A stretch of DNA of 64,000 nucleotides from Parasutterella secunda (GTDB lineage: Bacteria > Pseudomonadota > Gammaproteobacteria > Burkholderiales > Burkholderiaceae_F), in assembly GCF_016901835.1 (NCBI RefSeq), contig NZ_JACJKX010000001.1, positions 1-64,000 on the forward strand, given 5' to 3'. Shown piece by piece: positions 1 to 64,000 of the stretch. The notes below the pieces were generated by a model. It was not told the origin of the DNA, searched no databases, and saw nothing but the letters and a program-made list of their open reading frames with translations. A program made the position numbers and the translations under genes. Within the stretch, counting starts at the first letter, position 1; every line of letters starts with the position of its first letter.

Positions 1-124
1 CACCGAACTTGGCGGCCAATACCGTCGTAATTGCAGCCGTCAACGTCGTCTTACCATGGTCGACGTGACCGATCGTGCCCACGTTCACGTGGGGCTTGGT
101 GCGTTCAAACTTGCCTTTTGCCAT
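1..124 (-). CDS. tuf: Elongation factor Tu, N-terminal part (cut by window edge)
   Basis: The first 41 codons read [20 protein letters not shown] and continue through the P-loop region ([11 protein letters not shown]), diagnostic of EF-Tu, the GTPase that delivers aminoacyl-tRNA to the ribosome. The gene runs off the left edge. It is preceded on the same strand by tRNA-Tyr, tRNA-Gly and tRNA-Thr, the classic tRNA-tufB arrangement of proteobacteria, so it is probably the tRNA-linked tuf copy. An AGGAGTTCGCC stretch just before the ATG holds the ribosome binding site. Confidence 0.97.
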
Positions 125-187
125 GGCGAACTCCTGAACTTTTTATGAATGTTAAGATCTCGCACAATTCGAGACGATTAAGAAAAC

Positions 188-262
<75 letters not shown>

Positions 263-288
263 TGAACTTTGGGACTGTCCACGATACG

Positions 289-362
289 TGGAGCGGGTGA
301 AGGGAATCGAACCCTCGTCGTAAGCTTGGAAGGCTTCTGCTCTACCATTGAGCTACACCCGC
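289..362 (-). tRNA. glyT: tRNA-Gly (anticodon TCC)
   Basis: A 74-nt cloverleaf with encoded CCA. The acceptor GCGGGTG pairs with CACCCGC, the anticodon loop contains TCC, and the T loop has GTTCGATTC. It lies between tRNA-Tyr and tRNA-Thr and is most likely processed from the same primary transcript. Confidence 0.97.
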
Positions 363-430
363 CTGCGTCGAGAGAGTATTACCTCCCGCTAGCAATCCTG
401 GTTTCGCTACAGTATAAGCGAGCGATCGCT

Positions 431-516
431 TGGTGGAGGGGGATGGATTCGAACCATCGTAGGCGTAAGCCAACAGATTTACAGTCTGCCCCCTTTAGCC
501 ACTCGGGCACCCCTCC
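431..516 (-). tRNA. tyrU: tRNA-Tyr (anticodon GTA)
   Basis: An 86-nt class II tRNA with the long variable arm expected for Tyr. The acceptor GGAGGGG pairs with CCCCTCC, the anticodon loop is CTGTAAA with GTA, and CCA is encoded. It is the first gene of the tRNA-Tyr/Gly/Thr-tuf transcript and sits about 15 nt downstream of a strong promoter. Confidence 0.97.
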
Positions 517-530
517 GTAGCGAGAGTGGC

Positions 531-559
531 ATTATGTAGTGTTTTGAAATAAATGTCAA
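531..559 (-). promoter_or_regulatory. Sigma-70 type promoter of the tRNA-tuf transcript
   Basis: On the minus strand there is a perfect -35 TTGACA (554-559), a 17-nt spacer and -10 CATAAT (531-536), followed about 15 nt later by the first base of tRNA-Tyr. The near-consensus elements and position fit a strong stable-RNA promoter. Confidence 0.85.
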
Positions 560-587
560 GCAGTTTTAAAAAAAATCTTCACTTTTT

Positions 588-914
588 TCATTTTCCGACG
601 ATTAACAACGCCACCAACCCACCCAACATCATGTATGTTCCCAAATCGGATAACCATCCCAATAGCGGTTTTTCATTTTCTAACTCATCCTGAATTTTTT
701 CCATCTTTTCTCGAAATTCTTCGAATCCACCGGCAAACCGATCCCAATCAAACATTTCTTTAGGCGTTCTGAAGTAAGCAACCACAAGCTTAAGTGATGC
801 GCCGAGCAAAGCTAAAGCACCGCCCACCGATCCGTTTAAAAGCATTGCCATCCCGATGCCTGCCATGGGCGCCGAAATCACGATCAGCAACATTTCAAAA
901 GTTGTTCTTTTCAT
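588..914 (-). CDS. Hypothetical small membrane protein, 108 aa
   Basis: I do not recognise this family. The protein has two hydrophobic stretches near the N-terminus (about residues 6-27 and 31-47), a charged, probably helical central part rich in E and K (about 50-85: FDWDRFAGGFEEFREKMEKI), and a final hydrophobic segment (about 90-106). It is a likely inner-membrane protein with a cytoplasmic coiled region. It is transcribed divergently from the cardiolipin synthase gene, with about 50 nt between the starts, so the two may share a control region. Reading frame and start (ATG) are clear; function is unknown. Confidence 0.6.
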   Translation of the reverse strand: MKRTTFEMLLIVISAPMAGIGMAMLLNGSVGGALALLGASLKLVVAYFRTPKEMFDWDRFAGGFEEFREKMEKIQDELENEKPLLGWLSDLGTYMMLGGLVALLIVGK

Positions 915-965
915 AGATTTTTACCGTCTTCACGCGCTACACTTCGTTTGGTTCTTGGTGTTGTT

Positions 966-2432
966 ATGTTTTTGTCTTTTTCTGAACCCGTCACTCTAAT
1001 CGGTTTAGGCGCTGTTATTTTACAGGTCAGCCTGACCATTGGCGTTGTTCTTCGCGTCATGCTGACTCGGCACCCTCCGGGTAGCTCCTTTGCGTGGATT
1101 TTACTCACAGCCGTACTTCCCTACGCAGGTTTTGTACTTTATTTACTGTTCGGAGAAAGAACACTTGGCCGTTGGCACGCCCGCAAACTCAGAAAAGAGA
1201 TGCGCAAACGTCGTCAGATCTTTCGACACATCATGCACACCGAAGCCATGGCTCCTGATAATTATCGGGATATTTCAAAACTTGCCACACGACTCGGCAA
1301 ATATCCGCTCACTAAACGCTCCTCACTGCGCCTTCTTGATGACTCCGACGAAACTCTCACGCTATTAGTGCGTGATATTGACAACGCAAAAGAGCTGATT
1401 GCAATGGAGTTCTACATCTGGGATGTCGGCGGAAAGGCAGATGATGTTTCCGCCGCACTGATCCGTGCCGCACGACGAGGAGTCGAGTGTTATGTATTAG
1501 TCGATGCGATCGGTTCCTCCAAATTTCTCTCTAGCGATTGGGCTCGACTTTTCCGGTATGAAAAATGCATTCACCTGGAAAGCGCCCTTCCCGTCTCACT
1601 ATTCAGTGCTTTGCTATCACGCGCCGACATTCGCCTTCACAGGAAAATCGCTGTCATTGATTATCGCATTGCATATAGCGGCAGTCTCAACATGGTTGAC
1701 CCCCATTACTTCAAAAAAAATAGCAACGTCGGGCAATGGGTAGATGCCATGGTCAGGGCCAAAGGTGAGATTGTTGCCAGCCTCTTTCACCTCATCAATT
1801 TTGATTGGAAGGTACTTACCGAAAGCGAAACAACTTTTCCAGAATTCAAAGATCACTTCATCGGTGAATTCGACAGCCCCGATCAGGCAACGGTCATGAT
1901 TGTTCCATCCGGCCCGGGCACAACCAACGACGCCAATCAACGACTGATTCTTGAGGCCATACACCGGGCCAAAAAAGAAATTGAAATTGTCACTCCGTAT
2001 TTCATTCCGGGTGAAGCTCTGGCCCTTGCATTACAAAATGCGGCGATAAAAGGAGTGAAAGTTACCCTGCTTTTGTCAGAAAAAAGTGATGCGCCGATGG
2101 TCAATTACGCGTCACATCGTTACTTTGATGACTTACTGAAGTCCGGCGTGCGGATTCTCTTATACAAAAAAGGTATTCTGCACACGAAAAGTATTACCGT
2201 TGACGGGGAGCTGTCCCTTTTCGGTACGGTCAATATGGATATGCGAAGCATGCATTTAAACTACGAACTCATGCTTTTGGTTTTTGACGAGGAATTCAGC
2301 CGAAAAGTCTCCGCCCTCAATTCGACTTATGCTGCGTTTTGCTCCGAAATCAATCTTTTTTACTGGTACAAACGTTCAATATTCGAACGCATGAAAGAAG
2401 GGGCGAGTTATCTGCTCTCGCCCCTGCTGTGA
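966..2432 (+). CDS. cls: Cardiolipin synthase (phospholipase D family)
   Basis: Makes cardiolipin from two phosphatidylglycerol molecules in the inner membrane. About 488 aa, usual length for ClsA. Two N-terminal membrane segments (about residues 3-30 and 40-62) correspond to the PLDc_N region, followed by two PLD catalytic HxK motifs: HRKIAVIDYRIAYSGSLN near residue 223 and HTKSITVDGELSLFGTVN near 405. The frame is open to a TTG at 948; I chose the ATG at 966 because it places the first membrane helix at the N-terminus as in E. coli ClsA, but neither start has a convincing ribosome binding site. Flanked by two unknown small membrane-protein genes on the opposite strand. Confidence 0.93.
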   Translation: MFLSFSEPVTLIGLGAVILQVSLTIGVVLRVMLTRHPPGSSFAWILLTAVLPYAGFVLYLLFGERTLGRWHARKLRKEMRKRRQIFRHIMHTEAMAPDNYRDISKLATRLGKYPLTKRSSLRLLDDSDETLTLLVRDIDNAKELIAMEFYIWDVGGKADDVSAALIRAARRGVECYVLVDAIGSSKFLSSDWARLFRYEKCIHLESALPVSLFSALLSRADIRLHRKIAVIDYRIAYSGSLNMVDPHYFKKNSNVGQWVDAMVRAKGEIVASLFHLINFDWKVLTESETTFPEFKDHFIGEFDSPDQATVMIVPSGPGTTNDANQRLILEAIHRAKKEIEIVTPYFIPGEALALALQNAAIKGVKVTLLLSEKSDAPMVNYASHRYFDDLLKSGVRILLYKKGILHTKSITVDGELSLFGTVNMDMRSMHLNYELMLLVFDEEFSRKVSALNSTYAAFCSEINLFYWYKRSIFERMKEGASYLLSPLL

Positions 2433-2435
2433 TGT

Positions 2436-2828
2436 TTAATCGGAATCTTTTTTTCGTTCCTCAACAATAACGGCATCTTCGATGTCCTGCGAGCGGGAAC
2501 GAAATCTCGATCTGACTCTTGTTCTTTTTTCCGATGCTTCACGAACAGGCTCGGTATCAGGACGAGAGTCCGGATTAACACGCATGCCGCCCTGTCGCTG
2601 ATACAACGCATCGAGGGGATTTCCATAAATCCAACGGTAGATGACACCCCCTATCACTAAAAAGGCAATAATCCCCAGGATTACCAAGGCGATCACACCG
2701 ATCACCGGCAACAATAAAACCCCCAGACCGATGATCGCGGCCAAAATCCCCACGCTCACCAATAAACGTAGAAAAGGATTTTGCGGCTGAGGGTTAGGAG
2801 AGCCTCCCCTGTAGATGTAGATAGGCAT
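2436..2828 (-). CDS. Hypothetical membrane protein with Arg/Ser-rich tail, 130 aa
   Basis: Family not recognised. The N-terminus is proline and glutamine rich, then two adjacent hydrophobic segments (about residues 20-43 and 44-68, rich in I, L, G, V), then a hydrophilic C-terminal half with a strongly basic [14 protein letters not shown] stretch and an acidic/basic end. Probably an inner-membrane hairpin with a cytoplasmic, nucleic-acid-like or lipid-head-group-binding basic tail; this is inference from composition only. It converges on cls: the two stop codons are 3 nt apart. Confidence 0.6.
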   Translation of the reverse strand: MPIYIYRGGSPNPQPQNPFLRLLVSVGILAAIIGLGVLLLPVIGVIALVILGIIAFLVIGGVIYRWIYGNPLDALYQRQGGMRVNPDSRPDTEPVREASEKRTRVRSRFRSRSQDIEDAVIVEERKKDSD

Positions 2829-3107
2829 TACTTTTTATCCTTAAGCATAAATGTTTTTGTTATTCTCACAATTTAACGGTATTAGAAAAAGTTTGCGAAC
2901 CAAAAGGTGTCTATTTTTTGCACCCGCACCATCCGATACGACTCGAAATCCTTAAAAAACCTTACCATTTCGATCATTAAGAACTGATTACTTTCGTATT
3001 AGTAAAAACACTTAGTCACAATTTTCACGCAGCATTTTTCTTTTTTTTCAATTTTCCTTTGAAAACGTTCGCAAAATTTCCCGTTTTTAGCGAAAATTAC
3101 GCCAATC

Positions 3108-3908
3108 ATGAATACGAATACTCTATCTAACAACAACTTGCCCGACGTTCAGTCCAGCGCCGACCCAAGAAACATCGCCATCGAGTATGTCGGTGTGAGG
3201 GGGGTGGAGCTGCCGATTACGGTTGCAAGTGAGAGCGGCATTCAACCGACGGTCGCTCAAATCGGCATGTATGTTGCTCTGCCTGCAGAGCACAAAGGCA
3301 CTCATATGTCGCGTTTTCTCGGGTTGCTCAAGGAACACAATCGTGCTCTGTGTAGGGAAACGCTTGTCGAACTGATGCAGGATATGCTTGAGGCTTTAGA
3401 ATCCAATGCCGGCTGCATCGATTTTGACTTTCCGTTTTTCGTTAAAAAACATGCGCCCGTCTCCAAGCTCGAATGTTTGATGAATTACCGAGTGCACTAT
3501 CGGGTAGAACACAAAAACGGAAAAACGTTCGTCACTCAGACGGTGACTGTGCCAGTAACAAGCTTGTGCCCATGCAGTAAAGAGATTTCTCTTTACGGTG
3601 CACATAACCAACGATCACACGTGACCATTGCCGCCCGACTCAAGGGAGATCTGTCGCTTGAGCGTCAAATCCGATACGCAGAAGAAAGTGCTTCTTGCGA
3701 ACTGTGGAGCCGATTAAAGCGTGTCGACGAAAAATATGTCACTGAAAAAGCGTATGAAAATCCGAAATTTGTTGAGGATTTAGTGCGTGATGTTGCCGTT
3801 GCGTTAAATAGCGACAAGAATATTGAAGCCTACCGTGTGCAGGCAGAAAATTTTGAATCCATCCATAACCATTCGGCTTACGCTCAAATTACCAATGGTT
3901 TGGAATAG
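3108..3908 (+). CDS. folE2: GTP cyclohydrolase I, FolE2 type
   Basis: Converts GTP to dihydroneopterin triphosphate, first step of folate (and queuosine-type) biosynthesis. The 266-aa protein matches the FolE2/COG1469 family: N-terminal DVQSSADPRN, VGVRGVELPI, the MSRFL motif, and the metal-ligand region SLCPCSKEISLYGAHNQR (Cys near residue 152), ending with a FESIHNHSAYA segment. FolE2 is the metal-flexible alternative to Zn-dependent FolE. The upstream 279 bases are AT-rich; I see no Zur-like palindrome or riboswitch fold that I can defend. Start is the first ATG; its ribosome binding site is weak. Confidence 0.95.
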   Translation: MNTNTLSNNNLPDVQSSADPRNIAIEYVGVRGVELPITVASESGIQPTVAQIGMYVALPAEHKGTHMSRFLGLLKEHNRALCRETLVELMQDMLEALESNAGCIDFDFPFFVKKHAPVSKLECLMNYRVHYRVEHKNGKTFVTQTVTVPVTSLCPCSKEISLYGAHNQRSHVTIAARLKGDLSLERQIRYAEESASCELWSRLKRVDEKYVTEKAYENPKFVEDLVRDVAVALNSDKNIEAYRVQAENFESIHNHSAYAQITNGLE

Positions 3909-3982
3909 TGTTGACTTTTTCTTTCCCTCTTTTCTGTAGGGATGGGAAGGTTTGCTCTGAATAATTTAGCTGACAATCCATT

Positions 3983-5701
3983 ATGTTAAACGATCAAAAA
4001 ACCGCGATTGCCTCACTTTTCAATGATGCACTTCGTTCCATGGGTGTTGAGGAAGCAACCGTTTTACTGGAACGTCCCAAAGTGGCTGCTCACGGTGACC
4101 TCGCCTGTAATGTCGCCATGCAATTGGCCAGACAATTGAAGAAAAATCCGCGAGCCATTGCCACGGATATCATCGAACACATTGAGGCTCTGCCGCAAGC
4201 AAAAGCCCTGATAGAAAAGTTTGAAATCGCCGGTCCCGGCTTCATCAATATGCGTTTGAGCCAGGACGCTAAGACCTTTGCTGTCCGCGAAGTTTTACGA
4301 CTGGGCAGTGAATTCGGTAAAAATAAGGATCATGACGGAGAGAGCATTTTAATCGAGTACGTCTCTGCCAACCCTACCGGTCCGTTGCACTTAGGCCACG
4401 CCCGCCAGGGAGCTTTAGGTGATGTGCTTTCCAACCTGATGAAGACTCAGGGTTGGAATGTTTGCCGCGAGTTCTACTACAACGATGCCGGTGTTCAGAT
4501 TCAAACGCTTACTGAATCAGTCCGTCTGAGAATCAAGGAACTTCAGGGTGAAACCATCACTTTCCCTGAAAACGGTTATCAAGGGCTTTATATCAAAGAT
4601 ATTGCGCGTGATTTTCTCGATAAAAAAACGATTCGCACGCGTGATGGTCAGGAAATCACAGCCAGCGGCGATGTAGAAGATGTGGCCAATATTCGCGCCT
4701 TCTCCGTGGGTTATCTGAAAAACGAGCAAGACAGCGACCTCAATGCTTTGGGGGTCTCGTTTGATAATTTCTATCTTGAGAGTTCCCTTTATTCCCGTGG
4801 TCTCGTGGAGCGCGCCGTTAATGCGTTGATTGCCTCAGGTCACACGTACGAACAAGACGGAGCCCTTTGGCTTCGCACGACAGATTTCGAAGAGTTCGGC
4901 GATGATAAAGACCGTGTTATGCGCAAAAAAGACGGTACTTTCACGTACTTTGTCCCTGATGTCGCCTATCACTTAAGCAAATTTGAACGTGGCTTTATCA
5001 AAGCCGTCGACATTCAAGGATCTGATCACCACGGAACCACCGCACGAGTACGCATCGGTGTGCAGGTTGCCGGTAAACAGCTCGGCCTTGATATCCCGAA
5101 GGTCTTCCCGGTGTACGTGCTGCACAAGATGCTCAAAGTGATCAAGGACGGACAGGAAGTCAAGATGAGCAAACGCTCCGGCACTTATGTCACCTTAAGA
5201 GATCTGGTCAATTGGGTGGGACGCGATGCTGCGCGCTTTTTCTTGGTAAGCCGCAAAGCTGACAGCGAATTTGTGTTTGACATCGATCTCGCTCTGTCTC
5301 AATCCGACGAAAACCCTGTGTATTACCTACAGTATGCACATGCCCGCATCTGCTCGGTTTTTGCACAAGCCAAGGATAAAGGGTTCGAGTTACCGAGCCC
5401 GGCTGATATTGAGCAAATGGATCTTAGCGCATTGTCTGATCAATATGCCCAAGCCCTCATTGCCCGCATCAGTGAATTCCCCGAAACACTCACGGTTGCT
5501 GCCAAAGAATGTGCCCCGCACACGCTCTGTTTTTACCTGAAAGATTTGGCAGGAGACTTTCACGCCTTCTACAACGCCGAACGGGTTCTCGTTGATGACG
5601 AAAAGATCCGCAATGCCCGACTGGCACTGTTGATGGCAGCACGCCAGGTTTTGCGAAACGGTTTGGATCTTCTGGGCGTGAGCGCTCCCGAAAAGATGTA
5701 A
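3983..5701 (+). CDS. argS: Arginyl-tRNA synthetase
   Basis: Class I synthetase that charges tRNA-Arg. 572 aa, normal length. It shows the N-terminal add-1 domain, the HIGH signature as HLGH in [18 protein letters not shown] (about residue 135), the KMSKR motif as [11 protein letters not shown] (about residue 394), and a C-terminal DALR anticodon-binding domain ([12 protein letters not shown] onward). It heads a run of closely spaced genes (SPOR protein, dsbA, phosphohexomutase, SDR), an order found in Burkholderiales. Confidence 0.98.
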
Positions 5702-5710
5702 GGATTACAT

Positions 5711-6256
5711 ATGCCAGGAACTCAAAAAAAAGGTTCATTCTTTCTCGGCACCATGGTCGGTATTCTGATCGGATGCGTAGCCTGCGCTGCCGTTGCCCTC
5801 TTTATCACCAATGCGCCGATTCCGTTTGTTGAGAAAGTGCAGAAACAATCCACTCCTGTGGATGCTGCAGCTCTGGACGGTAAGGATCCCAACTCTGCGC
5901 TTTACGATGCCGGCACCCGGGGCACACCGGCGGATGATGCACTGTCGGCCATCAAGACTGTTCAGGCACCTACTGCTCATGAGCGAGCTGAGGAGCCCAC
6001 CAATGCTGCCGATCAGGCAACGGGAGAAAGCTACAGCATCCAGGCCGGTGCTTTCCGCAACGCCAAGGATGCTGAAAAAATTCGCACGGAATTGGCTTTT
6101 ATTGCATTGGAAGCGGATGTGGTTAAATCCACCGATGCAGGCGTTACGCTCTATCGAGTGTTTTTGGGACCTTTTGATACGGCTCGTGAAGCCAATGAAT
6201 TGCAACAACGCCTGACCTCTAACGGCTTTGATGCCATGGTCATTAAAAACAAATGA
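5711..6256 (+). CDS. SPOR-domain inner-membrane protein (FtsN-like family)
   Basis: 181 aa with a short cytoplasmic N-terminus, one membrane helix (about residues 9-31), a flexible Ala/Pro/Thr-rich linker, and a C-terminal SPOR domain (about 105-180: SYSIQAGAFRNAKDAEKIRT ... VFLGPFDTAREANELQQRL). SPOR domains bind denuded glycan strands at the division septum, so a cell-division or wall-remodelling role is likely. It starts 9 nt after argS and its stop overlaps the dsbA start by 4 nt, so it is co-transcribed with both. Confidence 0.9.
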   Translation: MPGTQKKGSFFLGTMVGILIGCVACAAVALFITNAPIPFVEKVQKQSTPVDAAALDGKDPNSALYDAGTRGTPADDALSAIKTVQAPTAHERAEEPTNAADQATGESYSIQAGAFRNAKDAEKIRTELAFIALEADVVKSTDAGVTLYRVFLGPFDTAREANELQQRLTSNGFDAMVIKNK

Positions 6257-6882
6257 AATTCTTCGCTAAAGCAGCACTTGTCTGCGCGCTGAGCTTTATC
6301 GGTTTACAGGCAAGTGCATTCGAAGCAACAGAAGGGAAAGATTACCGGATAGTCAGTCCTACGGTTGATTCGCCTCGCGACACTATCGAGGTCGTGGACT
6401 TTTTTGCCTACACGTGTGCTCATTGCCAGCGATTGGCCCCTATGTTGCAAGACTGGGCCAAAACTTTGCCTCCTGACGTAACCATAAAGCGCGTCCCGGT
6501 GGCTTGGGAACCAGCCACTCAGTTTTTGTCTCAGATTTACTATACATTTGAGGCTCTCGACCGCTTAGATGATTTACACCCTGCATTCTGGCAAGATATC
6601 CTCGACGGCCAAATTACCAGTCAGGCCGATCTGCAGAATTGGCTTGAAAAACACAAGGTGGATTTAACCCAGTGGAACAATGCCTACAACTCCTTTGCAG
6701 TCACCATGCACACGCAGCAAGCGTTGCAGACGTGGCAAAATTATCGTCTTGATGCTACCCCTTATGTGGCTGTTGCCGGTAAATACCTGACGGCTCCGCA
6801 TATGGCAGGATCCAGACAAAAAACCATTGAAGTCCTCAATTGGCTCATTGAACAAGAACGTCAACAACGTCAAAAACATTGA
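6253..6882 (+). CDS. dsbA: Thiol:disulfide interchange protein DsbA
   Basis: Periplasmic oxidoreductase that introduces disulfide bonds into exported proteins. 209 aa: signal peptide with cleavage near LQASAFEA (residues 1-22), thioredoxin fold with active-site motif CAHC in DFFAYTCAHCQRL (about residues 55-58), and the conserved cis-proline loop ATPYVAV near residue 170. The middle dipeptide is AH rather than the PH of E. coli DsbA. ATG overlaps the end of the SPOR gene (ATGA), implying translational coupling. Confidence 0.94.
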   Translation: MKFFAKAALVCALSFIGLQASAFEATEGKDYRIVSPTVDSPRDTIEVVDFFAYTCAHCQRLAPMLQDWAKTLPPDVTIKRVPVAWEPATQFLSQIYYTFEALDRLDDLHPAFWQDILDGQITSQADLQNWLEKHKVDLTQWNNAYNSFAVTMHTQQALQTWQNYRLDATPYVAVAGKYLTAPHMAGSRQKTIEVLNWLIEQERQQRQKH

Positions 6883-6896
6883 TTAGGCAAACAATT

Positions 6897-8276
6897 ATGC
6901 AAATCGATTCTTCCATTTTTAAAGCTTACGATATTCGCGGTGTCGTTGATAAAACGTTAACCGTTGAAGCCACTCGAGCAATCGGACAGGCTCTCGGAGC
7001 TCTTGCCAAACAAAATAATGTCGACACTCTATGTGTCGGACGTGATGGTCGTCTGTCCGGTCCGAAATTGTCACAAGCCTTGATGGATGGCATTACCGAC
7101 ATGGGGATCAACGTCAAATCGATCGGCATGACCCCTACTCCTGTTCTTTATTTCGCCACCTTTTTGACCGGCACGGGTTCAGGTATTGCGGTGACCGGCA
7201 GTCATAATCCGCCCGAATACAACGGATTAAAAATGATGATGGCTAAAGACACGCTCTACGGCGAAGGGATTCAAGCCTTACGTACCCAAATTGGAAAAGG
7301 GCTTGAAGCGAGCCCCGTCAAGGGAAAAATTGAAGAAATCGATGTCATCACTCCCTATCTCGATAAGATTACCAGTGATGTCAAATTGGCCCGTCGGATC
7401 AAGGTCGCCATTGACTGTGGCAATGGTGTGACCGGCCCCATAGCCATGGAACTTTTCAAACGCTTGGGTTGCGACATTACTCCTTTGTTTACAGAGATTG
7501 ACGGTCATTTCCCTAACCACCATCCCGATCCCTCCAAACCGGCTAATTTAGCTACTTTAATTGAAACGGTGAAGTCCACCGATGTGGAATTGGGTTTGGC
7601 ATTTGACGGTGACGGCGACCGTCTGGGTGTGGTTACCAAATCCGGTCAAATCATTTACCCGGATCGTCAGATCATGCTCTTTGCCGCCGATATTCTTCAA
7701 CACAACCCTGGTGCCCCCATCATTTATGACGTCAAATGCACACGTCGCCTCGTTCCTTGGATTAAAGAGCACGGCGGTGTTCCTACCATTTGCCGAACCG
7801 GTCACTCATTGGTCAAGGCAAAATTGAAAGAAACTCAAGCACCCTTTGCGGGAGAAATGAGCGGTCACTTGTTCTTTAACGATCAACGTTGGCCGGGATT
7901 TGATGATGGGTTGTACGCCGGAGCCAGAATTTTGGAAATTCTCTCCCGCACGGATAATCCCTCGGCCGTTTTGGAAGCCTTGCCCACTGCGGTCAACACT
8001 CCTGAGCTTCACATTGAAATGGCCGAAGGCGAAAACAAGCGCTTCGTTGAAAAACTGCAAAAAGAACTTCGTTTCGATGATGCCACGGACGTGATTACCA
8101 TCGACGGTATTCGTGTGGAATGGGAAGACGGTTTTGCTTTGGCTCGTTCATCCAATACGACCCCGGTTGTCGTTCTTCGTCTGGAAGGCGATACCGAAGA
8201 AGCTCTTGAACGCATCAAAAAGCGTTTCGGTGATGCGATCAAAGCAGTCGATCCGTCCGTCGTCTTGCCCTTTTAA
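6897..8276 (+). CDS. Phosphomannomutase/phosphoglucomutase
   Basis: Alpha-D-phosphohexomutase of the AlgC/PMM-PGM family, interconverting hexose 1- and 6-phosphates for nucleotide-sugar, LPS or exopolysaccharide synthesis. 459 aa. The phosphoserine loop is TGSHNPPEYNG (about residues 99-109), the Mg-binding loop DGDGDRLG (about 235), the sugar-binding loop GEMSGHLFF (about 320), and the C-terminal phosphate-binding RSSNTTPVVVLR. I start at ATG 6897 rather than the in-frame TTG at 6879: it begins with the family-typical SIFKAYDIRG and has an AGG about 10 nt upstream. It follows dsbA by 14 nt. Confidence 0.95.
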   Translation: MQIDSSIFKAYDIRGVVDKTLTVEATRAIGQALGALAKQNNVDTLCVGRDGRLSGPKLSQALMDGITDMGINVKSIGMTPTPVLYFATFLTGTGSGIAVTGSHNPPEYNGLKMMMAKDTLYGEGIQALRTQIGKGLEASPVKGKIEEIDVITPYLDKITSDVKLARRIKVAIDCGNGVTGPIAMELFKRLGCDITPLFTEIDGHFPNHHPDPSKPANLATLIETVKSTDVELGLAFDGDGDRLGVVTKSGQIIYPDRQIMLFAADILQHNPGAPIIYDVKCTRRLVPWIKEHGGVPTICRTGHSLVKAKLKETQAPFAGEMSGHLFFNDQRWPGFDDGLYAGARILEILSRTDNPSAVLEALPTAVNTPELHIEMAEGENKRFVEKLQKELRFDDATDVITIDGIRVEWEDGFALARSSNTTPVVVLRLEGDTEEALERIKKRFGDAIKAVDPSVVLPF

Positions 8277-8286
8277 GGCTTGAGTC

Positions 8287-9069
8287 ATGTCAATGAATGT
8301 TTTTATTACCGGTGCTTCAAGCGGTATCGGCGCAGCCTTGGCCCGCGAGTTTGCCTCCCGAGGAGCAACTCTGGGCTTGATGGCACGCCGTCAAGAACCG
8401 CTCGATGATTTGATTAAATCTCTGCCTAACAGCAACCTTCACCACAGTTATGCCTGTGATGTTACGGACCGTTTAAAACTTATCAAAATGGCCCGTGAGT
8501 TTGACACGGCTGTCGGTGGAGCCGATATCGTCATTGCCAATGCCGGCATCAGCGTAGGGGTCAAAACCCAATATTTTGAAGATTTGGAAGTGATGGAAAA
8601 AGTCTACGCCACCAACGTCTTTGCAATGGCGAGCACCTTCCACGCCTTTATCGAACCCATGATGCAAAGAAAGCACGGCACTCTCGTCGGTATCGGAAGT
8701 GTCGGCGGCATTCGAGGTATGCCCGGTACCGAAGCTTATTGTTCCAGTAAGTCGGCTGTCATCACGTATTGTGAAAGCTTGCGTGTAGAGATGAAAAAGC
8801 ACGGCATTCAAGTGACCACCATCAGTCCCGGTTTTGTCAAAACTCCGCTCACTGACGTCAATCCCTACCCGATGCCCTTTATTCTCACACCGGATGAGTT
8901 TGCTAAACGCGCTGCTAATGCCATTTTGGCCGGCAGAAGCTACGCAACCATTCCTTGGCAAATGGGGGTTGTGGCTAAACTTTTGCGGATTCTTCCGAAT
9001 CCCCTTTTTGATAAGATTTTCGGCAATCGAAAACAAAAGCCGAGAAATTCGGAAATTCACCGTGCATAG
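8287..9069 (+). CDS. Short-chain dehydrogenase/reductase
   Basis: 260-aa classical SDR with Rossmann motif TGASSGIG (residues 8-15), the NAG motif in IANAGIS, catalytic Ser in GIGSVGG (about 139) and YCSSK giving Tyr and Lys of the YxxxK pair (about 151/155). NADP preference is plausible from the Arg pair after strand 2 (LMARRQEP). Substrate is not predictable; the family in this neighbourhood is often annotated as a generic oxidoreductase. Last gene of the argS-linked group, followed by a terminator-like inverted repeat shared with recQ. Confidence 0.9.
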   Translation: MSMNVFITGASSGIGAALAREFASRGATLGLMARRQEPLDDLIKSLPNSNLHHSYACDVTDRLKLIKMAREFDTAVGGADIVIANAGISVGVKTQYFEDLEVMEKVYATNVFAMASTFHAFIEPMMQRKHGTLVGIGSVGGIRGMPGTEAYCSSKSAVITYCESLRVEMKKHGIQVTTISPGFVKTPLTDVNPYPMPFILTPDEFAKRAANAILAGRSYATIPWQMGVVAKLLRILPNPLFDKIFGNRKQKPRNSEIHRA

Positions 9070-9106
9070 CACTGTCGCCCGGCTTAGGTCGGGCGATTTT
9101 CTATGC
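9064..9106. terminator. Inverted repeat between convergent SDR and recQ genes
   Basis: Core stem TCGCCCG (9075-9081) with CGGGCGA (9090-9096), followed by TTTT on the plus strand: an intrinsic terminator for the SDR gene. The outer arms GCATAG (9064-9069) and CTATGC (9101-9106) contain the stop codons of the two genes, so the symmetrical element includes both gene ends. Confidence 0.75.
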
Positions 9107-10927
9107 AGATTCTTTCAAGTGTTCCTGTTGATACCATTGACCGACTATTTCACAAACGGCCTCGCCGTAGCGCTCGATTCGTTTTTCACCAATTCCACTG
9201 ATGCCGGCCAATTGCAGAGGTTTTCTGGGTTTTCGTTTAACAATCTGAATCAGTGTTGAATCCGGAAAAACGTTATAAGCAGCCAAAGCATTCTGATTGG
9301 AATATTCCCTTCTCCACTGTCTCAGTTGACTGAAAAGACGCTGTTCGGCATCGTCCAGATCATCGTGATCGATAACCTTTCGGCTGGAAAGTTGCTTAGC
9401 ACCCTCTACTCTGACAAGAAAGTGTTCCTGCCCCTGCAACAAATTTTTAGCCCTTGCGTTCACTGTCAGAACGTTATAAACACGGTAATTGACATTAACA
9501 TAGTGTTTGGCAATCAACTGTCTGAGAATTCTCCGCCAATATTTCATCGTATGGTCACGACCGATACCGAATGTACTGAGTTCATCGTGACGCTTTTCAA
9601 AAATTTTGTCACTTACCTCACCTCGCAATACTTTAATCACATGCGAAGCACCGAAACCTATGCCATTGGTTTTTGAACACCGATAAATACACGACAATAG
9701 CTTCTGAGCATCTTGGGTCGCATCACGGGCAACCGGGGGATTCTCACAATTATCACAATTACCGCAAGGTTCGCTGAGTTTTTCACCGAAGTAAGCCAAT
9801 AGCTGTATGCGTCTGCAGCTCACCGACTCAGCCAAGCCGAGCATACTGTCTAATTTGTGCAGTGACACTTGTTTGTAAATCTCATCTCCATCGCTTTGAT
9901 CGATAAAAAACCGCTGCTGCATCAAATCTTCCAAACCATAGTACAAAACTGACTCAGCAGGTTTTCCATCGCGGCCGGCTCGTCCGGTTTCCTGAAAGAA
10001 ATTTTCAATCGACTTGGGCATGTCGACATGAATAATGAAACGTACATCCGGTTTATCGATCCCCATACCGAACGCAATGGTTGCCACCATTACGCATGGT
10101 CGGTCAAAAAAAGCGACTTGGTTGGCCTCCCGCTCTTCATTGTCCATCCCTGCATGATAAATCAGCGCATCAATACCGTTTTTTTTCAGATAAGCAGCTA
10201 CAGACTCGGCCTTATTGCGCGTCGCACAATACACAATCCCCGATTCATTGAAGTGTTCCCCAACGATAAACTGCACGATGCTATCCATATAACCCTTGCC
10301 TTTTTCATACATGCGATAGCGAATATTGGGACGATCAAAACTGGCAATAAATGAACGAGGATTGTTTAAAAGACGAGCAACAATTTCCTCTCGAGTTTGT
10401 TCATCGGCGGTCGCTGTCAAAGCCATTCTGGGAACATGAGGAAAGAGTTCCTTTAAACAATCCAAAGCCTGGTATTCAGGTCTGAAGTCATGTCCCCAAA
10501 CAGATATGCAGTGCGCTTCGTCCACCGCAAAAAGGCTGACCGGAATACTCTGAAGCAGTTCCAAGGTATTGGGTTTGACCAACCGCTCAGGGGCAACATA
10601 CAAAAGTTTCAGCTGGCCGTTATGCAGATCTCGATAAACATCGCGTATCTCTTCGACTGAAAGTGTGGAATTAAGAGCCGCCGCAGCGATACCGATATCC
10701 CGCAACATATCCACCTGATCTTTCATCAATGCAATAAGAGGAGACACAACAACAGCAACCCCTTCTTTCATTAAGGAGGGAATCTGATAGCAGAGACTCT
10801 TGCCGCCTCCAGTCGGCATCAACACCAAAGCATCCTGTCCTTGCATCACGGTGTCAATGACCTCTTTTTGAAAGCCGCGAAAAGCGTCGTAGCCAAAATA
10901 TCGTTTGAGTATTTCCTCTGCCGTCAT
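9101..10927 (-). CDS. recQ: ATP-dependent DNA helicase RecQ
   Basis: 3'-5' helicase acting in recombination and fork repair. 608 aa, standard length. Helicase motifs: FRGFQKEVI (motif 0), Walker A MPTGGGKSLCYQ (about 37-48), DEAH box AVDEAHCISVWGHDFRPEY (about 133), TATAD, and motif VI QETGRAGRDGKP. The RecQ-Ct zinc site is visible as Cys residues in SCRRIQLLAYFGEKLSEPCG and CDNCENP, followed by the winged helix and a C-terminal HRDC domain (about 525-600). Convergent with the SDR gene and divergent from iadA. Confidence 0.97.
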   Translation of the reverse strand: MTAEEILKRYFGYDAFRGFQKEVIDTVMQGQDALVLMPTGGGKSLCYQIPSLMKEGVAVVVSPLIALMKDQVDMLRDIGIAAAALNSTLSVEEIRDVYRDLHNGQLKLLYVAPERLVKPNTLELLQSIPVSLFAVDEAHCISVWGHDFRPEYQALDCLKELFPHVPRMALTATADEQTREEIVARLLNNPRSFIASFDRPNIRYRMYEKGKGYMDSIVQFIVGEHFNESGIVYCATRNKAESVAAYLKKNGIDALIYHAGMDNEEREANQVAFFDRPCVMVATIAFGMGIDKPDVRFIIHVDMPKSIENFFQETGRAGRDGKPAESVLYYGLEDLMQQRFFIDQSDGDEIYKQVSLHKLDSMLGLAESVSCRRIQLLAYFGEKLSEPCGNCDNCENPPVARDATQDAQKLLSCIYRCSKTNGIGFGASHVIKVLRGEVSDKIFEKRHDELSTFGIGRDHTMKYWRRILRQLIAKHYVNVNYRVYNVLTVNARAKNLLQGQEHFLVRVEGAKQLSSRKVIDHDDLDDAEQRLFSQLRQWRREYSNQNALAAYNVFPDSTLIQIVKRKPRKPLQLAGISGIGEKRIERYGEAVCEIVGQWYQQEHLKESA

Positions 10928-11064
10928 ATCATTCTCTATTGGTTCAGGCGACAGTATACAGGCGAAGTATGGTTCTGAATTGATATACTGACGCTAACGG
11001 GCGCGCAGTTTTTTCGCATCCGGTGGGTGCGGTTGCGTGCAGATTTCTTGAAAGGAACGTAAGT

Positions 11065-12204
11065 ATGTTTACGATTATCAAAAACGCCAATGTCTACACA
11101 CCGGCTCCTGTCGGCAAAAAAGATATTTTGATTTGCGGTGAAATGATTGCCGCCATTGAAGATAGCTTGGACGGCATCCGTTTGCCGGGCGAAGTCAAAG
11201 TCATTGATGTTGAAGGCGCCACTGTTACCCCGGGCTTTTTTGATCAACATGTCCACTTAACCGGCGGTGGTGGCGAAGGCGGTTTTGCTACCCGCGTTCC
11301 TCCCGTTATGCCGTCCCAGTTGTTGCACGGCGGTGTTACAACCGTTTGCGGTGTCATGGGGACCGAAGGCACAACGAAATTCCCTGAGGAGCTGTATGCC
11401 AAAGTCATGGGGCTGCGCCAAGAGGGCTTGACTGCTTACATGCATACCGGTTCTTATCAATTCCCCTCTCCCACGATTACCGGTAACCCCAGAAAAGACA
11501 TCATCTGCATTGAACCGGTTTTGGGTGTGAAGTTAGCCTTGGCTGACCATCGTTGCTCTTTCCCCAACGATGATGAAATGCTTAAGCTTGTGGCCGATGT
11601 TCGCATGGGCGGCATGTTGTCCGGTAAGAAAGGCATTTTGCATGTTCACTTAGGTGATTTCGGCGGAGCTTACGAACAATTCGAACGAATCATTGCTCGC
11701 GGATTGCCGCGCCACCATTTCTCGCCGACTCATACCGGCCGTGAACCGAAGCTTTTCGAACAAGCCATTGAATTTGCCAAGAAGGGCGGTGTGATTGATA
11801 TCACCTCCGGCGGCGGCAACTATTACCCGTTCGTTGAATGTGTCGAGCGCGTTTTAAAGGCCGGCGTTGATCGCTCGCGCATCACGATGAGCTCAGACGG
11901 CAACGGCTCCATGCCCAAATTTGAAAATGGCATCATGGTGGCCATCGTGGCAGCTCCCGTTAACGCCAACCATCAAATGCTCAAAGAAATGGTTCAAGCT
12001 GGCATTGATTTCGAAACCGCGTTGATGATGACGACTTCCAATGTCGCTGACTCTCTAGGTGTGAAAGAAGCTCGTCTGGCTGTCGGCATGAAAGCAAATA
12101 TCTGCGTACTCACCAATACACTGGATATCGACACGGTGATCGCCCGCGGTGTAACCTGGATTGAAGGCGGCAAGAGCGTGAAGTTGGCAAACTTCGAAGC
12201 TTAA
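11065..12204 (+). CDS. iadA: Isoaspartyl dipeptidase (beta-aspartyl-peptidase)
   Basis: Amidohydrolase-superfamily metallopeptidase that cleaves beta-aspartyl dipeptides released from damaged proteins. About 379 aa; motifs align with E. coli IadA: GFFDQHVHLTGGGGEGG (first metal ligands, about residue 62), KDIICIEPVLGVKLALADHR, LHVHLGDFGG, SPTHTGREP, and SSDGNGSMPKF with the catalytic Asp near 277. The frame is open to an upstream GTG at 11023; the ATG at 11065 is preferred because AAAGGA lies 9-10 nt before it and the family begins at the beta-strand FTIIKNANVY. Followed by a terminator and the convergent sstT gene, an amino-acid scavenging context. Confidence 0.94.
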   Translation: MFTIIKNANVYTPAPVGKKDILICGEMIAAIEDSLDGIRLPGEVKVIDVEGATVTPGFFDQHVHLTGGGGEGGFATRVPPVMPSQLLHGGVTTVCGVMGTEGTTKFPEELYAKVMGLRQEGLTAYMHTGSYQFPSPTITGNPRKDIICIEPVLGVKLALADHRCSFPNDDEMLKLVADVRMGGMLSGKKGILHVHLGDFGGAYEQFERIIARGLPRHHFSPTHTGREPKLFEQAIEFAKKGGVIDITSGGGNYYPFVECVERVLKAGVDRSRITMSSDGNGSMPKFENGIMVAIVAAPVNANHQMLKEMVQAGIDFETALMMTTSNVADSLGVKEARLAVGMKANICVLTNTLDIDTVIARGVTWIEGGKSVKLANFEA

Positions 12205-12222
12205 TTTCCGTTTGGCCCTATC

Positions 12223-12263
12223 AATGAGAGGATGATCATTTTCCGACCATCCCCTCATTTTTT
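12223..12263 (+). terminator. Rho-independent terminator after iadA
   Basis: A long imperfect stem pairs AATGAGAGGATGATC (12223-12237) with GACCATCCCCTCATT (12245-12259), followed by six Ts. It lies between the ends of iadA and the convergent sstT. Confidence 0.85.
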
Positions 12264-12267
12264 AGGT

Positions 12268-13542
12268 TTATTTTCTACCAAAACGATCATTAATTTCCTG
12301 AGCCCTGCGCTCATGCTCGAGCTCTATTCTCTCGGCTCTCAAACACGCAGCAGCCGTAAAGAGCACATCAGAAGAAGAGTTAAGTGCAGTTTCTGCAGAA
12401 TCCTGCAAAACCCCGATGATAAAACCTACTGCCACCACCTGCATGGCCATGGAATTATCAATCCCAAATAATCCGCACGCCAACGGAATCAACATGAGTG
12501 AACCGCCCGGCACGCCTGAGGCACCGCAGGCACAAACCGATGCCACAACACTTAATAAGATTGCGGTTGCAAAGTCGGTTTGAATGTTCAGACTATTGGC
12601 CGCCGCTAAAGTCAGAACAGTAATGGTAATCGCCGCACCGGCCATATTGATGGTCGCTCCCAATGGGATCGTGATCGAGTACGTGCCGCTATCGAGATTG
12701 AGGCGTTTACACATCCCCAGATTCACAGGAATATTGGCTGCAGAAGAACGGGTAAAAAACGCTGTCACGCCACTTTCTTTCAAAGTAGCAATGGTTAACG
12801 GATAGGGGTTGCGGCGAATGTAGAGCCAGACAAGAAAAGGATTAAAAACCAACGCCACAAAAAGCATACTGCCGATCAAAACCAAAAGAACCTGCACGTA
12901 ACCGGCCAGGGTCGCAATACCGGTAGAGGCCACAGTGTTGGCAACCAAACCGAAAATACCCAACGGGGCAAACCGAATCACAACCCGTACCACCAGCTCC
13001 ACGCCATGGGACAAGTCCGCCATAAATTCGCGTGAAGATTCGGAGGCGTGACGCATTGCTGTTCCCAACCCGGCAGCCCAAGCCAGAATCGCCATATAGT
13101 TGCCGGTACTTAAGGCGTGTACAGGATTGTCCACCACACTGAGCAGTAAATTGTGCAGTACATCCACAATGCCGCCTGGCGTTGCCGCTTGAGCTTGAGT
13201 CCCGGTCAGATGAATGCTTGTCGGGAAGAGAAAACTTGCCGTGACGGCAACCAAAGCTGCTCCAAATGTTCCTAAAAGATAAAGCGTTAGAACGGGTTTA
13301 ATATGTGCCCGTGTTTCAATGTCCTGATTGGCAATGGCCGCCATGACCAGTACAAATACAAGCAAAGGAGCCACGGCCTTTAAGGCGGAAATAAAAAGCG
13401 AGCCCAAAAAAGCGCAGGTTTTGGCAACCTCCGGAGCGATGTAGGCCAAAGCGATACCTAAAATCAAACCAATCAAAATCTGCTTAACCAGCGACGCTTG
13501 CAAAAAAGGCAATGCAACACGTCTGAATGCATGACGAGCCAT
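12268..13542 (-). CDS. sstT: Serine/threonine:sodium symporter SstT
   Basis: 424-aa dicarboxylate/amino acid:cation symporter (DAACS) family protein importing Ser and Thr with Na+. N-terminal [20 protein letters not shown] and [21 protein letters not shown] are typical of SstT, as are the re-entrant loop segment [12 protein letters not shown] (about 270) and the second hairpin [22 protein letters not shown]. About eight membrane helices expected. C-terminus is a charged cytoplasmic tail. Start ATG at 13542; upstream 238 bases to the next gene contain AT-rich potential promoter sequence but no site I can name. Confidence 0.93.
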
Positions 13543-13780
13543 TCGAAAATTGCCTCAATATCTACGAAAACATTCTCACCATAACATTTTTTCGCTCTCT
13601 CTTCGATTGACTTTTTCTATTTTCCCCGAATGATTAGGCCCTTTTACCTATACCGCCTCGATCATTGGATGTATTTAATCGGAGTTCAGTGCAAAGATAT
13701 TTAAAATTTCTTTGAAATTCAGACTCACTATTTTCTGTACACTTTCAACTGTGTTGCCTATCTGTTTAGCGGTGAAAATC

Positions 13781-14281
13781 ATGCGTTTTTTTTCTCGTCT
13801 GACCATTTGTCTCTTACCGGCTCTTTTAACAGCCTGTGCGACATTTCAGGAGCCGTCAGTTAATCCCCCAGAAAATTCCAAGCTCGCCCTTCGACTTGAT
13901 GCCTCGGGCGAACAGGTGTTTCGCTGCATCCATGACATGAAAGGGTGGTTCTGGCACTTTGAAACCCCGAACGCCTACCTTTTTAATCCTGAAACCGGTC
14001 AGGCCGTCGCCAAACACGGTTACCGCTTCTCATTTGTTCATAACGACGGCTCTAAAATCGCTTCCTCACGTATTACGGGTATCGCTCAAGGGGATGGGAA
14101 AAATCTACCCAATGCACTTTTTTCCGTCACCTCGCCTGCGAGCCACGGAACTTTTTTAGGCGTTCGCTATATCCAACGCCTCAACGCCAAGGGCGGCATA
14201 CCTCAAACCAAATGCACGCCTGCCCGTCAAGGTCAGCTCAACAAAATTCCCTTTGAAGCTCAGTTCATTTTCTGGCGTTGA
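13781..14281 (+). CDS. DUF3455 family putative lipoprotein
   Basis: About 166 aa. A signal peptide with lipobox LLTAC (Cys near residue 20) predicts an outer- or inner-membrane lipoprotein. The mature part resembles DUF3455 proteins: QVFRCIHDMKGWFWHFETPNAYLF, a GTFLGVRYIQRLNAKGG segment and a C-terminal PFEAQFIFWR beta-strand. Function unknown. I start at ATG 13781, which places the signal peptide at the N-terminus; the frame also contains GTG 13772 and TTG 13712, which would prepend a second hydrophobic stretch. Confidence 0.75.
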   Translation: MRFFSRLTICLLPALLTACATFQEPSVNPPENSKLALRLDASGEQVFRCIHDMKGWFWHFETPNAYLFNPETGQAVAKHGYRFSFVHNDGSKIASSRITGIAQGDGKNLPNALFSVTSPASHGTFLGVRYIQRLNAKGGIPQTKCTPARQGQLNKIPFEAQFIFWR

Positions 14282-14388
14282 TGCAAGTGTTGAAAATACA
14301 AAGAAAAATTCCTTATAAACTGGAGGAAAGATAAAAATCCGTGTAAAATTACTCTTTCGTTTTTCCCAGGTTTTTAGGGGATTTTTTC

Positions 14389-14892
14389 ATGTCAACTGTT
14401 GGTGATTACCTGCAAAGCCTGCCGCCGGATCGTCGTGTGGCGATGGCCAAGATCTGCAGCCTCATTCGTCGTTCGGCTCGCGGAGTGCGCGAAAGCATGC
14501 GTCATGCTTTAGCTTTTTATGAGCTGCAAGGACCGCTTTTTGCGTTGGAATCCGGTGAAAAATCCATGACTTTATACGTTGCAGAAGAATCCGTCCTTGA
14601 AGCATTCAAAGATAAGCTCCAAGTCAATATGCAGCGTCGCAGCATCCTTTTCAGCGATTTAAATCGCATCCCGTTGGACAACATTGAAAGGATTGTGCGA
14701 GACTCTGTGACGGCCCGCCGCTCCCGCGTCGCCAAGGGTGAAGTTCCCACACAAGCTCAAATGCTTGAGATTTGGGGAGTAACCGAAGAAGACGCCAAAG
14801 CGCCGCCGCCCGTTGTTCGTATCTCCATGAAAAGCCGAGACGAAGAAATGATCGAGCTTATTGATGACACGAAAAAAACAACCAAAAAATAA
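14389..14892 (+). CDS. DUF1801-domain protein
   Basis: 167 aa. The first ~115 residues fit DUF1801 (YdhG-like): VGDYLQSLPPDRRVAMAKIC, the ESMRHALAFYELQGPLFAL segment, and GEKSMTLYVAEE, the fold shared with frataxin-like and YjbR proteins. The C-terminal ~50 residues are charged, low complexity and lysine-rich (DDTKKTTKK) and are probably disordered. No enzymatic role is established for this family. Single-gene unit: ends at a strong terminator. Confidence 0.75.
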   Translation: MSTVGDYLQSLPPDRRVAMAKICSLIRRSARGVRESMRHALAFYELQGPLFALESGEKSMTLYVAEESVLEAFKDKLQVNMQRRSILFSDLNRIPLDNIERIVRDSVTARRSRVAKGEVPTQAQMLEIWGVTEEDAKAPPPVVRISMKSRDEEMIELIDDTKKTTKK

Positions 14893-14920
14893 GTTTTGAT
14901 TTATTTTCAGGCACTAATCC

Positions 14921-14957
14921 AAGCGAGTCGAATTTGCGGCTCGCTTTTCTTTTTTTA
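14921..14957 (+). terminator. Rho-independent terminator
   Basis: Stem AAGCGAGTCG (14921-14930) pairs with CGGCTCGCTT (14937-14946), 6-nt loop, then TTCTTTTTTT. Ends the DUF1801 transcript before the cyd operon. Confidence 0.9.
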
Positions 14958-15027
14958 TGACTGCGATAGTTTTTATTCATTTTGATCTATCTAATTTTCA
15001 TTTCAGTCAGTATCCTTACGTTTGATC

Positions 15028-15237
15028 ATGTCAGATTCAAAAAAGACCCCTTCAAACAACGATCGTCAATTGACCGTCAGAGTTGTAATAACCCTGGCGT
15101 GCAAAATTGCAGTTATCGCCTGTTTAGGATTTCTGTTTTTCGGATCCGACACGCGGGTGGAGACGAACGCACAAACAGTTGGCCAGGCACTGTTGGCCGA
15201 TACAACTTCGAACTCCATGACAGCGCCTAATCCCTAA
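15028..15237 (+). CDS. cydP: Cyd operon small membrane protein CydP
   Basis: About 69 aa with a hydrophilic N-terminus, one membrane helix (about residues 22-40: ITLACKIAVIACLGFLFFG) and a short periplasmic tail. Size, the LTVRVVITLACKI pattern and position directly before cydA match the CydP family, which is thought to associate with or help assemble cytochrome bd. ATG 15028 is preferred to TTG 15022. The gap to cydA is 39 nt, so it belongs to the operon. Confidence 0.75.
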   Translation: MSDSKKTPSNNDRQLTVRVVITLACKIAVIACLGFLFFGSDTRVETNAQTVGQALLADTTSNSMTAPNP

Positions 15238-15276
15238 GGTTGCTGCACCGTACTCAATCTCTTCGAAAGGTTTCTT

Positions 15277-16845
15277 ATGATCTCGACCGAATTAGTTGAT
15301 CTCTCTCGATGGCAGTTTGCGCTGACATCTATGTATCACTTCATCTTCGTGCCGTTGACATTGGGGCTTTCATTCATGCTTGTCGTGATGGAAGCCTGTT
15401 ATGTCGTGACCGGAAAAGAAGTCTATAAAGACATGACCAAATTCTGGGGCAAACTCTTTGGCGTCAATTTTGCCTTAGGTGTGGCCACCGGTATTACCAT
15501 GGAATTTCAGTTCGGAACGAACTGGGCCTACTACTCACACTATGTAGGCGATATTTTCGGAGCCCCTCTGGCCATTGAAGGATTGATGGCCTTCTTCCTG
15601 GAATCCACTTTCATCGGATTGTTCTTTTTCGGTTGGAAGCGCCTAAAGAAGTCCACTCACCTGATTGTGACGATCTTTATGGCTTTGGGCTCAAATCTTT
15701 CTGCTTTGTGGATTTTGATTGCCAACGCATGGATGCAGTACCCGATCGGTTCTGAATTCAATTTCGAAACCATGCGTATGGAAATGACTAATTTCTTCGA
15801 TGTCATTCTGAGTCCGTGGGCTCAGGCGAAGTTCGGCCACACTATCTCTGCCGGTTACATGACGGGAGCTTTATTTGTCTTGGCAATCTCTGCCTGGTAC
15901 ATGCTCAAGGGGCGTGACCTTGAATTTGCCAAACGCTCCTTCCGCGTTGCGGCAGCATTCGGCTTGGTTGTTTCCGTTTTCACCATTCACCTCGGTGATG
16001 AATCGGGCTACCTGGTTGCCAAAGATCAACCGGCCAAGATGGCTGCAATGGAAGCAGCTTGGGAAACGGCTCCGGCGCCCGCTCCGATGACTGTTTTCGG
16101 TTTCCCTGATGAAGAAAATCAAATCACTCGAGCCAACGTCGAAATTCCTTGGTTATTCGGCATCATTGCCACCCGATCACTGGATACGCCGATTCCCGGT
16201 ATCAAGGATCTGATTGAGCAAAACACTAAGAGAATTGAAAACGGGATCGTAGCCATGCAGACGCTCAGCAGTCTCAGAAAAGATCCGACCAACACCGAAT
16301 TACGAAATCGATTCGAACAGGTAAAGGACGACCTCGGCTACGGCATGCTCCTTCGTAAATACACGGACGATCCCTCCCGTGCCACGCCTGAAATGATCAG
16401 CCAGGCTGCGCAAGACACTATTCCGGGTGTCAATATCATGTTCTGGAGTTTCCGGGCCATGGTCGGTTGCGGCATCGCCCTTTTACTGATTTTTGCGTTC
16501 AGTCTTTACTACTCGGCCAAAGATCTTATTGTTTCTCGCCGTTGGCTACTCAAGGCCAGTTTCTTTGCTCTGCCCTTACCTTGGATTGCCTGCGAGCTCG
16601 GATGGATGGTCGCCGAATACGGCCGCCAACCCTGGAGTATCTATGAAATCTTGCCGGTTCACCTCTCCACTTCCACCCTCTCGGTGGCCAGTGTGACGGG
16701 TTCTTTAATCGGCTTTGTGCTCCTATACTCCGCGCTTTTGGTGGTGGAAATGTGGCTCATGGTCAAACTCGTAAAAACCGGCCCGAGTTTTTTAGGCACC
16801 GGCCGTTATTTCTTTGAACAAAACCGCATGAGCGATAAGGAGTAA
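15277..16845 (+). CDS. cydA: Cytochrome bd ubiquinol oxidase subunit I
   Basis: Quinol-oxidising, haem-bearing subunit of the high-affinity terminal oxidase. 522 aa, the same length as E. coli CydA, implying the long Q-loop. Seen: haem b595/b558 ligands in [13 protein letters not shown] (His 21) and the quinol-site region, the proton-path glutamates in [14 protein letters not shown], and the signature [12 protein letters not shown] (about 449). AAAGG lies 10 nt before the ATG. Second gene of cydPABX-ybgE; such oxidases support microaerobic respiration and suit a gut or mucosal habitat. Confidence 0.98.
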
Positions 16846-16851
16846 TGCATC

Positions 16852-17988
16852 ATGATCGATTATGAAATCCTGAAACTCATCTGGTGGCTTTTTGTCGGCG
16901 TCCTTCTTGTAGGCTTCGCTGTTATGGACGGTCAAGACATGGGCGTAGGTTCGCTTTTACCCTTCCTGGGGAAAAACGATACGGAACGCCGCGTCATGAT
17001 CAACACGGTTGCCCCGCACTGGGACGGTAACCAAGTGTGGCTTTTAACAGGAGGCGGAGCAATCTTTGCGGCGTGGCCTCTTGTTTATGCCACTGCTTTC
17101 TCCGGTCTTTATTGGGCCTTGTTCATTGTGCTGGCTGCTTTGATTCTCAGACCCGTGGCCTTTGACTACAGAAGCCGCGTACCGGTTCAAAAGTGGCGCT
17201 CCTCCTGGGACTGGGCCTTATTTATCGGAAGTGCCGTACCGCCCATTATCTTTGGTGTTGCTTTCGGCAATATGCTCCAAGGGGTACCGTTCCATTTTGA
17301 CGAAACACTTCGCTCGACCTACACGGGTTCGTTCTGGGCACTGCTGAATCCTTTCGCTTTGCTCTGCGGCCTCGTTTCCATTGCGATGACTGTCTTTCAT
17401 GGAGCCAACTACCTCTTGCTTCGCACAACAGGACTTTTGCAGGCACGAGCCCGCCAGGTCGGTTTAGTTGCCGGTGCTGTCACAGCCCTGCTCTTTATTG
17501 TGGGCGGGATTTGGGTTTACTTCGGTATCCAAGGTTATGTGGCCACTGACATTGATCCGGCCGGTGTTGCCAATCCGCTCTTAAAGAACGTTCAAGTCAG
17601 TGAGGGTGCATGGTTTACCAATTTCTTTGCCTATCCTGTGCTTTTCGCGGTGCCGCTCTTAGCTATAGTAGCAGCCGTTGTGGGTGTTCTCTGTGAATAT
17701 GTCTGGAGACCGCTTTCGGCTGTTCTCGCCAGCGCTGTCAGCATCCTTTGCATCGTGCTCACTCCCTTGATTGCCATGTTCCCCTTCGTGCTGCCGTCTT
17801 CGAGCCACCCGGTCTCTTCTCTGACAATGTGGGATTGCACGAGCTCTCAACTGACGTTACAGGTGATGTTTATCGTCACATTGATTTTCCTGCCCATCGT
17901 TCTTGTCTATACCGGTTGGGCATATAAGGTCATGAGCGGGAAACTCACGGCACAATACATCAAAGAAAACGATAAATCGCTGTACTAA
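16852..17988 (+). CDS. cydB: Cytochrome bd ubiquinol oxidase subunit II
   Basis: 378 aa, polytopic. N-terminal [27 protein letters not shown] and [26 protein letters not shown] are CydB hallmarks; the DGQDMG and WDGNQVWL acidic residues line the proton/quinone region. It pairs with CydA to form the oxidase core in the inner membrane. Starts 6 nt after cydA stops, with AAGGAG just before the ATG. Confidence 0.98.
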
Positions 17989-18001
17989 GGAGCTACTCAC
18001 T

Positions 18002-18109
18002 ATGTTTTATATTTACTGGGCTGTCGGGTTACTACTGGCGATCGTTTTTGCAGTGCTGATGGCTGCTATGTATGAAATCAAAAGTGCCGAAGCTGCTAAA
18101 GATAACTGA
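18002..18109 (+). CDS. cydX: Cytochrome bd small subunit CydX
   Basis: A 35-aa single-helix protein, MFYIYWAVGLLLAIVFAVLM then an acidic tail (YEIKSAEAAKDN). It matches the CydX/CbdX pattern: aromatic N-terminus with W-x-x-G, one membrane helix, and a conserved Glu just after the helix. CydX stabilises haem binding and activity of the CydAB core. AAGGAG precedes the ATG, and its TGA overlaps the ybgE ATG (ATGA), so the two are translationally coupled. It is short enough to be missed by standard gene finding. Confidence 0.93.
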   Translation: MFYIYWAVGLLLAIVFAVLMAAMYEIKSAEAAKDN

Positions 18110-18378
18110 TGTCTAAGGCTGTTTCGCTCTTTTCGCGTTGTCTATCCATCGTGGCGGCCCTGGCCGTCACGGTGGTGGTTGTTTGCTTTCCACGATTAGT
18201 AGCAATCGATATGCATGCCGTGCCTCACGGATGGTTGGTTTGCCTCCTATTGGGAATGAGCTTTTGCTACGTGCATGGTTTCGGATTTATTCCTGAAAAC
18301 AAAACCCTTCGGATTGTTTTCTCTCCTTTGGTCGCATGGCCCCTTTTAGCGCTTGGGGTCGTCATGATTTTCGTTTAA
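18109..18378 (+). CDS. ybgE: Cyd operon protein YbgE (CydE)
   Basis: 89-aa membrane protein with three hydrophobic segments. The C-terminal half, YVHGFGFIPENKTLRIVFSP then LLALGVVMIFV, aligns with E. coli YbgE (HGVGFRPQK ... IFCPLL). YbgE follows cydABX in many proteobacteria; its exact role is unknown. The ATG overlaps the cydX stop, and the gene ends 4 nt inside the convergent yaeQ stop. Confidence 0.85.
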   Translation: MSKAVSLFSRCLSIVAALAVTVVVVCFPRLVAIDMHAVPHGWLVCLLLGMSFCYVHGFGFIPENKTLRIVFSPLVAWPLLALGVVMIFV

Positions 18379-18929
18379 TCTCTGCGCAAAAGCCAATGCA
18401 ATTGCACTTGAGCTGTATTGACACTATCGGATAACCATACCACCCCATCCTGAACCGTTACGGTCAAGTGCATGGTACGAGACATTAGCGGAATCATTTG
18501 AGCCACTTCATTGTCTTTAAGCATGGCAACTGAAAGTTTTTCAACCTTTCTCATGTCCGAGCCATTCTGTTTCCACCACGGCTCGATTCTATCCTCTCCG
18601 TAAGCGATCACAATTTCTTCATTACTACGGCCGGCTGCTTTTCTGATCTGTTTGATATCGGGCACCCCGACATCTATCCACCTGGCAATAGCCCCTGTAT
18701 CGTCGATTTCCCAAAGAGCGGGTTCCCCTTCGGTTGAAAGGCCTCGGCCAAACTCCAGCCTCATGTCCGTTTCCCCGACATAAAGACAAAAGGCCAACAT
18801 ACGAATCGCAAGGCGCTCTTCCGTTTCTGACGGGTGTCGGGCAAGCGTACACAAATGCGATCCGTAGTACCCACGGTCTACATCAGAAATATCAATGCTT
18901 GCCTTATAAATCGTCGCACCCAATGCCAT
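18375..18929 (-). CDS. yaeQ: YaeQ family protein
   Basis: About 184 aa. Strong match to the YaeQ pattern: MALGATIYKASIDISDVDRG, LTLARHPSE-like CTLARHPSETEERLAIRMLAF, and the C-terminal MHLTVTVQDGVVWLSD. The fold is PD-(D/E)XK nuclease-like, but the cellular role is unclear (originally linked to suppression of rfaH loss). The frame extends to a TTG 21 nt upstream; the ATG at 18929 has AAAGGTG 6-7 nt before it and matches the family N-terminus. Confidence 0.93.
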   Translation of the reverse strand: MALGATIYKASIDISDVDRGYYGSHLCTLARHPSETEERLAIRMLAFCLYVGETDMRLEFGRGLSTEGEPALWEIDDTGAIARWIDVGVPDIKQIRKAAGRSNEEIVIAYGEDRIEPWWKQNGSDMRKVEKLSVAMLKDNEVAQMIPLMSRTMHLTVTVQDGVVWLSDSVNTAQVQLHWLLRRD

Positions 18930-18981
18930 ATTCGTCACCTTTTCAATCAATCGCGGCTTATGTTATTACGCCACCAAAGGA

Positions 18982-19015
18982 AAAGCCAGCCCTCAGCAAG
19001 TGAGAAGCCGGCTTT
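18982..19015. terminator. Terminator hairpin between fadL and yaeQ
   Basis: AAAGCCAGCCCTCA (18982-18995) pairs, with a few wobble pairs, with TGAGAAGCCGGCTTT (19001-19015). It sits 25 nt downstream of the fadL stop on the minus strand; the following U-rich run is short, so efficiency is uncertain. Confidence 0.7.
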
Positions 19016-19039
19016 CTAGGTGTTTTGCTCTAAATCAGA

Positions 19040-20407
19040 TTAGAAGCGATATTGCATTTGGACGCCAAGTAAATAGGCATCCAAGGTGTCGTATTCACCA
19101 ACCTTTTCACCGCCAACGCGATCATAAAGATCCTTGTCACCCACCCCCATCAGATAGGTTGCACCCATATCGAATTGCAGATCCTTCGTGGCATACCAGG
19201 AGGCACCCAAGGACAACCAGAGGCGATCAGTATCCGGAATCACAGCCATACGGGTGTCTTGTTTGTCAATCGGGCTCGTTTCATAAGCGATACCGCCACG
19301 AACCGTAAAGTCGCTGTTGATCTTATAGTCTGCGCCAATGGAGAAGAGCCAGGTATCCTGCCAAGCATTTTCAATCTTGGTTTCAGATAATTGTCCTAAC
19401 TTATCGATAGCATTTGGATCACGAATGAAGCCTTGCGGCAACTTTCCAACCAAACTCCCCATATCAACAGGACTGCTATTGTGAATCTTTAAAGTATCGA
19501 AGTTCGACCAATTTGCCCAACGAATCAAACCGGACAAACGCAATTGATCCGTAGCTTCCCAAGTACCTGTCAACATAACCGTATCCGGTGTTTTCAAGCT
19601 TGCTGAAGAATTAACCGTCAAAGAATTCATAGGCATACCAACACCAGTCGTGATAGTCTCTAACAGTTGACTATTCGTTAAATTGGTATGACCGTCGGCA
19701 TCATGAGTAATGGCTGAACGGTAAGCCAAACCAAAACGTAATTTGTCTGTCGGACTGATCATAACACCTAAATTGAAACCCCAATCCCAACTATCGGCTT
19801 CCAATTTAGCGTGACCAATACTTAAATCTCTTGTATTTTTGCCGTCAGGGGAAACAGTCAAACTACCCATGCCCATACCGAGTTTAGCTTTTGCATATTG
19901 GACAGAAACACCGGCACCCAAGCTAATAAAGTCACTCACCTTATAAGCAATGTTCGGATTCATATCGAAGGTATAAATCTTAGAGGACGTACCACGTTGG
20001 TTTTGAGACCAATTGCGATCGTATTCCGTACCCATGCCGAAAGGAACGGTCATGGCAAAACCCAACCAGATCTTATCGTTAACTTGGTGAGTCACGTAAC
20101 CGGCAGGAATCATTTGTCCTTTCAAACGGCCGTTTTCAGAGTCACCATCAATGCCATCGTAATCAGCATTGATACTAATCCAGGTCGTACCGGCTTGGAA
20201 TCGCGTGCCTTCCAACAAAGTCATACCGGCGGGGTTGTAGTGAACAGCAGACAAATCGTCACCGACGATACCGGCACCGGCGTAAGCGCGGCCCAGGCCC
20301 AAAGAGGATTGTTCCGTTAATTGGAAACCGGCGGCAAAAGCCGTAGACACTGCTACAGAAACGCCAGTCAACACTAACGCAGCAGCACTCTTTTTCATGA
20401 AAGACAT
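19040..20407 (-). CDS. fadL: FadL-family outer membrane protein
   Basis: 455-aa outer-membrane beta-barrel of the FadL/TodX family, which imports long-chain fatty acids or other hydrophobic compounds. Signal peptide about 1-26 (ends STAFAA), then the family-diagnostic GFQLTEQSSLGLGRAYAG and AVHYNPAGM near the start of the mature protein (hatch domain), and alternating amphipathic strands ending in QMQYRF, the C-terminal aromatic signal for BAM assembly. Start ATG 20407 has GGAG 7 nt upstream; the frame is open 33 nt further but without a site. The leader contains a terminator-like hairpin. Substrate cannot be told from sequence. Confidence 0.93.
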   Translation of the reverse strand: MSFMKKSAAALVLTGVSVAVSTAFAAGFQLTEQSSLGLGRAYAGAGIVGDDLSAVHYNPAGMTLLEGTRFQAGTTWISINADYDGIDGDSENGRLKGQMIPAGYVTHQVNDKIWLGFAMTVPFGMGTEYDRNWSQNQRGTSSKIYTFDMNPNIAYKVSDFISLGAGVSVQYAKAKLGMGMGSLTVSPDGKNTRDLSIGHAKLEADSWDWGFNLGVMISPTDKLRFGLAYRSAITHDADGHTNLTNSQLLETITTGVGMPMNSLTVNSSASLKTPDTVMLTGTWEATDQLRLSGLIRWANWSNFDTLKIHNSSPVDMGSLVGKLPQGFIRDPNAIDKLGQLSETKIENAWQDTWLFSIGADYKINSDFTVRGGIAYETSPIDKQDTRMAVIPDTDRLWLSLGASWYATKDLQFDMGATYLMGVGDKDLYDRVGGEKVGEYDTLDAYLLGVQMQYRF

Positions 20408-20432
20408 TGTTTTCTCCGAATGGGAAAAGTTA

Positions 20433-20484
20433 CAAAACAAAAACGCAAAGGTTTTGGAACAAGCAAGAATTCAGAACCTTTGCG
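20433..20484 (-). promoter_or_regulatory. Terminator-like hairpin in the fadL leader (possible attenuator)
   Basis: On the minus strand, CGCAAAGGTT (20475-20484) and AACCTTTGCG (20444-20453) form a perfect 10-bp stem with a 21-nt loop, followed directly by TTTTTGTTTT. The fadL ATG lies only about 26 nt past the T-run, leaving no room for a promoter in between, so the fadL promoter must be upstream and the hairpin must lie in the leader. It could also simply end the upstream DUF4870-like gene. Confidence 0.6.
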
Positions 20485-20593
20485 CTTTCCGAAACGGAGA
20501 AATTTTGCGGATTTTTTGTAGCGATTTTTTACGCTTTTTATTAGTACAAACCCTAATATTACCCTAAACGGTTTAATCTGCTGATTAAGTTTC

Positions 20594-21013
20594 TCAATTA
20601 GAAAATATGGGACGATATTGACGCAGGCGTAACCAACCGACAATGATCCGATAAGCCACCCAGATTCCTAAAATCACAAAACCGGTCAACCAAATAAAAG
20701 GACCGATCACCAAAGGCGTCAACACAATCCCCACGATCGCGACCAAAATAGTCCAAACCATGCCGTACCAAAATGTTCGGATTTGCCAAGAAAAATGCGA
20801 CTGCAGGAAAGTTCCTCTGGCATCGGGCGCCATAATGTAATTTAAAATCACCGCCGCAATAGAAGGCCAACCGAATAAAAACGCTGAAATAATGGTCGCC
20901 CCGGTCATTAAGCCGATGACAATGCTTAATCCATGCAGGATATAAACCAACTGTGTCACAAATAAGAGACTCTTTTTCGGGCCCCCATCGTTGTAATTGG
21001 TCAAGTCCGACAT
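20594..21013 (-). CDS. DUF4870-like membrane protein
   Basis: 139 aa with four predicted membrane segments (about 18-35, 42-62, 78-100, 104-128). The pattern resembles DUF4870-type proteins found widely in Neisseria and other betaproteobacteria: short hydrophilic N-terminus, LVYILHGLSIVIG, an SHFSWQIRTFW signature between helices 2 and 3, and a terminal aromatic/basic tail (RLRQYRPIF). No function is established. Upstream of fadL on the same strand with a 186-nt gap. Confidence 0.75.
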   Translation of the reverse strand: MSDLTNYNDGGPKKSLLFVTQLVYILHGLSIVIGLMTGATIISAFLFGWPSIAAVILNYIMAPDARGTFLQSHFSWQIRTFWYGMVWTILVAIVGIVLTPLVIGPFIWLTGFVILGIWVAYRIIVGWLRLRQYRPIFSN

Positions 21014-21142
21014 TTTTATATTTCCTTCAATTTATAATTTCCCATGCACAAAACTTAGCACACTTGCACTAAAGCCTGCGTAAGTTTTTAGTCTTTCATA
21101 CATTTTTTCACTGAAACCAACATCTGAAGCAAGGAGAAAGCC

Positions 21143-21799
21143 GTGAGACTGTTATTGGTAGAAGACGACCCGATGATCGGTGAAAGCGTCGTTGACGGTC
21201 TTACCGACGAAGGGTATGCAGTTGATTGGGTTCAGGACGGTCATTCGGCTCTGCTGGCACTCAGAACCACTGAATTCTCACTGGTTATTTTGGATTTAGG
21301 GTTGCCCGGCAAGGACGGCATTAAGGTACTCGAAGAAATGCGAGCCGAGAGAAATCTGACACCGGTTTTAGTGACTACCGCTCGGGACACGGTGGAAGAC
21401 CGTATTAAAGGATTGGATGCCGGGGCAGATGATTACCTTATCAAACCTTTCGATTTGGATGAGCTTTTTGCCCGTATCCGTGCCCTGCTTCGCCGCTCGG
21501 CCGGTCGAGCAGAACCTATGATTGAACGCGGGCGCCTTCAAATTAAACCCGCAACCCATGAAGTCATCTATAACGGTGAATCCATTCTCCTCTCAAGTAA
21601 AGAGTTTGCTTTGCTTTTAGCCTTGGCCGAGCGACCGGGACTGGTACTGTCTCGACCTCAGTTGGAAGAAAAACTCTACAACTGGGACTCTTCCATCGGC
21701 AGTAACGCCATTGAGGTTCACATTCATCACCTGAGAAAAAAACTCAGTGAAGATGCCATTAAAACCGTTCGTGGTGTGGGCTATATCCTTGAGACCTAA
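21143..21799 (+). CDS. Two-component response regulator, OmpR family
   Basis: 218 aa. Receiver domain with acidic pocket (EDD, residues 7-9), phospho-acceptor Asp 51 in SLVILDLGLPGKDG, TTAR switch residue and Lys 101-ish in DYLIKPFDLDEL; then a C-terminal winged helix (about 125-217) with LLLALAERPG, AIEVHIHHLRKKL and TVRGVGYIL. Closest in style to QseB/TctD/PmrA regulators. Start is GTG with AAGGAG 7 nt upstream. The kinase gene follows after 5 nt, and a DegP-type protease after that, which suggests envelope-stress or environmental sensing. Confidence 0.93.
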   Translation: MRLLLVEDDPMIGESVVDGLTDEGYAVDWVQDGHSALLALRTTEFSLVILDLGLPGKDGIKVLEEMRAERNLTPVLVTTARDTVEDRIKGLDAGADDYLIKPFDLDELFARIRALLRRSAGRAEPMIERGRLQIKPATHEVIYNGESILLSSKEFALLLALAERPGLVLSRPQLEEKLYNWDSSIGSNAIEVHIHHLRKKLSEDAIKTVRGVGYILET

Positions 21800-21804
21800 T
21801 CAGT

Positions 21805-23121
21805 ATGTATTCCATTCGTGATCGGCTCTTATGGACTTTCTGCATCGCCTTGCTGGTTGCAGGCGTAGCGGCGACCTACATGACCTTTATTTCGGCTCGT
21901 GGTGAAGTCGACCGTTTTCTGGATACCGAACTGCAACAAATCGCTTTATCGCTCAGTGCCCACACTGACGGAGACCTGCCGGAGATGAAATCCACGGGCA
22001 CGGACGAACAGCATATTGTTATCCAGTTAAGAGACACGGTCACCGGACGAACACACCTGTCAAGCAAGCTCTCAACTCCTTTTCCAGAGCCTACCATCAA
22101 AGGCTTTACCAACATTCGACACGAAGGACAAACCTGGCGCATCTTTTCACTCACCGATCGCAATCTGTCCATCATTACTGCTCAACCGGTTGATGTTCGT
22201 GTGCGTTTAGCTTTTTCTTCAGCCCTACACATTCTTCAGCCCCTTGTTTTGTTGCTGCCTTTCCTTGTAGTAGCCGTCTGGCTTTTGGTAGGCCAAGGGC
22301 TGGCAAGCTTAAACCGTACAGCCAAAATCGTATCCACCCGCTCATCGACCTCTCTTGAACCCCTACCGGTCAACAGTCTGCCTGTTGAAGTCAAGCAGCT
22401 TGTTTTGGCCTTAAATGACCTTTTAGCCAAACTCGAACAGAGTCTTGAAACCCAAAAGCGTTTTGCTTCCGACGCGGCTCATGAATTACGTACTCCTCTC
22501 ACTGCTTTAAAGCTTCAGGTGCAATTGGCCGAACGGGCAAAAACCGACGAGAGCCGTCAAAAAGCCTTCTCCCGTTTACACGCCGGCATCGATCGTGCCA
22601 CAGGCTTAGTCCAGCAACTGCTGGTCATCGCTCGGTTGGATCCCGATGCTCATAAAAAACCCTTTGTGACCGTCAACCTTGAAGAAGTTCTCAAAAGCGT
22701 TGTCGATGAACTCACCGTCTTAGCTCAACAGAAAAATATTGCCCTTGAGAGTATCTCAAGCCCCCTTTGTGTTGACGGAATGGAAAATGCTCTGAAGCTT
22801 CTGATCACCAACCTCACGGATAACGCCATTCGCTACACCCAAGAGGGCGGCCGTATTCGGCTGACGGTTCGTTCAGAAGATGAATGGGCAGTTATTGAAG
22901 TCTGTGATAACGGGCCCGGCATTGCACCGCAGGAGCGAGAACGAGTATTTGACCGTTTTTACCGGGCATTGGGAACCAAAGCACAGGGGCATGGCTTGGG
23001 TCTTGCCATCGTCAAGCGTATTGTGGAAATTCATCACGGATCAATCGCAGTTGACGACGGTTTAGACAACACGGGCACGACTATGCGCATTAAATTACCC
23101 ATGCATACGCCGTCTCGCTAG
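21805..23121 (+). CDS. Sensor histidine kinase of a two-component system
   Basis: 438 aa. Membrane helices about 8-30 and 150-172 flank a ~120-residue periplasmic sensor. Cytoplasmic part: H-box SDAAHELRTPLTALKLQ (phospho-His about 231), N-box LLITNLTDNAIRYTQ, G1 DNGPGIAP, F/G2 GHGLGLAIVKRIVEIHHG. Partner of the preceding regulator. The periplasmic domain type (2CSK-N-like) resembles QseC/TctE kinases. What it senses cannot be read from sequence. Confidence 0.93.
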   Translation: MYSIRDRLLWTFCIALLVAGVAATYMTFISARGEVDRFLDTELQQIALSLSAHTDGDLPEMKSTGTDEQHIVIQLRDTVTGRTHLSSKLSTPFPEPTIKGFTNIRHEGQTWRIFSLTDRNLSIITAQPVDVRVRLAFSSALHILQPLVLLLPFLVVAVWLLVGQGLASLNRTAKIVSTRSSTSLEPLPVNSLPVEVKQLVLALNDLLAKLEQSLETQKRFASDAAHELRTPLTALKLQVQLAERAKTDESRQKAFSRLHAGIDRATGLVQQLLVIARLDPDAHKKPFVTVNLEEVLKSVVDELTVLAQQKNIALESISSPLCVDGMENALKLLITNLTDNAIRYTQEGGRIRLTVRSEDEWAVIEVCDNGPGIAPQERERVFDRFYRALGTKAQGHGLGLAIVKRIVEIHHGSIAVDDGLDNTGTTMRIKLPMHTPSR

Positions 23122-23250
23122 CCTTTGTTACAAATAAGGCCTGATCGAAACAACCCGACAAACACAACAAAGCGGTTTTTTATTATCGTTTCACTATTCG
23201 GCAAGTATGAGATCGTCTGTTGCCTAAAGAATTTATTGGGAGAAAAATTC

Positions 23251-24684
23251 ATGATTCAACGTAATACATTAAAAGTGGCCGCGCTGACGGTTGCGTTAGC
23301 GGCTGCATTTTCCTTTATGCCCGCAGCCCAAGCGGAAGGTTCGTTTTTCTCTTCGGACAGTAGTGCCACTCAAGCGGCTTTGCCGGACTTTACGAAATTA
23401 GTGGAAGAAAATGGTAAAGGTGTTGTCAATATCTCAACCATTCGCAATGCCCGCACGCAAACCGTTCAATCTCCGTTCCCCGGGCTTGACGACCGCACTG
23501 CTGAACTTTTCCGCCGTTTTGGTTTTCCGATTGTGCCCTTCGGACCGCAAGAGCAACGGGTACCGGAGCAACGCGGCACAGGTTCCGGTTTCATCATCTC
23601 CTCTGACGGCGTCATTCTTACCAATGCTCACGTGGTTGAAGGAGCCGATGAAATTCGTGTCCGTCTGACGGATAACCGTGAATTCTCAGGTAAAGTTTTA
23701 GGACTGGACAAAAAGACCGATATTGCTGTCATTAAGATTGACGCCAAAAATCTGCCCGTTCTTAAGATCGGCTCTTCAGAGCAACTTAAGGTCGGCGAAT
23801 GGGTTGCCGCTATCGGCTCTCCGTTCGGCTTAGATAATACGGTTACGGCAGGCATTGTCTCGGCTAAAAGTCGTGCCCTTCCTTCCGAAGAATACGTCCC
23901 GTTTATCCAAACCGACGTAGCCGTTAACCCCGGGAACTCCGGCGGTCCGCTCTTTAATATGAAGGGAGAAGTCGTTGGGATTAACTCTCAAATTTTCTCT
24001 ACTTCCGGCGGCTTCATGGGACTGTCTTTCTCCATCCCGATTGATCTAGCCATTCAGATTAAGGATCAACTCATTGAAAACGGTCGGGTCATTCGGGGAC
24101 GAATCGGCGTCGGTATCCAAGCGGTCACGCAGGATTTGGCTGAAGCGTTCGGTATGAAGACACCACGCGGAGCTGTGATTACCCAACTTGAAAAAGATCA
24201 GCCCGGTGAAAAGGCTGGCTTAAAAGTCGGTGATATTGTTGTGGCTTTGAACGGACAGGCAATCAACAGTGCCAATGACCTTCCGGTGAAGATCTCTGCG
24301 ATGAAACCGGGAACCAAGGCTAAGCTCACCGTTTTACGCAATGGCAAAGAACAAGACATTACAGTAACCGTAGCAGAGAACCCCGAAGACAGTGTCAGTC
24401 CGAACGAATCCAAGCAAACTCAAGGCAAGCTTGGTGTTTCCGTTCGTGCCTTAAGTGAGCAGGAATTGAAAGACCTGGATCTGACTAACGGACTGTTGGT
24501 GACTGAAGTTCGGGCTGCTGCCGCACGGGCCGGCCTGATGCCTCGGGATATTATCTTAAGTGCCAATGGTAAGAGCGTGAAAACTGTCGGTGATTTACGC
24601 CGTGCCGTATCGGGCGCTGAGAAAGTGGCCCTTTTGGTGCAACGTCAAAATTCCCGCATTTTCATTGCGGTTGATCTGAAGTAA
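23251..24684 (+). CDS. degP: Periplasmic serine endoprotease, DegP/MucD type
   Basis: HtrA-family protease/chaperone for misfolded envelope proteins. 477 aa from the ATG at 23251 (GGGAGA upstream): signal peptide to AAQA (about 1-28), trypsin-like domain with catalytic His in LTNAHVVEGA, Asp in DKKTDIAVIKI and Ser in NPGNSGGPLFN, then two PDZ domains (about 265-355 and 385-470). An in-frame start at 23125 would add 42 residues before the signal peptide and is rejected. It follows the two-component genes by 129 nt, so it may be under their control. Confidence 0.95.
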   Translation: MIQRNTLKVAALTVALAAAFSFMPAAQAEGSFFSSDSSATQAALPDFTKLVEENGKGVVNISTIRNARTQTVQSPFPGLDDRTAELFRRFGFPIVPFGPQEQRVPEQRGTGSGFIISSDGVILTNAHVVEGADEIRVRLTDNREFSGKVLGLDKKTDIAVIKIDAKNLPVLKIGSSEQLKVGEWVAAIGSPFGLDNTVTAGIVSAKSRALPSEEYVPFIQTDVAVNPGNSGGPLFNMKGEVVGINSQIFSTSGGFMGLSFSIPIDLAIQIKDQLIENGRVIRGRIGVGIQAVTQDLAEAFGMKTPRGAVITQLEKDQPGEKAGLKVGDIVVALNGQAINSANDLPVKISAMKPGTKAKLTVLRNGKEQDITVTVAENPEDSVSPNESKQTQGKLGVSVRALSEQELKDLDLTNGLLVTEVRAAAARAGLMPRDIILSANGKSVKTVGDLRRAVSGAEKVALLVQRQNSRIFIAVDLK

Positions 24685-24694
24685 CGTAGAGAAA

Positions 24695-24726
24695 AAAGCC
24701 GGAGTCTTTTTACGGATTCCGGCTTT
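24695..24726. terminator. Bidirectional terminator between degP and the TetR gene
   Basis: Stem AAAGCCGGAGTC (24695-24706) with GATTCCGGCTTT (24715-24726), one G-T wobble, 8-nt loop, A-run before and T-rich sequence after. Convergent gene ends on both sides. Confidence 0.85.
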
Positions 24727-24730
24727 ATCT

Positions 24731-25336
24731 TTAACCCTTAAGCGATTGCAGTTCTCTGATTTGTTGCTTGAGCTTTTCTCTGGGCGTGTAAATTCGATCC
24801 GCCACTTGCTCACACACCGCATCAAAATCAAGACTGGGGTTACGCAGGAATCTCAGTCCTAATCCTTCAATCGTAGCCATTCCCAACTCGACCCTTATCC
24901 AATCCATCGGATCTTCGCTATCGGGGTAGCAAATATCCTTTAGGTGGGTACGGGCCTTGACGTCAGCCACTTGCAAAACTTTCTCAAGCTCGGGATCGTG
25001 ACTGGCTTCGGCCAGCAATTCAAGAGATAAAATGATTCTTTCTTTTTTGAGCGCTTGTCCCAAGATTCGCTTCACTTGGTCTAACGTTTCCTGATAACTG
25101 CCCTGACTTTCCTGAAGCGCACAGGAATTTTTATAAAAATCCTCCATGCCTCTGGAAATAACTTCCTCAATGATGGCTGTCTTACTCGGGAAATAGTTAT
25201 AAATATGCCCCGCACTCATCCCGAATTCCCGAGCGATGTCGGCCATACCCGTAGCATGAAAGCCCTTCGTCACAAAACACTTGTGCGCCGCGTTGATAAT
25301 TTCCTCGCGGCGCTGTTGTGCCAGATTTTTTGCCAT
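24731..25336 (-). CDS. TetR-family repressor of the efflux operon
   Basis: 201 aa. N-terminal helix-turn-helix (about 10-55: RREEIINAAHKCFVTKGFHA, GMADIAREFGMSAGHIYNYF) and a variable ligand domain. Its start is 3 nt after the stop of the outer-membrane efflux gene, making it the last cistron of the RND operon. By analogy with AcrR/TtgR-type regulators it should repress the operon by binding the GACTGAACGTTCATTCAGTC palindrome in the promoter, about 6 kb upstream; this is inference. Relieved by hydrophobic pump substrates in known relatives. Confidence 0.88.
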   Translation of the reverse strand: MAKNLAQQRREEIINAAHKCFVTKGFHATGMADIAREFGMSAGHIYNYFPSKTAIIEEVISRGMEDFYKNSCALQESQGSYQETLDQVKRILGQALKKERIILSLELLAEASHDPELEKVLQVADVKARTHLKDICYPDSEDPMDWIRVELGMATIEGLGLRFLRNPSLDFDAVCEQVADRIYTPREKLKQQIRELQSLKG

Positions 25337-25339
25337 ACG

Positions 25340-26800
25340 TTAAGCCTCGCTTTTCGTCTCAACTGTGGCGGGGGCTTGTTCGGTCTTTTGTTCGATATCC
25401 ACGGCTCCGCCACCCAAGGTCTTGTAGAGCGTCACCAAACTCATGGCTCGGGCCTGTTGGGCCACTGCCAATTGCGTTTGAGCACTGACATATTGACGTT
25501 GAGAATCCAAAACGGTGAGGAAGCTTTCCGATCCGTGACGATAACGAGCCTGAGCTAATTCGTAAGCCTGTTTGGTCGCATCGGCATACTCTTGCGTAGC
25601 CTTAAGTTCGCGCTCAATCGTACCTTCGGTGGCTAAAGCATCCGCTACCTCACGGAAGGCTGTTTGAATGGCCTTTTCATAATCGGCCACAGCGATATCG
25701 CGCTCGGTTTCAGACACACGCAACGTTGCCCAGTTGGCTCCGCCCGTGAAAATCGGTAACGAAATGGAGGGAGTAAAACTCCATATACGCGTACCGCCCG
25801 AGAAAAGATCGTTGAGTTCCGTAGCCCCTGTACCACCTGAGGCCACTAAGGTAATTCTCGGGAAGAAATTGGCCCGTGCCGCACCGATGTCAGCATTGGC
25901 TGCCATCAACGTGTACTCGGCCTGAGCAATATCCGGACGATTTAAGAGCACCTCAGAAGGAACACCCTTCGGAAGCATACCGGCGAGCGTCACCACCTCA
26001 ACCTTAGTGGGCAGTAATTCCTCAGGAACATCCGTTCCCACCAACAGCGCCAAAGCATTTAAGTCTTGAGCCACCGCGCGTTGAGAGGAGGCATAAGAGG
26101 CTTGTGCACTTGCGTACATTTGCTTGGCCTGATTGAGTTCGAGCAAATTAATGGCGCCCGCCTTGTAGCTTGCCTCAGAGAGCTTATAGGACTGTTCCTG
26201 ACTGTCGAGTGTTTCCTTGGCAAAAGCCAACAGCGAGCGATCAGCGCCCAATTGCAGCCACAGGTTCGCTGTTTCAGCAATCAACGTTACTCGAGAGCTC
26301 TTTCTGGCCTCTTCAGTAGCAAAATATTGGTTAAGAGCCTCATCACTCAAACTGCGAATACGTCCGAAGAGATCAAGCTCGTAAGAAGCCATGGCAAGAT
26401 TGGCCGAATAGACATGATTGACCGTATCCTGCCCTGTTGCACTCAACGTTCTGGGGGTTCCGGTGTGATCACCGGAACCGGTTGCTGAAATGCTAGGTAA
26501 AAATTCTGAACGCTGAATGTTATAAGCGTAACGCATCCTTTGAACATTTAACATCGCCACTCGATAGTCACGATTGTTATCCAGTGTCATTTGGATGACT
26601 TTGCGTAAACGCTCATCGGTAAAGAATTCCCGCCAGTCAGGAAGCGCCTGTTGGTTAAGTTTGGCGTCCGCATAGGCTTCCCCCGACGGCCAAGCCGTCA
26701 GAATCGGAGCTTGAGGACGCTCATAGCTGGGAGCCATAGACATGCAACCTGTCAAGGCCAAAGCGGCCACCAGCGGCATGAATTTAAAAGTCTTACGCAT
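25340..26800 (-). CDS. Outer-membrane efflux lipoprotein (NodT/OprM type)
   Basis: 486 aa. Lipoprotein signal with lipobox LTGC (Cys 19), then two OEP repeats: LTLDNNRDYRVAMLNVQRMR near residue 90 and the equivalent helices near 300, plus SISLPIFTGGANWATLRVSE and YRHGSESFLTVLDSQRQYVSAQ, all typical of RND outer-membrane factors. It forms the TolC-like exit duct of the pump encoded upstream. Start is 2 nt after the transporter stop codon. Confidence 0.94.
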   Translation of the reverse strand: MRKTFKFMPLVAALALTGCMSMAPSYERPQAPILTAWPSGEAYADAKLNQQALPDWREFFTDERLRKVIQMTLDNNRDYRVAMLNVQRMRYAYNIQRSEFLPSISATGSGDHTGTPRTLSATGQDTVNHVYSANLAMASYELDLFGRIRSLSDEALNQYFATEEARKSSRVTLIAETANLWLQLGADRSLLAFAKETLDSQEQSYKLSEASYKAGAINLLELNQAKQMYASAQASYASSQRAVAQDLNALALLVGTDVPEELLPTKVEVVTLAGMLPKGVPSEVLLNRPDIAQAEYTLMAANADIGAARANFFPRITLVASGGTGATELNDLFSGGTRIWSFTPSISLPIFTGGANWATLRVSETERDIAVADYEKAIQTAFREVADALATEGTIERELKATQEYADATKQAYELAQARYRHGSESFLTVLDSQRQYVSAQTQLAVAQQARAMSLVTLYKTLGGGAVDIEQKTEQAPATVETKSEA

Positions 26801-26802
26801 GT

Positions 26803-29800
26803 TTATTCTCCCTTCTTTGTACTGGCACCAGACTCTTGTTGATCTTGTGTCTCATTTTGTGCAGATATCGATGCATCCGTCTTTTGCTTGTTCTCATCAT
26901 CGTAGAAGGTCAGTTCACCTTCTTTGAGAGCCTTGGCTTCAAAAGCGGTTTCTCGAGCTACAGCTTGCAAATCAACGTGACGTTCATTGGCACTGCCGGA
27001 AATACGCATAATCATGACGTAGAAAAGCGGCACAAAGAGCACACACAACAGCGTACCGGTAATCATACCGCCCAACACGCCCCATCCAATAGCGTTCTGA
27101 GCACCAGAGCCGGCACCGTTGGCTAAGGCCAAAGGCAAAACACCCAGACCGAAAGCCAAAGACGTCATCACAATCGGGCGCAAGCGCAAACGAACCGCAT
27201 CAATAGCCGCGTGCACAATATCCTCGCCGCTATCGTGCAAATCTTTTGCAAATTCCACAATCAAAATAGCGTTCTTACTGACCAAACCAATCGTCGTAAT
27301 CAAACCGACCTGGAAGTAAATATCGTTATTGAGACCGCGCAAACCGGTCAAACCTAAAGCACCGATCACCCCCATCGGAATCACAAGGATCACGGCAATA
27401 GGAATCGACCAACTTTCATACAAAGCTGCCAAGCACAGGAACACCACCAAAATTGATAAAGCGTACAGCGGAGCAGCCTGACCACCGGCTTCACGTTCCT
27501 GATAGGACACACCCGTGTAAGCCACGCTGTAGCCCACCGGAAGCTTTTGAGCAATTTCTTCGACAGCGGCCAAAGCATCACCGGAGCTGAAGCCCGTACG
27601 AGGATTACCCTGAATGTTCACAGCTGACAAGCCGTTGAATCGTTCCAGACGAGGCGAACCGTACTTCCAAGAAGTGGTGGAGAAGGCAGAAAACGGCACC
27701 ATCTCACCGGCACTGTTTTTCACGTACCACTTACCGAGATCTTCCGGCTCTTGTCTGAATTGGCTGTCGCCTTGAACATAGACCTTCTTGACACGACCGC
27801 GATCCAGGAAGTCATTGACATAAGTACTACCCCAAGCCGTCGCCAAGGTGGAATTGATGGAATTGATGGACACACCCAATGCGCGAGCCTTTTCCACATC
27901 AATATCCAAGTGCAACTGAGGCGTATCTTCCATACCGTTCGGACGCACAGCCGTCAAATGAGGATGGGCATTACCCAAGCCGAGGAATTGATTACGAACA
28001 GCCATCAATTCGTCATGAGTTTGTCCGGCGCTCGCCTGTAAGTACACATCGAAACCGTCAGCAATACCCAATTCAGGCACGGCAGGCGGCGGGAAAGCGT
28101 ACGCGTTGGCGTCTTTATATTGAGAAAACTCAACCATAGCGCGACCCACGATGGAGTTGACATCCTGACCGTCGCCTTCACGTTCGCCCCAATCTTTCAA
28201 ACGAACGAACATCAAGCCGGTATTTTGTCCCGTACCACCAAAAGAGAAGCCGGAGACAGAGAAGACCGACTCAACGTTTTCTGTTTCTTTTTCCTGGAAG
28301 TACTTGCTCATACGAGCGAGCACTTCTTCGGTTCTCTGTTGAGACGTTCCCGCAGGCGTAATGACCTGAGCCAAAATAACACCTTGGTCTTCACCGGGCA
28401 TAAAGCTTGACGGCAGTTTCATAAAGCCGAAAACCACACCACCCAAGATGATGGCATAAACCAACAAAGTACGAAGGGTATGAGGAATCGCTTGTCCCAC
28501 CACGGTTCGGATCCAAAGTGAAAACTTTTCGAATCCGCGGTTAAAACGACCGAAAAAGCCCTGTTTGCTTTCGTGATGATCTTTATCGATGGGCTTGAGC
28601 AGTGATGCACAAAGCACCGGCGTTAAAATCAATGCCACCAAAACAGACAAGATCATGGCCGAAACAATCGTCACGGAGAATTGACGGTAAATAATACCGG
28701 TCGAACCTCCGAAGAAAGCCATCGGAACGAACACTGCGGCCAACACCATTGCAATACCGACCAAGGCACCTTGGATTTGTCCCATGGATTTTTCTGTAGC
28801 CTCTCGAGGTGACAGACCTTCGGTTCTCATCACACGTTCAACGTTTTCCACTACCACAATAGCGTCGTCAACCAACAGACCGATGGCGAGCACCATGGCA
28901 AACATGGTCAACACGTTTATGGAGTATCCCATTGCCTGCAACACGCCGAAAGTACCCAACAGCACCACCGGCACGGCAATCGTCGGAATCAACGTGGCAC
29001 GCCAGTTCTGCAGGAAGAGGAACATCACGCAGACCACGAGCACAATGGCTTCAAACAATGTACGGACCACTTCCTGAATAGAGATACGGACAAACGGCGT
29101 CGTATCAAACGGCACCACCCATTCCATACCGTCAGGGAAGTTCACCTGCATTTCGTTTAAACGTGCCTTAACGCGGTCACTGGTGGCCATGGCGTTGGCA
29201 CCGGAAGCCAAGCTGATAGCCATACCGGTTGACTGTCTGCCATTGTAAAGAGCAATCACGTTGTAGCTTTCTTCACCCATTTCCACTCGTGCCACGTCTT
29301 TCATCAGCACGCGGGAACCATCCATGGAAGTCTTCACCATGATATTTTCGAAGTCCGCCACGGTTTCCAGCAACGACATGGAATTGATCGTCGCATTCAA
29401 CTCATAGCGAGTCTTGGAGGGTAAGTTACCGATTGCACCGGAAGAAACCTGCACGTTTTGCTCTTCAATAGCAGCGACAATTTCATCGGTCGAGAGTGAG
29501 TACTTGTGAAGTTTTTCAGGATCGAGCCAAATACGCATCGAGTAGGAGCTACCGAACACTTCGACTTCACCCACACCCGTAATACGAGAGAGCGGTTCCT
29601 GAACGTTGTTGACAAGGTAGTCAGACAAGTCTGCACTGGTCATCTTGCCGTACTTGTCCACAAAACCCACCACCATCAAGAAGTTGGCGGCCGATTTATC
29701 TACGTTCACACCGAGCTGCTGAACAACCTGCGGCAAACTGTTTTCCACCGTCTTCAAACGGTTTTGAACCTGCACCTGAGCGATATCCGGATCGGTTCCC

Positions 29801-30087
29801 GCTTCAAATGTAATATCAATCGAAACACGACCGGACGAATCGGAGTTGGAAGCCATATACAGATAGCCGTCCAAACCGGTCATTGCCTGTTCAATCTGTT
29901 GAGTAATCGTGTTTTCAATAGTTTCAGCCGAAGCACCCGGATACGTTGCTGTAATCGTTACCTGTGGGGGCGCAATTTGCGGATACTGAGACACCGGCAA
30001 CCTAGTAATAGACAGGATGCCGGCGAGCATGATCACGATAGCGATCACCCATGCGAAAATCGGCCGTCCTAGAAAAAATCGAGACAT
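26803..30087 (-). CDS. acrB: RND multidrug efflux transporter, HAE1 family
   Basis: Inner-membrane proton-drug antiporter of AcrB/MexB type. N-terminal [20 protein letters not shown], periplasmic porter loops, and proton-relay residues: Asp pair in [16 protein letters not shown] (TM4, about 406-410) and Lys in [16 protein letters not shown] (TM10). 1094 aa, about 45 longer than AcrB; the excess is a hydrophilic C-terminal tail rich in Gln, Glu, Asp and Lys (ends GASTKKGE). Second gene of the mfp-rnd-omf-tetR operon. Substrate range is not predictable, but HAE1 pumps export drugs, bile salts and detergents. Confidence 0.96.
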
Positions 30088-30112
30088 AAATTATTTCCTT
30101 TGCCTAGTCTAA

Positions 30113-31228
30113 TTACTTCGCAGAAGCCTGTTCGGCAGCATCGGGTTGAGCAATCTTTACGGCCGCACCGGCACGAACCTTACCGATACCGTCAAGCACG
30201 ACCCGTTCACCGGCTTTTAAGCCTGATTCAATCAACCAATTTGTACCCACGACACGATCGGCTACGACGTTACGTTGCTCAATGGTATTTTCCGGAGTGA
30301 CAACCCAAACATAAGCTTGTCCCTTCGGATCACGCATCACACAACGTTGAGAAAGCACAATGGAATTCGGTCGGGCACCTTCTTCAAGGCGAGTACGAAC
30401 AAACATACCGGGCAATAAATCACCGTTAGGATTGGGGACTACGGCACGCAGATTCACCATGCCGGTTCCTTCATCAACCTCTTCCCCCGTAAAGGTCAAC
30501 GTCCCTTTGAGGGGATAAACCGAGCCGTCTTCCATCAGCACCGTCACTTCGACAGCACCGTCTTTAGCCTTGATTTTGCCCGAGGCAATTTCGTGCTTAA
30601 GACGCAACATATCCGAACTTGTCTGGCGAACGTCCACATAAATGGGATCGAGCTGCTGCACGGTTGTCATAAACGTTTGATATGCAGTAGCTAACGCACC
30701 GGGGGTCACTTCAGAACGACCGACGCGCCCTGAAATCGGGCTTTGCACCTTGGTGTAATCCAAGTTCGTTTTAGCTGTTTTCATAGCTGCTCGAGCCGTT
30801 TTCATCTGAGCCTGAGCCGCATCGTTATCTTGTTTACTGACGGCATTGACTTTAACCAATTGAGCCGAACGGCGAGCATTAGCTCGAGCCAATTCGTAAT
30901 TGGCTACCGCCTCTTCATAAGCGGCTTCATATAAAGCAGGATCGATTTGATAGAGTTGGTCACCCTCTTTAACCATTTGGCCTTCAACAAAGGTGCGCTT
31001 TTGGATGATGCCGTTAATTTGCGGGCGAACTTCAGCGACTTGGTAAGCACTGGTTCGACCGGACAATTCTGTAGTCATCACCGGCGAAGATTCTGTCACC
31101 GTTACCACGGTTACCTCTTGCGGACCTCTTTGAGCAGGGGCACTCTGCTGCTTGCAGCCGACCATAGACATAGCCGCAATCACTGACAAAGCCACCGCTG
31201 CATACTTAGGGGCAAACTTTGAAAACAT
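30113..31228 (-). CDS. acrA: RND efflux periplasmic adaptor (membrane fusion protein)
   Basis: 371 aa. Lipoprotein signal with lipobox MVGC (Cys 25), lipoyl/barrel-sandwich halves (VRPQINGIIQKRTFVEGQMV and VQSPISGRVGRSEVTPGALA), an alpha-hairpin between them (about 105-155), and beta-barrel/membrane-proximal domains (LLPGMFVRTRLEEG). It joins the RND pump to the outer-membrane duct. First gene of the operon; 25 nt before acrB. Promoter and TetR operator lie 50-80 nt upstream. Confidence 0.95.
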   Translation of the reverse strand: MFSKFAPKYAAVALSVIAAMSMVGCKQQSAPAQRGPQEVTVVTVTESSPVMTTELSGRTSAYQVAEVRPQINGIIQKRTFVEGQMVKEGDQLYQIDPALYEAAYEEAVANYELARANARRSAQLVKVNAVSKQDNDAAQAQMKTARAAMKTAKTNLDYTKVQSPISGRVGRSEVTPGALATAYQTFMTTVQQLDPIYVDVRQTSSDMLRLKHEIASGKIKAKDGAVEVTVLMEDGSVYPLKGTLTFTGEEVDEGTGMVNLRAVVPNPNGDLLPGMFVRTRLEEGARPNSIVLSQRCVMRDPKGQAYVWVVTPENTIEQRNVVADRVVGTNWLIESGLKAGERVVLDGIGKVRAGAAVKIAQPDAAEQASAK

Positions 31229-31277
31229 GTTTTACCTTTCTCCAAACATCGTTGCCGGTTCTAGCCGACTAATAGAA

Positions 31278-31307
31278 ACCATAGTGACTGAACGTTCATT
31301 CAGTCAA
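31278..31307 (-). promoter_or_regulatory. RND operon promoter with embedded TetR-type operator
   Basis: On the minus strand, -35 TTGACT (31302-31307), 18-nt spacer and -10 TATGGT (31278-31283). The 20-bp near-palindrome GACTGAACGTTCATTCAGTC (31286-31305, plus-strand reading; 18 of 20 symmetric) fills the spacer and overlaps the -35, the classic position for TetR-family repression. A second half-like element (CTGAAAGCTCGTTCA) sits just upstream at 31311-31325. Confidence 0.75.
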
Positions 31308-31477
31308 AAACTGAAAGCTCGTTCATTGTCTCAAAAATTCATAAATAAGTGCATTTATTTACAAAAACTTTCTGGTAAATTTTATTTCAAAATGTAACTG
31401 TTCTTAGGGTTTACACCTAATGACGTTTTTTAAACATTGAGGAAAAATTGCTGAAATTTTTTCAATAAGCAACGATC

Positions 31478-32134
31478 ATGTCTTTTGAGATTTTCCACTT
31501 CCAATACTTTCTGGCCGGGCTGGTCAGTCTGTTGGTTATTACCAATCCGCCTTCCAAAATTCCCCTTTTCATCAGTCTGACTCAGGGAATGGATGAGCAC
31601 GCTCGAAAGTCACAAGCAAAATGGGCTGCTATCTATGCTGCCATTATTATGTTTATCAGCTTATTGGCAGGTAATCTTCTTTTAGCTTTTTTCGGGATTT
31701 CTTATGGAGCACTTCGTATTGCGGGCGGTTTCATGGTCGCAGTGATCGGCTATCAAATGCTCTTTGGTCAACAAACTCCCTCTCCCAACAAGGCGCCGTT
31801 AGTCAGACGAGATCGTGAAGATTACGCCTTCTTTCCCATCGCTATGCCGATGATTGCCGGCCCCGGCACGATGGCTGTCATTATCGGTTTTTCAACCGAA
31901 ATTGCCGAATACCCGCACTGGCAGGATCAGGTAGCCACCTTTTTTATGATGACTTTGGCCATTGTTTTTTGCTCTGTGGTTTGTTGGGCTGTTATGCGTT
32001 CTGCTGACTTCTGCGGTCGAAAACTCGGCCCCTCCGGCACCATTATCATCAGTAAGTTAATGGGCTTTTTGCTGGTATGTATCGGTGTTCAGTTCATTGG
32101 TTCGGGTATTCGCGCCTTTGCAATCGGCGGTTAA
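31478..32134 (+). CDS. MarC family (UPF0056) membrane protein
   Basis: 218 aa with six predicted membrane helices. Family marks: FLAGLVSLLVITNPPSKIPLFISLT at the N-terminus, FFGISYGALRIAGGFMVAVIGYQML, and FFPIAMPMIAGPGTMAVIIG in the middle. Originally linked to multiple antibiotic resistance, but no direct transport role has been shown. It is divergent from the RND operon and a second, distant family member is at 52.2-52.8 kb. Confidence 0.9.
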   Translation: MSFEIFHFQYFLAGLVSLLVITNPPSKIPLFISLTQGMDEHARKSQAKWAAIYAAIIMFISLLAGNLLLAFFGISYGALRIAGGFMVAVIGYQMLFGQQTPSPNKAPLVRRDREDYAFFPIAMPMIAGPGTMAVIIGFSTEIAEYPHWQDQVATFFMMTLAIVFCSVVCWAVMRSADFCGRKLGPSGTIIISKLMGFLLVCIGVQFIGSGIRAFAIGG

Positions 32135-32153
32135 TCACAACGCTTTCTAAAGT

Positions 32154-32188
32154 AAGCCCCCGAAAGATTGTCTCTACGGGGGCTTTTT
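32154..32188. terminator. Terminator between MarC gene and glmS
   Basis: Perfect 9-bp stem AAGCCCCCG (32154-32162) with CGGGGGCTT (32177-32185), followed by TTTTT on the plus strand. On the minus strand a weaker U-rich tail follows, so it may serve the convergent glmS as well. Confidence 0.9.
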
Positions 32189-32209
32189 CATGAACCGATC
32201 GGTGCCAAC

Positions 32210-34036
32210 TTATTCTGTCGTCACGCTCTTCGCTAAGTTTCTCGGTTTATCCACATCATTGCCACGAATAAAGGCCGTGTGATAAGCCAATAGCTGCAAG
32301 GGCACCACGTGAAGAATCGGCGACAGCGGTCCGTAGTTTTCCGGCATACGGATCACATGGATATGTTCCGTGGACTCCAGCCCCGTATCCGCATCCGCAA
32401 ATACATAGAGCTCTCCCTTTCGGGCTTCCACTTCTTTCATATTGCTCTTGAGTTTTTCGAGCAATTCATCATTAGGCGCCACCGTCACCACCGGAATGGA
32501 TTCATCCACCAAGGCTAACGGTCCGTGCTTGAGTTCGCCGGCCGGATAGGCTTCTGCGTGTATATAGGAAATTTCCTTTAATTTCAGTGCCCCTTCCAAG
32601 GCAATCGGATAGTGAATGCCGCGACCTAAGAAAAGTGCATCCTCTTTGCTGGCAAAGCGTTCGGCCCATGCCATCACCTGAGGTTCCAGCGCCAAGACGG
32701 CACTCACCGCCTTCGGAACATGGCGCAGCAGTCGCATATACTCGGCCTCATCCTTGGGATCCAAACGACCCTTCACCTTTGCCAGACAAAGCGTCAGCAA
32801 AAAGAGCGCCGTCAACTGCGTCGTAAAGGCTTTGGTCGAAGCCACACCGATTTCAACCCCTGCACGCGTGATGTAGCGCAACAGACTTTCGCGCACCATG
32901 GCACTTGTGGCCACATTGCAGATCGTAAGAGTCTTTGTCATCCCTAAATCTCTGGCATGCTTTAATGCTGCCAACGTATCGGCCGTTTCACCGGACTGTG
33001 AAATGGTCACCACCAACGTTTTGGGATTCGGCACGCTCTTGCGATAGCGGTATTCGCTGGCGATTTCCACATCACACGGAATACCGGCAATCCCTTCCAA
33101 CCAATACTTGGAAGTGAGAGCTGCGTAGTAACTCGTACCGCACGCAATCATGAGAATACGATCCACATCATTGAAGACTTCGGCGGCCTTTTCACCGAAA
33201 AGACCCGGTGTCACGTCGCCCACGGCTTCGAGCGTATCGGCAATAGCACGCGGTTGCTCGAAAATTTCCTTTTGCATGTAATGGCGGTACGGTCCAAGCT
33301 CCACGGCGTTACTGAAGGCCTCAACCTTGCAAACTTCACGCGTAACCGGCACAAACTCACGCCCCTGATGGGAATACACTTGATAAGAGTCTGTTGTCAG
33401 ATCAGCCACATCACCATCTTCCATGTAGATGAAACGATCGGTTTCACCGGCTAACGCCATGGTGTCGGACGCTGCGAACATTTCTCCGTCGCCCAACCCC
33501 AAGACCAAGGGGGAGCCTTGGCGCGCCACAATCACGCGGTGCGGATCTTCTTTGCAGAAAACCGCAATGGCGTAGGCGCCTCTCACACGATTGAGCGCCG
33601 CCTCAACAGCCTTGAGCAAATCACCTTCGTAGTAATCTCTGACCAAATGGGCCAACACTTCGGAGTCGGTCTGACTGGCAAACTGCACACCTTTGGCCCT
33701 GAGCTCTTCTCGAATTTCTTCGTAGTTTTCGATAATGCCGTTGTGAATCAAGGCAATTTGATCACCGGCAAAGTGCGGGTGGGCATTACAAACCAAGGGA
33801 GCACCGTGCGTGGCCCAACGGGTGTGGGCAATCCCTAAATAACCCTCGATATGGTCTTTTTCAATTTGCTCGGACAGTTCAGAGACACGCGAAACGCTTC
33901 TGACACGCTTTAAGCCCTCATTCCAAACCGCCACACCGCAACTGTCATAGCCGCGATATTCCAAACGCTTGAGGCCCTGCACCAAAAGCGGCACAACATT
34001 TCTACGGGTAGACGTGGCTGCTACAATTCCGCACAT
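32210..34036 (-). CDS. glmS: Glutamine--fructose-6-phosphate aminotransferase
   Basis: Makes glucosamine-6-phosphate from fructose-6-P and Gln, first committed step to UDP-GlcNAc for peptidoglycan and LPS. 608 aa: N-terminal nucleophile Cys 2 (MCGIVAATS), glutaminase domain with RWATHGAP and [12 protein letters not shown], then two SIS isomerase domains ([41 protein letters not shown]) and the conserved C-terminus [10 protein letters not shown]. Eighteen nt downstream of glmU, so both pathway enzymes form one transcript. No glmS ribozyme is expected outside Firmicutes and none is seen in the short gap. Confidence 0.98.
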
Positions 34037-34054
34037 AATCTCATCCTTATTGAA

Positions 34055-35413
34055 TTATTGTTTCTTAGTCGGACGCTTCCAACCTTTGATAGTCGTTTGA
34101 CGAGCTCTGGCCAAAGTCAGCTCTCCGTCCGGTGCATCCTTTGTTAACGTGGTTCCGGCGCCAAGCGTAGCCCCTTTACCGACCGTCACCGGAGCAACCA
34201 GTTGTGTATCGGAACCGATAAAGGCATCATCCATAATCGTTGTACGGAACTTATTGACTCCATCGTAGTTACAGGTAATAGTTCCCGCTCCGATATTCAC
34301 CCGAGCCCCCATATCCGTATCACCGATATAGGACAGGTGATTGACTTTACTGCCTAAGCCGACAACTGACTTTTTGATCTCCACAAAGTTTCCGATGTGT
34401 GTCTGATCGGCCAATGACGTTCCCGGGCGCAAACGACTGTAAGGTCCCAATCGGGCATCTTGACCGACTTGTGCACCGTCGAAATGACAAAACGGCAACA
34501 CTTGCGTTCCCGCTCCGATCTCAACATCTTTGAGCACACAATAGGCACCGATTTTGACGCCATCGCCCAAAACAACTCGGCCGCTAAAAACACATCCGAC
34601 ATCAATAGTGACATCTTTGCCGCAAACCAATTCCCCGCGAATATCAATTCTGGCCGGGTCAATCACGGTCACTCCATCATTCATCAGTCTGAGCGCATTT
34701 TCTTTTTGAAAAGCTCTTTCCAGCGCTGCTAACTGAACTTTGTTGTTAACGCCTTCCACTTCGGTGGCACTGGTTGATCTGGCTGTTTTCACGGGCACAC
34801 CTTCACTGACGGCGCGAGCAATCACATCCGTGAGGTAATACTCGCCCTGAGCATTTTGGTTACCCAACTCATTGAGCCAACGTTCGAGGTGCCGGGTAGG
34901 CAAAACCATAATGCCGGTATTGACTTCACTGATCAATCGCTCTTGCGGGGTCGCATCCTTTTCCTCGACAATGGCGCATACCTCACCGTCACGGCGAACG
35001 ATACGACCATAGCCCTTCGGATTGTCCAGACAAACTGTTAACAGGCCGACATGATCACCGGCGGCATTCACCAGATCCTGTAATGTCTGAGGCCTGATCA
35101 ACGGCACATCGCCCAAGAGAACAAGAGTCGGTTTTTCAGGGTCGCAATACGGCAGAGCCTGCAAAAGGGCATGACCAGTTCCCAACTGTTCGGCCTGCAG
35201 AGCAAAAATCAGATCGCTAGCCTGCGCAAAATACGACTTCACCGCCTCAGCACCATGACCAACAACCACAATTAAACGATTATCAGATCCTAAAAGACGG
35301 GCTTTTTCAATGACATGCTCAAGCATGGGTTTGTCGGCAAGAGGCTGCAGAACTTTCGGCAGACGCGAACGCATCCGCTTGCCCATACCGGCAGCAAGAA
35401 TGACGATATTCAT
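34055..35413 (-). CDS. glmU: Bifunctional GlcNAc-1-P uridyltransferase / GlcN-1-P acetyltransferase
   Basis: Last two steps to UDP-GlcNAc. 452 aa: N-terminal uridyltransferase with [17 protein letters not shown] and [11 protein letters not shown]-terminal left-handed beta-helix made of hexapeptide repeats (about 250-440) with the acetyltransferase site ([20 protein letters not shown]). I use ATG 35413, which matches the family start; a longer frame begins 27 nt upstream. Together with glmS forms a two-gene cell-wall precursor operon. Confidence 0.97.
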
Positions 35414-35492
35414 AACTGAAATGTCTTTAAGTACAAACAACTATCCGTATTGTACTCGATTCGCTTGACAGTCTTTGCAGGAAAAAGGAAGA

Positions 35493-35528
35493 AAACAAAA
35501 AAGGGCCACGCCCGGTAAAGCATGACCC
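35493..35528 (-). terminator. Terminator after the Tim44-domain gene
   Basis: On the minus strand GGGTCATGC (35520-35528) pairs with GCGTGGCCC (35503-35511) using several G-U pairs, then TTTTTTGTTTTC. It separates the ubiE-Tim44 transcript from glmU-glmS. Confidence 0.75.
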
Positions 35529-35550
35529 ATTTGGCTGCAGGCAACCTAAT

Positions 35551-36525
35551 TTATTGAGCCGATTCTTGGTGAATACCGGCCAATAACCAACCGGAATTGC
35601 CTTCAACAGGTTTAGACAAAATCCAGGTTTCGTCCACCCGTTCGGCTTCTCCGCTCACATTAATCGTTCCGTCAAAATGAACGCCCGCCAAGTACTCGTC
35701 ACCATCGCGAACAATTCCTCTGAAGTCAGACTTCAAAGTCACAATTTCAGTTTCGTAGTCTTGAGAACCACGCTCTCTTAACTGATGAGTAACCGTACGG
35801 AACACTTCATCGGTTGTAAAGTCCGAAATGGAGGTGACATTACCGGTATCCCAAGCTTTTTGCATCTTGACGAAATTAGCCTCTGCCACTTTCAAGAAAG
35901 TGTCGACATCAAAATCGGCCGGCAACTCCACTTTCTGAGCTGAATTCGGGTTATTGAGTTCATCAAGAACACTACCGGCCATCGGAGAGGCGGCGCCAAA
36001 TGCAGTCTGTGAAGGTTGAGATTGTTGAGGCATCGAGTAGTCATAACTGCTGCGCATGTTATTTTCTTGACTAGCCGACGATTGAGCTCCTCCGGGCATG
36101 CCTGCCGGTCTACGTTTCACGAGGAACAATCCCAAAACTAAACGAATAATGTAGAAGGCTGCCAAAGCCATCAAGGCAATCATTAAGAACTGAGCAAACC
36201 CTTCGCCAAATCCCAAGGCATGAGCCAAAGCCGTAATACCTAAAGCAGCGGCCAACCCCATGAGCATACCGCGCATCGGGCTGGGAGCTGCCTGTTGAGG
36301 ACGAGCTTGATTGGGAGCAGCCTGTTGTTGGCGTTGCTGCTGAGCAGGATTGACACGTTGCTGCTGATTTACTCCGGCCGCAGGGGCAGGTGTAGATTTT
36401 TGCAGTGTGGGAGCTGAACGGCCGAAGCTCATTCCGCCGCCAAAACGTCTGGCATCATCGGCGTAAGCCGCAGACATAGACACCATACTGAGGGCAATTG
36501 CTAAAATTGCAATCCATTTTTTCAT
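35551..36525 (-). CDS. Tim44-like domain protein
   Basis: 324 aa. Signal-peptide-like N-terminus (1-22, ends SAAYA), then a low-complexity Gln/Pro/Ala-rich region (about 45-82), one or two membrane helices (about 85-140), and a C-terminal Tim44/NTF2-like fold (about 190-320: FDVDTFLKVAEANFVKMQKA, TDEVFRTVTHQL, DGTINVSGEAERVDETW). Membrane anchored with a soluble C-terminal domain; bacterial role unproven. Located after ubiE as in Burkholderiales, though here it has a 68-nt gap. Confidence 0.88.
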   Translation of the reverse strand: MKKWIAILAIALSMVSMSAAYADDARRFGGGMSFGRSAPTLQKSTPAPAAGVNQQQRVNPAQQQRQQQAAPNQARPQQAAPSPMRGMLMGLAAALGITALAHALGFGEGFAQFLMIALMALAAFYIIRLVLGLFLVKRRPAGMPGGAQSSASQENNMRSSYDYSMPQQSQPSQTAFGAASPMAGSVLDELNNPNSAQKVELPADFDVDTFLKVAEANFVKMQKAWDTGNVTSISDFTTDEVFRTVTHQLRERGSQDYETEIVTLKSDFRGIVRDGDEYLAGVHFDGTINVSGEAERVDETWILSKPVEGNSGWLLAGIHQESAQ

Positions 36526-36593
36526 TGAAAAAACTCCAAATTACCTGATCAAACAGCCTCTTCAGGTTATGAGGGCAACGGTGTTGCAGAAAA

Positions 36594-37349
36594 TTATTTA
36601 AGCGGCTTGCGCCCAATATGCAAAGCGCACACCCCGAAAGTTAAATTATGCCAATGAACATCTTCGAGTCCTGCCGTTCGCATCATTTCTGCCAGCACCG
36701 GCTGACTCGGATGCATGCGAATAGACTCAGGCAGGTAACGGTAACTGTCGCTATCGCCTGAAATCTTTCCTCCCAACCAGGGCATCAAACGGAAAGAATA
36801 AAAATCATAAAAAGGTGCAAGCAAGGGAGTAATTTTTGAAAACTCCAAAACCATGACCTTTCCGCCGGGTTTACAAACCCGCTGCATCTCACTTAAGGCC
36901 CGGTCCTTGTGCGTCATATTGCGCAATCCGAAACTGACCATCACCACGTGAAATGTATCATCCGGGAAAGGTAACTTTTCGCAGTCGCACTGCACGACAG
37001 GCATATCAAAGCCGGCTTCACGCATGCGCCTTGCACCGATAGACAACATTGACCGATTGATATCGGTTGGCCAAACTTCTCCGTCCCGACCGACCTTCTT
37101 GGCAAATTGCAAAGACAAATCCGCCGTACCTGCCGCCAAATCCAAAACTTTCATTCCTCTGGCAACATCAGCTTTGTAGATGGCGTAGCGTTTCCATAAA
37201 CGATGCATTCCAAAGGACAAAACATCATTCATCAAATCGTATTTAGGGGCGACGGAATCAAAAACTTCACGAACTTGCCTAGCTTTATCGTCTTCGGCTA
37301 CGCGCTTAAAACCGAAATCTGTTTCGTGTTTGTTGCTATCCTGCGACAT
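36594..37349 (-). CDS. ubiE: Ubiquinone/menaquinone methyltransferase UbiE
   Basis: C-methyltransferase for demethylmenaquinol and the ubiquinone precursor. 251 aa with the family opening FGFKRVAEDDKARQVREVFDSVA-type region, SAM motif VLDLAAGTADLSLQFAKK (about 67), post-I DINRSMLSIGARR and the VSFGLRNMTHKDRALSEM signature. Starts 1 nt after the DUF971 stop, so co-translated. Supplies quinones to the cytochrome bd branch and the rest of the respiratory chain. Confidence 0.97.
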   Translation of the reverse strand: MSQDSNKHETDFGFKRVAEDDKARQVREVFDSVAPKYDLMNDVLSFGMHRLWKRYAIYKADVARGMKVLDLAAGTADLSLQFAKKVGRDGEVWPTDINRSMLSIGARRMREAGFDMPVVQCDCEKLPFPDDTFHVVMVSFGLRNMTHKDRALSEMQRVCKPGGKVMVLEFSKITPLLAPFYDFYSFRLMPWLGGKISGDSDSYRYLPESIRMHPSQPVLAEMMRTAGLEDVHWHNLTFGVCALHIGRKPLK

Positions 37350-37350
37350 A

Positions 37351-37758
37351 TCAATGATGACAAGATTTTTTTAACTGAGGTTTAAACGGCTCGTTTTTCG
37401 GATCATCCGGATCGCGACTGGCTCCCAATTGGGTTAACTTATCCAAGTACTGTTGCCATAACTTTTCTTTTTCAATGGCTAACTTATATAAATAGTCCCA
37501 ATCGTAATAGCCGGAATCGTGGCCGTCAGAAAAAACTATCTTCAGCGCATAAAGTCCCACCGGTTCAATTCCGACAATACTGACATCGCGCTTTCCGACG
37601 GGCAGTTGAGCTTGATCGGGGCTGTGCCCTTGCACCTCTGCAGAGGGGCTCAACACACGCAACAATTCTGCGGGCAGTAAAAACCTTTCTTCATTTTCAT
37701 AAGTAAGTTCCAACTGCCTGGACTGACGGTGATAAGCGATATCTACTGGGACCAACAT
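37351..37758 (-). CDS. DUF971-domain protein
   Basis: About 135 aa. DUF971 (gamma-butyrobetaine-hydroxylase N-terminal-like) zinc-lacking or zinc-binding small domain: IAYHRQSRQLELTYENEERFLLPAELLRVLSPSAEVQ, then IVGIEPVGLYALKIVFSDGHDSGYYDWDYLY, with a charged tail. Possibly linked to Fe-S or quinone metabolism; unproven. The frame is open through the tRNA-Arg gene; the first ATG outside the tRNA (37758) is 24 nt past the tRNA 3' end and is chosen as start. Directly coupled to ubiE. Confidence 0.88.
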   Translation of the reverse strand: MLVPVDIAYHRQSRQLELTYENEERFLLPAELLRVLSPSAEVQGHSPDQAQLPVGKRDVSIVGIEPVGLYALKIVFSDGHDSGYYDWDYLYKLAIEKEKLWQQYLDKLTQLGASRDPDDPKNEPFKPQLKKSCHH

Positions 37759-37782
37759 GGTCTTTGCGCCAAATACGTTAGA

Positions 37783-37857
37783 TGGTACCTCCGACAGGAA
37801 TCGAACCTGTGACGCGACCTTCGGAGGGTCGCATGATATCCACTTCACCACGGAGGC
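37783..37857 (-). tRNA. tRNA-Arg (anticodon CCG)
   Basis: 75-nt cloverleaf with encoded CCA. Acceptor GCCTCCG pairs with CGGAGGT (first pair G-U), anticodon stem GCGAC(C)/(G)GTCGC with loop CTCCGAA giving CCG, T arm GGTTCGATTCC. It is followed after only 24 nt by the DUF971 gene on the same strand. Confidence 0.96.
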
Positions 37858-37868
37858 AAGGATTCATG

Positions 37869-37874
37869 ATTATA
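37869..37874 (-). promoter_or_regulatory. -10 element for tRNA-Arg
   Basis: A consensus TATAAT on the minus strand lies 11 nt upstream of the tRNA 5' end, as expected for a tRNA promoter. No good -35 hexamer stands at 16-18 nt spacing. Confidence 0.55.
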
Positions 37875-37919
37875 AAGAAGTTTTCTGAAAACTATAGACC
37901 CTATGGGTTAAGAAGTGTT

Positions 37920-38873
37920 TCAAAACCGATAGTTAGCCGAGCAGGAAATGTTGGTACTGCTCCGGTACTCCTGACCGAAGTTTTTTTCCGCTTGCAAGGA
38001 AGCACTGACACGTTCATCGAGTTGATAATCGGCCCCTAACTTTGCTCGCCCCCATGTATCAAAAAGCGTATCGGAAAAACGTTGCTGCTTACCCAATGTG
38101 CGATACTTTCCGGACACTTGCCCGGAAAAATCCCGATAATAACCCAAGACAAAATAGGCTTGAGTGTCTCGGTTAAAACTCTTTTCTCCTCTCAATTTAA
38201 GAGCCAAAACTAAATTTTCTATTGGTTGGTAACGAATATCGCTTCGATCTGCCCGCAAAGTCTCTGAACTCAATCGGCTGTATGTCAACCGAATTTGGGG
38301 ATCAACAATAGTGGACTGGCTGGGTTTCCATCGATGTCCATATTCAGCACCGAGGTAGATACCGGATAGATTTTCATTTTCTTTTTGACCTTCAAGCAAG
38401 GCCCTAAGTCGCATCATTCCCACTTTAATCAGTGCACCGAAATACGAACCATCAGAGTAACCGTATGTTCCGTATACGCTTGCTCCCATTGTTTCGCTCT
38501 CTGAGGATCCTTGACTGTAGTAGGACGAGCCTTTTCCGAAGTCTATTGTTGAGCCGACGGTCAACTGACTATTTAGCGCCAAATCAGATCCCAACAAAAT
38601 GAACTGATGATCACAACTGGCTTGTCCAATATTCCAACTCTGATACTGACCGACAGACCATCGGCCGGTTGTTTGCTTTCCTTCCCGAACGTTGTCCATT
38701 CGCTCATACAAATGGCGCATGCCGCTTCTGCGCCATGTCACCGAATTGGAAAGAGCAAGTTGTTTGGCGCTTGTCAGATCATTGGCATTTTCCGTCACTG
38801 ACGTACTCGATAAAGCTTGAGTGCACAGCAACGACAAAACCACAGAAAAAAGCGCCCGCACCACATTTCTCAT
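37920..38873 (-). CDS. Autotransporter-type outer-membrane beta-barrel with no real passenger
   Basis: 317 aa. Signal peptide about 1-22 (LLCTQALSS), then roughly 30 residues, then what looks like an autotransporter translocator domain: an alpha-helical lead (RRSGMRHLYERMDNVREG), GRWSVGQYQSWNIG, and a series of amphipathic strands ending SCSANYRF with a terminal Phe for BAM recognition. Ordinary autotransporters carry passengers of several hundred residues; here almost nothing precedes the barrel. The start is 2 nt after the priA stop, so it is probably on the priA transcript. It may be a passenger-less remnant, or a barrel with its own function. Family call moderate. Confidence 0.7.
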   Translation of the reverse strand: MRNVVRALFSVVLSLLCTQALSSTSVTENANDLTSAKQLALSNSVTWRRSGMRHLYERMDNVREGKQTTGRWSVGQYQSWNIGQASCDHQFILLGSDLALNSQLTVGSTIDFGKGSSYYSQGSSESETMGASVYGTYGYSDGSYFGALIKVGMMRLRALLEGQKENENLSGIYLGAEYGHRWKPSQSTIVDPQIRLTYSRLSSETLRADRSDIRYQPIENLVLALKLRGEKSFNRDTQAYFVLGYYRDFSGQVSGKYRTLGKQQRFSDTLFDTWGRAKLGADYQLDERVSASLQAEKNFGQEYRSSTNISCSANYRF

Positions 38874-38875
38874 CG

Positions 38876-40903
38876 TTACACATCCATCGGATCAACGTCC
38901 ATTGTCCAGTGAACAGACGTGCCAATCTCACAAAGCTGCCGGTACCAATGGCGCAAAAATCGTCCCATAGCGACTCTCGATGAAGCCTCAACCAAGAGTT
39001 GGGCCCGTTCTTTGTCTGCCAACTTCATTAGTGCCATCGGAATCGGATCGTAGATTACAACCGATTCATTTTGCTGTTGCTCTAAAAGATCTGTACCGAC
39101 TTTTAATGCCTGCTTTAAGAATTCGAGAGCCTTTCCGATATTGGCATCATCTGCCATTAACAATGCCTGACACACAAAAGGTACGCTGTTTTCTTCTTTT
39201 CTTACCTTCAGTAAGTGGTCTGCGTAACGGTTGTAATCTTGTTGGGCAAGCGCCGCAAAAATTTCTCTGTCACCAAAACGACTTTGCACAACCATTTTAG
39301 CCGGCAGACCGAATCGCCCGGCGCGTCCGGCGACTTGCATTAAATTGGCAAAAGCCCGCTCCTCACTCCTGGGGTTACTGCTGACTAATTGAGCATCAAT
39401 ATTGAGGACAACAACAAGGGAGACTTTTTGAAAATCGTGCCCTTTGGCAACCATCTGGGTTCCGACAAGGATATCCACTTCCCCTGCATGCACGGCATCA
39501 AAAGCTTCTTTGGCTGCATTTTTTCTTTGGGTTGTGTCTCGATCAATTCGTAAAATTCTGGCCTGAGGCCAAAGTTGCTCCAATGTTTCTTCAATACGTT
39601 GAGTCCCCGCTCCCATCGGCAATAAATCTACATTGCCGCAATCGGGGCAACGACTGTACACCGGAATGGACCACCCGCAATGATGACAAACAAGTTTCCC
39701 GTGAAACTTATGGTAAACCGCATAAGTAGAACAATGCGGGCATTTGGATAACCAACCGCAACTCGGGCAAGTCAAAACCGGTGCATAACCACGACGGTTT
39801 AAGAAAATAATGACTTGCTCTTTTTTTTGAAGCGTTTCACTAATGGCATCAATCACCTCAGGAGTTAATCCTTTTATCAATTTTTTATTTTTAGGATTAA
39901 CCACCGATAACGTCGGTAACGACGCTCCGGGTACTGCCCGTTTCGTTAAACTCAGTAAGTTGTAATGTCCGTTTTTAACTCGACTCCATGTCTCAAGTGA
40001 CGGTGTAGCCGAACCTAAAATCACCGGAATCTGCCTCAATTGAGCAAGTTTGATTGCAAGATCCCTAGCCGAGTAGCGAATCCCGTCTCCGGCCTTGTAT
40101 GACAAATCATGCTCTTCGTCTACCACGATGAGTCCAAGATTCGGCATATCGGAGAAAATAGCCATCCGGGTTCCGACCAAAATTTGAATTCTCTTTTCCT
40201 TGGCCGCTAGCCAAGCCTTGGCTCGCTCCCCATTGGCTAAACCGGAATGTAAAGAGGCCATCGGCTTATCCGGAAAGTGATTTCTGATACGAGCTTCCAA
40301 CTGGGGCGTTAAATTGATTTCGGGCACTAAAAAAAGAACTTGCGCGTCAGGCTTTTTAATAAACAGGCTCTCCATCATTCGGAGATACACTTCTGTCTTA
40401 CCGCTTCCGGTTACCCCATGCAAAACATAGGGTGCGAAACCTTTAGCGTGGTCAACAGCCTCTACAGCCAACTGTTGTTCATCATTGAGTGTAAGAACAC
40501 CAGAGGGTTTATCAATTTTTTTTTCTTTATACGGTTTACGCAGCCTTTCCAAAGACTGTTCATACTTAGGACCGGGTTTTGTTTTAAAAAAGGTCGGCAG
40601 TGCCGCAATACTCACTTCGCCCCATGAGTGTTGATAATAATCGGCAGCAAAACGGGTCAGTTTAAGCCATATTTCAGAGACCGGTTCCGTCTCATTGAGT
40701 AATCGTATGATGGTTTTCTGTTTTTTCGGGTCAATGGTCGTCTGATCCGATAACGCAACAATTAACCCTACCTCCTGTCTGCGCCCTAACGGTACGACAC
40801 AACGATCCCCCACACAAGGACTCATCGTCTCGGCAATTCGGTAAGTTAATGGCGGCAATAAAGGTACATTTAATGCCACAGTTGCAAAACGTGAGGTTGC
40901 CAT
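38876..40903 (-). CDS. priA: Primosomal protein N' (replication restart helicase PriA)
   Basis: 3'-5' helicase that reloads the replisome at stalled forks. 675 aa: N-terminal 3'-DNA-binding domain (FATVALNVPLLPPLTYRI, CVGDRCVVPLGRR), Walker A HGVTGSGKTEVYLRM (about 165), DEEH box VVDEEHDLSYKAG, and the eight-Cys zinc region CPSCGWLSKCPHCS ... CHHCGW ... CPDCG (about 385-425). The coding strand contains a 9-base A run (plus-strand T9 at 40516-40524) in the KEKKID segment. Separated from hemE by a 356-bp region with DnaA boxes. Confidence 0.97.
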   Translation of the reverse strand: MATSRFATVALNVPLLPPLTYRIAETMSPCVGDRCVVPLGRRQEVGLIVALSDQTTIDPKKQKTIIRLLNETEPVSEIWLKLTRFAADYYQHSWGEVSIAALPTFFKTKPGPKYEQSLERLRKPYKEKKIDKPSGVLTLNDEQQLAVEAVDHAKGFAPYVLHGVTGSGKTEVYLRMMESLFIKKPDAQVLFLVPEINLTPQLEARIRNHFPDKPMASLHSGLANGERAKAWLAAKEKRIQILVGTRMAIFSDMPNLGLIVVDEEHDLSYKAGDGIRYSARDLAIKLAQLRQIPVILGSATPSLETWSRVKNGHYNLLSLTKRAVPGASLPTLSVVNPKNKKLIKGLTPEVIDAISETLQKKEQVIIFLNRRGYAPVLTCPSCGWLSKCPHCSTYAVYHKFHGKLVCHHCGWSIPVYSRCPDCGNVDLLPMGAGTQRIEETLEQLWPQARILRIDRDTTQRKNAAKEAFDAVHAGEVDILVGTQMVAKGHDFQKVSLVVVLNIDAQLVSSNPRSEERAFANLMQVAGRAGRFGLPAKMVVQSRFGDREIFAALAQQDYNRYADHLLKVRKEENSVPFVCQALLMADDANIGKALEFLKQALKVGTDLLEQQQNESVVIYDPIPMALMKLADKERAQLLVEASSRVAMGRFLRHWYRQLCEIGTSVHWTMDVDPMDV

Positions 40904-41259
40904 TAAAAAATCCTAAAAAAGTACGCGTCTCATTGTATCTGATCAAACACGTCTGCATTGTATTTCAAACGCAAATATCCTCTTCGGATCGAGTGGATAA
41001 GTGATTGGGTTTGAAACTCCATTATTTTCAAACGATTAGCCTAAAAATGTGAATCATTGTGGATAACTTTGTGGATAATCCTCGTTCTGTCTACTTTTTA
41101 AGCAAAACCCTCTGATTCATAAATAACTTGCTGAAATCAGAGGGTTTTTAAGCTTTTCTTTATAAATCAATAGGTTACAAAGTTCACATTCATGTAACCT
41201 TTTAATTTTCAACGATTTTTAGTTGTTCACCATTTATGTGGATAACTTTGGGGATAACG
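40904..41259. other. 356-bp intergenic region with DnaA-box cluster (candidate oriC or DnaA-regulated region)
   Basis: Holds no gene. Contains five DnaA boxes in one orientation: AGTGGATAA (40992-41000), TGTGGATAA at 41058-41066, 41070-41078 and 41237-41245, and TGGGGATAA (41249-41257). Three are exact complements of TTATCCACA. Boxes 2/3 and 4/5 are paired with the identical 3-nt spacer CTT, making near-exact 21-bp direct repeats. An IHF-consensus match AATCAATAGGTTA lies at 41165-41177, in an AT-rich stretch, with a 7-bp hairpin GGTTACA/TGTAACC (41173-41199). A 14-bp terminator for hemE sits in the middle. Together these are the ingredients of a chromosomal origin, or of strong DnaA control of priA. 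Confidence 0.6.
41104..41148 (-). terminator. Terminator of hemE
   Basis: A perfect 14-bp inverted repeat AAAACCCTCTGATT (41104-41117) / AATCAGAGGGTTTT (41135-41148) with a 17-nt loop, T-runs on both sides. On the minus strand it follows the hemE stop by about 110 nt. Confidence 0.85.
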
Positions 41260-42333
41260 TTAGGCCTTATGGAAGGCCGGGCTGTATCGGTGAACCTCAT
41301 CGACCAATATTTCAACCGCTTCAGGCGGAGTAAATTGGTTAATTCCATGTCCGAGGTTAAACACATGACCTCCACCGTGCACAACTCCAAAATCCTCAAT
41401 GACACGTCGTACCTCTTGGCGGATCCTGTCTTCACTTCCGAAAAGAACCATGGGATCCAGGTTCCCCTGTAATGCCACACTGTCCTTGACGCGACGTCGG
41501 GCTTGCGACAAATTGCTAGTCCAATCAAGCCCTACAGCATCGGTTCCGCATGTTGCGATGGACTCCAGCCACTGACCACCGCCTTTCGTGAAAACGATCA
41601 CCGGAATGCGCTCACCATCATACGTTTTATGCAAACCATCAATGATCTTTTGCATATAAGCCAGAGAGAACTCCTTAAAAGACGATTCGGATAAAGTTCC
41701 TCCCCAAGTATCAAAAATCTGTACTGCTTGGGCTCCGGCTTCAATTTGTGCGTTAAGATAGGCTGTGACACTTTTTGCATTCACATCCAAAATCCTGTGC
41801 AACAAGTCAGGCCGTGTGTACATCATCGTCTTAATCGTACGATAATCTTTACTGGATCCCCCTTCGACCATATAGCAGGCAAGAGTAAAAGGGCTGCCGG
41901 AAAATCCAATTAAGGGGACTTTATTATGTAGCGCCTGTCGAATACAGCAAACTGCATCGGTCACATAACGCAGACTCGTTTCAATATTCGGTACTTTCAG
42001 AGCATTCACATCATCTTCATTTTTAACAGGTCGGGCAAATTTGGGGCCTTCGCCTGCAACAAAAGATAATTCTAGACCCATCGCATCAGGCACCGTCAAT
42101 ATATCCGAAAACAAAATGGCCGCGTCCAATCCGAAACGTTCCACCGGCTGCAAGGTGACTTCACAGGCCAATGCCGGTGATTGGGCGAGCTTCATAAAAC
42201 TGCCCGCTTTGGATCTTGTTGCGTTATATTCAGCCAGATAACGTCCGGCTTGTCTCATCAACCAAACTGGCGTGTATTCACACTTCTGGCGCAAAAGCGC
42301 TTTCAAAAACGTATCATTATCTGGTCTCATCAT
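41260..42333 (-). CDS. hemE: Uroporphyrinogen decarboxylase
   Basis: Decarboxylates uroporphyrinogen III to coproporphyrinogen III in haem synthesis. 357 aa with the substrate-binding N-terminal signature [16 protein letters not shown] (about 21-36), [13 protein letters not shown] with the catalytic Asp (about 80), [17 protein letters not shown] and [16 protein letters not shown] near the end. Divergent from the DUF167 gene with 15 nt between starts, so each promoter overlaps the other's coding sequence. Confidence 0.98.
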
Positions 42334-42348
42334 CTACAGGAACCGAAA

Positions 42349-42651
42349 ATGGCCCCACCCTCTTGGTTAATTGTCAAAAATCAAGATGTTATCGTTGAGG
42401 TTCATGCTCAACCCGGAGCAAAACGATCAGCAATCGTCGGCGAACACGGTGGTCGTTTAAAAATAGCTGTTGCTTCTCCCCCAGTTGACGGAAAAGCCAA
42501 TCAAGCATTGATTGCATTTCTGGCAAAAACGTTGTCCGTTTCAAAGTCTTCCGTCTCATTAATAAACGGAGAAAGCAACAGATTAAAACGCTTTCTTATT
42601 CATGGAGTAGATCCGGAACTTTGTCTGGAGAAACTTCAGAAAGCCCCTTAG
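42349..42651 (+). CDS. DUF167 / YggU family protein
   Basis: 100 aa. YggU-type fold: IVEVHAQPGAKRSAIVG, RLKIAVASPPVDGKANQALIAFLAK, VSLINGESNRLKRFLIHG; the PPVDGKAN motif is diagnostic. Function unknown. ATG 42349 is preceded by an AGGA about 9 nt upstream; the longer frame overlaps hemE and is rejected. The 154 bp to the next gene contain a GC hairpin but no further gene that I can support. Confidence 0.92.
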   Translation: MAPPSWLIVKNQDVIVEVHAQPGAKRSAIVGEHGGRLKIAVASPPVDGKANQALIAFLAKTLSVSKSSVSLINGESNRLKRFLIHGVDPELCLEKLQKAP

Positions 42652-42755
42652 GTTTTCGTTTTACAACGAGAGGCCGAGTCTCCACGAACGCCCCGTGGCG
42701 GCAATTATACCGACAACCCACGACATCACCCTGGAGAGAAGCAAGACAAAGACAG

Positions 42756-42786
42756 ACCGCCGGCGATCAGAAACTCTACCGGCGGT
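42756..42786 (-). terminator. GC-rich hairpin after the universal stress gene
   Basis: ACCGCCGG (42756-42763) pairs with CCGGCGGT (42779-42786), 15-nt loop; only a weak U-rich tail follows on either strand. Lies between convergent DUF167 and usp gene ends, so probably a terminator. Confidence 0.55.
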
Positions 42787-42805
42787 TGTTTCGAAGAATT
42801 TTCAA

Positions 42806-43201
42806 TTATCGGACAACAAGAACGGGGCGATCAATTTGAGCCAACGTTTTTTGCGTTTCACTGCCGATAAATAAACTGCCGATACTACCCATACCTCGGC
42901 TAGCCATCACAACGTAATCAACGTCTTCTTTTTTAGCCAACTGAATGATGCATTGCCAGGGGGCTTCGCCATGAACAGCCATCACTCGGCAAGGTAATTG
43001 AACTGCTTTGGCTGCATCGTAAATAACGCTTAAGCGTTTTTGAACTCCAGCACTTTCACCGGCCAAACCGTCTTGAGGTTCTTCTCCTTTAACGGCCGTC
43101 ATTCCGATCAGCTCAGCTTTCAAGGGTTGAGCGACACCAATCGCAGCCTCAATGGCCTTTTCGCTCAATTCAGAGCCATCCGTACAGACTAAAACCTTCA
43201 T
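42806..43201 (-). CDS. Universal stress protein, UspA family
   Basis: 131 aa, single Usp domain. N-terminal beta-strand and VCTDGSELSEKAIEAAI, and the C-terminal ATP-binding signature G-x2-G-x9-GS in SRGMGSIGSLFIGSETQKT, followed by RPVLVVR. ATP binding is therefore likely. Cytoplasmic stress-responsive protein of general function. Single gene downstream (minus strand) of the ATP synthase terminator. Confidence 0.93.
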   Translation of the reverse strand: MKVLVCTDGSELSEKAIEAAIGVAQPLKAELIGMTAVKGEEPQDGLAGESAGVQKRLSVIYDAAKAVQLPCRVMAVHGEAPWQCIIQLAKKEDVDYVVMASRGMGSIGSLFIGSETQKTLAQIDRPVLVVR

Positions 43202-43292
43202 ACATCCTCGCTCAAAAAAGATTCATTAAAAACACCCTCGGTGTTCATTCACAACCATCCTACCTCACTTACCCGCATAACGTTATGACTCA

Positions 43293-43328
43293 AAACAAAA
43301 AAGGACAGATGTTTGACAACACCTGTCC
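43293..43328 (-). terminator. Terminator of the ATP synthase operon
   Basis: On the minus strand GGACAGGTGTT (43318-43328) pairs with AACATCTGTCC (43303-43313), 4-nt loop, one G-U pair, then TTTTTTGTTTTG. Placed 19 nt after the atpC stop. Confidence 0.92.
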
Positions 43329-43346
43329 CTTTCATCGCTTGTGCGC

Positions 43347-43766
43347 TTAGTGATGGCGTTTGAGCTTTTCGATAGCAGACAACTGAGCTGCCAAGAAAGC
43401 CAATTGCGCGTCGAGCTTGGCCAAATCGGCTTCGCTCGTGGCCTTGCTGCGCGCTTCGCGAGCGGCTGCCATGGCCTTTTCAGTCTTGGCACGATCCATT
43501 TCTTCAGAACGGATAGCTGTATCGGCCAAAACCGTGACGTGCTGCGGCTGCACTTCAATCACACCACCGGCAACAAACACCTGCTTGATCTCTTTGCTAC
43601 CAGGCAACGTGATACGCACAAAGCCAGGTTTAATCAAAGAAATCAACGGGGCATGCTGCGGCAGGATCCCCAATTCGCCGGATTCACCCGGAAGGGCAAC
43701 GAACTCAGCGTCACCGGAGAAGATCTGCTCTTCGGCGCTAACGACGTCAACTTTAATCGTAGACAT
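43347..43766 (-). CDS. atpC: ATP synthase epsilon subunit
   Basis: 139 aa, central-stalk and inhibitory subunit. N-terminal beta-sandwich ([39 protein letters not shown]) and C-terminal two-helix domain rich in Ala/Lys (about 90-139). Last gene of atpIBEFHAGDC. Confidence 0.97.
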
Positions 43767-43833
43767 AAGTTGCTCCGTGGTCGTGTTTCGGCCATCAGGC
43801 GAGGATGTTCCTCACCTGAGAGACCGAACCCGA

Positions 43834-45249
<1,416 letters not shown>

Positions 45250-46134
45250 TTAAGACACGGCAGCAGCACCACCAACGATTTCAGTAATTTCCTTCGTGAT
45301 GGCCGCTTGACGGGTCTTGTTATAAACCAATTGCAGATCTCCGATAAGCTTCTTAGCGTTATCGCTTGCGGCTTTCATAGCCACCATACGAGCGCTTTGC
45401 TCAGAAGCCATGTTTTCTGCAACGGCTTGGTAAATTAAAGCTTCGATGTAGCGCTTCAACAGCACATCGAGAACCGTGGCGTCACTGGGTTCGTAGAGAT
45501 AATCCCACGAAAATTCCCGACGTTTTTCGCCAATCTTCTCAAGTCGATCACTCGACAAGGGCAAAAGTTGTTCAATGACAGGTTCTTGCTTCATAGCATT
45601 CACAAAACGTGAATAGGCAAGATAAACCTTGTCCAACTTCCCGGCGCTATACTCTTCCAGTTGAGCGTTGATCGCACCAATCAATTTCTCCAATTGCGGG
45701 CGATCACCCAACTGAACAGCGTGCGAGAGTAAATCCACTCCGGCATGCTGCATAAAACCAAGACCTTTATTACCGATAGCGGTACCTCTTACGGTCACGC
45801 CTTCAGCATTCAATTCCTTGATCTTATTGAGCACCATACGTTGAATATTGGTGTTCAAAGCACCGGCCAAACCTTTGTCCGTCGTCACCATGATCAGACC
45901 AACTTTCGCAGCACTCGTGTTATGCGGGCGCAAGAAAGGATGCTTGTAACTCGTCGTTGCCGTAGCCAAATGAGCTACGATATTACGGAGACTTTCTCCG
46001 TAAGGACGAGCCGCATGCATACGGTCCTGCGCTTTGCGCATTTTCGATGCCGCTACCATTTCCATCGCCTTAGTGATCTTGCGCGTATTTTGTACGCTCT
46101 TGATCTTGGCGCGAATCTCCTTGGTACTAGGCAT
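45250..46134 (-). CDS. atpG: ATP synthase gamma subunit
   Basis: 294 aa rotor shaft. N-terminal coiled helix [32 protein letters not shown]-type region and C-terminal helix ending with [18 protein letters not shown], the conserved terminal signature. Sits between atpA and atpD in standard order. Confidence 0.98.
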
Positions 46135-46165
46135 GTGGTCCCCTTAGGTGTTTACCGACTTCCAA

Positions 46166-47707
46166 TTAGTAGGTGCCGTTTTGCTTAAATTCTTTCACCG
46201 CAGCCAAGAGAAGTTCTTTGTCTTCAGCGACCAATTCCTTCTTTTCTTCGATGCGTTGAACCAGATCAGCGTGGTTATTGGCCACGAATTCGCGGCAAGC
46301 CTTTTCAAAGCGCAAGGCGTCCTTTGCGTCGACATCGTCATAAATACCTTGTTCGACACAGAACAACACCAAAGCTTCTTCCCACACTTGCAGCGGTTGG
46401 TATTGCGGTTGCTTCATCAATTCAGTCACAACCTTACCGCGTTCCAACTGTTTGCGAGTTGCTTCGTCCAAATCGGAAGCAAACTGTGCGAAAGCGGCCA
46501 ATTCACGGTACTGGGCCAAAGCCAAGCGGACACCACCACCCAACTTCTTAATGATCTTCGTTTGAGCAGCGCCACCCACACGGGACACAGAAATACCCGG
46601 GTTAATAGCGGGACGGATACCGGCATTGAAAAGGTCGGTTTCCAAGAAGATCTGACCGTCAGTAATAGAAATCACGTTCGTCGGCACGAAGGCGGTCACG
46701 TCACCGGCTTGCGTTTCAATAATCGGCAAAGCGGTCATAGAACCGGTCTTGCCCTTCACAGCGCCCTTGGTGAAACGTTCAACATAATCCGCGTTCACAC
46801 GTGCAGCACGTTCGAGCAAACGGCTGTGCAAGTAGAACACGTCACCAGGGTAAGCTTCACGTCCAGGCGGACGGCGCAACAGCAAGGAAATCTGACGATA
46901 AGCCCAAGCTTGCTTGGTCAAGTCGTCATAGACGATCAAAGAGTCTTGACCGCGGTCACGGAAGTATTCGCCCATCGTCGCACCGGCATACGGAGCGATG
47001 TATTGCAACGCAGCAGATTCAGAAGCCGAAGCAGCCACCACGATCGTGTAATCCATGGCGCCATGTTCTTCCAACTTACGAACAACGTTAGCAATAGTAG
47101 AGGCCTTCTGACCAATAGCGACATAAACGCAGATCAGGTCCTTACCCTTTTGGTTAATGATCGTGTCCAAGGCCACAGCCGTCTTACCCGTTTGACGGTC
47201 ACCAATGATCAATTCACGTTGACCACGGCCGATCGGCACCATGGCGTCGATGGACTTCAAACCGGTTTGAACCGGTTGAGAAACAGATTGACGATCGATC
47301 ACGCCAGGAGCCACTTTTTCGACCACGTCGTATTCATCCGTGTCGATCGGACCCTTACCATCGATCGGTTGACCCAAAGCGTTGACCACACGGCCAATCA
47401 ACTTCGGACCAACGGGCACAGAAAGAATGCGACCCGTCGTCTTCACTGTGTCGCCTTCACTAATGTGCTCGTAACTACCAAGAATAACTGCACCCACAGA
47501 ATCACGTTCAAGGTTCAAAGCCAAACCGTACGTGCTGTTGGGGAATTCCAACATTTCGCCTTGCATCACGTCAGAAAGACCGTGAACACGGCAAATACCG
47601 TCAGTCACAGAGACCACGGTACCTTGGGTGCGAAGATCAGCGGAGACCCCAAGGCCTTCGATACGCTTTTTCAGCAGATCGCTGATTTCACTAGGATTGA
47701 GTTGCAT
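46166..47707 (-). CDS. atpA: ATP synthase alpha subunit
   Basis: 513 aa non-catalytic nucleotide-binding subunit. P-loop [15 protein letters not shown] (about 170), Arg finger region in [20 protein letters not shown]-terminus [16 protein letters not shown] contacts delta. Codon use is strongly biased, giving a 629-codon antisense open frame that I do not accept as a gene. Confidence 0.99.
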
Positions 47708-47725
47708 GTCTTACAGCTCCGAAAT

Positions 47726-48280
47726 TTATGCGGTGAGTGCCTCTTGCATTTGAGCAAGTCGCGTCTGAATCGATCCGTCCAAAACTCTGTCGCCCACTCG
47801 TACACGCACACCACCGATCAATTCTTCATTGACAGTGACGATCGGCGTGAGTTTCAGGCCAGGGAAACGCTTCCCAAGGCCGGCGATCAGATCATCAACT
47901 TCCGCCTGCGACATCGGCATGGCGGTTTCGATGTAGGCGTCAGCGACGCCTTCGGATTGATTTTTAAGTTCGCGGAATTGACGTGCGATTTCCGGCACGG
48001 CTTCCAAGCGACCATTCTCAACGACCACCTTCAATAAGTTGGCGGCTTCTTCGGGCAATTTTGTTTGACCGAGACCGGCAACGATGAGATCGTAGATTTG
48101 TTCCGAACTCAGTTTCGGATCCCCGATCACAGAAACCAATTCGTCGGTGGTCACCACTTGGGCAATACCATCCAGAACAGCAGCCAAATCGGCAGCTTCT
48201 TCGGGTCCCTTCTTAGCATCGTGCAAAGCCAGAAGCAGTGCGTGTGCATAGGGACGGGCAATCGTCGAAAGTTCAGCCAT
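47726..48280 (-). CDS. atpH: ATP synthase delta subunit
   Basis: 184 aa peripheral-stalk subunit. N-terminal STIARPYAHALLLALHDAKK and C-terminal LTPIVTVNEELIGGVRVRVGDRVLDGSIQTRLAQM, the AtpH/OSCP signature. Starts 2 nt after atpF. Confidence 0.97.
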   Translation of the reverse strand: MAELSTIARPYAHALLLALHDAKKGPEEAADLAAVLDGIAQVVTTDELVSVIGDPKLSSEQIYDLIVAGLGQTKLPEEAANLLKVVVENGRLEAVPEIARQFRELKNQSEGVADAYIETAMPMSQAEVDDLIAGLGKRFPGLKLTPIVTVNEELIGGVRVRVGDRVLDGSIQTRLAQMQEALTA

Positions 48281-48282
48281 AA

Positions 48283-48753
48283 TTAAAGCTTAGCCTTCAA
48301 TTGTTCAAGCATTTGAGCGTGAACTTTAGTGTCAACTTCGCGACGAAGAATTTGCTCGGCACCGGCGACAGCCAATCGAGCGACCTCTTCACGCAATTGT
48401 TCGCGCAAACGTTCGGCTTCTTGAGCCACTTCAGCCTTAGCAGCTTCAATGATACGATCGGCTTCAACTTGAGCCTGGGCTTTTGCCTCTTCGACAATAG
48501 CCTGACCGCGCTTTTCGCCGTCGTTCATGATTGCCAAAGCTTGAGCACGGGCTTCAGCCTTGATCGCTTGACCTTCCTTTTGGGCTTCCGCTAAGGCCAT
48601 TTCACCTTTGTCGGCAGCTGCCAAACCTTCGTCAATCTTCTTTTGCCGTTCTTCGATTGCTCGAATAAGCGGCGGCCAAATGTACTTCATGGTGACCCAT
48701 GCACCGAAGAAGAACACGGCCATCTGTACAAACAGAGAAGCGTTGATGTTCAT
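48283..48753 (-). CDS. atpF: ATP synthase b subunit
   Basis: 156 aa. One N-terminal membrane helix (about 5-25, LFVQMAVFFFGAWVTMKYIW) followed by a long Ala/Glu/Lys/Gln-rich amphipathic helix forming the stator dimer. Conserved WPPLIRAIEERQKKI after the membrane segment. Confidence 0.97.
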   Translation of the reverse strand: MNINASLFVQMAVFFFGAWVTMKYIWPPLIRAIEERQKKIDEGLAAADKGEMALAEAQKEGQAIKAEARAQALAIMNDGEKRGQAIVEEAKAQAQVEADRIIEAAKAEVAQEAERLREQLREEVARLAVAGAEQILRREVDTKVHAQMLEQLKAKL

Positions 48754-48840
48754 TATTTGAACCCCGTTATGCCAGTTCGCAAGCTCACATAGTGCGAGTG
48801 CTCACTGACGTCGTTAATAAAAGAAACTAAAAAGCTTTTA

Positions 48841-49101
<261 letters not shown>

Positions 49102-49153
49102 TTAAAAATGGAGTAAAAGTTAATAAAAAAGTAAAGAAATCAAAACGCTAGTG

Positions 49154-49990
49154 TTAGTGACCTTCATGAGCTTGACCGATGTAGACCAAGGTCAACATCA
49201 TCATAATGAAGGCTTGTAAGATAACAATCAACACGTGGAAGAGCCACCAGCAGATCCCTGCCACAGCGTGTCCGAACACACCGAAGATGCTCAGGCCGTC
49301 AAAACCGACCCAAAGACTACCCAACAGTGCAATCAGGAAGAACAACAATTCCCCTGCGTACATATTACCGAACAACCGCATGCCCAAAGAGACACACTTG
49401 GCCAAATATTCAATAATATTCAACGCGAAGTTAAACGGCCAAAGCAAGGGATAGTTACCGAACGGGGCCACGAATAATTCGCGACCAAAACCACCCAGAC
49501 CCTTGATTTTGATACCGTAATAAATCATGAGGAACAGCACGCCCACAGAAATACCCATTGTACCGTTCAAGTCGGCCGTGGGAAGCGGACGCAAATAATG
49601 AATACCAAACCAAGCAGCGATCGTCGGCAACAAATCAACCGGGATCAAGTCGATGGCATTCATTAAAACCACCCAAACAAAAACCGTCAACGCCAACGGA
49701 GCAATAAACGTACGATCTCCGTGAACGATGGACTTTGCTTGTTCATTCACAAATTCGACGAGCATTTCAACGGCACATTGCCATTTACCAGGCACGCCAG
49801 ATGTAGCCTTCTTTGCTCCCTTATACATAAGGTAAAGCGCACAAGCCATCATCAGTATGGAAAAAACAATCGTATCCATGTTGATGACTGAGAAGTCAAT
49901 GATAGATGACTGCCCAGCAGCACCAGCGGTCGACAAGTGATGAAGGTGGTGAGTAATATACTCGGTAGCGGTGAGAGCTTCAGCTGCCAT
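49154..49990 (-). CDS. atpB: ATP synthase a subunit
   Basis: About 278 aa, proton-channel subunit with five to six helices. The essential Arg lies in SLGMRLFGNMYAGELLFFLIA; C-terminal LVYIGQAHEGH-type end. The frame extends 25 codons upstream into atpI; the ATG at 49990, 2 nt after the atpI stop, gives the normal N-terminus (TATEYITHHLHHL). Confidence 0.97.
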   Translation of the reverse strand: MAAEALTATEYITHHLHHLSTAGAAGQSSIIDFSVINMDTIVFSILMMACALYLMYKGAKKATSGVPGKWQCAVEMLVEFVNEQAKSIVHGDRTFIAPLALTVFVWVVLMNAIDLIPVDLLPTIAAWFGIHYLRPLPTADLNGTMGISVGVLFLMIYYGIKIKGLGGFGRELFVAPFGNYPLLWPFNFALNIIEYLAKCVSLGMRLFGNMYAGELLFFLIALLGSLWVGFDGLSIFGVFGHAVAGICWWLFHVLIVILQAFIMMMLTLVYIGQAHEGH

Positions 49991-49992
49991 GT

Positions 49993-50334
49993 TTATTCTC
50001 GGGTTAGAAGTCCCAAAAAGGAACAATTTAAGACCACAATAACCGAAGCGATCATTGCGGGCCAAACCAAGTCCTCATACAACATCACAATCAAGCATAT
50101 CAACAGCGCAATTGCGATGATCTTAACGAACTCGCCAATAAAGAAGAAAAGCGGTGAATAAGTAGGACTCAGCTTAACTAAGACACTCAAATTCAACGCA
50201 AATAACGCATTCGGGATCCAACAGGCAGAACCCGCCAGAAACGCCGAAAGGGCCGCACCCTCCCCTCCGAACAGAGCGGAAAATACAGCAACTCCAATAG
50301 TGGCAACGATTTGCAGAAGTACTATTTTCTTCAT
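49993..50334 (-). CDS. atpI: ATP synthase assembly protein I
   Basis: 113-aa four-helix membrane protein. AFLAGSACWIPNALFALNLS and FFFIGEFVKIIAIALLICL match AtpI, which helps c-ring assembly or ion supply. First gene of the operon, 42 nt downstream of the -10 element. Confidence 0.93.
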   Translation of the reverse strand: MKKIVLLQIVATIGVAVFSALFGGEGAALSAFLAGSACWIPNALFALNLSVLVKLSPTYSPLFFFIGEFVKIIAIALLICLIVMLYEDLVWPAMIASVIVVLNCSFLGLLTRE

Positions 50335-50375
50335 AAAAGTCAGTAGTCGCCCCTACAAACCATTATTCTGCGCGA

Positions 50376-50404
50376 ATTATACGATACGTTACCTATAGAA
50401 ACAA
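50376..50404 (-). promoter_or_regulatory. Promoter of the atp operon
   Basis: On the minus strand -35 TTGTTT (50399-50404), 17-nt spacer, -10 TATAAT (50376-50381, consensus). The -35 overlaps the base of the parB terminator stem. Confidence 0.8.
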
Positions 50405-50439
50405 GGGTTTACACCGATGTTTTAGTCGTGTAAACCCTT
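50403..50439 (-). terminator. parB terminator abutting the atp promoter
   Basis: Perfect 12-bp inverted repeat AAGGGTTTACAC (50403-50414) / GTGTAAACCCTT (50428-50439), 13-nt loop, followed on the minus strand by TTGTTTCTAT. The tail of the terminator is the -35 of the atp promoter. Confidence 0.8.
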
Positions 50440-50468
50440 AATCCTATCGGACATATTTAATTGACTAT

Positions 50469-51356
50469 TTATTCAAAATTTTCAAAGTGGGCAATAATGC
50501 CATCAAATTGATCTAAATCTGAAAATTCAATAATCAATTTTCCCTTTCCTTTCTGATTGGTATCTATTTTTACGGTAGTACCAAAAAAGTTCGAAAGGTT
50601 TTCTTCCAGACGTAAGGTATCGGAATCTTTTCTATTCTTCTTAGCTTCCTTACCCTTTTTCTGCTTTTTCATCAACATTGAGGCCACAAGTGTTTCTACT
50701 TGTCTAACTGAGAGCCCCTTTTTGACAATTTCATTGGCTACTGCCACTTGCATGCCCGGTTCCAAACTCAATAAAGCACGGGCATGCCCCATCGAAATTT
50801 CGTTAGCCATTAAACGTTCTTGGACAGGTTTGGCCAAATTGAGCAAACGTAACAGATTAGTGGTAGCCGTTCGACTTCTTCCGATAGCCTGAGAAGCCGA
50901 TTCATGAGTCATATGAAATTCATCCAGTAAACGCTGAATACCGGCAGCTTCTTCCAAGGGATTTAAATCTTCGCGCTGAATATTCTCAATTAAAGCCCAA
51001 GCCAAAGCTTTTTCATTTGAGATTTTACGAATAAGAACAGGTACTTTTTTCAAACCGGCGAGCTTCGAAGCCTGATAACGGCGCTCACCAGCAATGATTT
51101 CGTATTTATTTTTAGCAATCGGACGGACCAAAATGGGAGAAATCAACCCTTGTTCGCGAATCGACTGGGCCAACTCTTCCAGGGACTCCTTATCCATTCT
51201 AGTACGAGGTTGATATTCACCCGGTTGAATCTTGTCTAATTCCAATTCCGAACTATCATCACCTTTGGCATCTGCCAAAGTAATAACAACATCATCTTTT
51301 TTCCCGAGCAAAGCATCCAATCCCTTGCCCAAACCGCTTCTTCTCTTCACTACCAT
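50469..51356 (-). CDS. parB: Chromosome partitioning protein ParB
   Basis: 295 aa CTP-dependent DNA clamp. N-terminal RRSGLGKGLDALLG, ParB/Srx domain with DKIQPGEYQPRTRMD, SLEELAQSIREQGLISPI and the CTP motif GERRYQASKLAG (about 92-103; most relatives have GERRxRA, here Gln replaces the last Arg), helix-turn-helix TNLLRLLNLAKPVQERL (about 150-190) and a basic/charged C-terminal dimerisation domain. Three parS-like sites lie 1.5-4.3 kb away. One nt downstream of parA. Confidence 0.97.
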   Translation of the reverse strand: MVVKRRSGLGKGLDALLGKKDDVVITLADAKGDDSSELELDKIQPGEYQPRTRMDKESLEELAQSIREQGLISPILVRPIAKNKYEIIAGERRYQASKLAGLKKVPVLIRKISNEKALAWALIENIQREDLNPLEEAAGIQRLLDEFHMTHESASQAIGRSRTATTNLLRLLNLAKPVQERLMANEISMGHARALLSLEPGMQVAVANEIVKKGLSVRQVETLVASMLMKKQKKGKEAKKNRKDSDTLRLEENLSNFFGTTVKIDTNQKGKGKLIIEFSDLDQFDGIIAHFENFE

Positions 51357-51357
51357 T

Positions 51358-52149
51358 CTATTTCTCCTTGCTTTGCTTCTTGTACTTTTTCATACGTTTC
51401 AAGAATTCTGCACCGAACTCCTGATAGGCTTTGGCACCTTTACTGGACTTATCGTACAAGACACCGGGCAAGCCATAACTCGGTGCCTCTGCCAGGCGTA
51501 CGTTTCTAGGAATAACCGTCTTAAAGACTTTATCTCCAAAGTACTCTTTTAATTGCTCACTCACTTGTTGTTGCAACGTGACTCGCGGGTCAAACATCAC
51601 TCGGAGCAAACCGATTAACGTCAGATCCGGATTCTTAGCAGCCTGAATTCGCTTAACTGATCCGATTAAATCGGTCAAACCTTCCATTGCAAAGTACTCA
51701 CATTGCATCGGGACAATAACCCCACGAGCAGAACACAAAGCGTTGATGGTCAACATGGAAAGAGAGGGCGGACAGTCAATAATTACAAAATCGTAATTAT
51801 CATTTTGTTCTTTCAGAATATTTTTAAGTCGTTCGTCTCTATCTTCAAGCTGTACTAACTCAACCTCAGCACCGGCTAATTCTCGATTTGCAGGAAGAAT
51901 ATCGTAACCGGCATCTTCCGAATGAATAACCACTTTCTCAAACGACGCTTGTCCGAACAGCAAAGGGTAAACCGTCTCGGTTATCGAATCTTTGCTGACA
52001 CCGCTACCGGTTGTAGCATTGCCCTGAGGATCAAGGTCAATCAGCAAGACACGTTGTTTTAAACCGGACAACGCAGACGACAAATTCACAGCGGTCGTTG
52101 TTTTGCCCACTCCGCCTTTTTGATTTGCCACACAAAATGTTAAAGCCAT
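51358..52149 (-). CDS. parA: Chromosome partitioning ATPase ParA (Soj)
   Basis: 263 aa. Deviant Walker A QKGGVGKTTTAVNLS (about 9-22), switch I region DPQGNATTG, Walker B-like VIIDCPPSLSML. Lacks the N-terminal DNA-binding extension of plasmid ParA, consistent with a chromosomal type. Drives origin segregation with ParB. Confidence 0.97.
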   Translation of the reverse strand: MALTFCVANQKGGVGKTTTAVNLSSALSGLKQRVLLIDLDPQGNATTGSGVSKDSITETVYPLLFGQASFEKVVIHSEDAGYDILPANRELAGAEVELVQLEDRDERLKNILKEQNDNYDFVIIDCPPSLSMLTINALCSARGVIVPMQCEYFAMEGLTDLIGSVKRIQAAKNPDLTLIGLLRVMFDPRVTLQQQVSEQLKEYFGDKVFKTVIPRNVRLAEAPSYGLPGVLYDKSSKGAKAYQEFGAEFLKRMKKYKKQSKEK

Positions 52150-52159
52150 TTTCTAACCC

Positions 52160-52816
52160 TTACATCTTAGGCATTGAAAGCCATAATTCTGAAAAACCTT
52201 GCCAAAAAATTGAAATACCGATACACAATAAAATAAATGCGAAAACCCTAGACAAGGCATCAGCACCCGTTGCGCCAACTGCTTGACTCACACGATCGCA
52301 GTATCGATAACAAACATAAACAGTCAATAAAGTAGCAACTGTTGCCAAAAGACATCCAATAAGATTGGCCGTTCCGTGACCAATCATACCCGTACCGATA
52401 GCAGTCGAAACAGCAATCATTCCCGGTCCCATTGTCAACGGCAGCGTAATGGGATAGAAGGCCATCGATAATAATTTTTTCCTAGATTTTGGCGGTTCAA
52501 TAGTCGAATTCTCGGTATCGTCATGTGTAGCTTCGTTTAAAGCCTTCCATCCTGCAGAAATCAGTACCAAACCACCACCAACTCTGAGAACTCCCATAGA
52601 TATCCCAAAGAAACTCAAAATCAGATGACCAGCAAACAAGCTGACCAACATAATAATCATCGAGTAGAAGACTATTCGATTAACCATCATCTTTCTGGTC
52701 TCTTGGTCAATATTCGGCGTTAAAGCCAGAAAAAACATTGCCCCACCAAAAGGATTCAAGACCGGTATAAAAGACGCGAAAGCAAATAAAAATGTACTTA
52801 CTACTTGATCAAGCAC
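52160..52816 (-). CDS. MarC family (UPF0056) membrane protein, second copy
   Basis: About 218 aa, six helices. FASFIPVLNPFGGAMFFLALT, FFGISMGVLRVGGGLVLISAG and FYPITLPLTMGPGMIAVSTAIG are family signatures. I start at GTG 52816, which has GCGAGG 7 nt upstream; the ORF extends 36 nt further but without a site. Function unknown. Ends 10 nt before parA, so it could be the first gene of a marC-parA-parB transcript. Confidence 0.85.
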   Translation of the reverse strand: MLDQVVSTFLFAFASFIPVLNPFGGAMFFLALTPNIDQETRKMMVNRIVFYSMIIMLVSLFAGHLILSFFGISMGVLRVGGGLVLISAGWKALNEATHDDTENSTIEPPKSRKKLLSMAFYPITLPLTMGPGMIAVSTAIGTGMIGHGTANLIGCLLATVATLLTVYVCYRYCDRVSQAVGATGADALSRVFAFILLCIGISIFWQGFSELWLSMPKM

Positions 52817-53102
52817 ATTAACCTCGCAAGAAAATAAGACCAAGACAAGCAAAATGCATTTTTACATAACTAAATAAAAAAATCTTTAAAACCAAAAACA
52901 CTTTACAAAATATTGTTCCATGTGAAACATATTATATGTGTTATATTTTAAATAAATAATTTATTTGCTTAATTTTTAGGCATATAATATAAATATAAAT
53001 GATTTTTTTATAACGATATCTAATTGATATATATGCGTTTTGTCAATTTTTTGCTTATTTTTTATGCATTTTAATTTTAGGCGATAAGGTGCATATGTGT
53101 AA
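52817..53102. other. AT-rich intergenic region with a parS-like site
   Basis: 286 bp between rsmG and the MarC gene, mostly A and T with runs such as ATATAATATAAATATAAATG. Contains one parS-like 16-mer near 52914. Must hold the promoter for the MarC-parAB genes; several TATA-like -10 candidates exist but none with a clear -35. No gene seen. Confidence 0.6.
52914..52929. other. parS-like site 1
   Basis: TGTTCCATGTGAAACA matches the bacterial parS consensus TGTTTCACGTGAAACA at 14 of 16 positions (mismatches at 5 and 8). Intergenic, 1.6 kb from the parB start. Confidence 0.7.
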
Positions 53103-53744
53103 TTATTGATTGAAAATCACAACAATATTCCTATCTTCATTTAAAAATGGTACAGAAATCTGCACAATCTCGGTTCTGAATGAATCTCTAATAGAATTGA
53201 TTTCATCAACTGGCACCTGTCCTTTTAAAGCAACCCAACAGCCTTCTGGTTTTATTAGATGCGATGATAAATTAATAAAATTTTCAAGTGAAGAAAAGGC
53301 TCTGGAAGAAATAACATCAAAACTCAAATTCTTAAGATTTTCGACACGTGAGTTGAATACTTTAACATTTTTCAACTTTAAGGAAAGAGCAACCTGCGTT
53401 AAAAATGCAGTTTTCTTTCCAACCGTTTCAACAAGAGAAACTGAGACATCAGGGCATGCTATAGCTAAAGGTATAGCAGGAAGCCCACCACCCGAACCAA
53501 CATCCAGGACTTTTGCTCCTTCAAAAACATAGCGTTTAAAAATTGGGACAGCTGCCAAAGAATCGAGTATATGATGAGTTAAAACGTCATCGTTATTTGT
53601 AATTGAGGTTAAATTGTAGGTTTTATTCCATTTATAAAGCAATGCTGAATAAGCATCAATCATTTGAATTTGTTCATTACTTAAAACAATATCCAAACAT
53701 TTGATACCTTCTAATAAGCGAACTTTATTTAAAAAACCTTGCAT
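53103..53744 (-). CDS. rsmG: 16S rRNA (guanine-527-N7)-methyltransferase
   Basis: 213 aa. SAM-binding VLDVGSGGGLPAIPLAIA (about 71-88), VETVGKKTAFLTQ, and an N-terminal helix with YSALLYKWNKTYNLTSI; modifies helix 18 of 16S rRNA. Strikingly AT-rich compared with genes on either side. One nt downstream of mnmG. Confidence 0.96.
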   Translation of the reverse strand: MQGFLNKVRLLEGIKCLDIVLSNEQIQMIDAYSALLYKWNKTYNLTSITNNDDVLTHHILDSLAAVPIFKRYVFEGAKVLDVGSGGGLPAIPLAIACPDVSVSLVETVGKKTAFLTQVALSLKLKNVKVFNSRVENLKNLSFDVISSRAFSSLENFINLSSHLIKPEGCWVALKGQVPVDEINSIRDSFRTEIVQISVPFLNEDRNIVVIFNQ

Positions 53745-53745
53745 T

Positions 53746-55647
53746 TTATTTACTGTACTTTCGAGATTTTATAAAAATTAATAAAAGACTAATTGCCGCA
53801 GGTGTAACCCCACTAATTCTTCCGGCTTGACCTAACGTTTCAGGTCTATGAGCTTTTAACTTTTGACGCACTTCAAACGAAAGACCTTTAACCTTGTCAT
53901 AATCAAAATCAGAAGGAATACGTGTAGTTTCATGTTCAATGAGTTTAGAAACTTCTTCCTTCTGACGATTTATATAGCCAGAGTATTTGGCTGTAATTTC
54001 AAGCTGTTCAATCTCGGATGAAGTTAAATTAACGTTCTCTGATACCAATTTTTCATCTTTATTCTTTAATGTCATCAATGTTTCATGTGAAACATTAGGT
54101 CTGGACAAAAGATTAAAAAGTGAATACTCACGTTCAATGTTACTACCCAAGACTCTCTGTGCTTCTTGATCAGAAATCAACCCAGGATAAATCCAAGTTG
54201 TCTTAAGCCTATTCAATTCTTTAGCAATCGCATCACGTTTTCTAATAAAGAAATCCCAACGTTCATCATTAACCAAACCTAACTTTCTACCAATTTCAGT
54301 CAGGCGATCATCAGCATTATCTTCTCTGAGACTCAACCTGTATTCAGCTCGAGAAGTAAACATACGATAAGGCTCAGTTACACCCTTCGTTATTAAATCA
54401 TCAACCATGACACCTAAATAAGCTTGGTCTCTTCGTGGAGTCCAAGGTTCCTTACCTTTTACTTTCAATGCCGCATTCAAACCAGCTAATAGACCTTGAG
54501 CCGCAGCTTCTTCATACCCAGTAGTACCATTTATTTGGCCAGCAAAAAACAATCCCTCAATTTGCTTTGTTTCCAAACTTGTTTTCAGTTCTCTTGGATC
54601 ATAATAATCGTACTCGATAGCATATGCCGGTCTAATAAAATGAGCATTTTCAAGTCCGGGAATGGTATGCATAAATGCAATCTGAACATCAAACGGCAAA
54701 CTCGAAGAAATCCCGTTAGGATAATAAACGTGTGTATTTAACCCTTCAGGCTCTAAAAATACATGATGTGAATTTTTATCAGCAAACCTGACAACTTTAT
54801 CTTCAATTGAAGGACAGTATCGAGGACCAATACCTTCAATAATTCCAGAGAACATCGGAGAGCGATCTAAATTAGCTCTAATAATATCGTGAGTTTGCGT
54901 ATTGGTATTTGTAATCCAACAAGGAACTTGTTCTGGATGTTGGATTTGCGGTTCTAACAAAGAAAAACTCGGAATCGGATCAAAATCACCTAATTGTTTT
55001 TCACATTTTTCAAAATCAATCGTTCGACCATCGATTCTTGCAGGAGTGCCAGTCTTTAATCTACCCTTCGGGAGTCCCAAATCAATCAATCTCTGCGCTA
55101 ACTTAATACTAGCCGGATCCCCTACTCGACCAGCCGGATAATGTTCTAACCCTACATGGATTAACCCGTGTAAAAAGGTCCCCGCTGTAATAATCACGGT
55201 TTGTGAATAGATTTTTACATTGGTTTGAGTGATAACACCAGCAACCCTTCCACCTTCTACAATTAAATCATCCACCCCTTGTTGGAATACCCATAAATTT
55301 TCTTGTTCCTCAATTCTCTTTCTCATTGCCACTCGATACAATTCTCTGTCAATCTGAGCGCGAGTTGCACGAACGGCTGGTCCTTTAGATCCATTAAGCA
55401 CCCTAAACTGAATTCCGGACTCGTCGGTTACTTGGGCCATAGCCCCACCCATAGCATCCAACTCTTTCACTAAGTGACTTTTACCAATTCCACCAATTGA
55501 CGGATTACAAGATAGTTGGCCGATAGTCTCTATATTATGCGTAATCAATAAAGTTTTACATCCCATCCTTGCAGCAGCTAGACAAGCCTCTGCCCCAGCA
55601 TGACCACAACCAACTACGATTACATCATAACGAACCGGATAATCCAT
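53746..55647 (-). CDS. mnmG: tRNA uridine-5-carboxymethylaminomethyl modification enzyme MnmG
   Basis: 633 aa FAD/NADH enzyme that, with MnmE, modifies the wobble uridine of several tRNAs. FAD motif [21 protein letters not shown] (about 9-29, quoted in part), [33 protein letters not shown]-like [12 protein letters not shown]-terminal helical MnmE-binding domain. AT-rich coding region containing a parS-like site at 54079-54094; a further site lies just upstream of its start. Confidence 0.98.
54079..54094. other. parS-like site 2 inside mnmG
   Basis: TGTTTCATGTGAAACA matches the parS consensus at 15 of 16 positions (C to T at position 8). Lies in the C-terminal coding part of mnmG, encoding part of NVSHETLM. 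Confidence 0.8.
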
Positions 55648-55655
55648 TTTTTCCT

Positions 55656-55671
55656 CGTTCCACGTGAAACA
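55656..55671. other. parS-like site 3 upstream of mnmG
   Basis: CGTTCCACGTGAAACA matches the parS consensus at 14 of 16 (mismatches at 1 and 5), with the perfect central CCACGTGAAAC core. It lies 8 nt before the mnmG start codon, overlapping the likely ribosome binding region. Confidence 0.75.
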
Positions 55672-55706
55672 ATAGTCTATTTTTATATTTTATTCTTTAA
55701 AATCAA

Positions 55707-57092
55707 TTACTTACCAATACAAAAACGACTAAAAATCATTCCTAAAATATCATCAGGGGTCGTTTCTCCAACAATTTGCCCCAACTCTTCATTGCAGAGC
55801 CTTAATTCTTCAGCTAACAGATCCAAAGGAGGCTCTGGATAATTGACAAAGTTTTCAGCCAACTTTAAATGTTCATAAGCCTTTGACAACGCCTCTAAAT
55901 GTCTTTGTCTAGCTAGGAATGTTGACTCAGGTTTATTCTCCCACCCTACTAGTTCTAACAGTTTCTTTTCCAGAGCTTCTATACCCATCCCCGTTTTAGC
56001 TGAAATAGTTATCCAGTTAGGGTTGGGTATTGATGTACTCCCTAAGTCACATTTATTTAGAACATGCAGAACCGGAACACCGGCTGAAACTCGTTGCATC
56101 ACTTTTTCTAAGATTTTTTGGCCTTCTTCATCTGAACTCTGATGCGTAGAATCAATCAAATGCAGCACAATATCGGCATTTTCGACTGCCTGCAGAGTTC
56201 TTTCAATACCAATACTCTCAACCTTGTCCTGAGTTTCACGGACACCGGCTGTATCGACCAAACGCAACGCCACACCACCGATACTGATTTCATTTTCAAT
56301 TTTGTCGCGAGTGGTTCCTGCTACATCAGTAACAATAGCGACTTCCGTTCCACTTAACCGATTCATTAGGGACGATTTTCCAACATTAGGGCTTCCTACT
56401 AAGACAACAGTTACCCCCTCCCTTAAAATAGATCCTTGCTGGGATTGATGTTTCAGTCGTTCAAAATCGTCCACAATTTTGTGCATTCTTTCTCGCGCCT
56501 GAGTACTCTGAATGAAGTCAATTTCTTCCTCAGGAAAATCTAAAATCGCTTCTATTAATGCACGTAACTCTATGACTTGATCACCTATTTCATGAACGCT
56601 GTCGGAGAATTCTCCGTTCAGAGAACGTGAAGCAGCCCTGACTGCCCCTTCTGTCGTAGCATCAATTAAATCCGCCACAGCTTCGGCTTGTGACAAATCA
56701 AGCCTGCCGTTCAAAAAGGCCCTTTTAGTGAATTCGCCGGGCTCGGCTAATCTCAATCCACTCGATCTCCCTACTTCCAAAACACGGCGCAAAAGCATCT
56801 GCAATACAACCGGCCCGCCGTGGGCTTGTAATTCAAGCACTGACTCCCCGGTATAGGATCTGGGGGTAGGAAAATAAAGGGCCAATCCTTCATCTATCAA
56901 ACTGCCGCATTCGTCTTTGAAAGGGCGATAGTGAGCATATCTTGGCTTCAGACATTCTGTCGGGCCAAAAAATTTTTCTATAAAAGTCTTTATAAAGCTA
57001 TCTTCGCCCGATAAGCGAATGATCCCCACCCCTCCCCTACCGGAGGCTGTAGCAATCGCCACAATTGGATCTCTATCAGAATTAATGGCCAT
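55707..57092 (-). CDS. mnmE: tRNA modification GTPase MnmE
   Basis: 461 aa. N-terminal tetrahydrofolate-binding domain (IATASGRGGVGIIRLSG), helical domain, inserted G domain with G1 GSPNVGKSSLMNRL (about 232), G3 DTAG in RLVDTAGVRET and G4 NKCD; C-terminal FCIGK with the conserved Cys. Partner of MnmG, with a 59-nt gap containing parS site 3. Confidence 0.98.
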   Translation of the reverse strand: MAINSDRDPIVAIATASGRGGVGIIRLSGEDSFIKTFIEKFFGPTECLKPRYAHYRPFKDECGSLIDEGLALYFPTPRSYTGESVLELQAHGGPVVLQMLLRRVLEVGRSSGLRLAEPGEFTKRAFLNGRLDLSQAEAVADLIDATTEGAVRAASRSLNGEFSDSVHEIGDQVIELRALIEAILDFPEEEIDFIQSTQARERMHKIVDDFERLKHQSQQGSILREGVTVVLVGSPNVGKSSLMNRLSGTEVAIVTDVAGTTRDKIENEISIGGVALRLVDTAGVRETQDKVESIGIERTLQAVENADIVLHLIDSTHQSSDEEGQKILEKVMQRVSAGVPVLHVLNKCDLGSTSIPNPNWITISAKTGMGIEALEKKLLELVGWENKPESTFLARQRHLEALSKAYEHLKLAENFVNYPEPPLDLLAEELRLCNEELGQIVGETTPDDILGMIFSRFCIGK

Positions 57093-57206
57093 AGTTTCCC
57101 CATAAAAATATGGCTAATTATCGCACTCTCAACGATTTGTTTTAAAACCAAAAAACAAAATATTTGCTACATTGAGCACAAATTTAACGAAGGAGCTGTC
57201 CGACAT

Positions 57207-57506
57207 ATGTCTCTGGGAAATAATGAACCCTCTTTTTTTGGTAACGCACTAATAGGAGCCTGCTGCGCGATCGGTACGTCTGTCCCCATTTCTGCCTACC
57301 TGGCTGCATTCATCGGTGATACGTACTTTGTGCGTGTAATGGTTTATGGACTGATCTTACTTTGGGTTATATCAGGCGCTATTACAATATTTTTTAAAAC
57401 CTATCGCTCTGAAACGAAAAAATTGTCTCTTCGTTTCATGATCTTATGGTTTTTATCTGTTTGGTTATGGCCCCTTCTTTTGATCTTCGGCCAGAAACGG
57501 CAATGA
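57207..57506 (+). CDS. Hypothetical membrane protein, 99 aa
   Basis: Not recognised. Three hydrophobic segments (about 11-32, 41-62 and 76-94) separated by short polar loops, with a basic stretch KTYRSETKKLSLR between helices 2 and 3. The ATG has GGAG 9-11 nt upstream (AAGGAGCTGTCCGACAT). The only plus-strand gene in an 18-kb minus-strand block: it lies divergent from mnmE and convergent with yidC. Confidence 0.65.
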   Translation: MSLGNNEPSFFGNALIGACCAIGTSVPISAYLAAFIGDTYFVRVMVYGLILLWVISGAITIFFKTYRSETKKLSLRFMILWFLSVWLWPLLLIFGQKRQ

Positions 57507-57511
57507 ATAAA

Positions 57512-57529
57512 GGGGAGTGTTACCTCCCC
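57512..57529. terminator. Short GC hairpin between the 99-aa gene and yidC
   Basis: GGGGAG (57512-57517) pairs with CTCCCC (57524-57529), 6-nt loop, with modest T-rich flanks on both strands. Probable bidirectional terminator for converging genes. Confidence 0.5.
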
Positions 57530-57556
57530 CCTCTATTTCAAACAAAGATCAGACTC

Positions 57557-59263
57557 TTAAGAAATCGTTCTCTTTCTTCTTTCTTCCTCAATTTGCTTAT
57601 TGACATACCATTGTTGCCAAATAGACAACACGTTGTTGGTCAACCAATACAAAACCAAGCCCGAAGCAAAGAAGAAGAACATGACACCGAACACAATAGG
57701 CATGAACATCATAACCTTAGCCTGTGTCGGATCGGTAGGTCTCGGACTGATCTTCATCTGAATGATCATCGTTGCGACCATCAGCAGAGGCAGGATCAAA
57801 TACGGATCGGGGCTAGCCAAATCATTAACCCAAAGTAACCAGTTGGCACCACGCAATTCAACAGTTGCAAGCAACACCCAATACAGGGCCAGGAATACCG
57901 GAATTTGGAACAGGATCGGCAAGCAACCACCGGCAGGATTGATCTTTTCACGACGATACAACTCCATCATCGCTTGGTTCAGTGCCTGCTTATCATCACC
58001 GTATTTTTCTTGGATGGCCTTCATTCTCGGTGCGACATCGCGCATACGAGCCATAGATTTATAACCCGCAGCCGAAATCGGATAAAGAATTGCCTTGACT
58101 AAAACAGTCAGCAATACGATAGCCCAACCCCAATTACCAACCAATCCTTGAAGGAATGCCAAAAGCCAATAAATGGGTTTGGCCAAGAACGTCAGCCAAC
58201 CATAGTCAACAACCAGATCCAAATTAGGAGCAATATACTCTAAGCGACGTTGATCTTGAGGACCGACGTAGAGCACACTGTCAACGGTCTTTTGGGTACC
58301 AGGAGCCACTTCACCCATCGCAACGATAGAACCGATGGCAAAGAGGTGTTTATCGAGCTGACGAGTATAAAGTTCTCGATTATTTTCCTGAGGCGGAACC
58401 CAAGCAGTCAAGAAGTAATGTTGCAACATAGCAATCCAACCTTCTTTGGACTGACTAGGAAGACCGGTGTCATCATCAGCAATTGAATCAAAACTGATCT
58501 TTTGGAATTTCTCATCTTCGGTATAGGCAGCAGGACCGGTGAAAGTATTGTAGAAAGCACTATCACTGGCAACCTTGCCATCGTCACGCGTCAACTGCAT
58601 GTACACCGACGGAGAAATAGCTACATTGCCCTGATTGCGAATGGTATGTTTAACATCAATACCATAATGTCCGCGATGGAAGACGTATGTCTTAACCAAC
58701 TCCACATTGCCCTGATTGGCAGCAAAGCTCACTTCCAATGTTTCTTGACCATCTTTCATGGTCAAGTTATCACTGATTAAGCGGAAAGATGTGCGATGAT
58801 TAGGATAATTTCCTCCAACCAGCCCCGTCTCGGCTTTGTAAACGTGTTGGGCGGAAGTATCAAATAAGACGACATTACCGACTTCTTGTTCTTCTTCGGA
58901 GGAACCTAAGACCAATCCGGGTAAACCGCGGGTTTTCCAATCAGGTGTTTGACGTTCTTTGAGTAATTCAGCTCTAGCTACAGAGGCCCCGTTCGCATCA
59001 AATGTGATTTTAAATAAATCAGTAGTCACCACTACAGGTTTAGTAATCGTCACATTAACTTCAGAAGCTACTGCTTTGCTATCAGCAACAGGAGCCGCTG
59101 GCGTTTGCGTTCCGGCATCATTTGCAGCAACCTGCTCTTCCACAGGTGCCGGCGTTCCAAAGAAGGATGGATTTCCATTGCGCACTTGCCATGCATCCCA
59201 GAGCATGAACAAACCCAACAAGAAAATCATCCACAAAAAAGCACGTTGTAATTCGCGTCCCAT
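57557..59263 (-). CDS. yidC: Membrane protein insertase YidC
   Basis: 568 aa. N-terminal anchor (about 7-25: RAFLWMIFLLGLFMLWDAW), large periplasmic beta-sandwich (about 60-345), then the conserved insertase core of five helices: WAIVLLTVLVKAILYPISAAGYKS with the groove Lys/Arg region, GGCLPILFQIPVFLALYWVL, and a basic C-terminal tail. Works with SecYEG or alone, notably for the ATP synthase a and c subunits encoded nearby. Confidence 0.98.
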   Translation of the reverse strand: MGRELQRAFLWMIFLLGLFMLWDAWQVRNGNPSFFGTPAPVEEQVAANDAGTQTPAAPVADSKAVASEVNVTITKPVVVTTDLFKITFDANGASVARAELLKERQTPDWKTRGLPGLVLGSSEEEQEVGNVVLFDTSAQHVYKAETGLVGGNYPNHRTSFRLISDNLTMKDGQETLEVSFAANQGNVELVKTYVFHRGHYGIDVKHTIRNQGNVAISPSVYMQLTRDDGKVASDSAFYNTFTGPAAYTEDEKFQKISFDSIADDDTGLPSQSKEGWIAMLQHYFLTAWVPPQENNRELYTRQLDKHLFAIGSIVAMGEVAPGTQKTVDSVLYVGPQDQRRLEYIAPNLDLVVDYGWLTFLAKPIYWLLAFLQGLVGNWGWAIVLLTVLVKAILYPISAAGYKSMARMRDVAPRMKAIQEKYGDDKQALNQAMMELYRREKINPAGGCLPILFQIPVFLALYWVLLATVELRGANWLLWVNDLASPDPYLILPLLMVATMIIQMKISPRPTDPTQAKVMMFMPIVFGVMFFFFASGLVLYWLTNNVLSIWQQWYVNKQIEEERRKRTIS

Positions 59264-59299
59264 ATGGACTCTCTTATCTATCGTTGAAATTATGAAAAA

Positions 59300-59554
59300 T
59301 CAGTTGTTGTGTTTCCAAGGAAACCATTTGAACTGATCCGGAACCGGATCATAGCCCTGACCTCCCCAAGGGTTGCAGCGAATAATTCGCGCCACCATCA
59401 ACCAACTTCCCTTAAATGCTCCGAAGCGCTTGATTGCCTCCACTGAGTACTGAGAACATGTAGGATAAAACCTACATTCCCTTCCCATCCAAGGTGACAA
59501 TATCAACTGATAACACTTAATTGCTGTTATCAGAATTGACGAAAGACCTTTCAC
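59300..59554 (-). CDS. yidD: Membrane protein insertion efficiency factor YidD
   Basis: About 84 aa. Amphipathic N-terminal helix (LSSILITAIKCYQLILSPWMG), then the diagnostic CRFYPTCSQYSVEAIKRFGAFKG and CNPWGGQGYDPVP. I use the GTG at 59554: AAAGGTG precedes it by 7 nt and the product length then equals E. coli YidD (85 aa). The frame is open 60 nt further upstream (ATG 59614). With either start it overlaps the rnpA 3' end (38 nt with the GTG). Confidence 0.93.
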   Translation of the reverse strand: MKGLSSILITAIKCYQLILSPWMGRECRFYPTCSQYSVEAIKRFGAFKGSWLMVARIIRCNPWGGQGYDPVPDQFKWFPWKHNN

Positions 59555-60002
59555 AGCCGCACCTTTGAGAAGATACCTTCTTGATAAAGTACTCGAAGAG
59601 TTTATCGATGTCACTTCGAATCAATTTTTTTCTTGCCTTTTTGCTCAGGGTATCTGAGGTACATACAGGCAATTTACACTTCAGTCGCAAATTTATGTCT
59701 AAACCAAATTGGCGATCATTCAGTGCATTGAGCAATATCAACCGAGAATTACGAGCTTTTTCCCGCAATAAACGTTTGATCAACGCTCGTTCAACCGACA
59801 AATGTGCATTCTGTTTACCTACCGTAAAACCAAAACGCACACAACCGACCCGGTCGGTTTTCAGGGCAGAAACTGTAAAAAAATCCGAATAGCTTCGGAT
59901 CAGTTTCTCTTTATTTGCAGACAAAACCGCCCCGAACTCCGCTGATTTTATCAAACGGATACTTCGAGGCAGCCCATTCGGTTTCTTAACCGTTGCATTC
60001 AC
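59517..60002 (-). CDS. rnpA: Ribonuclease P protein component
   Basis: Protein cofactor of the tRNA 5'-processing ribozyme. 161 aa, longer than the usual 110-130; the extra residues form a basic, Cys-containing C-terminal tail that overlaps yidD. Core: RLIKSAEFGAVL, RFGFTVGKQNAHLSVERALIKRLLRE. In the RNxxKRxxRE signature the invariant-looking Asn is replaced by Ala (A73), while R72, K76, R77, R80 and E81 are kept. Downstream of rpmH in the standard rpmH-rnpA-yidD-yidC order. Confidence 0.94.
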   Translation of the reverse strand: MNATVKKPNGLPRSIRLIKSAEFGAVLSANKEKLIRSYSDFFTVSALKTDRVGCVRFGFTVGKQNAHLSVERALIKRLLREKARNSRLILLNALNDRQFGLDINLRLKCKLPVCTSDTLSKKARKKLIRSDIDKLFEYFIKKVSSQRCGCERSFVNSDNSN

Positions 60003-60031
60003 GGCTAACGTCCGCCGTGATTCTCTCTTTA

Positions 60032-60172
60032 TTAGAGAGCGAGAACGTGACGACCCTTGGCGCGACGAGCAGCCAGGACACGACGACCGCCCTTGGTGCG
60101 ACTGCGAACCAAGAAGCCATGCGTACGGGCACGCTTGACTTTAGACGGTTGATAAGTACGTTTGGTAGCCAT
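60032..60172 (-). CDS. rpmH: 50S ribosomal protein L34
   Basis: 46 aa: [20 protein letters not shown], then [19 protein letters not shown] and a short RHVLAL end. Clear L34, extremely basic. It is in a different frame from a longer spurious ORF covering the same bases. AAGGAT lies 7-12 nt before the ATG. First gene of the rpmH-rnpA-yidD-yidC unit. Confidence 0.98.
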
Positions 60173-60823
60173 GACGACAAATCCTTAAAAAGTTTTAGAT
60201 ATTTGAAGATCTAACAGAGATCGTTACTCGATCCCGCAACACAGACCCCTATTCTCTCCGATCAGGATTAAGAACCTTTTAGATCTGTGAAAAACACGGT
60301 ATTACACATCAAAAGCCTATGTTTTGTCAAGTTTTTTTATCATAATCCCCTCTTTTTGCCTAGATCACGTTTTCAAAATTTTGTAACTAGGAAAAATACT
60401 AGGTTTAGAGAAATTTTTTTTTTATCCCATATCTAGTGTTTTTAGACGAATGCTAAAAAATATTTTGAGTTATCCACATTTTTATGCCTATTTTTTAAGC
60501 AGCACTCAAAAAACGATGATCCTTTTTATAAGTAAAATGAGCTCAAGCTTCCGTTTGTTTTTGGAGGCTTTTTCATTTCAGAAAGTTCAAATTTAATTTC
60601 TAAAAAACATATAACAACCTGTTTTTTAATGAAAAAGCTGATTATCCAAACCAACAAACGGCGATTAAGGTCAAGGGATGAATACGGTAGTAGAAAAGAG
60701 ACAATCTACCTCTCGTCACTGACCTTTCTGTTTCGGATTATTTAGGACCAGTACACTTCTTATGACTGAGTCCATTGAGTTCTATGAAAAAAGAATTCAG
60801 TTGAAGTTGCTTGGAGAATTTTT
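60173..60823. other. 651-bp rpmH-dnaA intergenic region (candidate oriC)
   Basis: No gene. Separates divergent rpmH and dnaA, the usual betaproteobacterial origin location. DnaA-box-like 9-mers: TTATCCACA (60470-60478, perfect), TTATCCAAA (60642-60650), TGTGAAAAA (60286-60294). An AT-rich stretch at about 60320-60480 includes a T10 run (60414-60423) and could be the unwinding element. The box density is low for an origin. It also carries the rpmH promoter and a >100-nt rpmH leader, and presumably the dnaA promoter, which I could not locate with confidence. Confidence 0.55.
60301..60330 (-). promoter_or_regulatory. Probable rpmH promoter
   Basis: Minus strand: -35 TTGACA (60325-60330, consensus), 18-nt spacer, -10 TGTAAT (60301-60306). 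Gives an rpmH leader of about 120 nt. A DnaA-box-like TGTGAAAAA lies just downstream. Confidence 0.7.
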
Positions 60824-62167
60824 ATGGATTTCTGGGAACAATGCCTAGCAAAGTTAACCAGCATTATGAAACCTCAAGATTTTGAACGTTGGATCAAAAC
60901 TCTTGTGTGCATCAATTGGGATGAAAAAAATCATACGTTAATTTTGGGTCATAGAACCTTACAGGCTATTGAAACCATTGAGACGCACTTTGACACAACG
61001 ATTACGACCGTAGCATCCTCTATCGCCAATCATGTTGTCACCGTGACCTATCATCAAACGGAGGGGCAAATTGAACCCTTACAGGGGCAACTGGGCTTAG
61101 TCCCGCAAATCAACCCTGAAACGTCCATCACGGAGCAAGCCAGTGCTTGCGGCTTACGTGCCCAACAGACATTTGAGAATTTTGTAGCTGGCTCTTCCAA
61201 CCAGCTCGCTTACGTGGCTGCTCAAAGTGTGGGAGACAATCCCGGGAAAAACTACAATCCCCTGTTTATCTATGGTGGTGTCGGGTTGGGAAAAACCCAT
61301 CTGATGCACGCAGTCGGCAATCAGATGTTGAAGAATAATCCGGACGTTCGGATCTTATGCGTGGGAACGCAGACCTTTATTAATGATTTCACGACTGCTG
61401 TGCGTGAAAATAACTACGCCCCGTTTGATCACAAGTACCAGAATCTTGATGCGTTGTTCATTGATGACATTCAATATTTAGGGGGAAAGCGTCAAATTCA
61501 ACAAAAATTATTCGAAATTTTTGAAAAATTGGTTCCCCATGGCAAACAAATTATTTTTACCAGCGACACCTATGCCCGAAGCTTAAAGGACATGGATGAA
61601 CGTTTAATTTCGCGTTTCACATCCGGCCTGTCTGTGGAAGTGGAACCCCCAGAGCTTGAGACTCGTGTCGCTATTTTGCAAAAAAAATCACTTGCCCAAC
61701 ATTTTGATTTACCGGACGATGTGGCCTATTTCATCGCAAGACATCTGAAGAGTAATGTCCGTGAGTTAGAAGGTGCTTTGAACTGTGTCATTGCTTACAC
61801 ACGATTTAGCAATGAGGAAAAATTAACCCTTGAAAAAGCGAGAGAAGCTCTGCAAGGGATGCTAGTTGCCTCCACTGCACAATTGACAGTTGAACGGATT
61901 CAAGGTGTCGTGGCAGAATATTTCAAAGTATCTTTGGCAGAGATGTACTCTAAAACACGGGTGAAAAAAATTGCTATACCGCGTCAGATCGCCATGTACC
62001 TGTGTAAAGAACTCACTCAAAGCAGCTTAGCTGAAATCGGTGAACGTTTCGGTAAGAGGGATCACACGACGGTTTTACACGGGGTGAAAAAAATTACGGA
62101 CGCTAGAACAAAAGATAAAGATCTGAATTATCAAATTCACGTTCTAGAACAAATGCTTAAGAACTAA
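60824..62167 (+). CDS. dnaA: Chromosomal replication initiator DnaA
   Basis: 447 aa. Domain I (1-80, FWEQCLAKLTSIMKPQDFER), short linker domain II (about 80-112), AAA+ domain III with Walker A YGGVGLGKTHLMHA (about 150-163), Walker B LDALFIDDIQYLGGK (about 207), and domain IV with the DnaA-box-binding signature GERFGKRDHTTVLHGVKKI (about 412-430). Somewhat compact because domain II is short. GGAG lies 9-12 nt before the ATG. Starts the dnaA-dnaN-gyrB block. Confidence 0.98.
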   Translation: MDFWEQCLAKLTSIMKPQDFERWIKTLVCINWDEKNHTLILGHRTLQAIETIETHFDTTITTVASSIANHVVTVTYHQTEGQIEPLQGQLGLVPQINPETSITEQASACGLRAQQTFENFVAGSSNQLAYVAAQSVGDNPGKNYNPLFIYGGVGLGKTHLMHAVGNQMLKNNPDVRILCVGTQTFINDFTTAVRENNYAPFDHKYQNLDALFIDDIQYLGGKRQIQQKLFEIFEKLVPHGKQIIFTSDTYARSLKDMDERLISRFTSGLSVEVEPPELETRVAILQKKSLAQHFDLPDDVAYFIARHLKSNVRELEGALNCVIAYTRFSNEEKLTLEKAREALQGMLVASTAQLTVERIQGVVAEYFKVSLAEMYSKTRVKKIAIPRQIAMYLCKELTQSSLAEIGERFGKRDHTTVLHGVKKITDARTKDKDLNYQIHVLEQMLKN

Positions 62168-62279
62168 GCCAAAATGACTTGAAGGAACTTCCCAATTCAA
62201 GGAAAAATTCACTAAAATTGGGAGGTTAAACAATGGATAATGCGTCCGATTTTCGGACAAATTTATAAAGGATAAGGGA

Positions 62280-63398
62280 ATGCTAATCATCAAGAGCCCG
62301 CGGGAAGCTTTCGCAACTCCGGTCCAGGTTGTCAGCGGTATTGTCGGTAAGCAACGTCAAACATTGCCTATTTTGTCCAATATTTTGATTTCCAAGGTCG
62401 GCTCGCGTGTTGATTTCACCGCCACTGATTTGGACATCGAAATTAAGACTTTTGCCGATATTGGTGCAGAGGGCCCGGATGTGAGCGTAACGGTTGATGC
62501 CGCTAAGTTGCAAAGTTTAATCAGCGCTCTCAATCACGGCTCGGAAGTAACGCTTTCGCAACCCAATCAATCTGATCCTACGGTAGAGTTGAAACAGGGA
62601 AAAAGTACCTTCAGATTGAATACGTTACCCGCCGATGAGTTTCCTAATCGTCCTGAAGCTCAATTTACGCAAACATTTACGATTCCTGCCAATAAGATTC
62701 GTCACTTGTTGCAGCTCGTTCACTTCTCGATGGCGCAACAAGATATTCGCTATTTCCTTAATGGAATGCTTCTTTCCATTGAAGGGGATGTCATTCGTGT
62801 TGTGACTACCGACGGACATCGTTTGGCTTACTGTGAAGGTAAATTAGAAGCTCCCTTATCTGAAAATATCCAGTGCATCGTCCCCCGTCGGACCGTGATG
62901 GAAATGCTTCGACTCATTCCGGATAATGAGGAAAATATTACTATCTCGGTATCAGCTGCTGAAATCAGAATTAACTGGAGCAACATTACTTTGTCTTCAA
63001 AATTAGTCGAAGGCAAGTTCCCTGATTACAACCGAGTCATTCCTTTAAATAACAACAACATATTTGTTGTTAAGCGTGAGGTGTTGTTGGCTGCACTGAA
63101 GCGTACGGCAATTCTTGCAAACGCAAAATTGCGTGGTGTTAAATGGGAAATTAAGAACAATTCTTTAACGATTCAAAGCACAAACTCCGATCAGGAAGAG
63201 GCTAAGGACGTTTTAGATATTGATTACAACGGTATCGATATTGAGATTGGTTTCAACCTCATGTATTTGCAAGATGTTTTGAACAATCTTCGTAGCGAAG
63301 AAGTTCAATTTGCACTGCATAGCAATACCGGTGCGATGCTAATTACTATGCCTGAAAATAATTCCTTTAAATATGTTGTGATGCCAATGCGCACCTAA
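62280..63398 (+). CDS. dnaN: DNA polymerase III beta subunit (sliding clamp)
   Basis: 372 aa, three topologically repeated clamp domains. N-terminal PREAFATPVQVVSGIVGKQRQTLPILSNILI and C-terminal NSFKYVVMPMRT match DnaN; the terminal MPMR segment contributes to the client-binding pocket. 112 nt after dnaA. Confidence 0.98.
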   Translation: MLIIKSPREAFATPVQVVSGIVGKQRQTLPILSNILISKVGSRVDFTATDLDIEIKTFADIGAEGPDVSVTVDAAKLQSLISALNHGSEVTLSQPNQSDPTVELKQGKSTFRLNTLPADEFPNRPEAQFTQTFTIPANKIRHLLQLVHFSMAQQDIRYFLNGMLLSIEGDVIRVVTTDGHRLAYCEGKLEAPLSENIQCIVPRRTVMEMLRLIPDNEENITISVSAAEIRINWSNITLSSKLVEGKFPDYNRVIPLNNNNIFVVKREVLLAALKRTAILANAKLRGVKWEIKNNSLTIQSTNSDQEEAKDVLDIDYNGIDIEIGFNLMYLQDVLNNLRSEEVQFALHSNTGAMLITMPENNSFKYVVMPMRT

Positions 63399-63427
63399 TG
63401 GTGGGACTTTGGTTTTCGCAACGTGCA

Positions 63428-63461
63428 CACACCCGCTCTGAATACCTTTAGAGCGGGTGTG
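63428..63461. repeat. 12-bp perfect hairpin between dnaN and gyrB
   Basis: CACACCCGCTCT (63428-63439) pairs with AGAGCGGGTGTG (63450-63461), 10-nt loop. No T-run follows on either strand, so it is not a standard intrinsic terminator. Confidence 0.8.
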
Positions 63462-63528
63462 CTGACAATTAAGAGTCTGATCTTTTGTAGTTTTATTCCG
63501 TTTTTTAGCGATTTTAGAGAAATAACTT

Positions 63529-64000
63529 ATGAGCGAAACTGAAAAAAATATCAATTCGAATGACTATGGCGCATCTGCTATCGTGGTGCTAGAGGGCTTG
63601 GAGGCTGTTCGAAAACGTCCGGGCATGTATATCGGTGATACAGCTGATGGTTCCGGTTTACACCACCTTATCTATGAAGTCGTAGATAATTCAATTGACG
63701 AAGCTCTGGCCGGTTTCGCAAATGAGATTATCGTCACACTACATACCGATGGTTCTGTATCCATTGAAGATAATGGTCGCGGCATCCCGACAGATGTCAA
63801 AATGGATGATAAGCACGAACCTAAACGCAGTGCGGCTGAGATTGCTTTGACGGAATTGCATGCCGGTGGAAAATTCTCGGAAAACAGCTACAAAATTTCC
63901 GGAGGCTTGCACGGTGTTGGTGTTTCCTGTGTCAACGCCTTGTCAACATGGTTAAAACTGACCGTGTACCGTGATCATCGTGCACATTTTCTAGAATTTG
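63529..64000 (+). CDS. gyrB: DNA gyrase subunit B, N-terminal part (cut by window edge)
   Basis: The 157 visible codons begin [10 protein letters not shown] and contain the GHKL ATPase marks: [28 protein letters not shown] (Asn/Asp for Mg and Glu catalytic region), [11 protein letters not shown], and [16 protein letters not shown] lid. ATP-dependent negative supercoiling with GyrA. Third gene of the dnaA-dnaN-gyrB group; runs off the right edge. Confidence 0.98.

What the first reader, a model, noticed from the sequence alone, without database searches (positions are those of the whole stretch)
40992..41257. Cluster of five DnaA boxes with an IHF-like site between priA and hemE, 20 kb from dnaA
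Seen: five same-orientation 9-mers within 266 bp, three identical to TGTGGATAA and two with one mismatch. Two pairs share the same CTT spacer, forming near-exact 21-bp direct repeats. An exact IHF consensus (AATCAATAGGTTA) and AT-rich DNA sit between the pairs. This is denser than the rpmH-dnaA gap, which has one perfect box. Known: E. coli's origin lies away from dnaA and between co-oriented genes, so such a site can be the origin. Inference: this may be the true oriC, a second DnaA-titrating or DnaA-reactivating locus, or a DnaA-controlled promoter region of priA. Against the origin reading: transcription does not diverge here, while it does at dnaA.
Basis: partly seen in the sequence, partly recalled or inferred. 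Interest (0 to 1): 0.62.

Follow-up and report, generated by a model that had tools for sequence, protein, structure and literature searches.

The report
Off-origin DnaA–IHF control site (datA-like)
Between two housekeeping genes lies a stretch of non-coding DNA whose binding sites for the replication starter DnaA and the DNA-bending protein IHF are spaced almost exactly as in E. coli's DnaA-switch site datA; the layout recurs in many beta- and gammaproteobacteria, so it is probably a replication-timing switch and not the replication origin.

Summary
Five same-strand DnaA boxes and an exact IHF site lie in the hemE–priA gap, and this is the only such double pair in the genome. It is not oriC. 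GC skew turns at 60.4–61.7 kb, next to dnaA. A denser box cluster, conserved in the genus and likely the real oriC, lies just outside the window at C1:67.05–67.59 kb. In one complete relative the same element sits about 1.55 Mb from the skew minimum.

The element is an IHF-centred array with fixed spacing: box A, IHF 68 or 78 bp on, box III 96–99 bp further, box II 12 bp later, and often an inverted box I 14 bp after II. It recurs across the order and in other Gammaproteobacteria, mostly upstream of priA but also at unrelated loci. The reversed control pattern gave no match in about 1,000 genomes. In the window's genus, box order, orientation and spacing (12/68/99) match the essential parts of E. 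coli datA (12/65/97). In many relatives the right end is a DARS-type core.

Best reading: an off-origin DnaA-regulating element of the datA/DARS class, most datA-like here. Function is inferred, not shown. New variant of a known kind.

The parts
41249..41257 (-). DnaA box TTATCCCCA (one mismatch), 12 bp upstream of box A; at the place of E. coli datA box 7
   Evidence: a box (up to two mismatches) at this place in 7 of 7 genus members
41237..41245 (-). DnaA box A, TTATCCACA; at the place of E. coli datA box 2
41223..41231 (+). weak inverted box TTGTTCACC (two mismatches), 14 bp after box A; tentative
   Evidence: three mismatches over the paired motif
41165..41177 (-). IHF site, TAACCTATTGATT read on the minus strand; 68 bp after the start of box A and 99 bp before box III
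   Evidence: 12 of 13 letters equal to the E. coli datA IHF site
41104..41148 (-). stem-loop AAAACCCTCTGATT...AATCAGAGGGTTTT, probably the hemE terminator, inside the array
   Evidence: similar stem-loop at the same place in four other genus members
41070..41078 (-). DnaA box III, TTATCCACA; at the place of E. coli datA box 3
41058..41066 (-). DnaA box II, TTATCCACA, 12 bp after box III; the most conserved box of the family
40992..41000 (-). DnaA-like box TTATCCACT; not conserved in the genus, probably outside the element
41260..42333 (-). hemE, ends 3 bp before the first box
   Evidence: TIGR01464
38876..40903 (-). priA, downstream of the element
   Evidence: TIGR00595 and NF004067

Best explanation
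The hemE-priA gap carries an off-origin, cis-acting DnaA control element of the datA/DARS class. Shown: an IHF site flanked at fixed distances by same-strand DnaA boxes, conserved across the order and in other Gammaproteobacteria, independent of gene neighbourhood and not at the origin. Inferred: IHF bends the DNA sharply, so that DnaA on the left pair (41237-41257) meets DnaA on the right pair (41058-41078). In this genus the parts present are those that E. coli datA needs (box 7, box 2, IHF site, box 3), so the likeliest outcome is stimulated hydrolysis of DnaA-bound ATP. The site is copied soon after initiation and would help to prevent re-initiation. Transcription of hemE through the IHF site may switch IHF binding, as read-through does at E. 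coli datA. I put the class reading (datA/DARS-type, in any mode) at about 0.85 and the datA mode at about 0.5.
For: Order, orientation and spacing equal to the datA core within 3 bp (12/68/99 against 12/65/97) and IHF site 12 of 13 letters equal. Published: boxes 2, 3, 7 and the IHF site are essential for datA and their spacing matters (PMC10950094, PMC10380432, PMC5835720). Array in 7 of 7 genus members. Matches in 58 of 250, 66 of 369 and 27 of 398 genomes with none for the reversed pattern. Spacing peaks appear without range settings, and A-to-IHF distances are grouped one helical turn apart. Copies at loci without priA. Not at the origin. IHF-alpha gene present and DnaA keeps ATP-site, arginine-finger, sensor-2 and box-reading residues.
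Against: No activity has been measured. E. coli datA has no box II and has an inverted box 12 bp after box 3. In G040 the element lies far from the origin, where early copying could not serve a datA role, although that copy has a DARS-type inverted box. Many relatives carry a DARS-type core, so the ancestral role may be reactivation. The identity of TTGTAAACA as E. coli box 7 is my inference from its description.
Confidence: 0.55

Rival explanations
1. A DARS2-like reactivation site: ADP-DnaA on the core boxes exchanges ADP for ATP with help from IHF.
For: Right end III-12-II as in the E. coli DARS core; the full III-II-inverted I core in 25 of 30 copies outside the order and 17 of 64 in other families of the order. 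IHF lies on the same side of the core as in DARS2.
Against: Inverted box I, which pairs head-to-head with box II in DARS (PMC8682772), is absent in 7 of 7 genus members and 14 of 14 other members of the family. DARS2 has no box A, and its IHF-III distance is 87 and not 99 bp.
Confidence: 0.2
2. A passive titration site: high-affinity boxes near the origin soak up DnaA, with no change of its nucleotide.
For: Three perfect boxes in close pairs, near the origin in this genome.
Against: Titration alone does not need fixed spacing, one orientation or an IHF site; these are what is conserved.
Confidence: 0.15
3. A DnaA-controlled promoter region of priA.
For: Most copies in the order lie just upstream of priA (23 of 30 between hemE and priA, two more upstream of priA).
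Against: Box II to priA distance varies from 75 to about 500 bp over 53 loci; five of 30 copies in the order and 16 of 27 outside it have no priA within the fetched flank; no promoter excess.
Confidence: 0.07
4. The chromosomal origin oriC itself.
For: Boxes, an IHF site and AT-rich DNA occur together.
Against: Skew changepoint at 60.4-61.7 kb; 41 kb is worse by about 122 log-likelihood units. A denser conserved cluster lies at 67 kb. In G040 the skew minimum coincides with another box cluster 1.55 Mb away.
Confidence: 0.02

Closest known systems
E. coli datA (DDAH locus, between glyY and queG)
   Same: Box 7-like, box 2, IHF site and box 3 in the same order and orientation; spacing 12/68/99 against 12/65/97; IHF site 12 of 13 letters equal; transcribed from an upstream gene.
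   Different: Other gene neighbourhood; an additional box II 12 bp after box 3; no inverted box right after box 3; about 26 kb from the oriC candidate; activity untested.
E. coli DARS2 and DARS1
   Same: III-12-II pair; an IHF site upstream of III as in DARS2; relatives also have the inverted box I at 14 bp.
   Different: No inverted box I in this genus; box A beyond the IHF site is absent from DARS2; IHF-III distance 99 and not 87; Fis sites not sought.
Bacterial oriC
   Same: Clustered DnaA boxes, an IHF site, AT-rich intergenic DNA.
   Different: Not at the skew turn; the better oriC candidate is at C1:67.05-67.59 kb.

Membership tests
datA (DDAH element) | Box 7, box 2, IHF site and box 3 in this order and orientation | tested here: met
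   E. coli box 7 taken to be TTGTAAACA from its description
datA (DDAH element) | Spacing between the IHF site and the essential boxes | tested here: met
   68 and 99 bp against 65 and 97 bp
datA (DDAH element) | IHF-dependent stimulation of DnaA-ATP hydrolysis | not testable with these tools
   Needs a biochemical assay
datA (DDAH element) | Common descent with E. coli datA (same gene neighbourhood) | tested here: not met
   hemE-priA here, glyY-queG in E. coli; descent neither shown nor excluded
DARS | Core boxes III and II, same orientation, 12 bp apart | tested here: met
DARS | Box I inverted, 14 bp after box II | tested here: not met
   AAAATGTGA at that place in the window; 0 of 7 in the genus
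DARS | Stimulated ADP release from DnaA | not testable with these tools
   Needs a biochemical assay
oriC | Lies at the GC-skew minimum | tested here: not met
oriC | Peak of marker frequency in growing cells | not testable with these tools
   No reads available
priA regulatory region | Fixed relation of the boxes to the priA start | tested here: not met
   Distance 75 to about 500 bp over 53 loci; copies without priA

The most novel reading that the evidence does not exclude
The A-IHF-III-II-I array is an ancestral composite DnaA switch of beta- and gammaproteobacteria that combines a datA half and a DARS half in one IHF-bent complex, able to inactivate and reactivate DnaA in turn. E. coli's separate datA and DARS2 would be descendants of it, and the window's genus would show one step of that split (box I lost, box 7 gained).
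Probability: 0.15. Interest if true: 0.85.

Novelty: new variant of a known kind. Interest (0 to 1): 0.57.

Why it matters
datA and DARS are studied almost only in E. coli and its near kin. Reviews say that DARS-like sequences occur in many proteobacteria, but I found no report of a datA-type site outside that group in the papers held. A rigidly spaced DnaA-IHF array in betaproteobacteria and other gammaproteobacteria, mostly at one gene junction, gives a ready list of sites to test whether switching DnaA off and on by DNA elements outside the origin is general, and how datA and DARS arose. It also warns that box-counting origin finders can mistake such sites for oriC.

Tried and rejected
oriC reading: rejected by skew in the window's contig and in G040; G016 was useless because its skew is weak at 70% G+C, and G043's minimum is ambiguous. 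priA-promoter reading: weakened. A separate DARS core elsewhere in this genome: the only strong II-I match (C8:19718-19740) lies in a palindrome between convergent genes with no box III at -12, probably a terminator, so not counted. RNA reading: all Rfam matches lie far below the gathering scores and only reflect the hairpin. My first spacing histogram used search ranges that would by themselves create gaps; I repeated it without ranges and use that for the helical-turn claim. Hda: only sub-threshold matches, the best of them DnaA itself; a C17 match was not resolved. The primary datA and DARS papers (Kasho 2013 and 2017, Fujimitsu 2009) are not held, so I cannot exclude that a priA-linked DARS-like core is already listed there.

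Full report
OBSERVATION. Minus-strand TTATCCACA occurs at 41058-41066, 41070-41078 and 41237-41245, with one-mismatch boxes at 40992-41000 and 41249-41257. The two pairs are a 21-bp direct repeat, 20 of 21 identical, starting 179 bp apart. An exact IHF consensus lies between them at 41165-41177. Boxes with up to one mismatch are not enriched in the window as a whole (18 against 15 expected), but five in 266 bp is improbable (Poisson p about 8e-9 by my arithmetic from that rate). The spaced pair occurs nowhere else in the 1.98-Mb genome. The gap lies between the end of hemE and the start of priA, both on the minus strand and both well supported, and is 33% G+C.

NOT THE ORIGIN. I joined stretches of the contig (280 kb) and computed the skew. 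The cumulative minimum is at 61.2 kb and the best changepoint at 60.4-61.7 kb; 41 kb is worse by about 122 and 67.3 kb by about 24 log-likelihood units (bases were treated as independent, so the units overstate). A genome-wide box scan shows a still denser cluster just outside the window, C1:67046-67589: four TTATCCACA and one TTATGCACA in AT-rich DNA. It is conserved about 6-8.6 kb downstream of the dnaA start in the five genus members whose dnaA contig could be read and is my oriC candidate. In the complete relative G040 the skew runs negative from 0 to 1.5 Mb and mostly positive from 1.7 Mb on. Its minimum near 1.699 Mb coincides with a box cluster at 1,695,210-1,695,391, while the hemE-priA element is at 0.143 Mb, about 1.55 Mb away.

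A CONSERVED ARRAY. PriA-anchored loci from 60 relatives and 80 named genomes show that the boxes recur upstream of priA with fixed internal spacing. In the orientation of the boxes the plan is: box A; IHF site TAANNNNTTGATW in the same orientation; box III 96-99 bp after the IHF start; box II 12 bp later; in many lineages an inverted box I 14 bp after II. Anchoring on box II alone, with no range set for the others, TTGAT peaks at -102 to -104 and TTATNCACA at -12 and around -167, -176 and -187. Unrestricted A-to-IHF distances fall in groups at 56-57, 65-69, 74-80 and 88-89, about one helical turn apart. Spacers are not conserved; boxes, IHF site and the letters next to them are (the A, IHF and II letters were used for selection there, box III and the flanking letters were not). 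All seven genus members with the region have the array.

BREADTH AND CONTROL. A pattern with wide gaps matches 58 of 250 genomes of the order, 66 of 369 of the class (last box relaxed) and 27 of 398 of the phylum (only one of these outside the class). The reversed pattern matched no genome in any of the three scans. These are lower bounds, since many members with TTGTCCACA-type boxes miss the strict pattern. Of 30 loci from the order, 23 lie between hemE and priA, two upstream of priA only and five near neither; the last are next to tatD, earP, a class II tRNA-synthetase gene and others. Outside the order 11 of 27 loci have priA within 1.5 kb; others neighbour aroE, hemN, recR or a HerA-like gene. 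The distance from box II to priA varies from 75 to about 500 bp. The array is therefore a unit of its own and not a part of the priA promoter.

WHAT IT MATCHES. I read the E. coli loci directly. datA: TTGTAAACA -12- TTATCCACA -65- TAACCTATTGATA -97- TTATTCACA, then an inverted box. Window: TTATCCCCA -12- TTATCCACA -68- TAACCTATTGATT -99- TTATCCACA -12- TTATCCACA. Order and orientation agree, the spacing agrees within 3 bp, and the IHF sites agree in 12 of 13 letters. [quoted passage not shown]). The E. coli DARS core is III -12- II -14- inverted I, with IHF 87 bp before III in DARS2 (box assignment mine, in keeping with PMC8682772). The inverted box I, which played no part in selecting the loci, is present in 25 of 30 copies outside the order and 17 of 64 in other families of the order, but in 0 of 14 other members of the window's family and 0 of 7 of its genus. 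A box at the box-7 place is present in 7 of 7 of the genus and almost nowhere else. So the wider family is a composite of a datA-like left part and a DARS-like right part, and the window's genus has the datA set without DARS box I.

MECHANISM (inferred). IHF bends the array so that DnaA on the left pair meets DnaA on the right pair. With the datA set present I expect hydrolysis of DnaA-bound ATP after initiation. The needed parts exist: an IHF-alpha gene over its cut-off and a DnaA that keeps the ATP-site, arginine-finger, sensor-2 and box-reading residues. hemE ends 3 bp before the first box, and a stem-loop, probably its terminator, lies between IHF and box III here and in four other genus members, so hemE transcription should cross the IHF site. 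At E. coli datA, read-through transcription dissociates IHF (PMC10950094); the same switch is possible here.

LIMITS. Nothing here shows activity. Reactivation (DARS mode) or mere titration remain possible for the window's copy. Shared architecture does not prove descent from one ancestor. Reviews state that sequences similar to DARS are conserved in many proteobacteria (PMC10380432, PMC5742627), so the right-hand half is not new in kind. What I did not find in the papers held is the composite array, its link to hemE-priA, or a datA-type site outside the kin of E. coli; the primary papers could not be read.

VERDICT. Real, conserved, not oriC: an off-origin DnaA-IHF control element of the datA/DARS class, most datA-like in this genus. 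New variant of a known kind.

Noticed in passing
G000 C1:67046-67589 (L033:7046-7589), 3 kb beyond the window's end: A denser DnaA-box cluster (four TTATCCACA, one TTATGCACA) with the same CTTTATAAATCAATARGTTA IHF module and a stem-loop, between a gene downstream of gyrB and a small lipoprotein-like gene; conserved in five genus members. Likely the real oriC, though the skew changepoint is about 6 kb away.
   Followed up: partly
G040 C1:1695210-1695391: In this complete relative the skew minimum and a dense box cluster lie about 0.41 Mb from dnaA, so its origin is not next to dnaA.
   Followed up: partly
G043 C1:5094463-5095123; L098, L122: The element is present in two tandem copies upstream of priA in some relatives.
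   Followed up: no
41223-41231 and the same place in genus relatives: A weak inverted box 14 bp (or 24 bp where the left arm is one helical turn longer) after box A in the genus, so the left pair may itself resemble a DARS core.
   Followed up: partly
G000 C8:19718-19740 (L314): TTATCCACA-N5-TGTGAATAA inside a palindrome between convergent genes; looks like a terminator that happens to contain two DnaA boxes.
   Followed up: partly
37920-38873: ORF directly downstream of priA matches an autotransporter outer-membrane beta-barrel domain.
   Followed up: no
52001-56000: G+C falls to 35-39% here, against 45-52% in most of the window.
   Followed up: no
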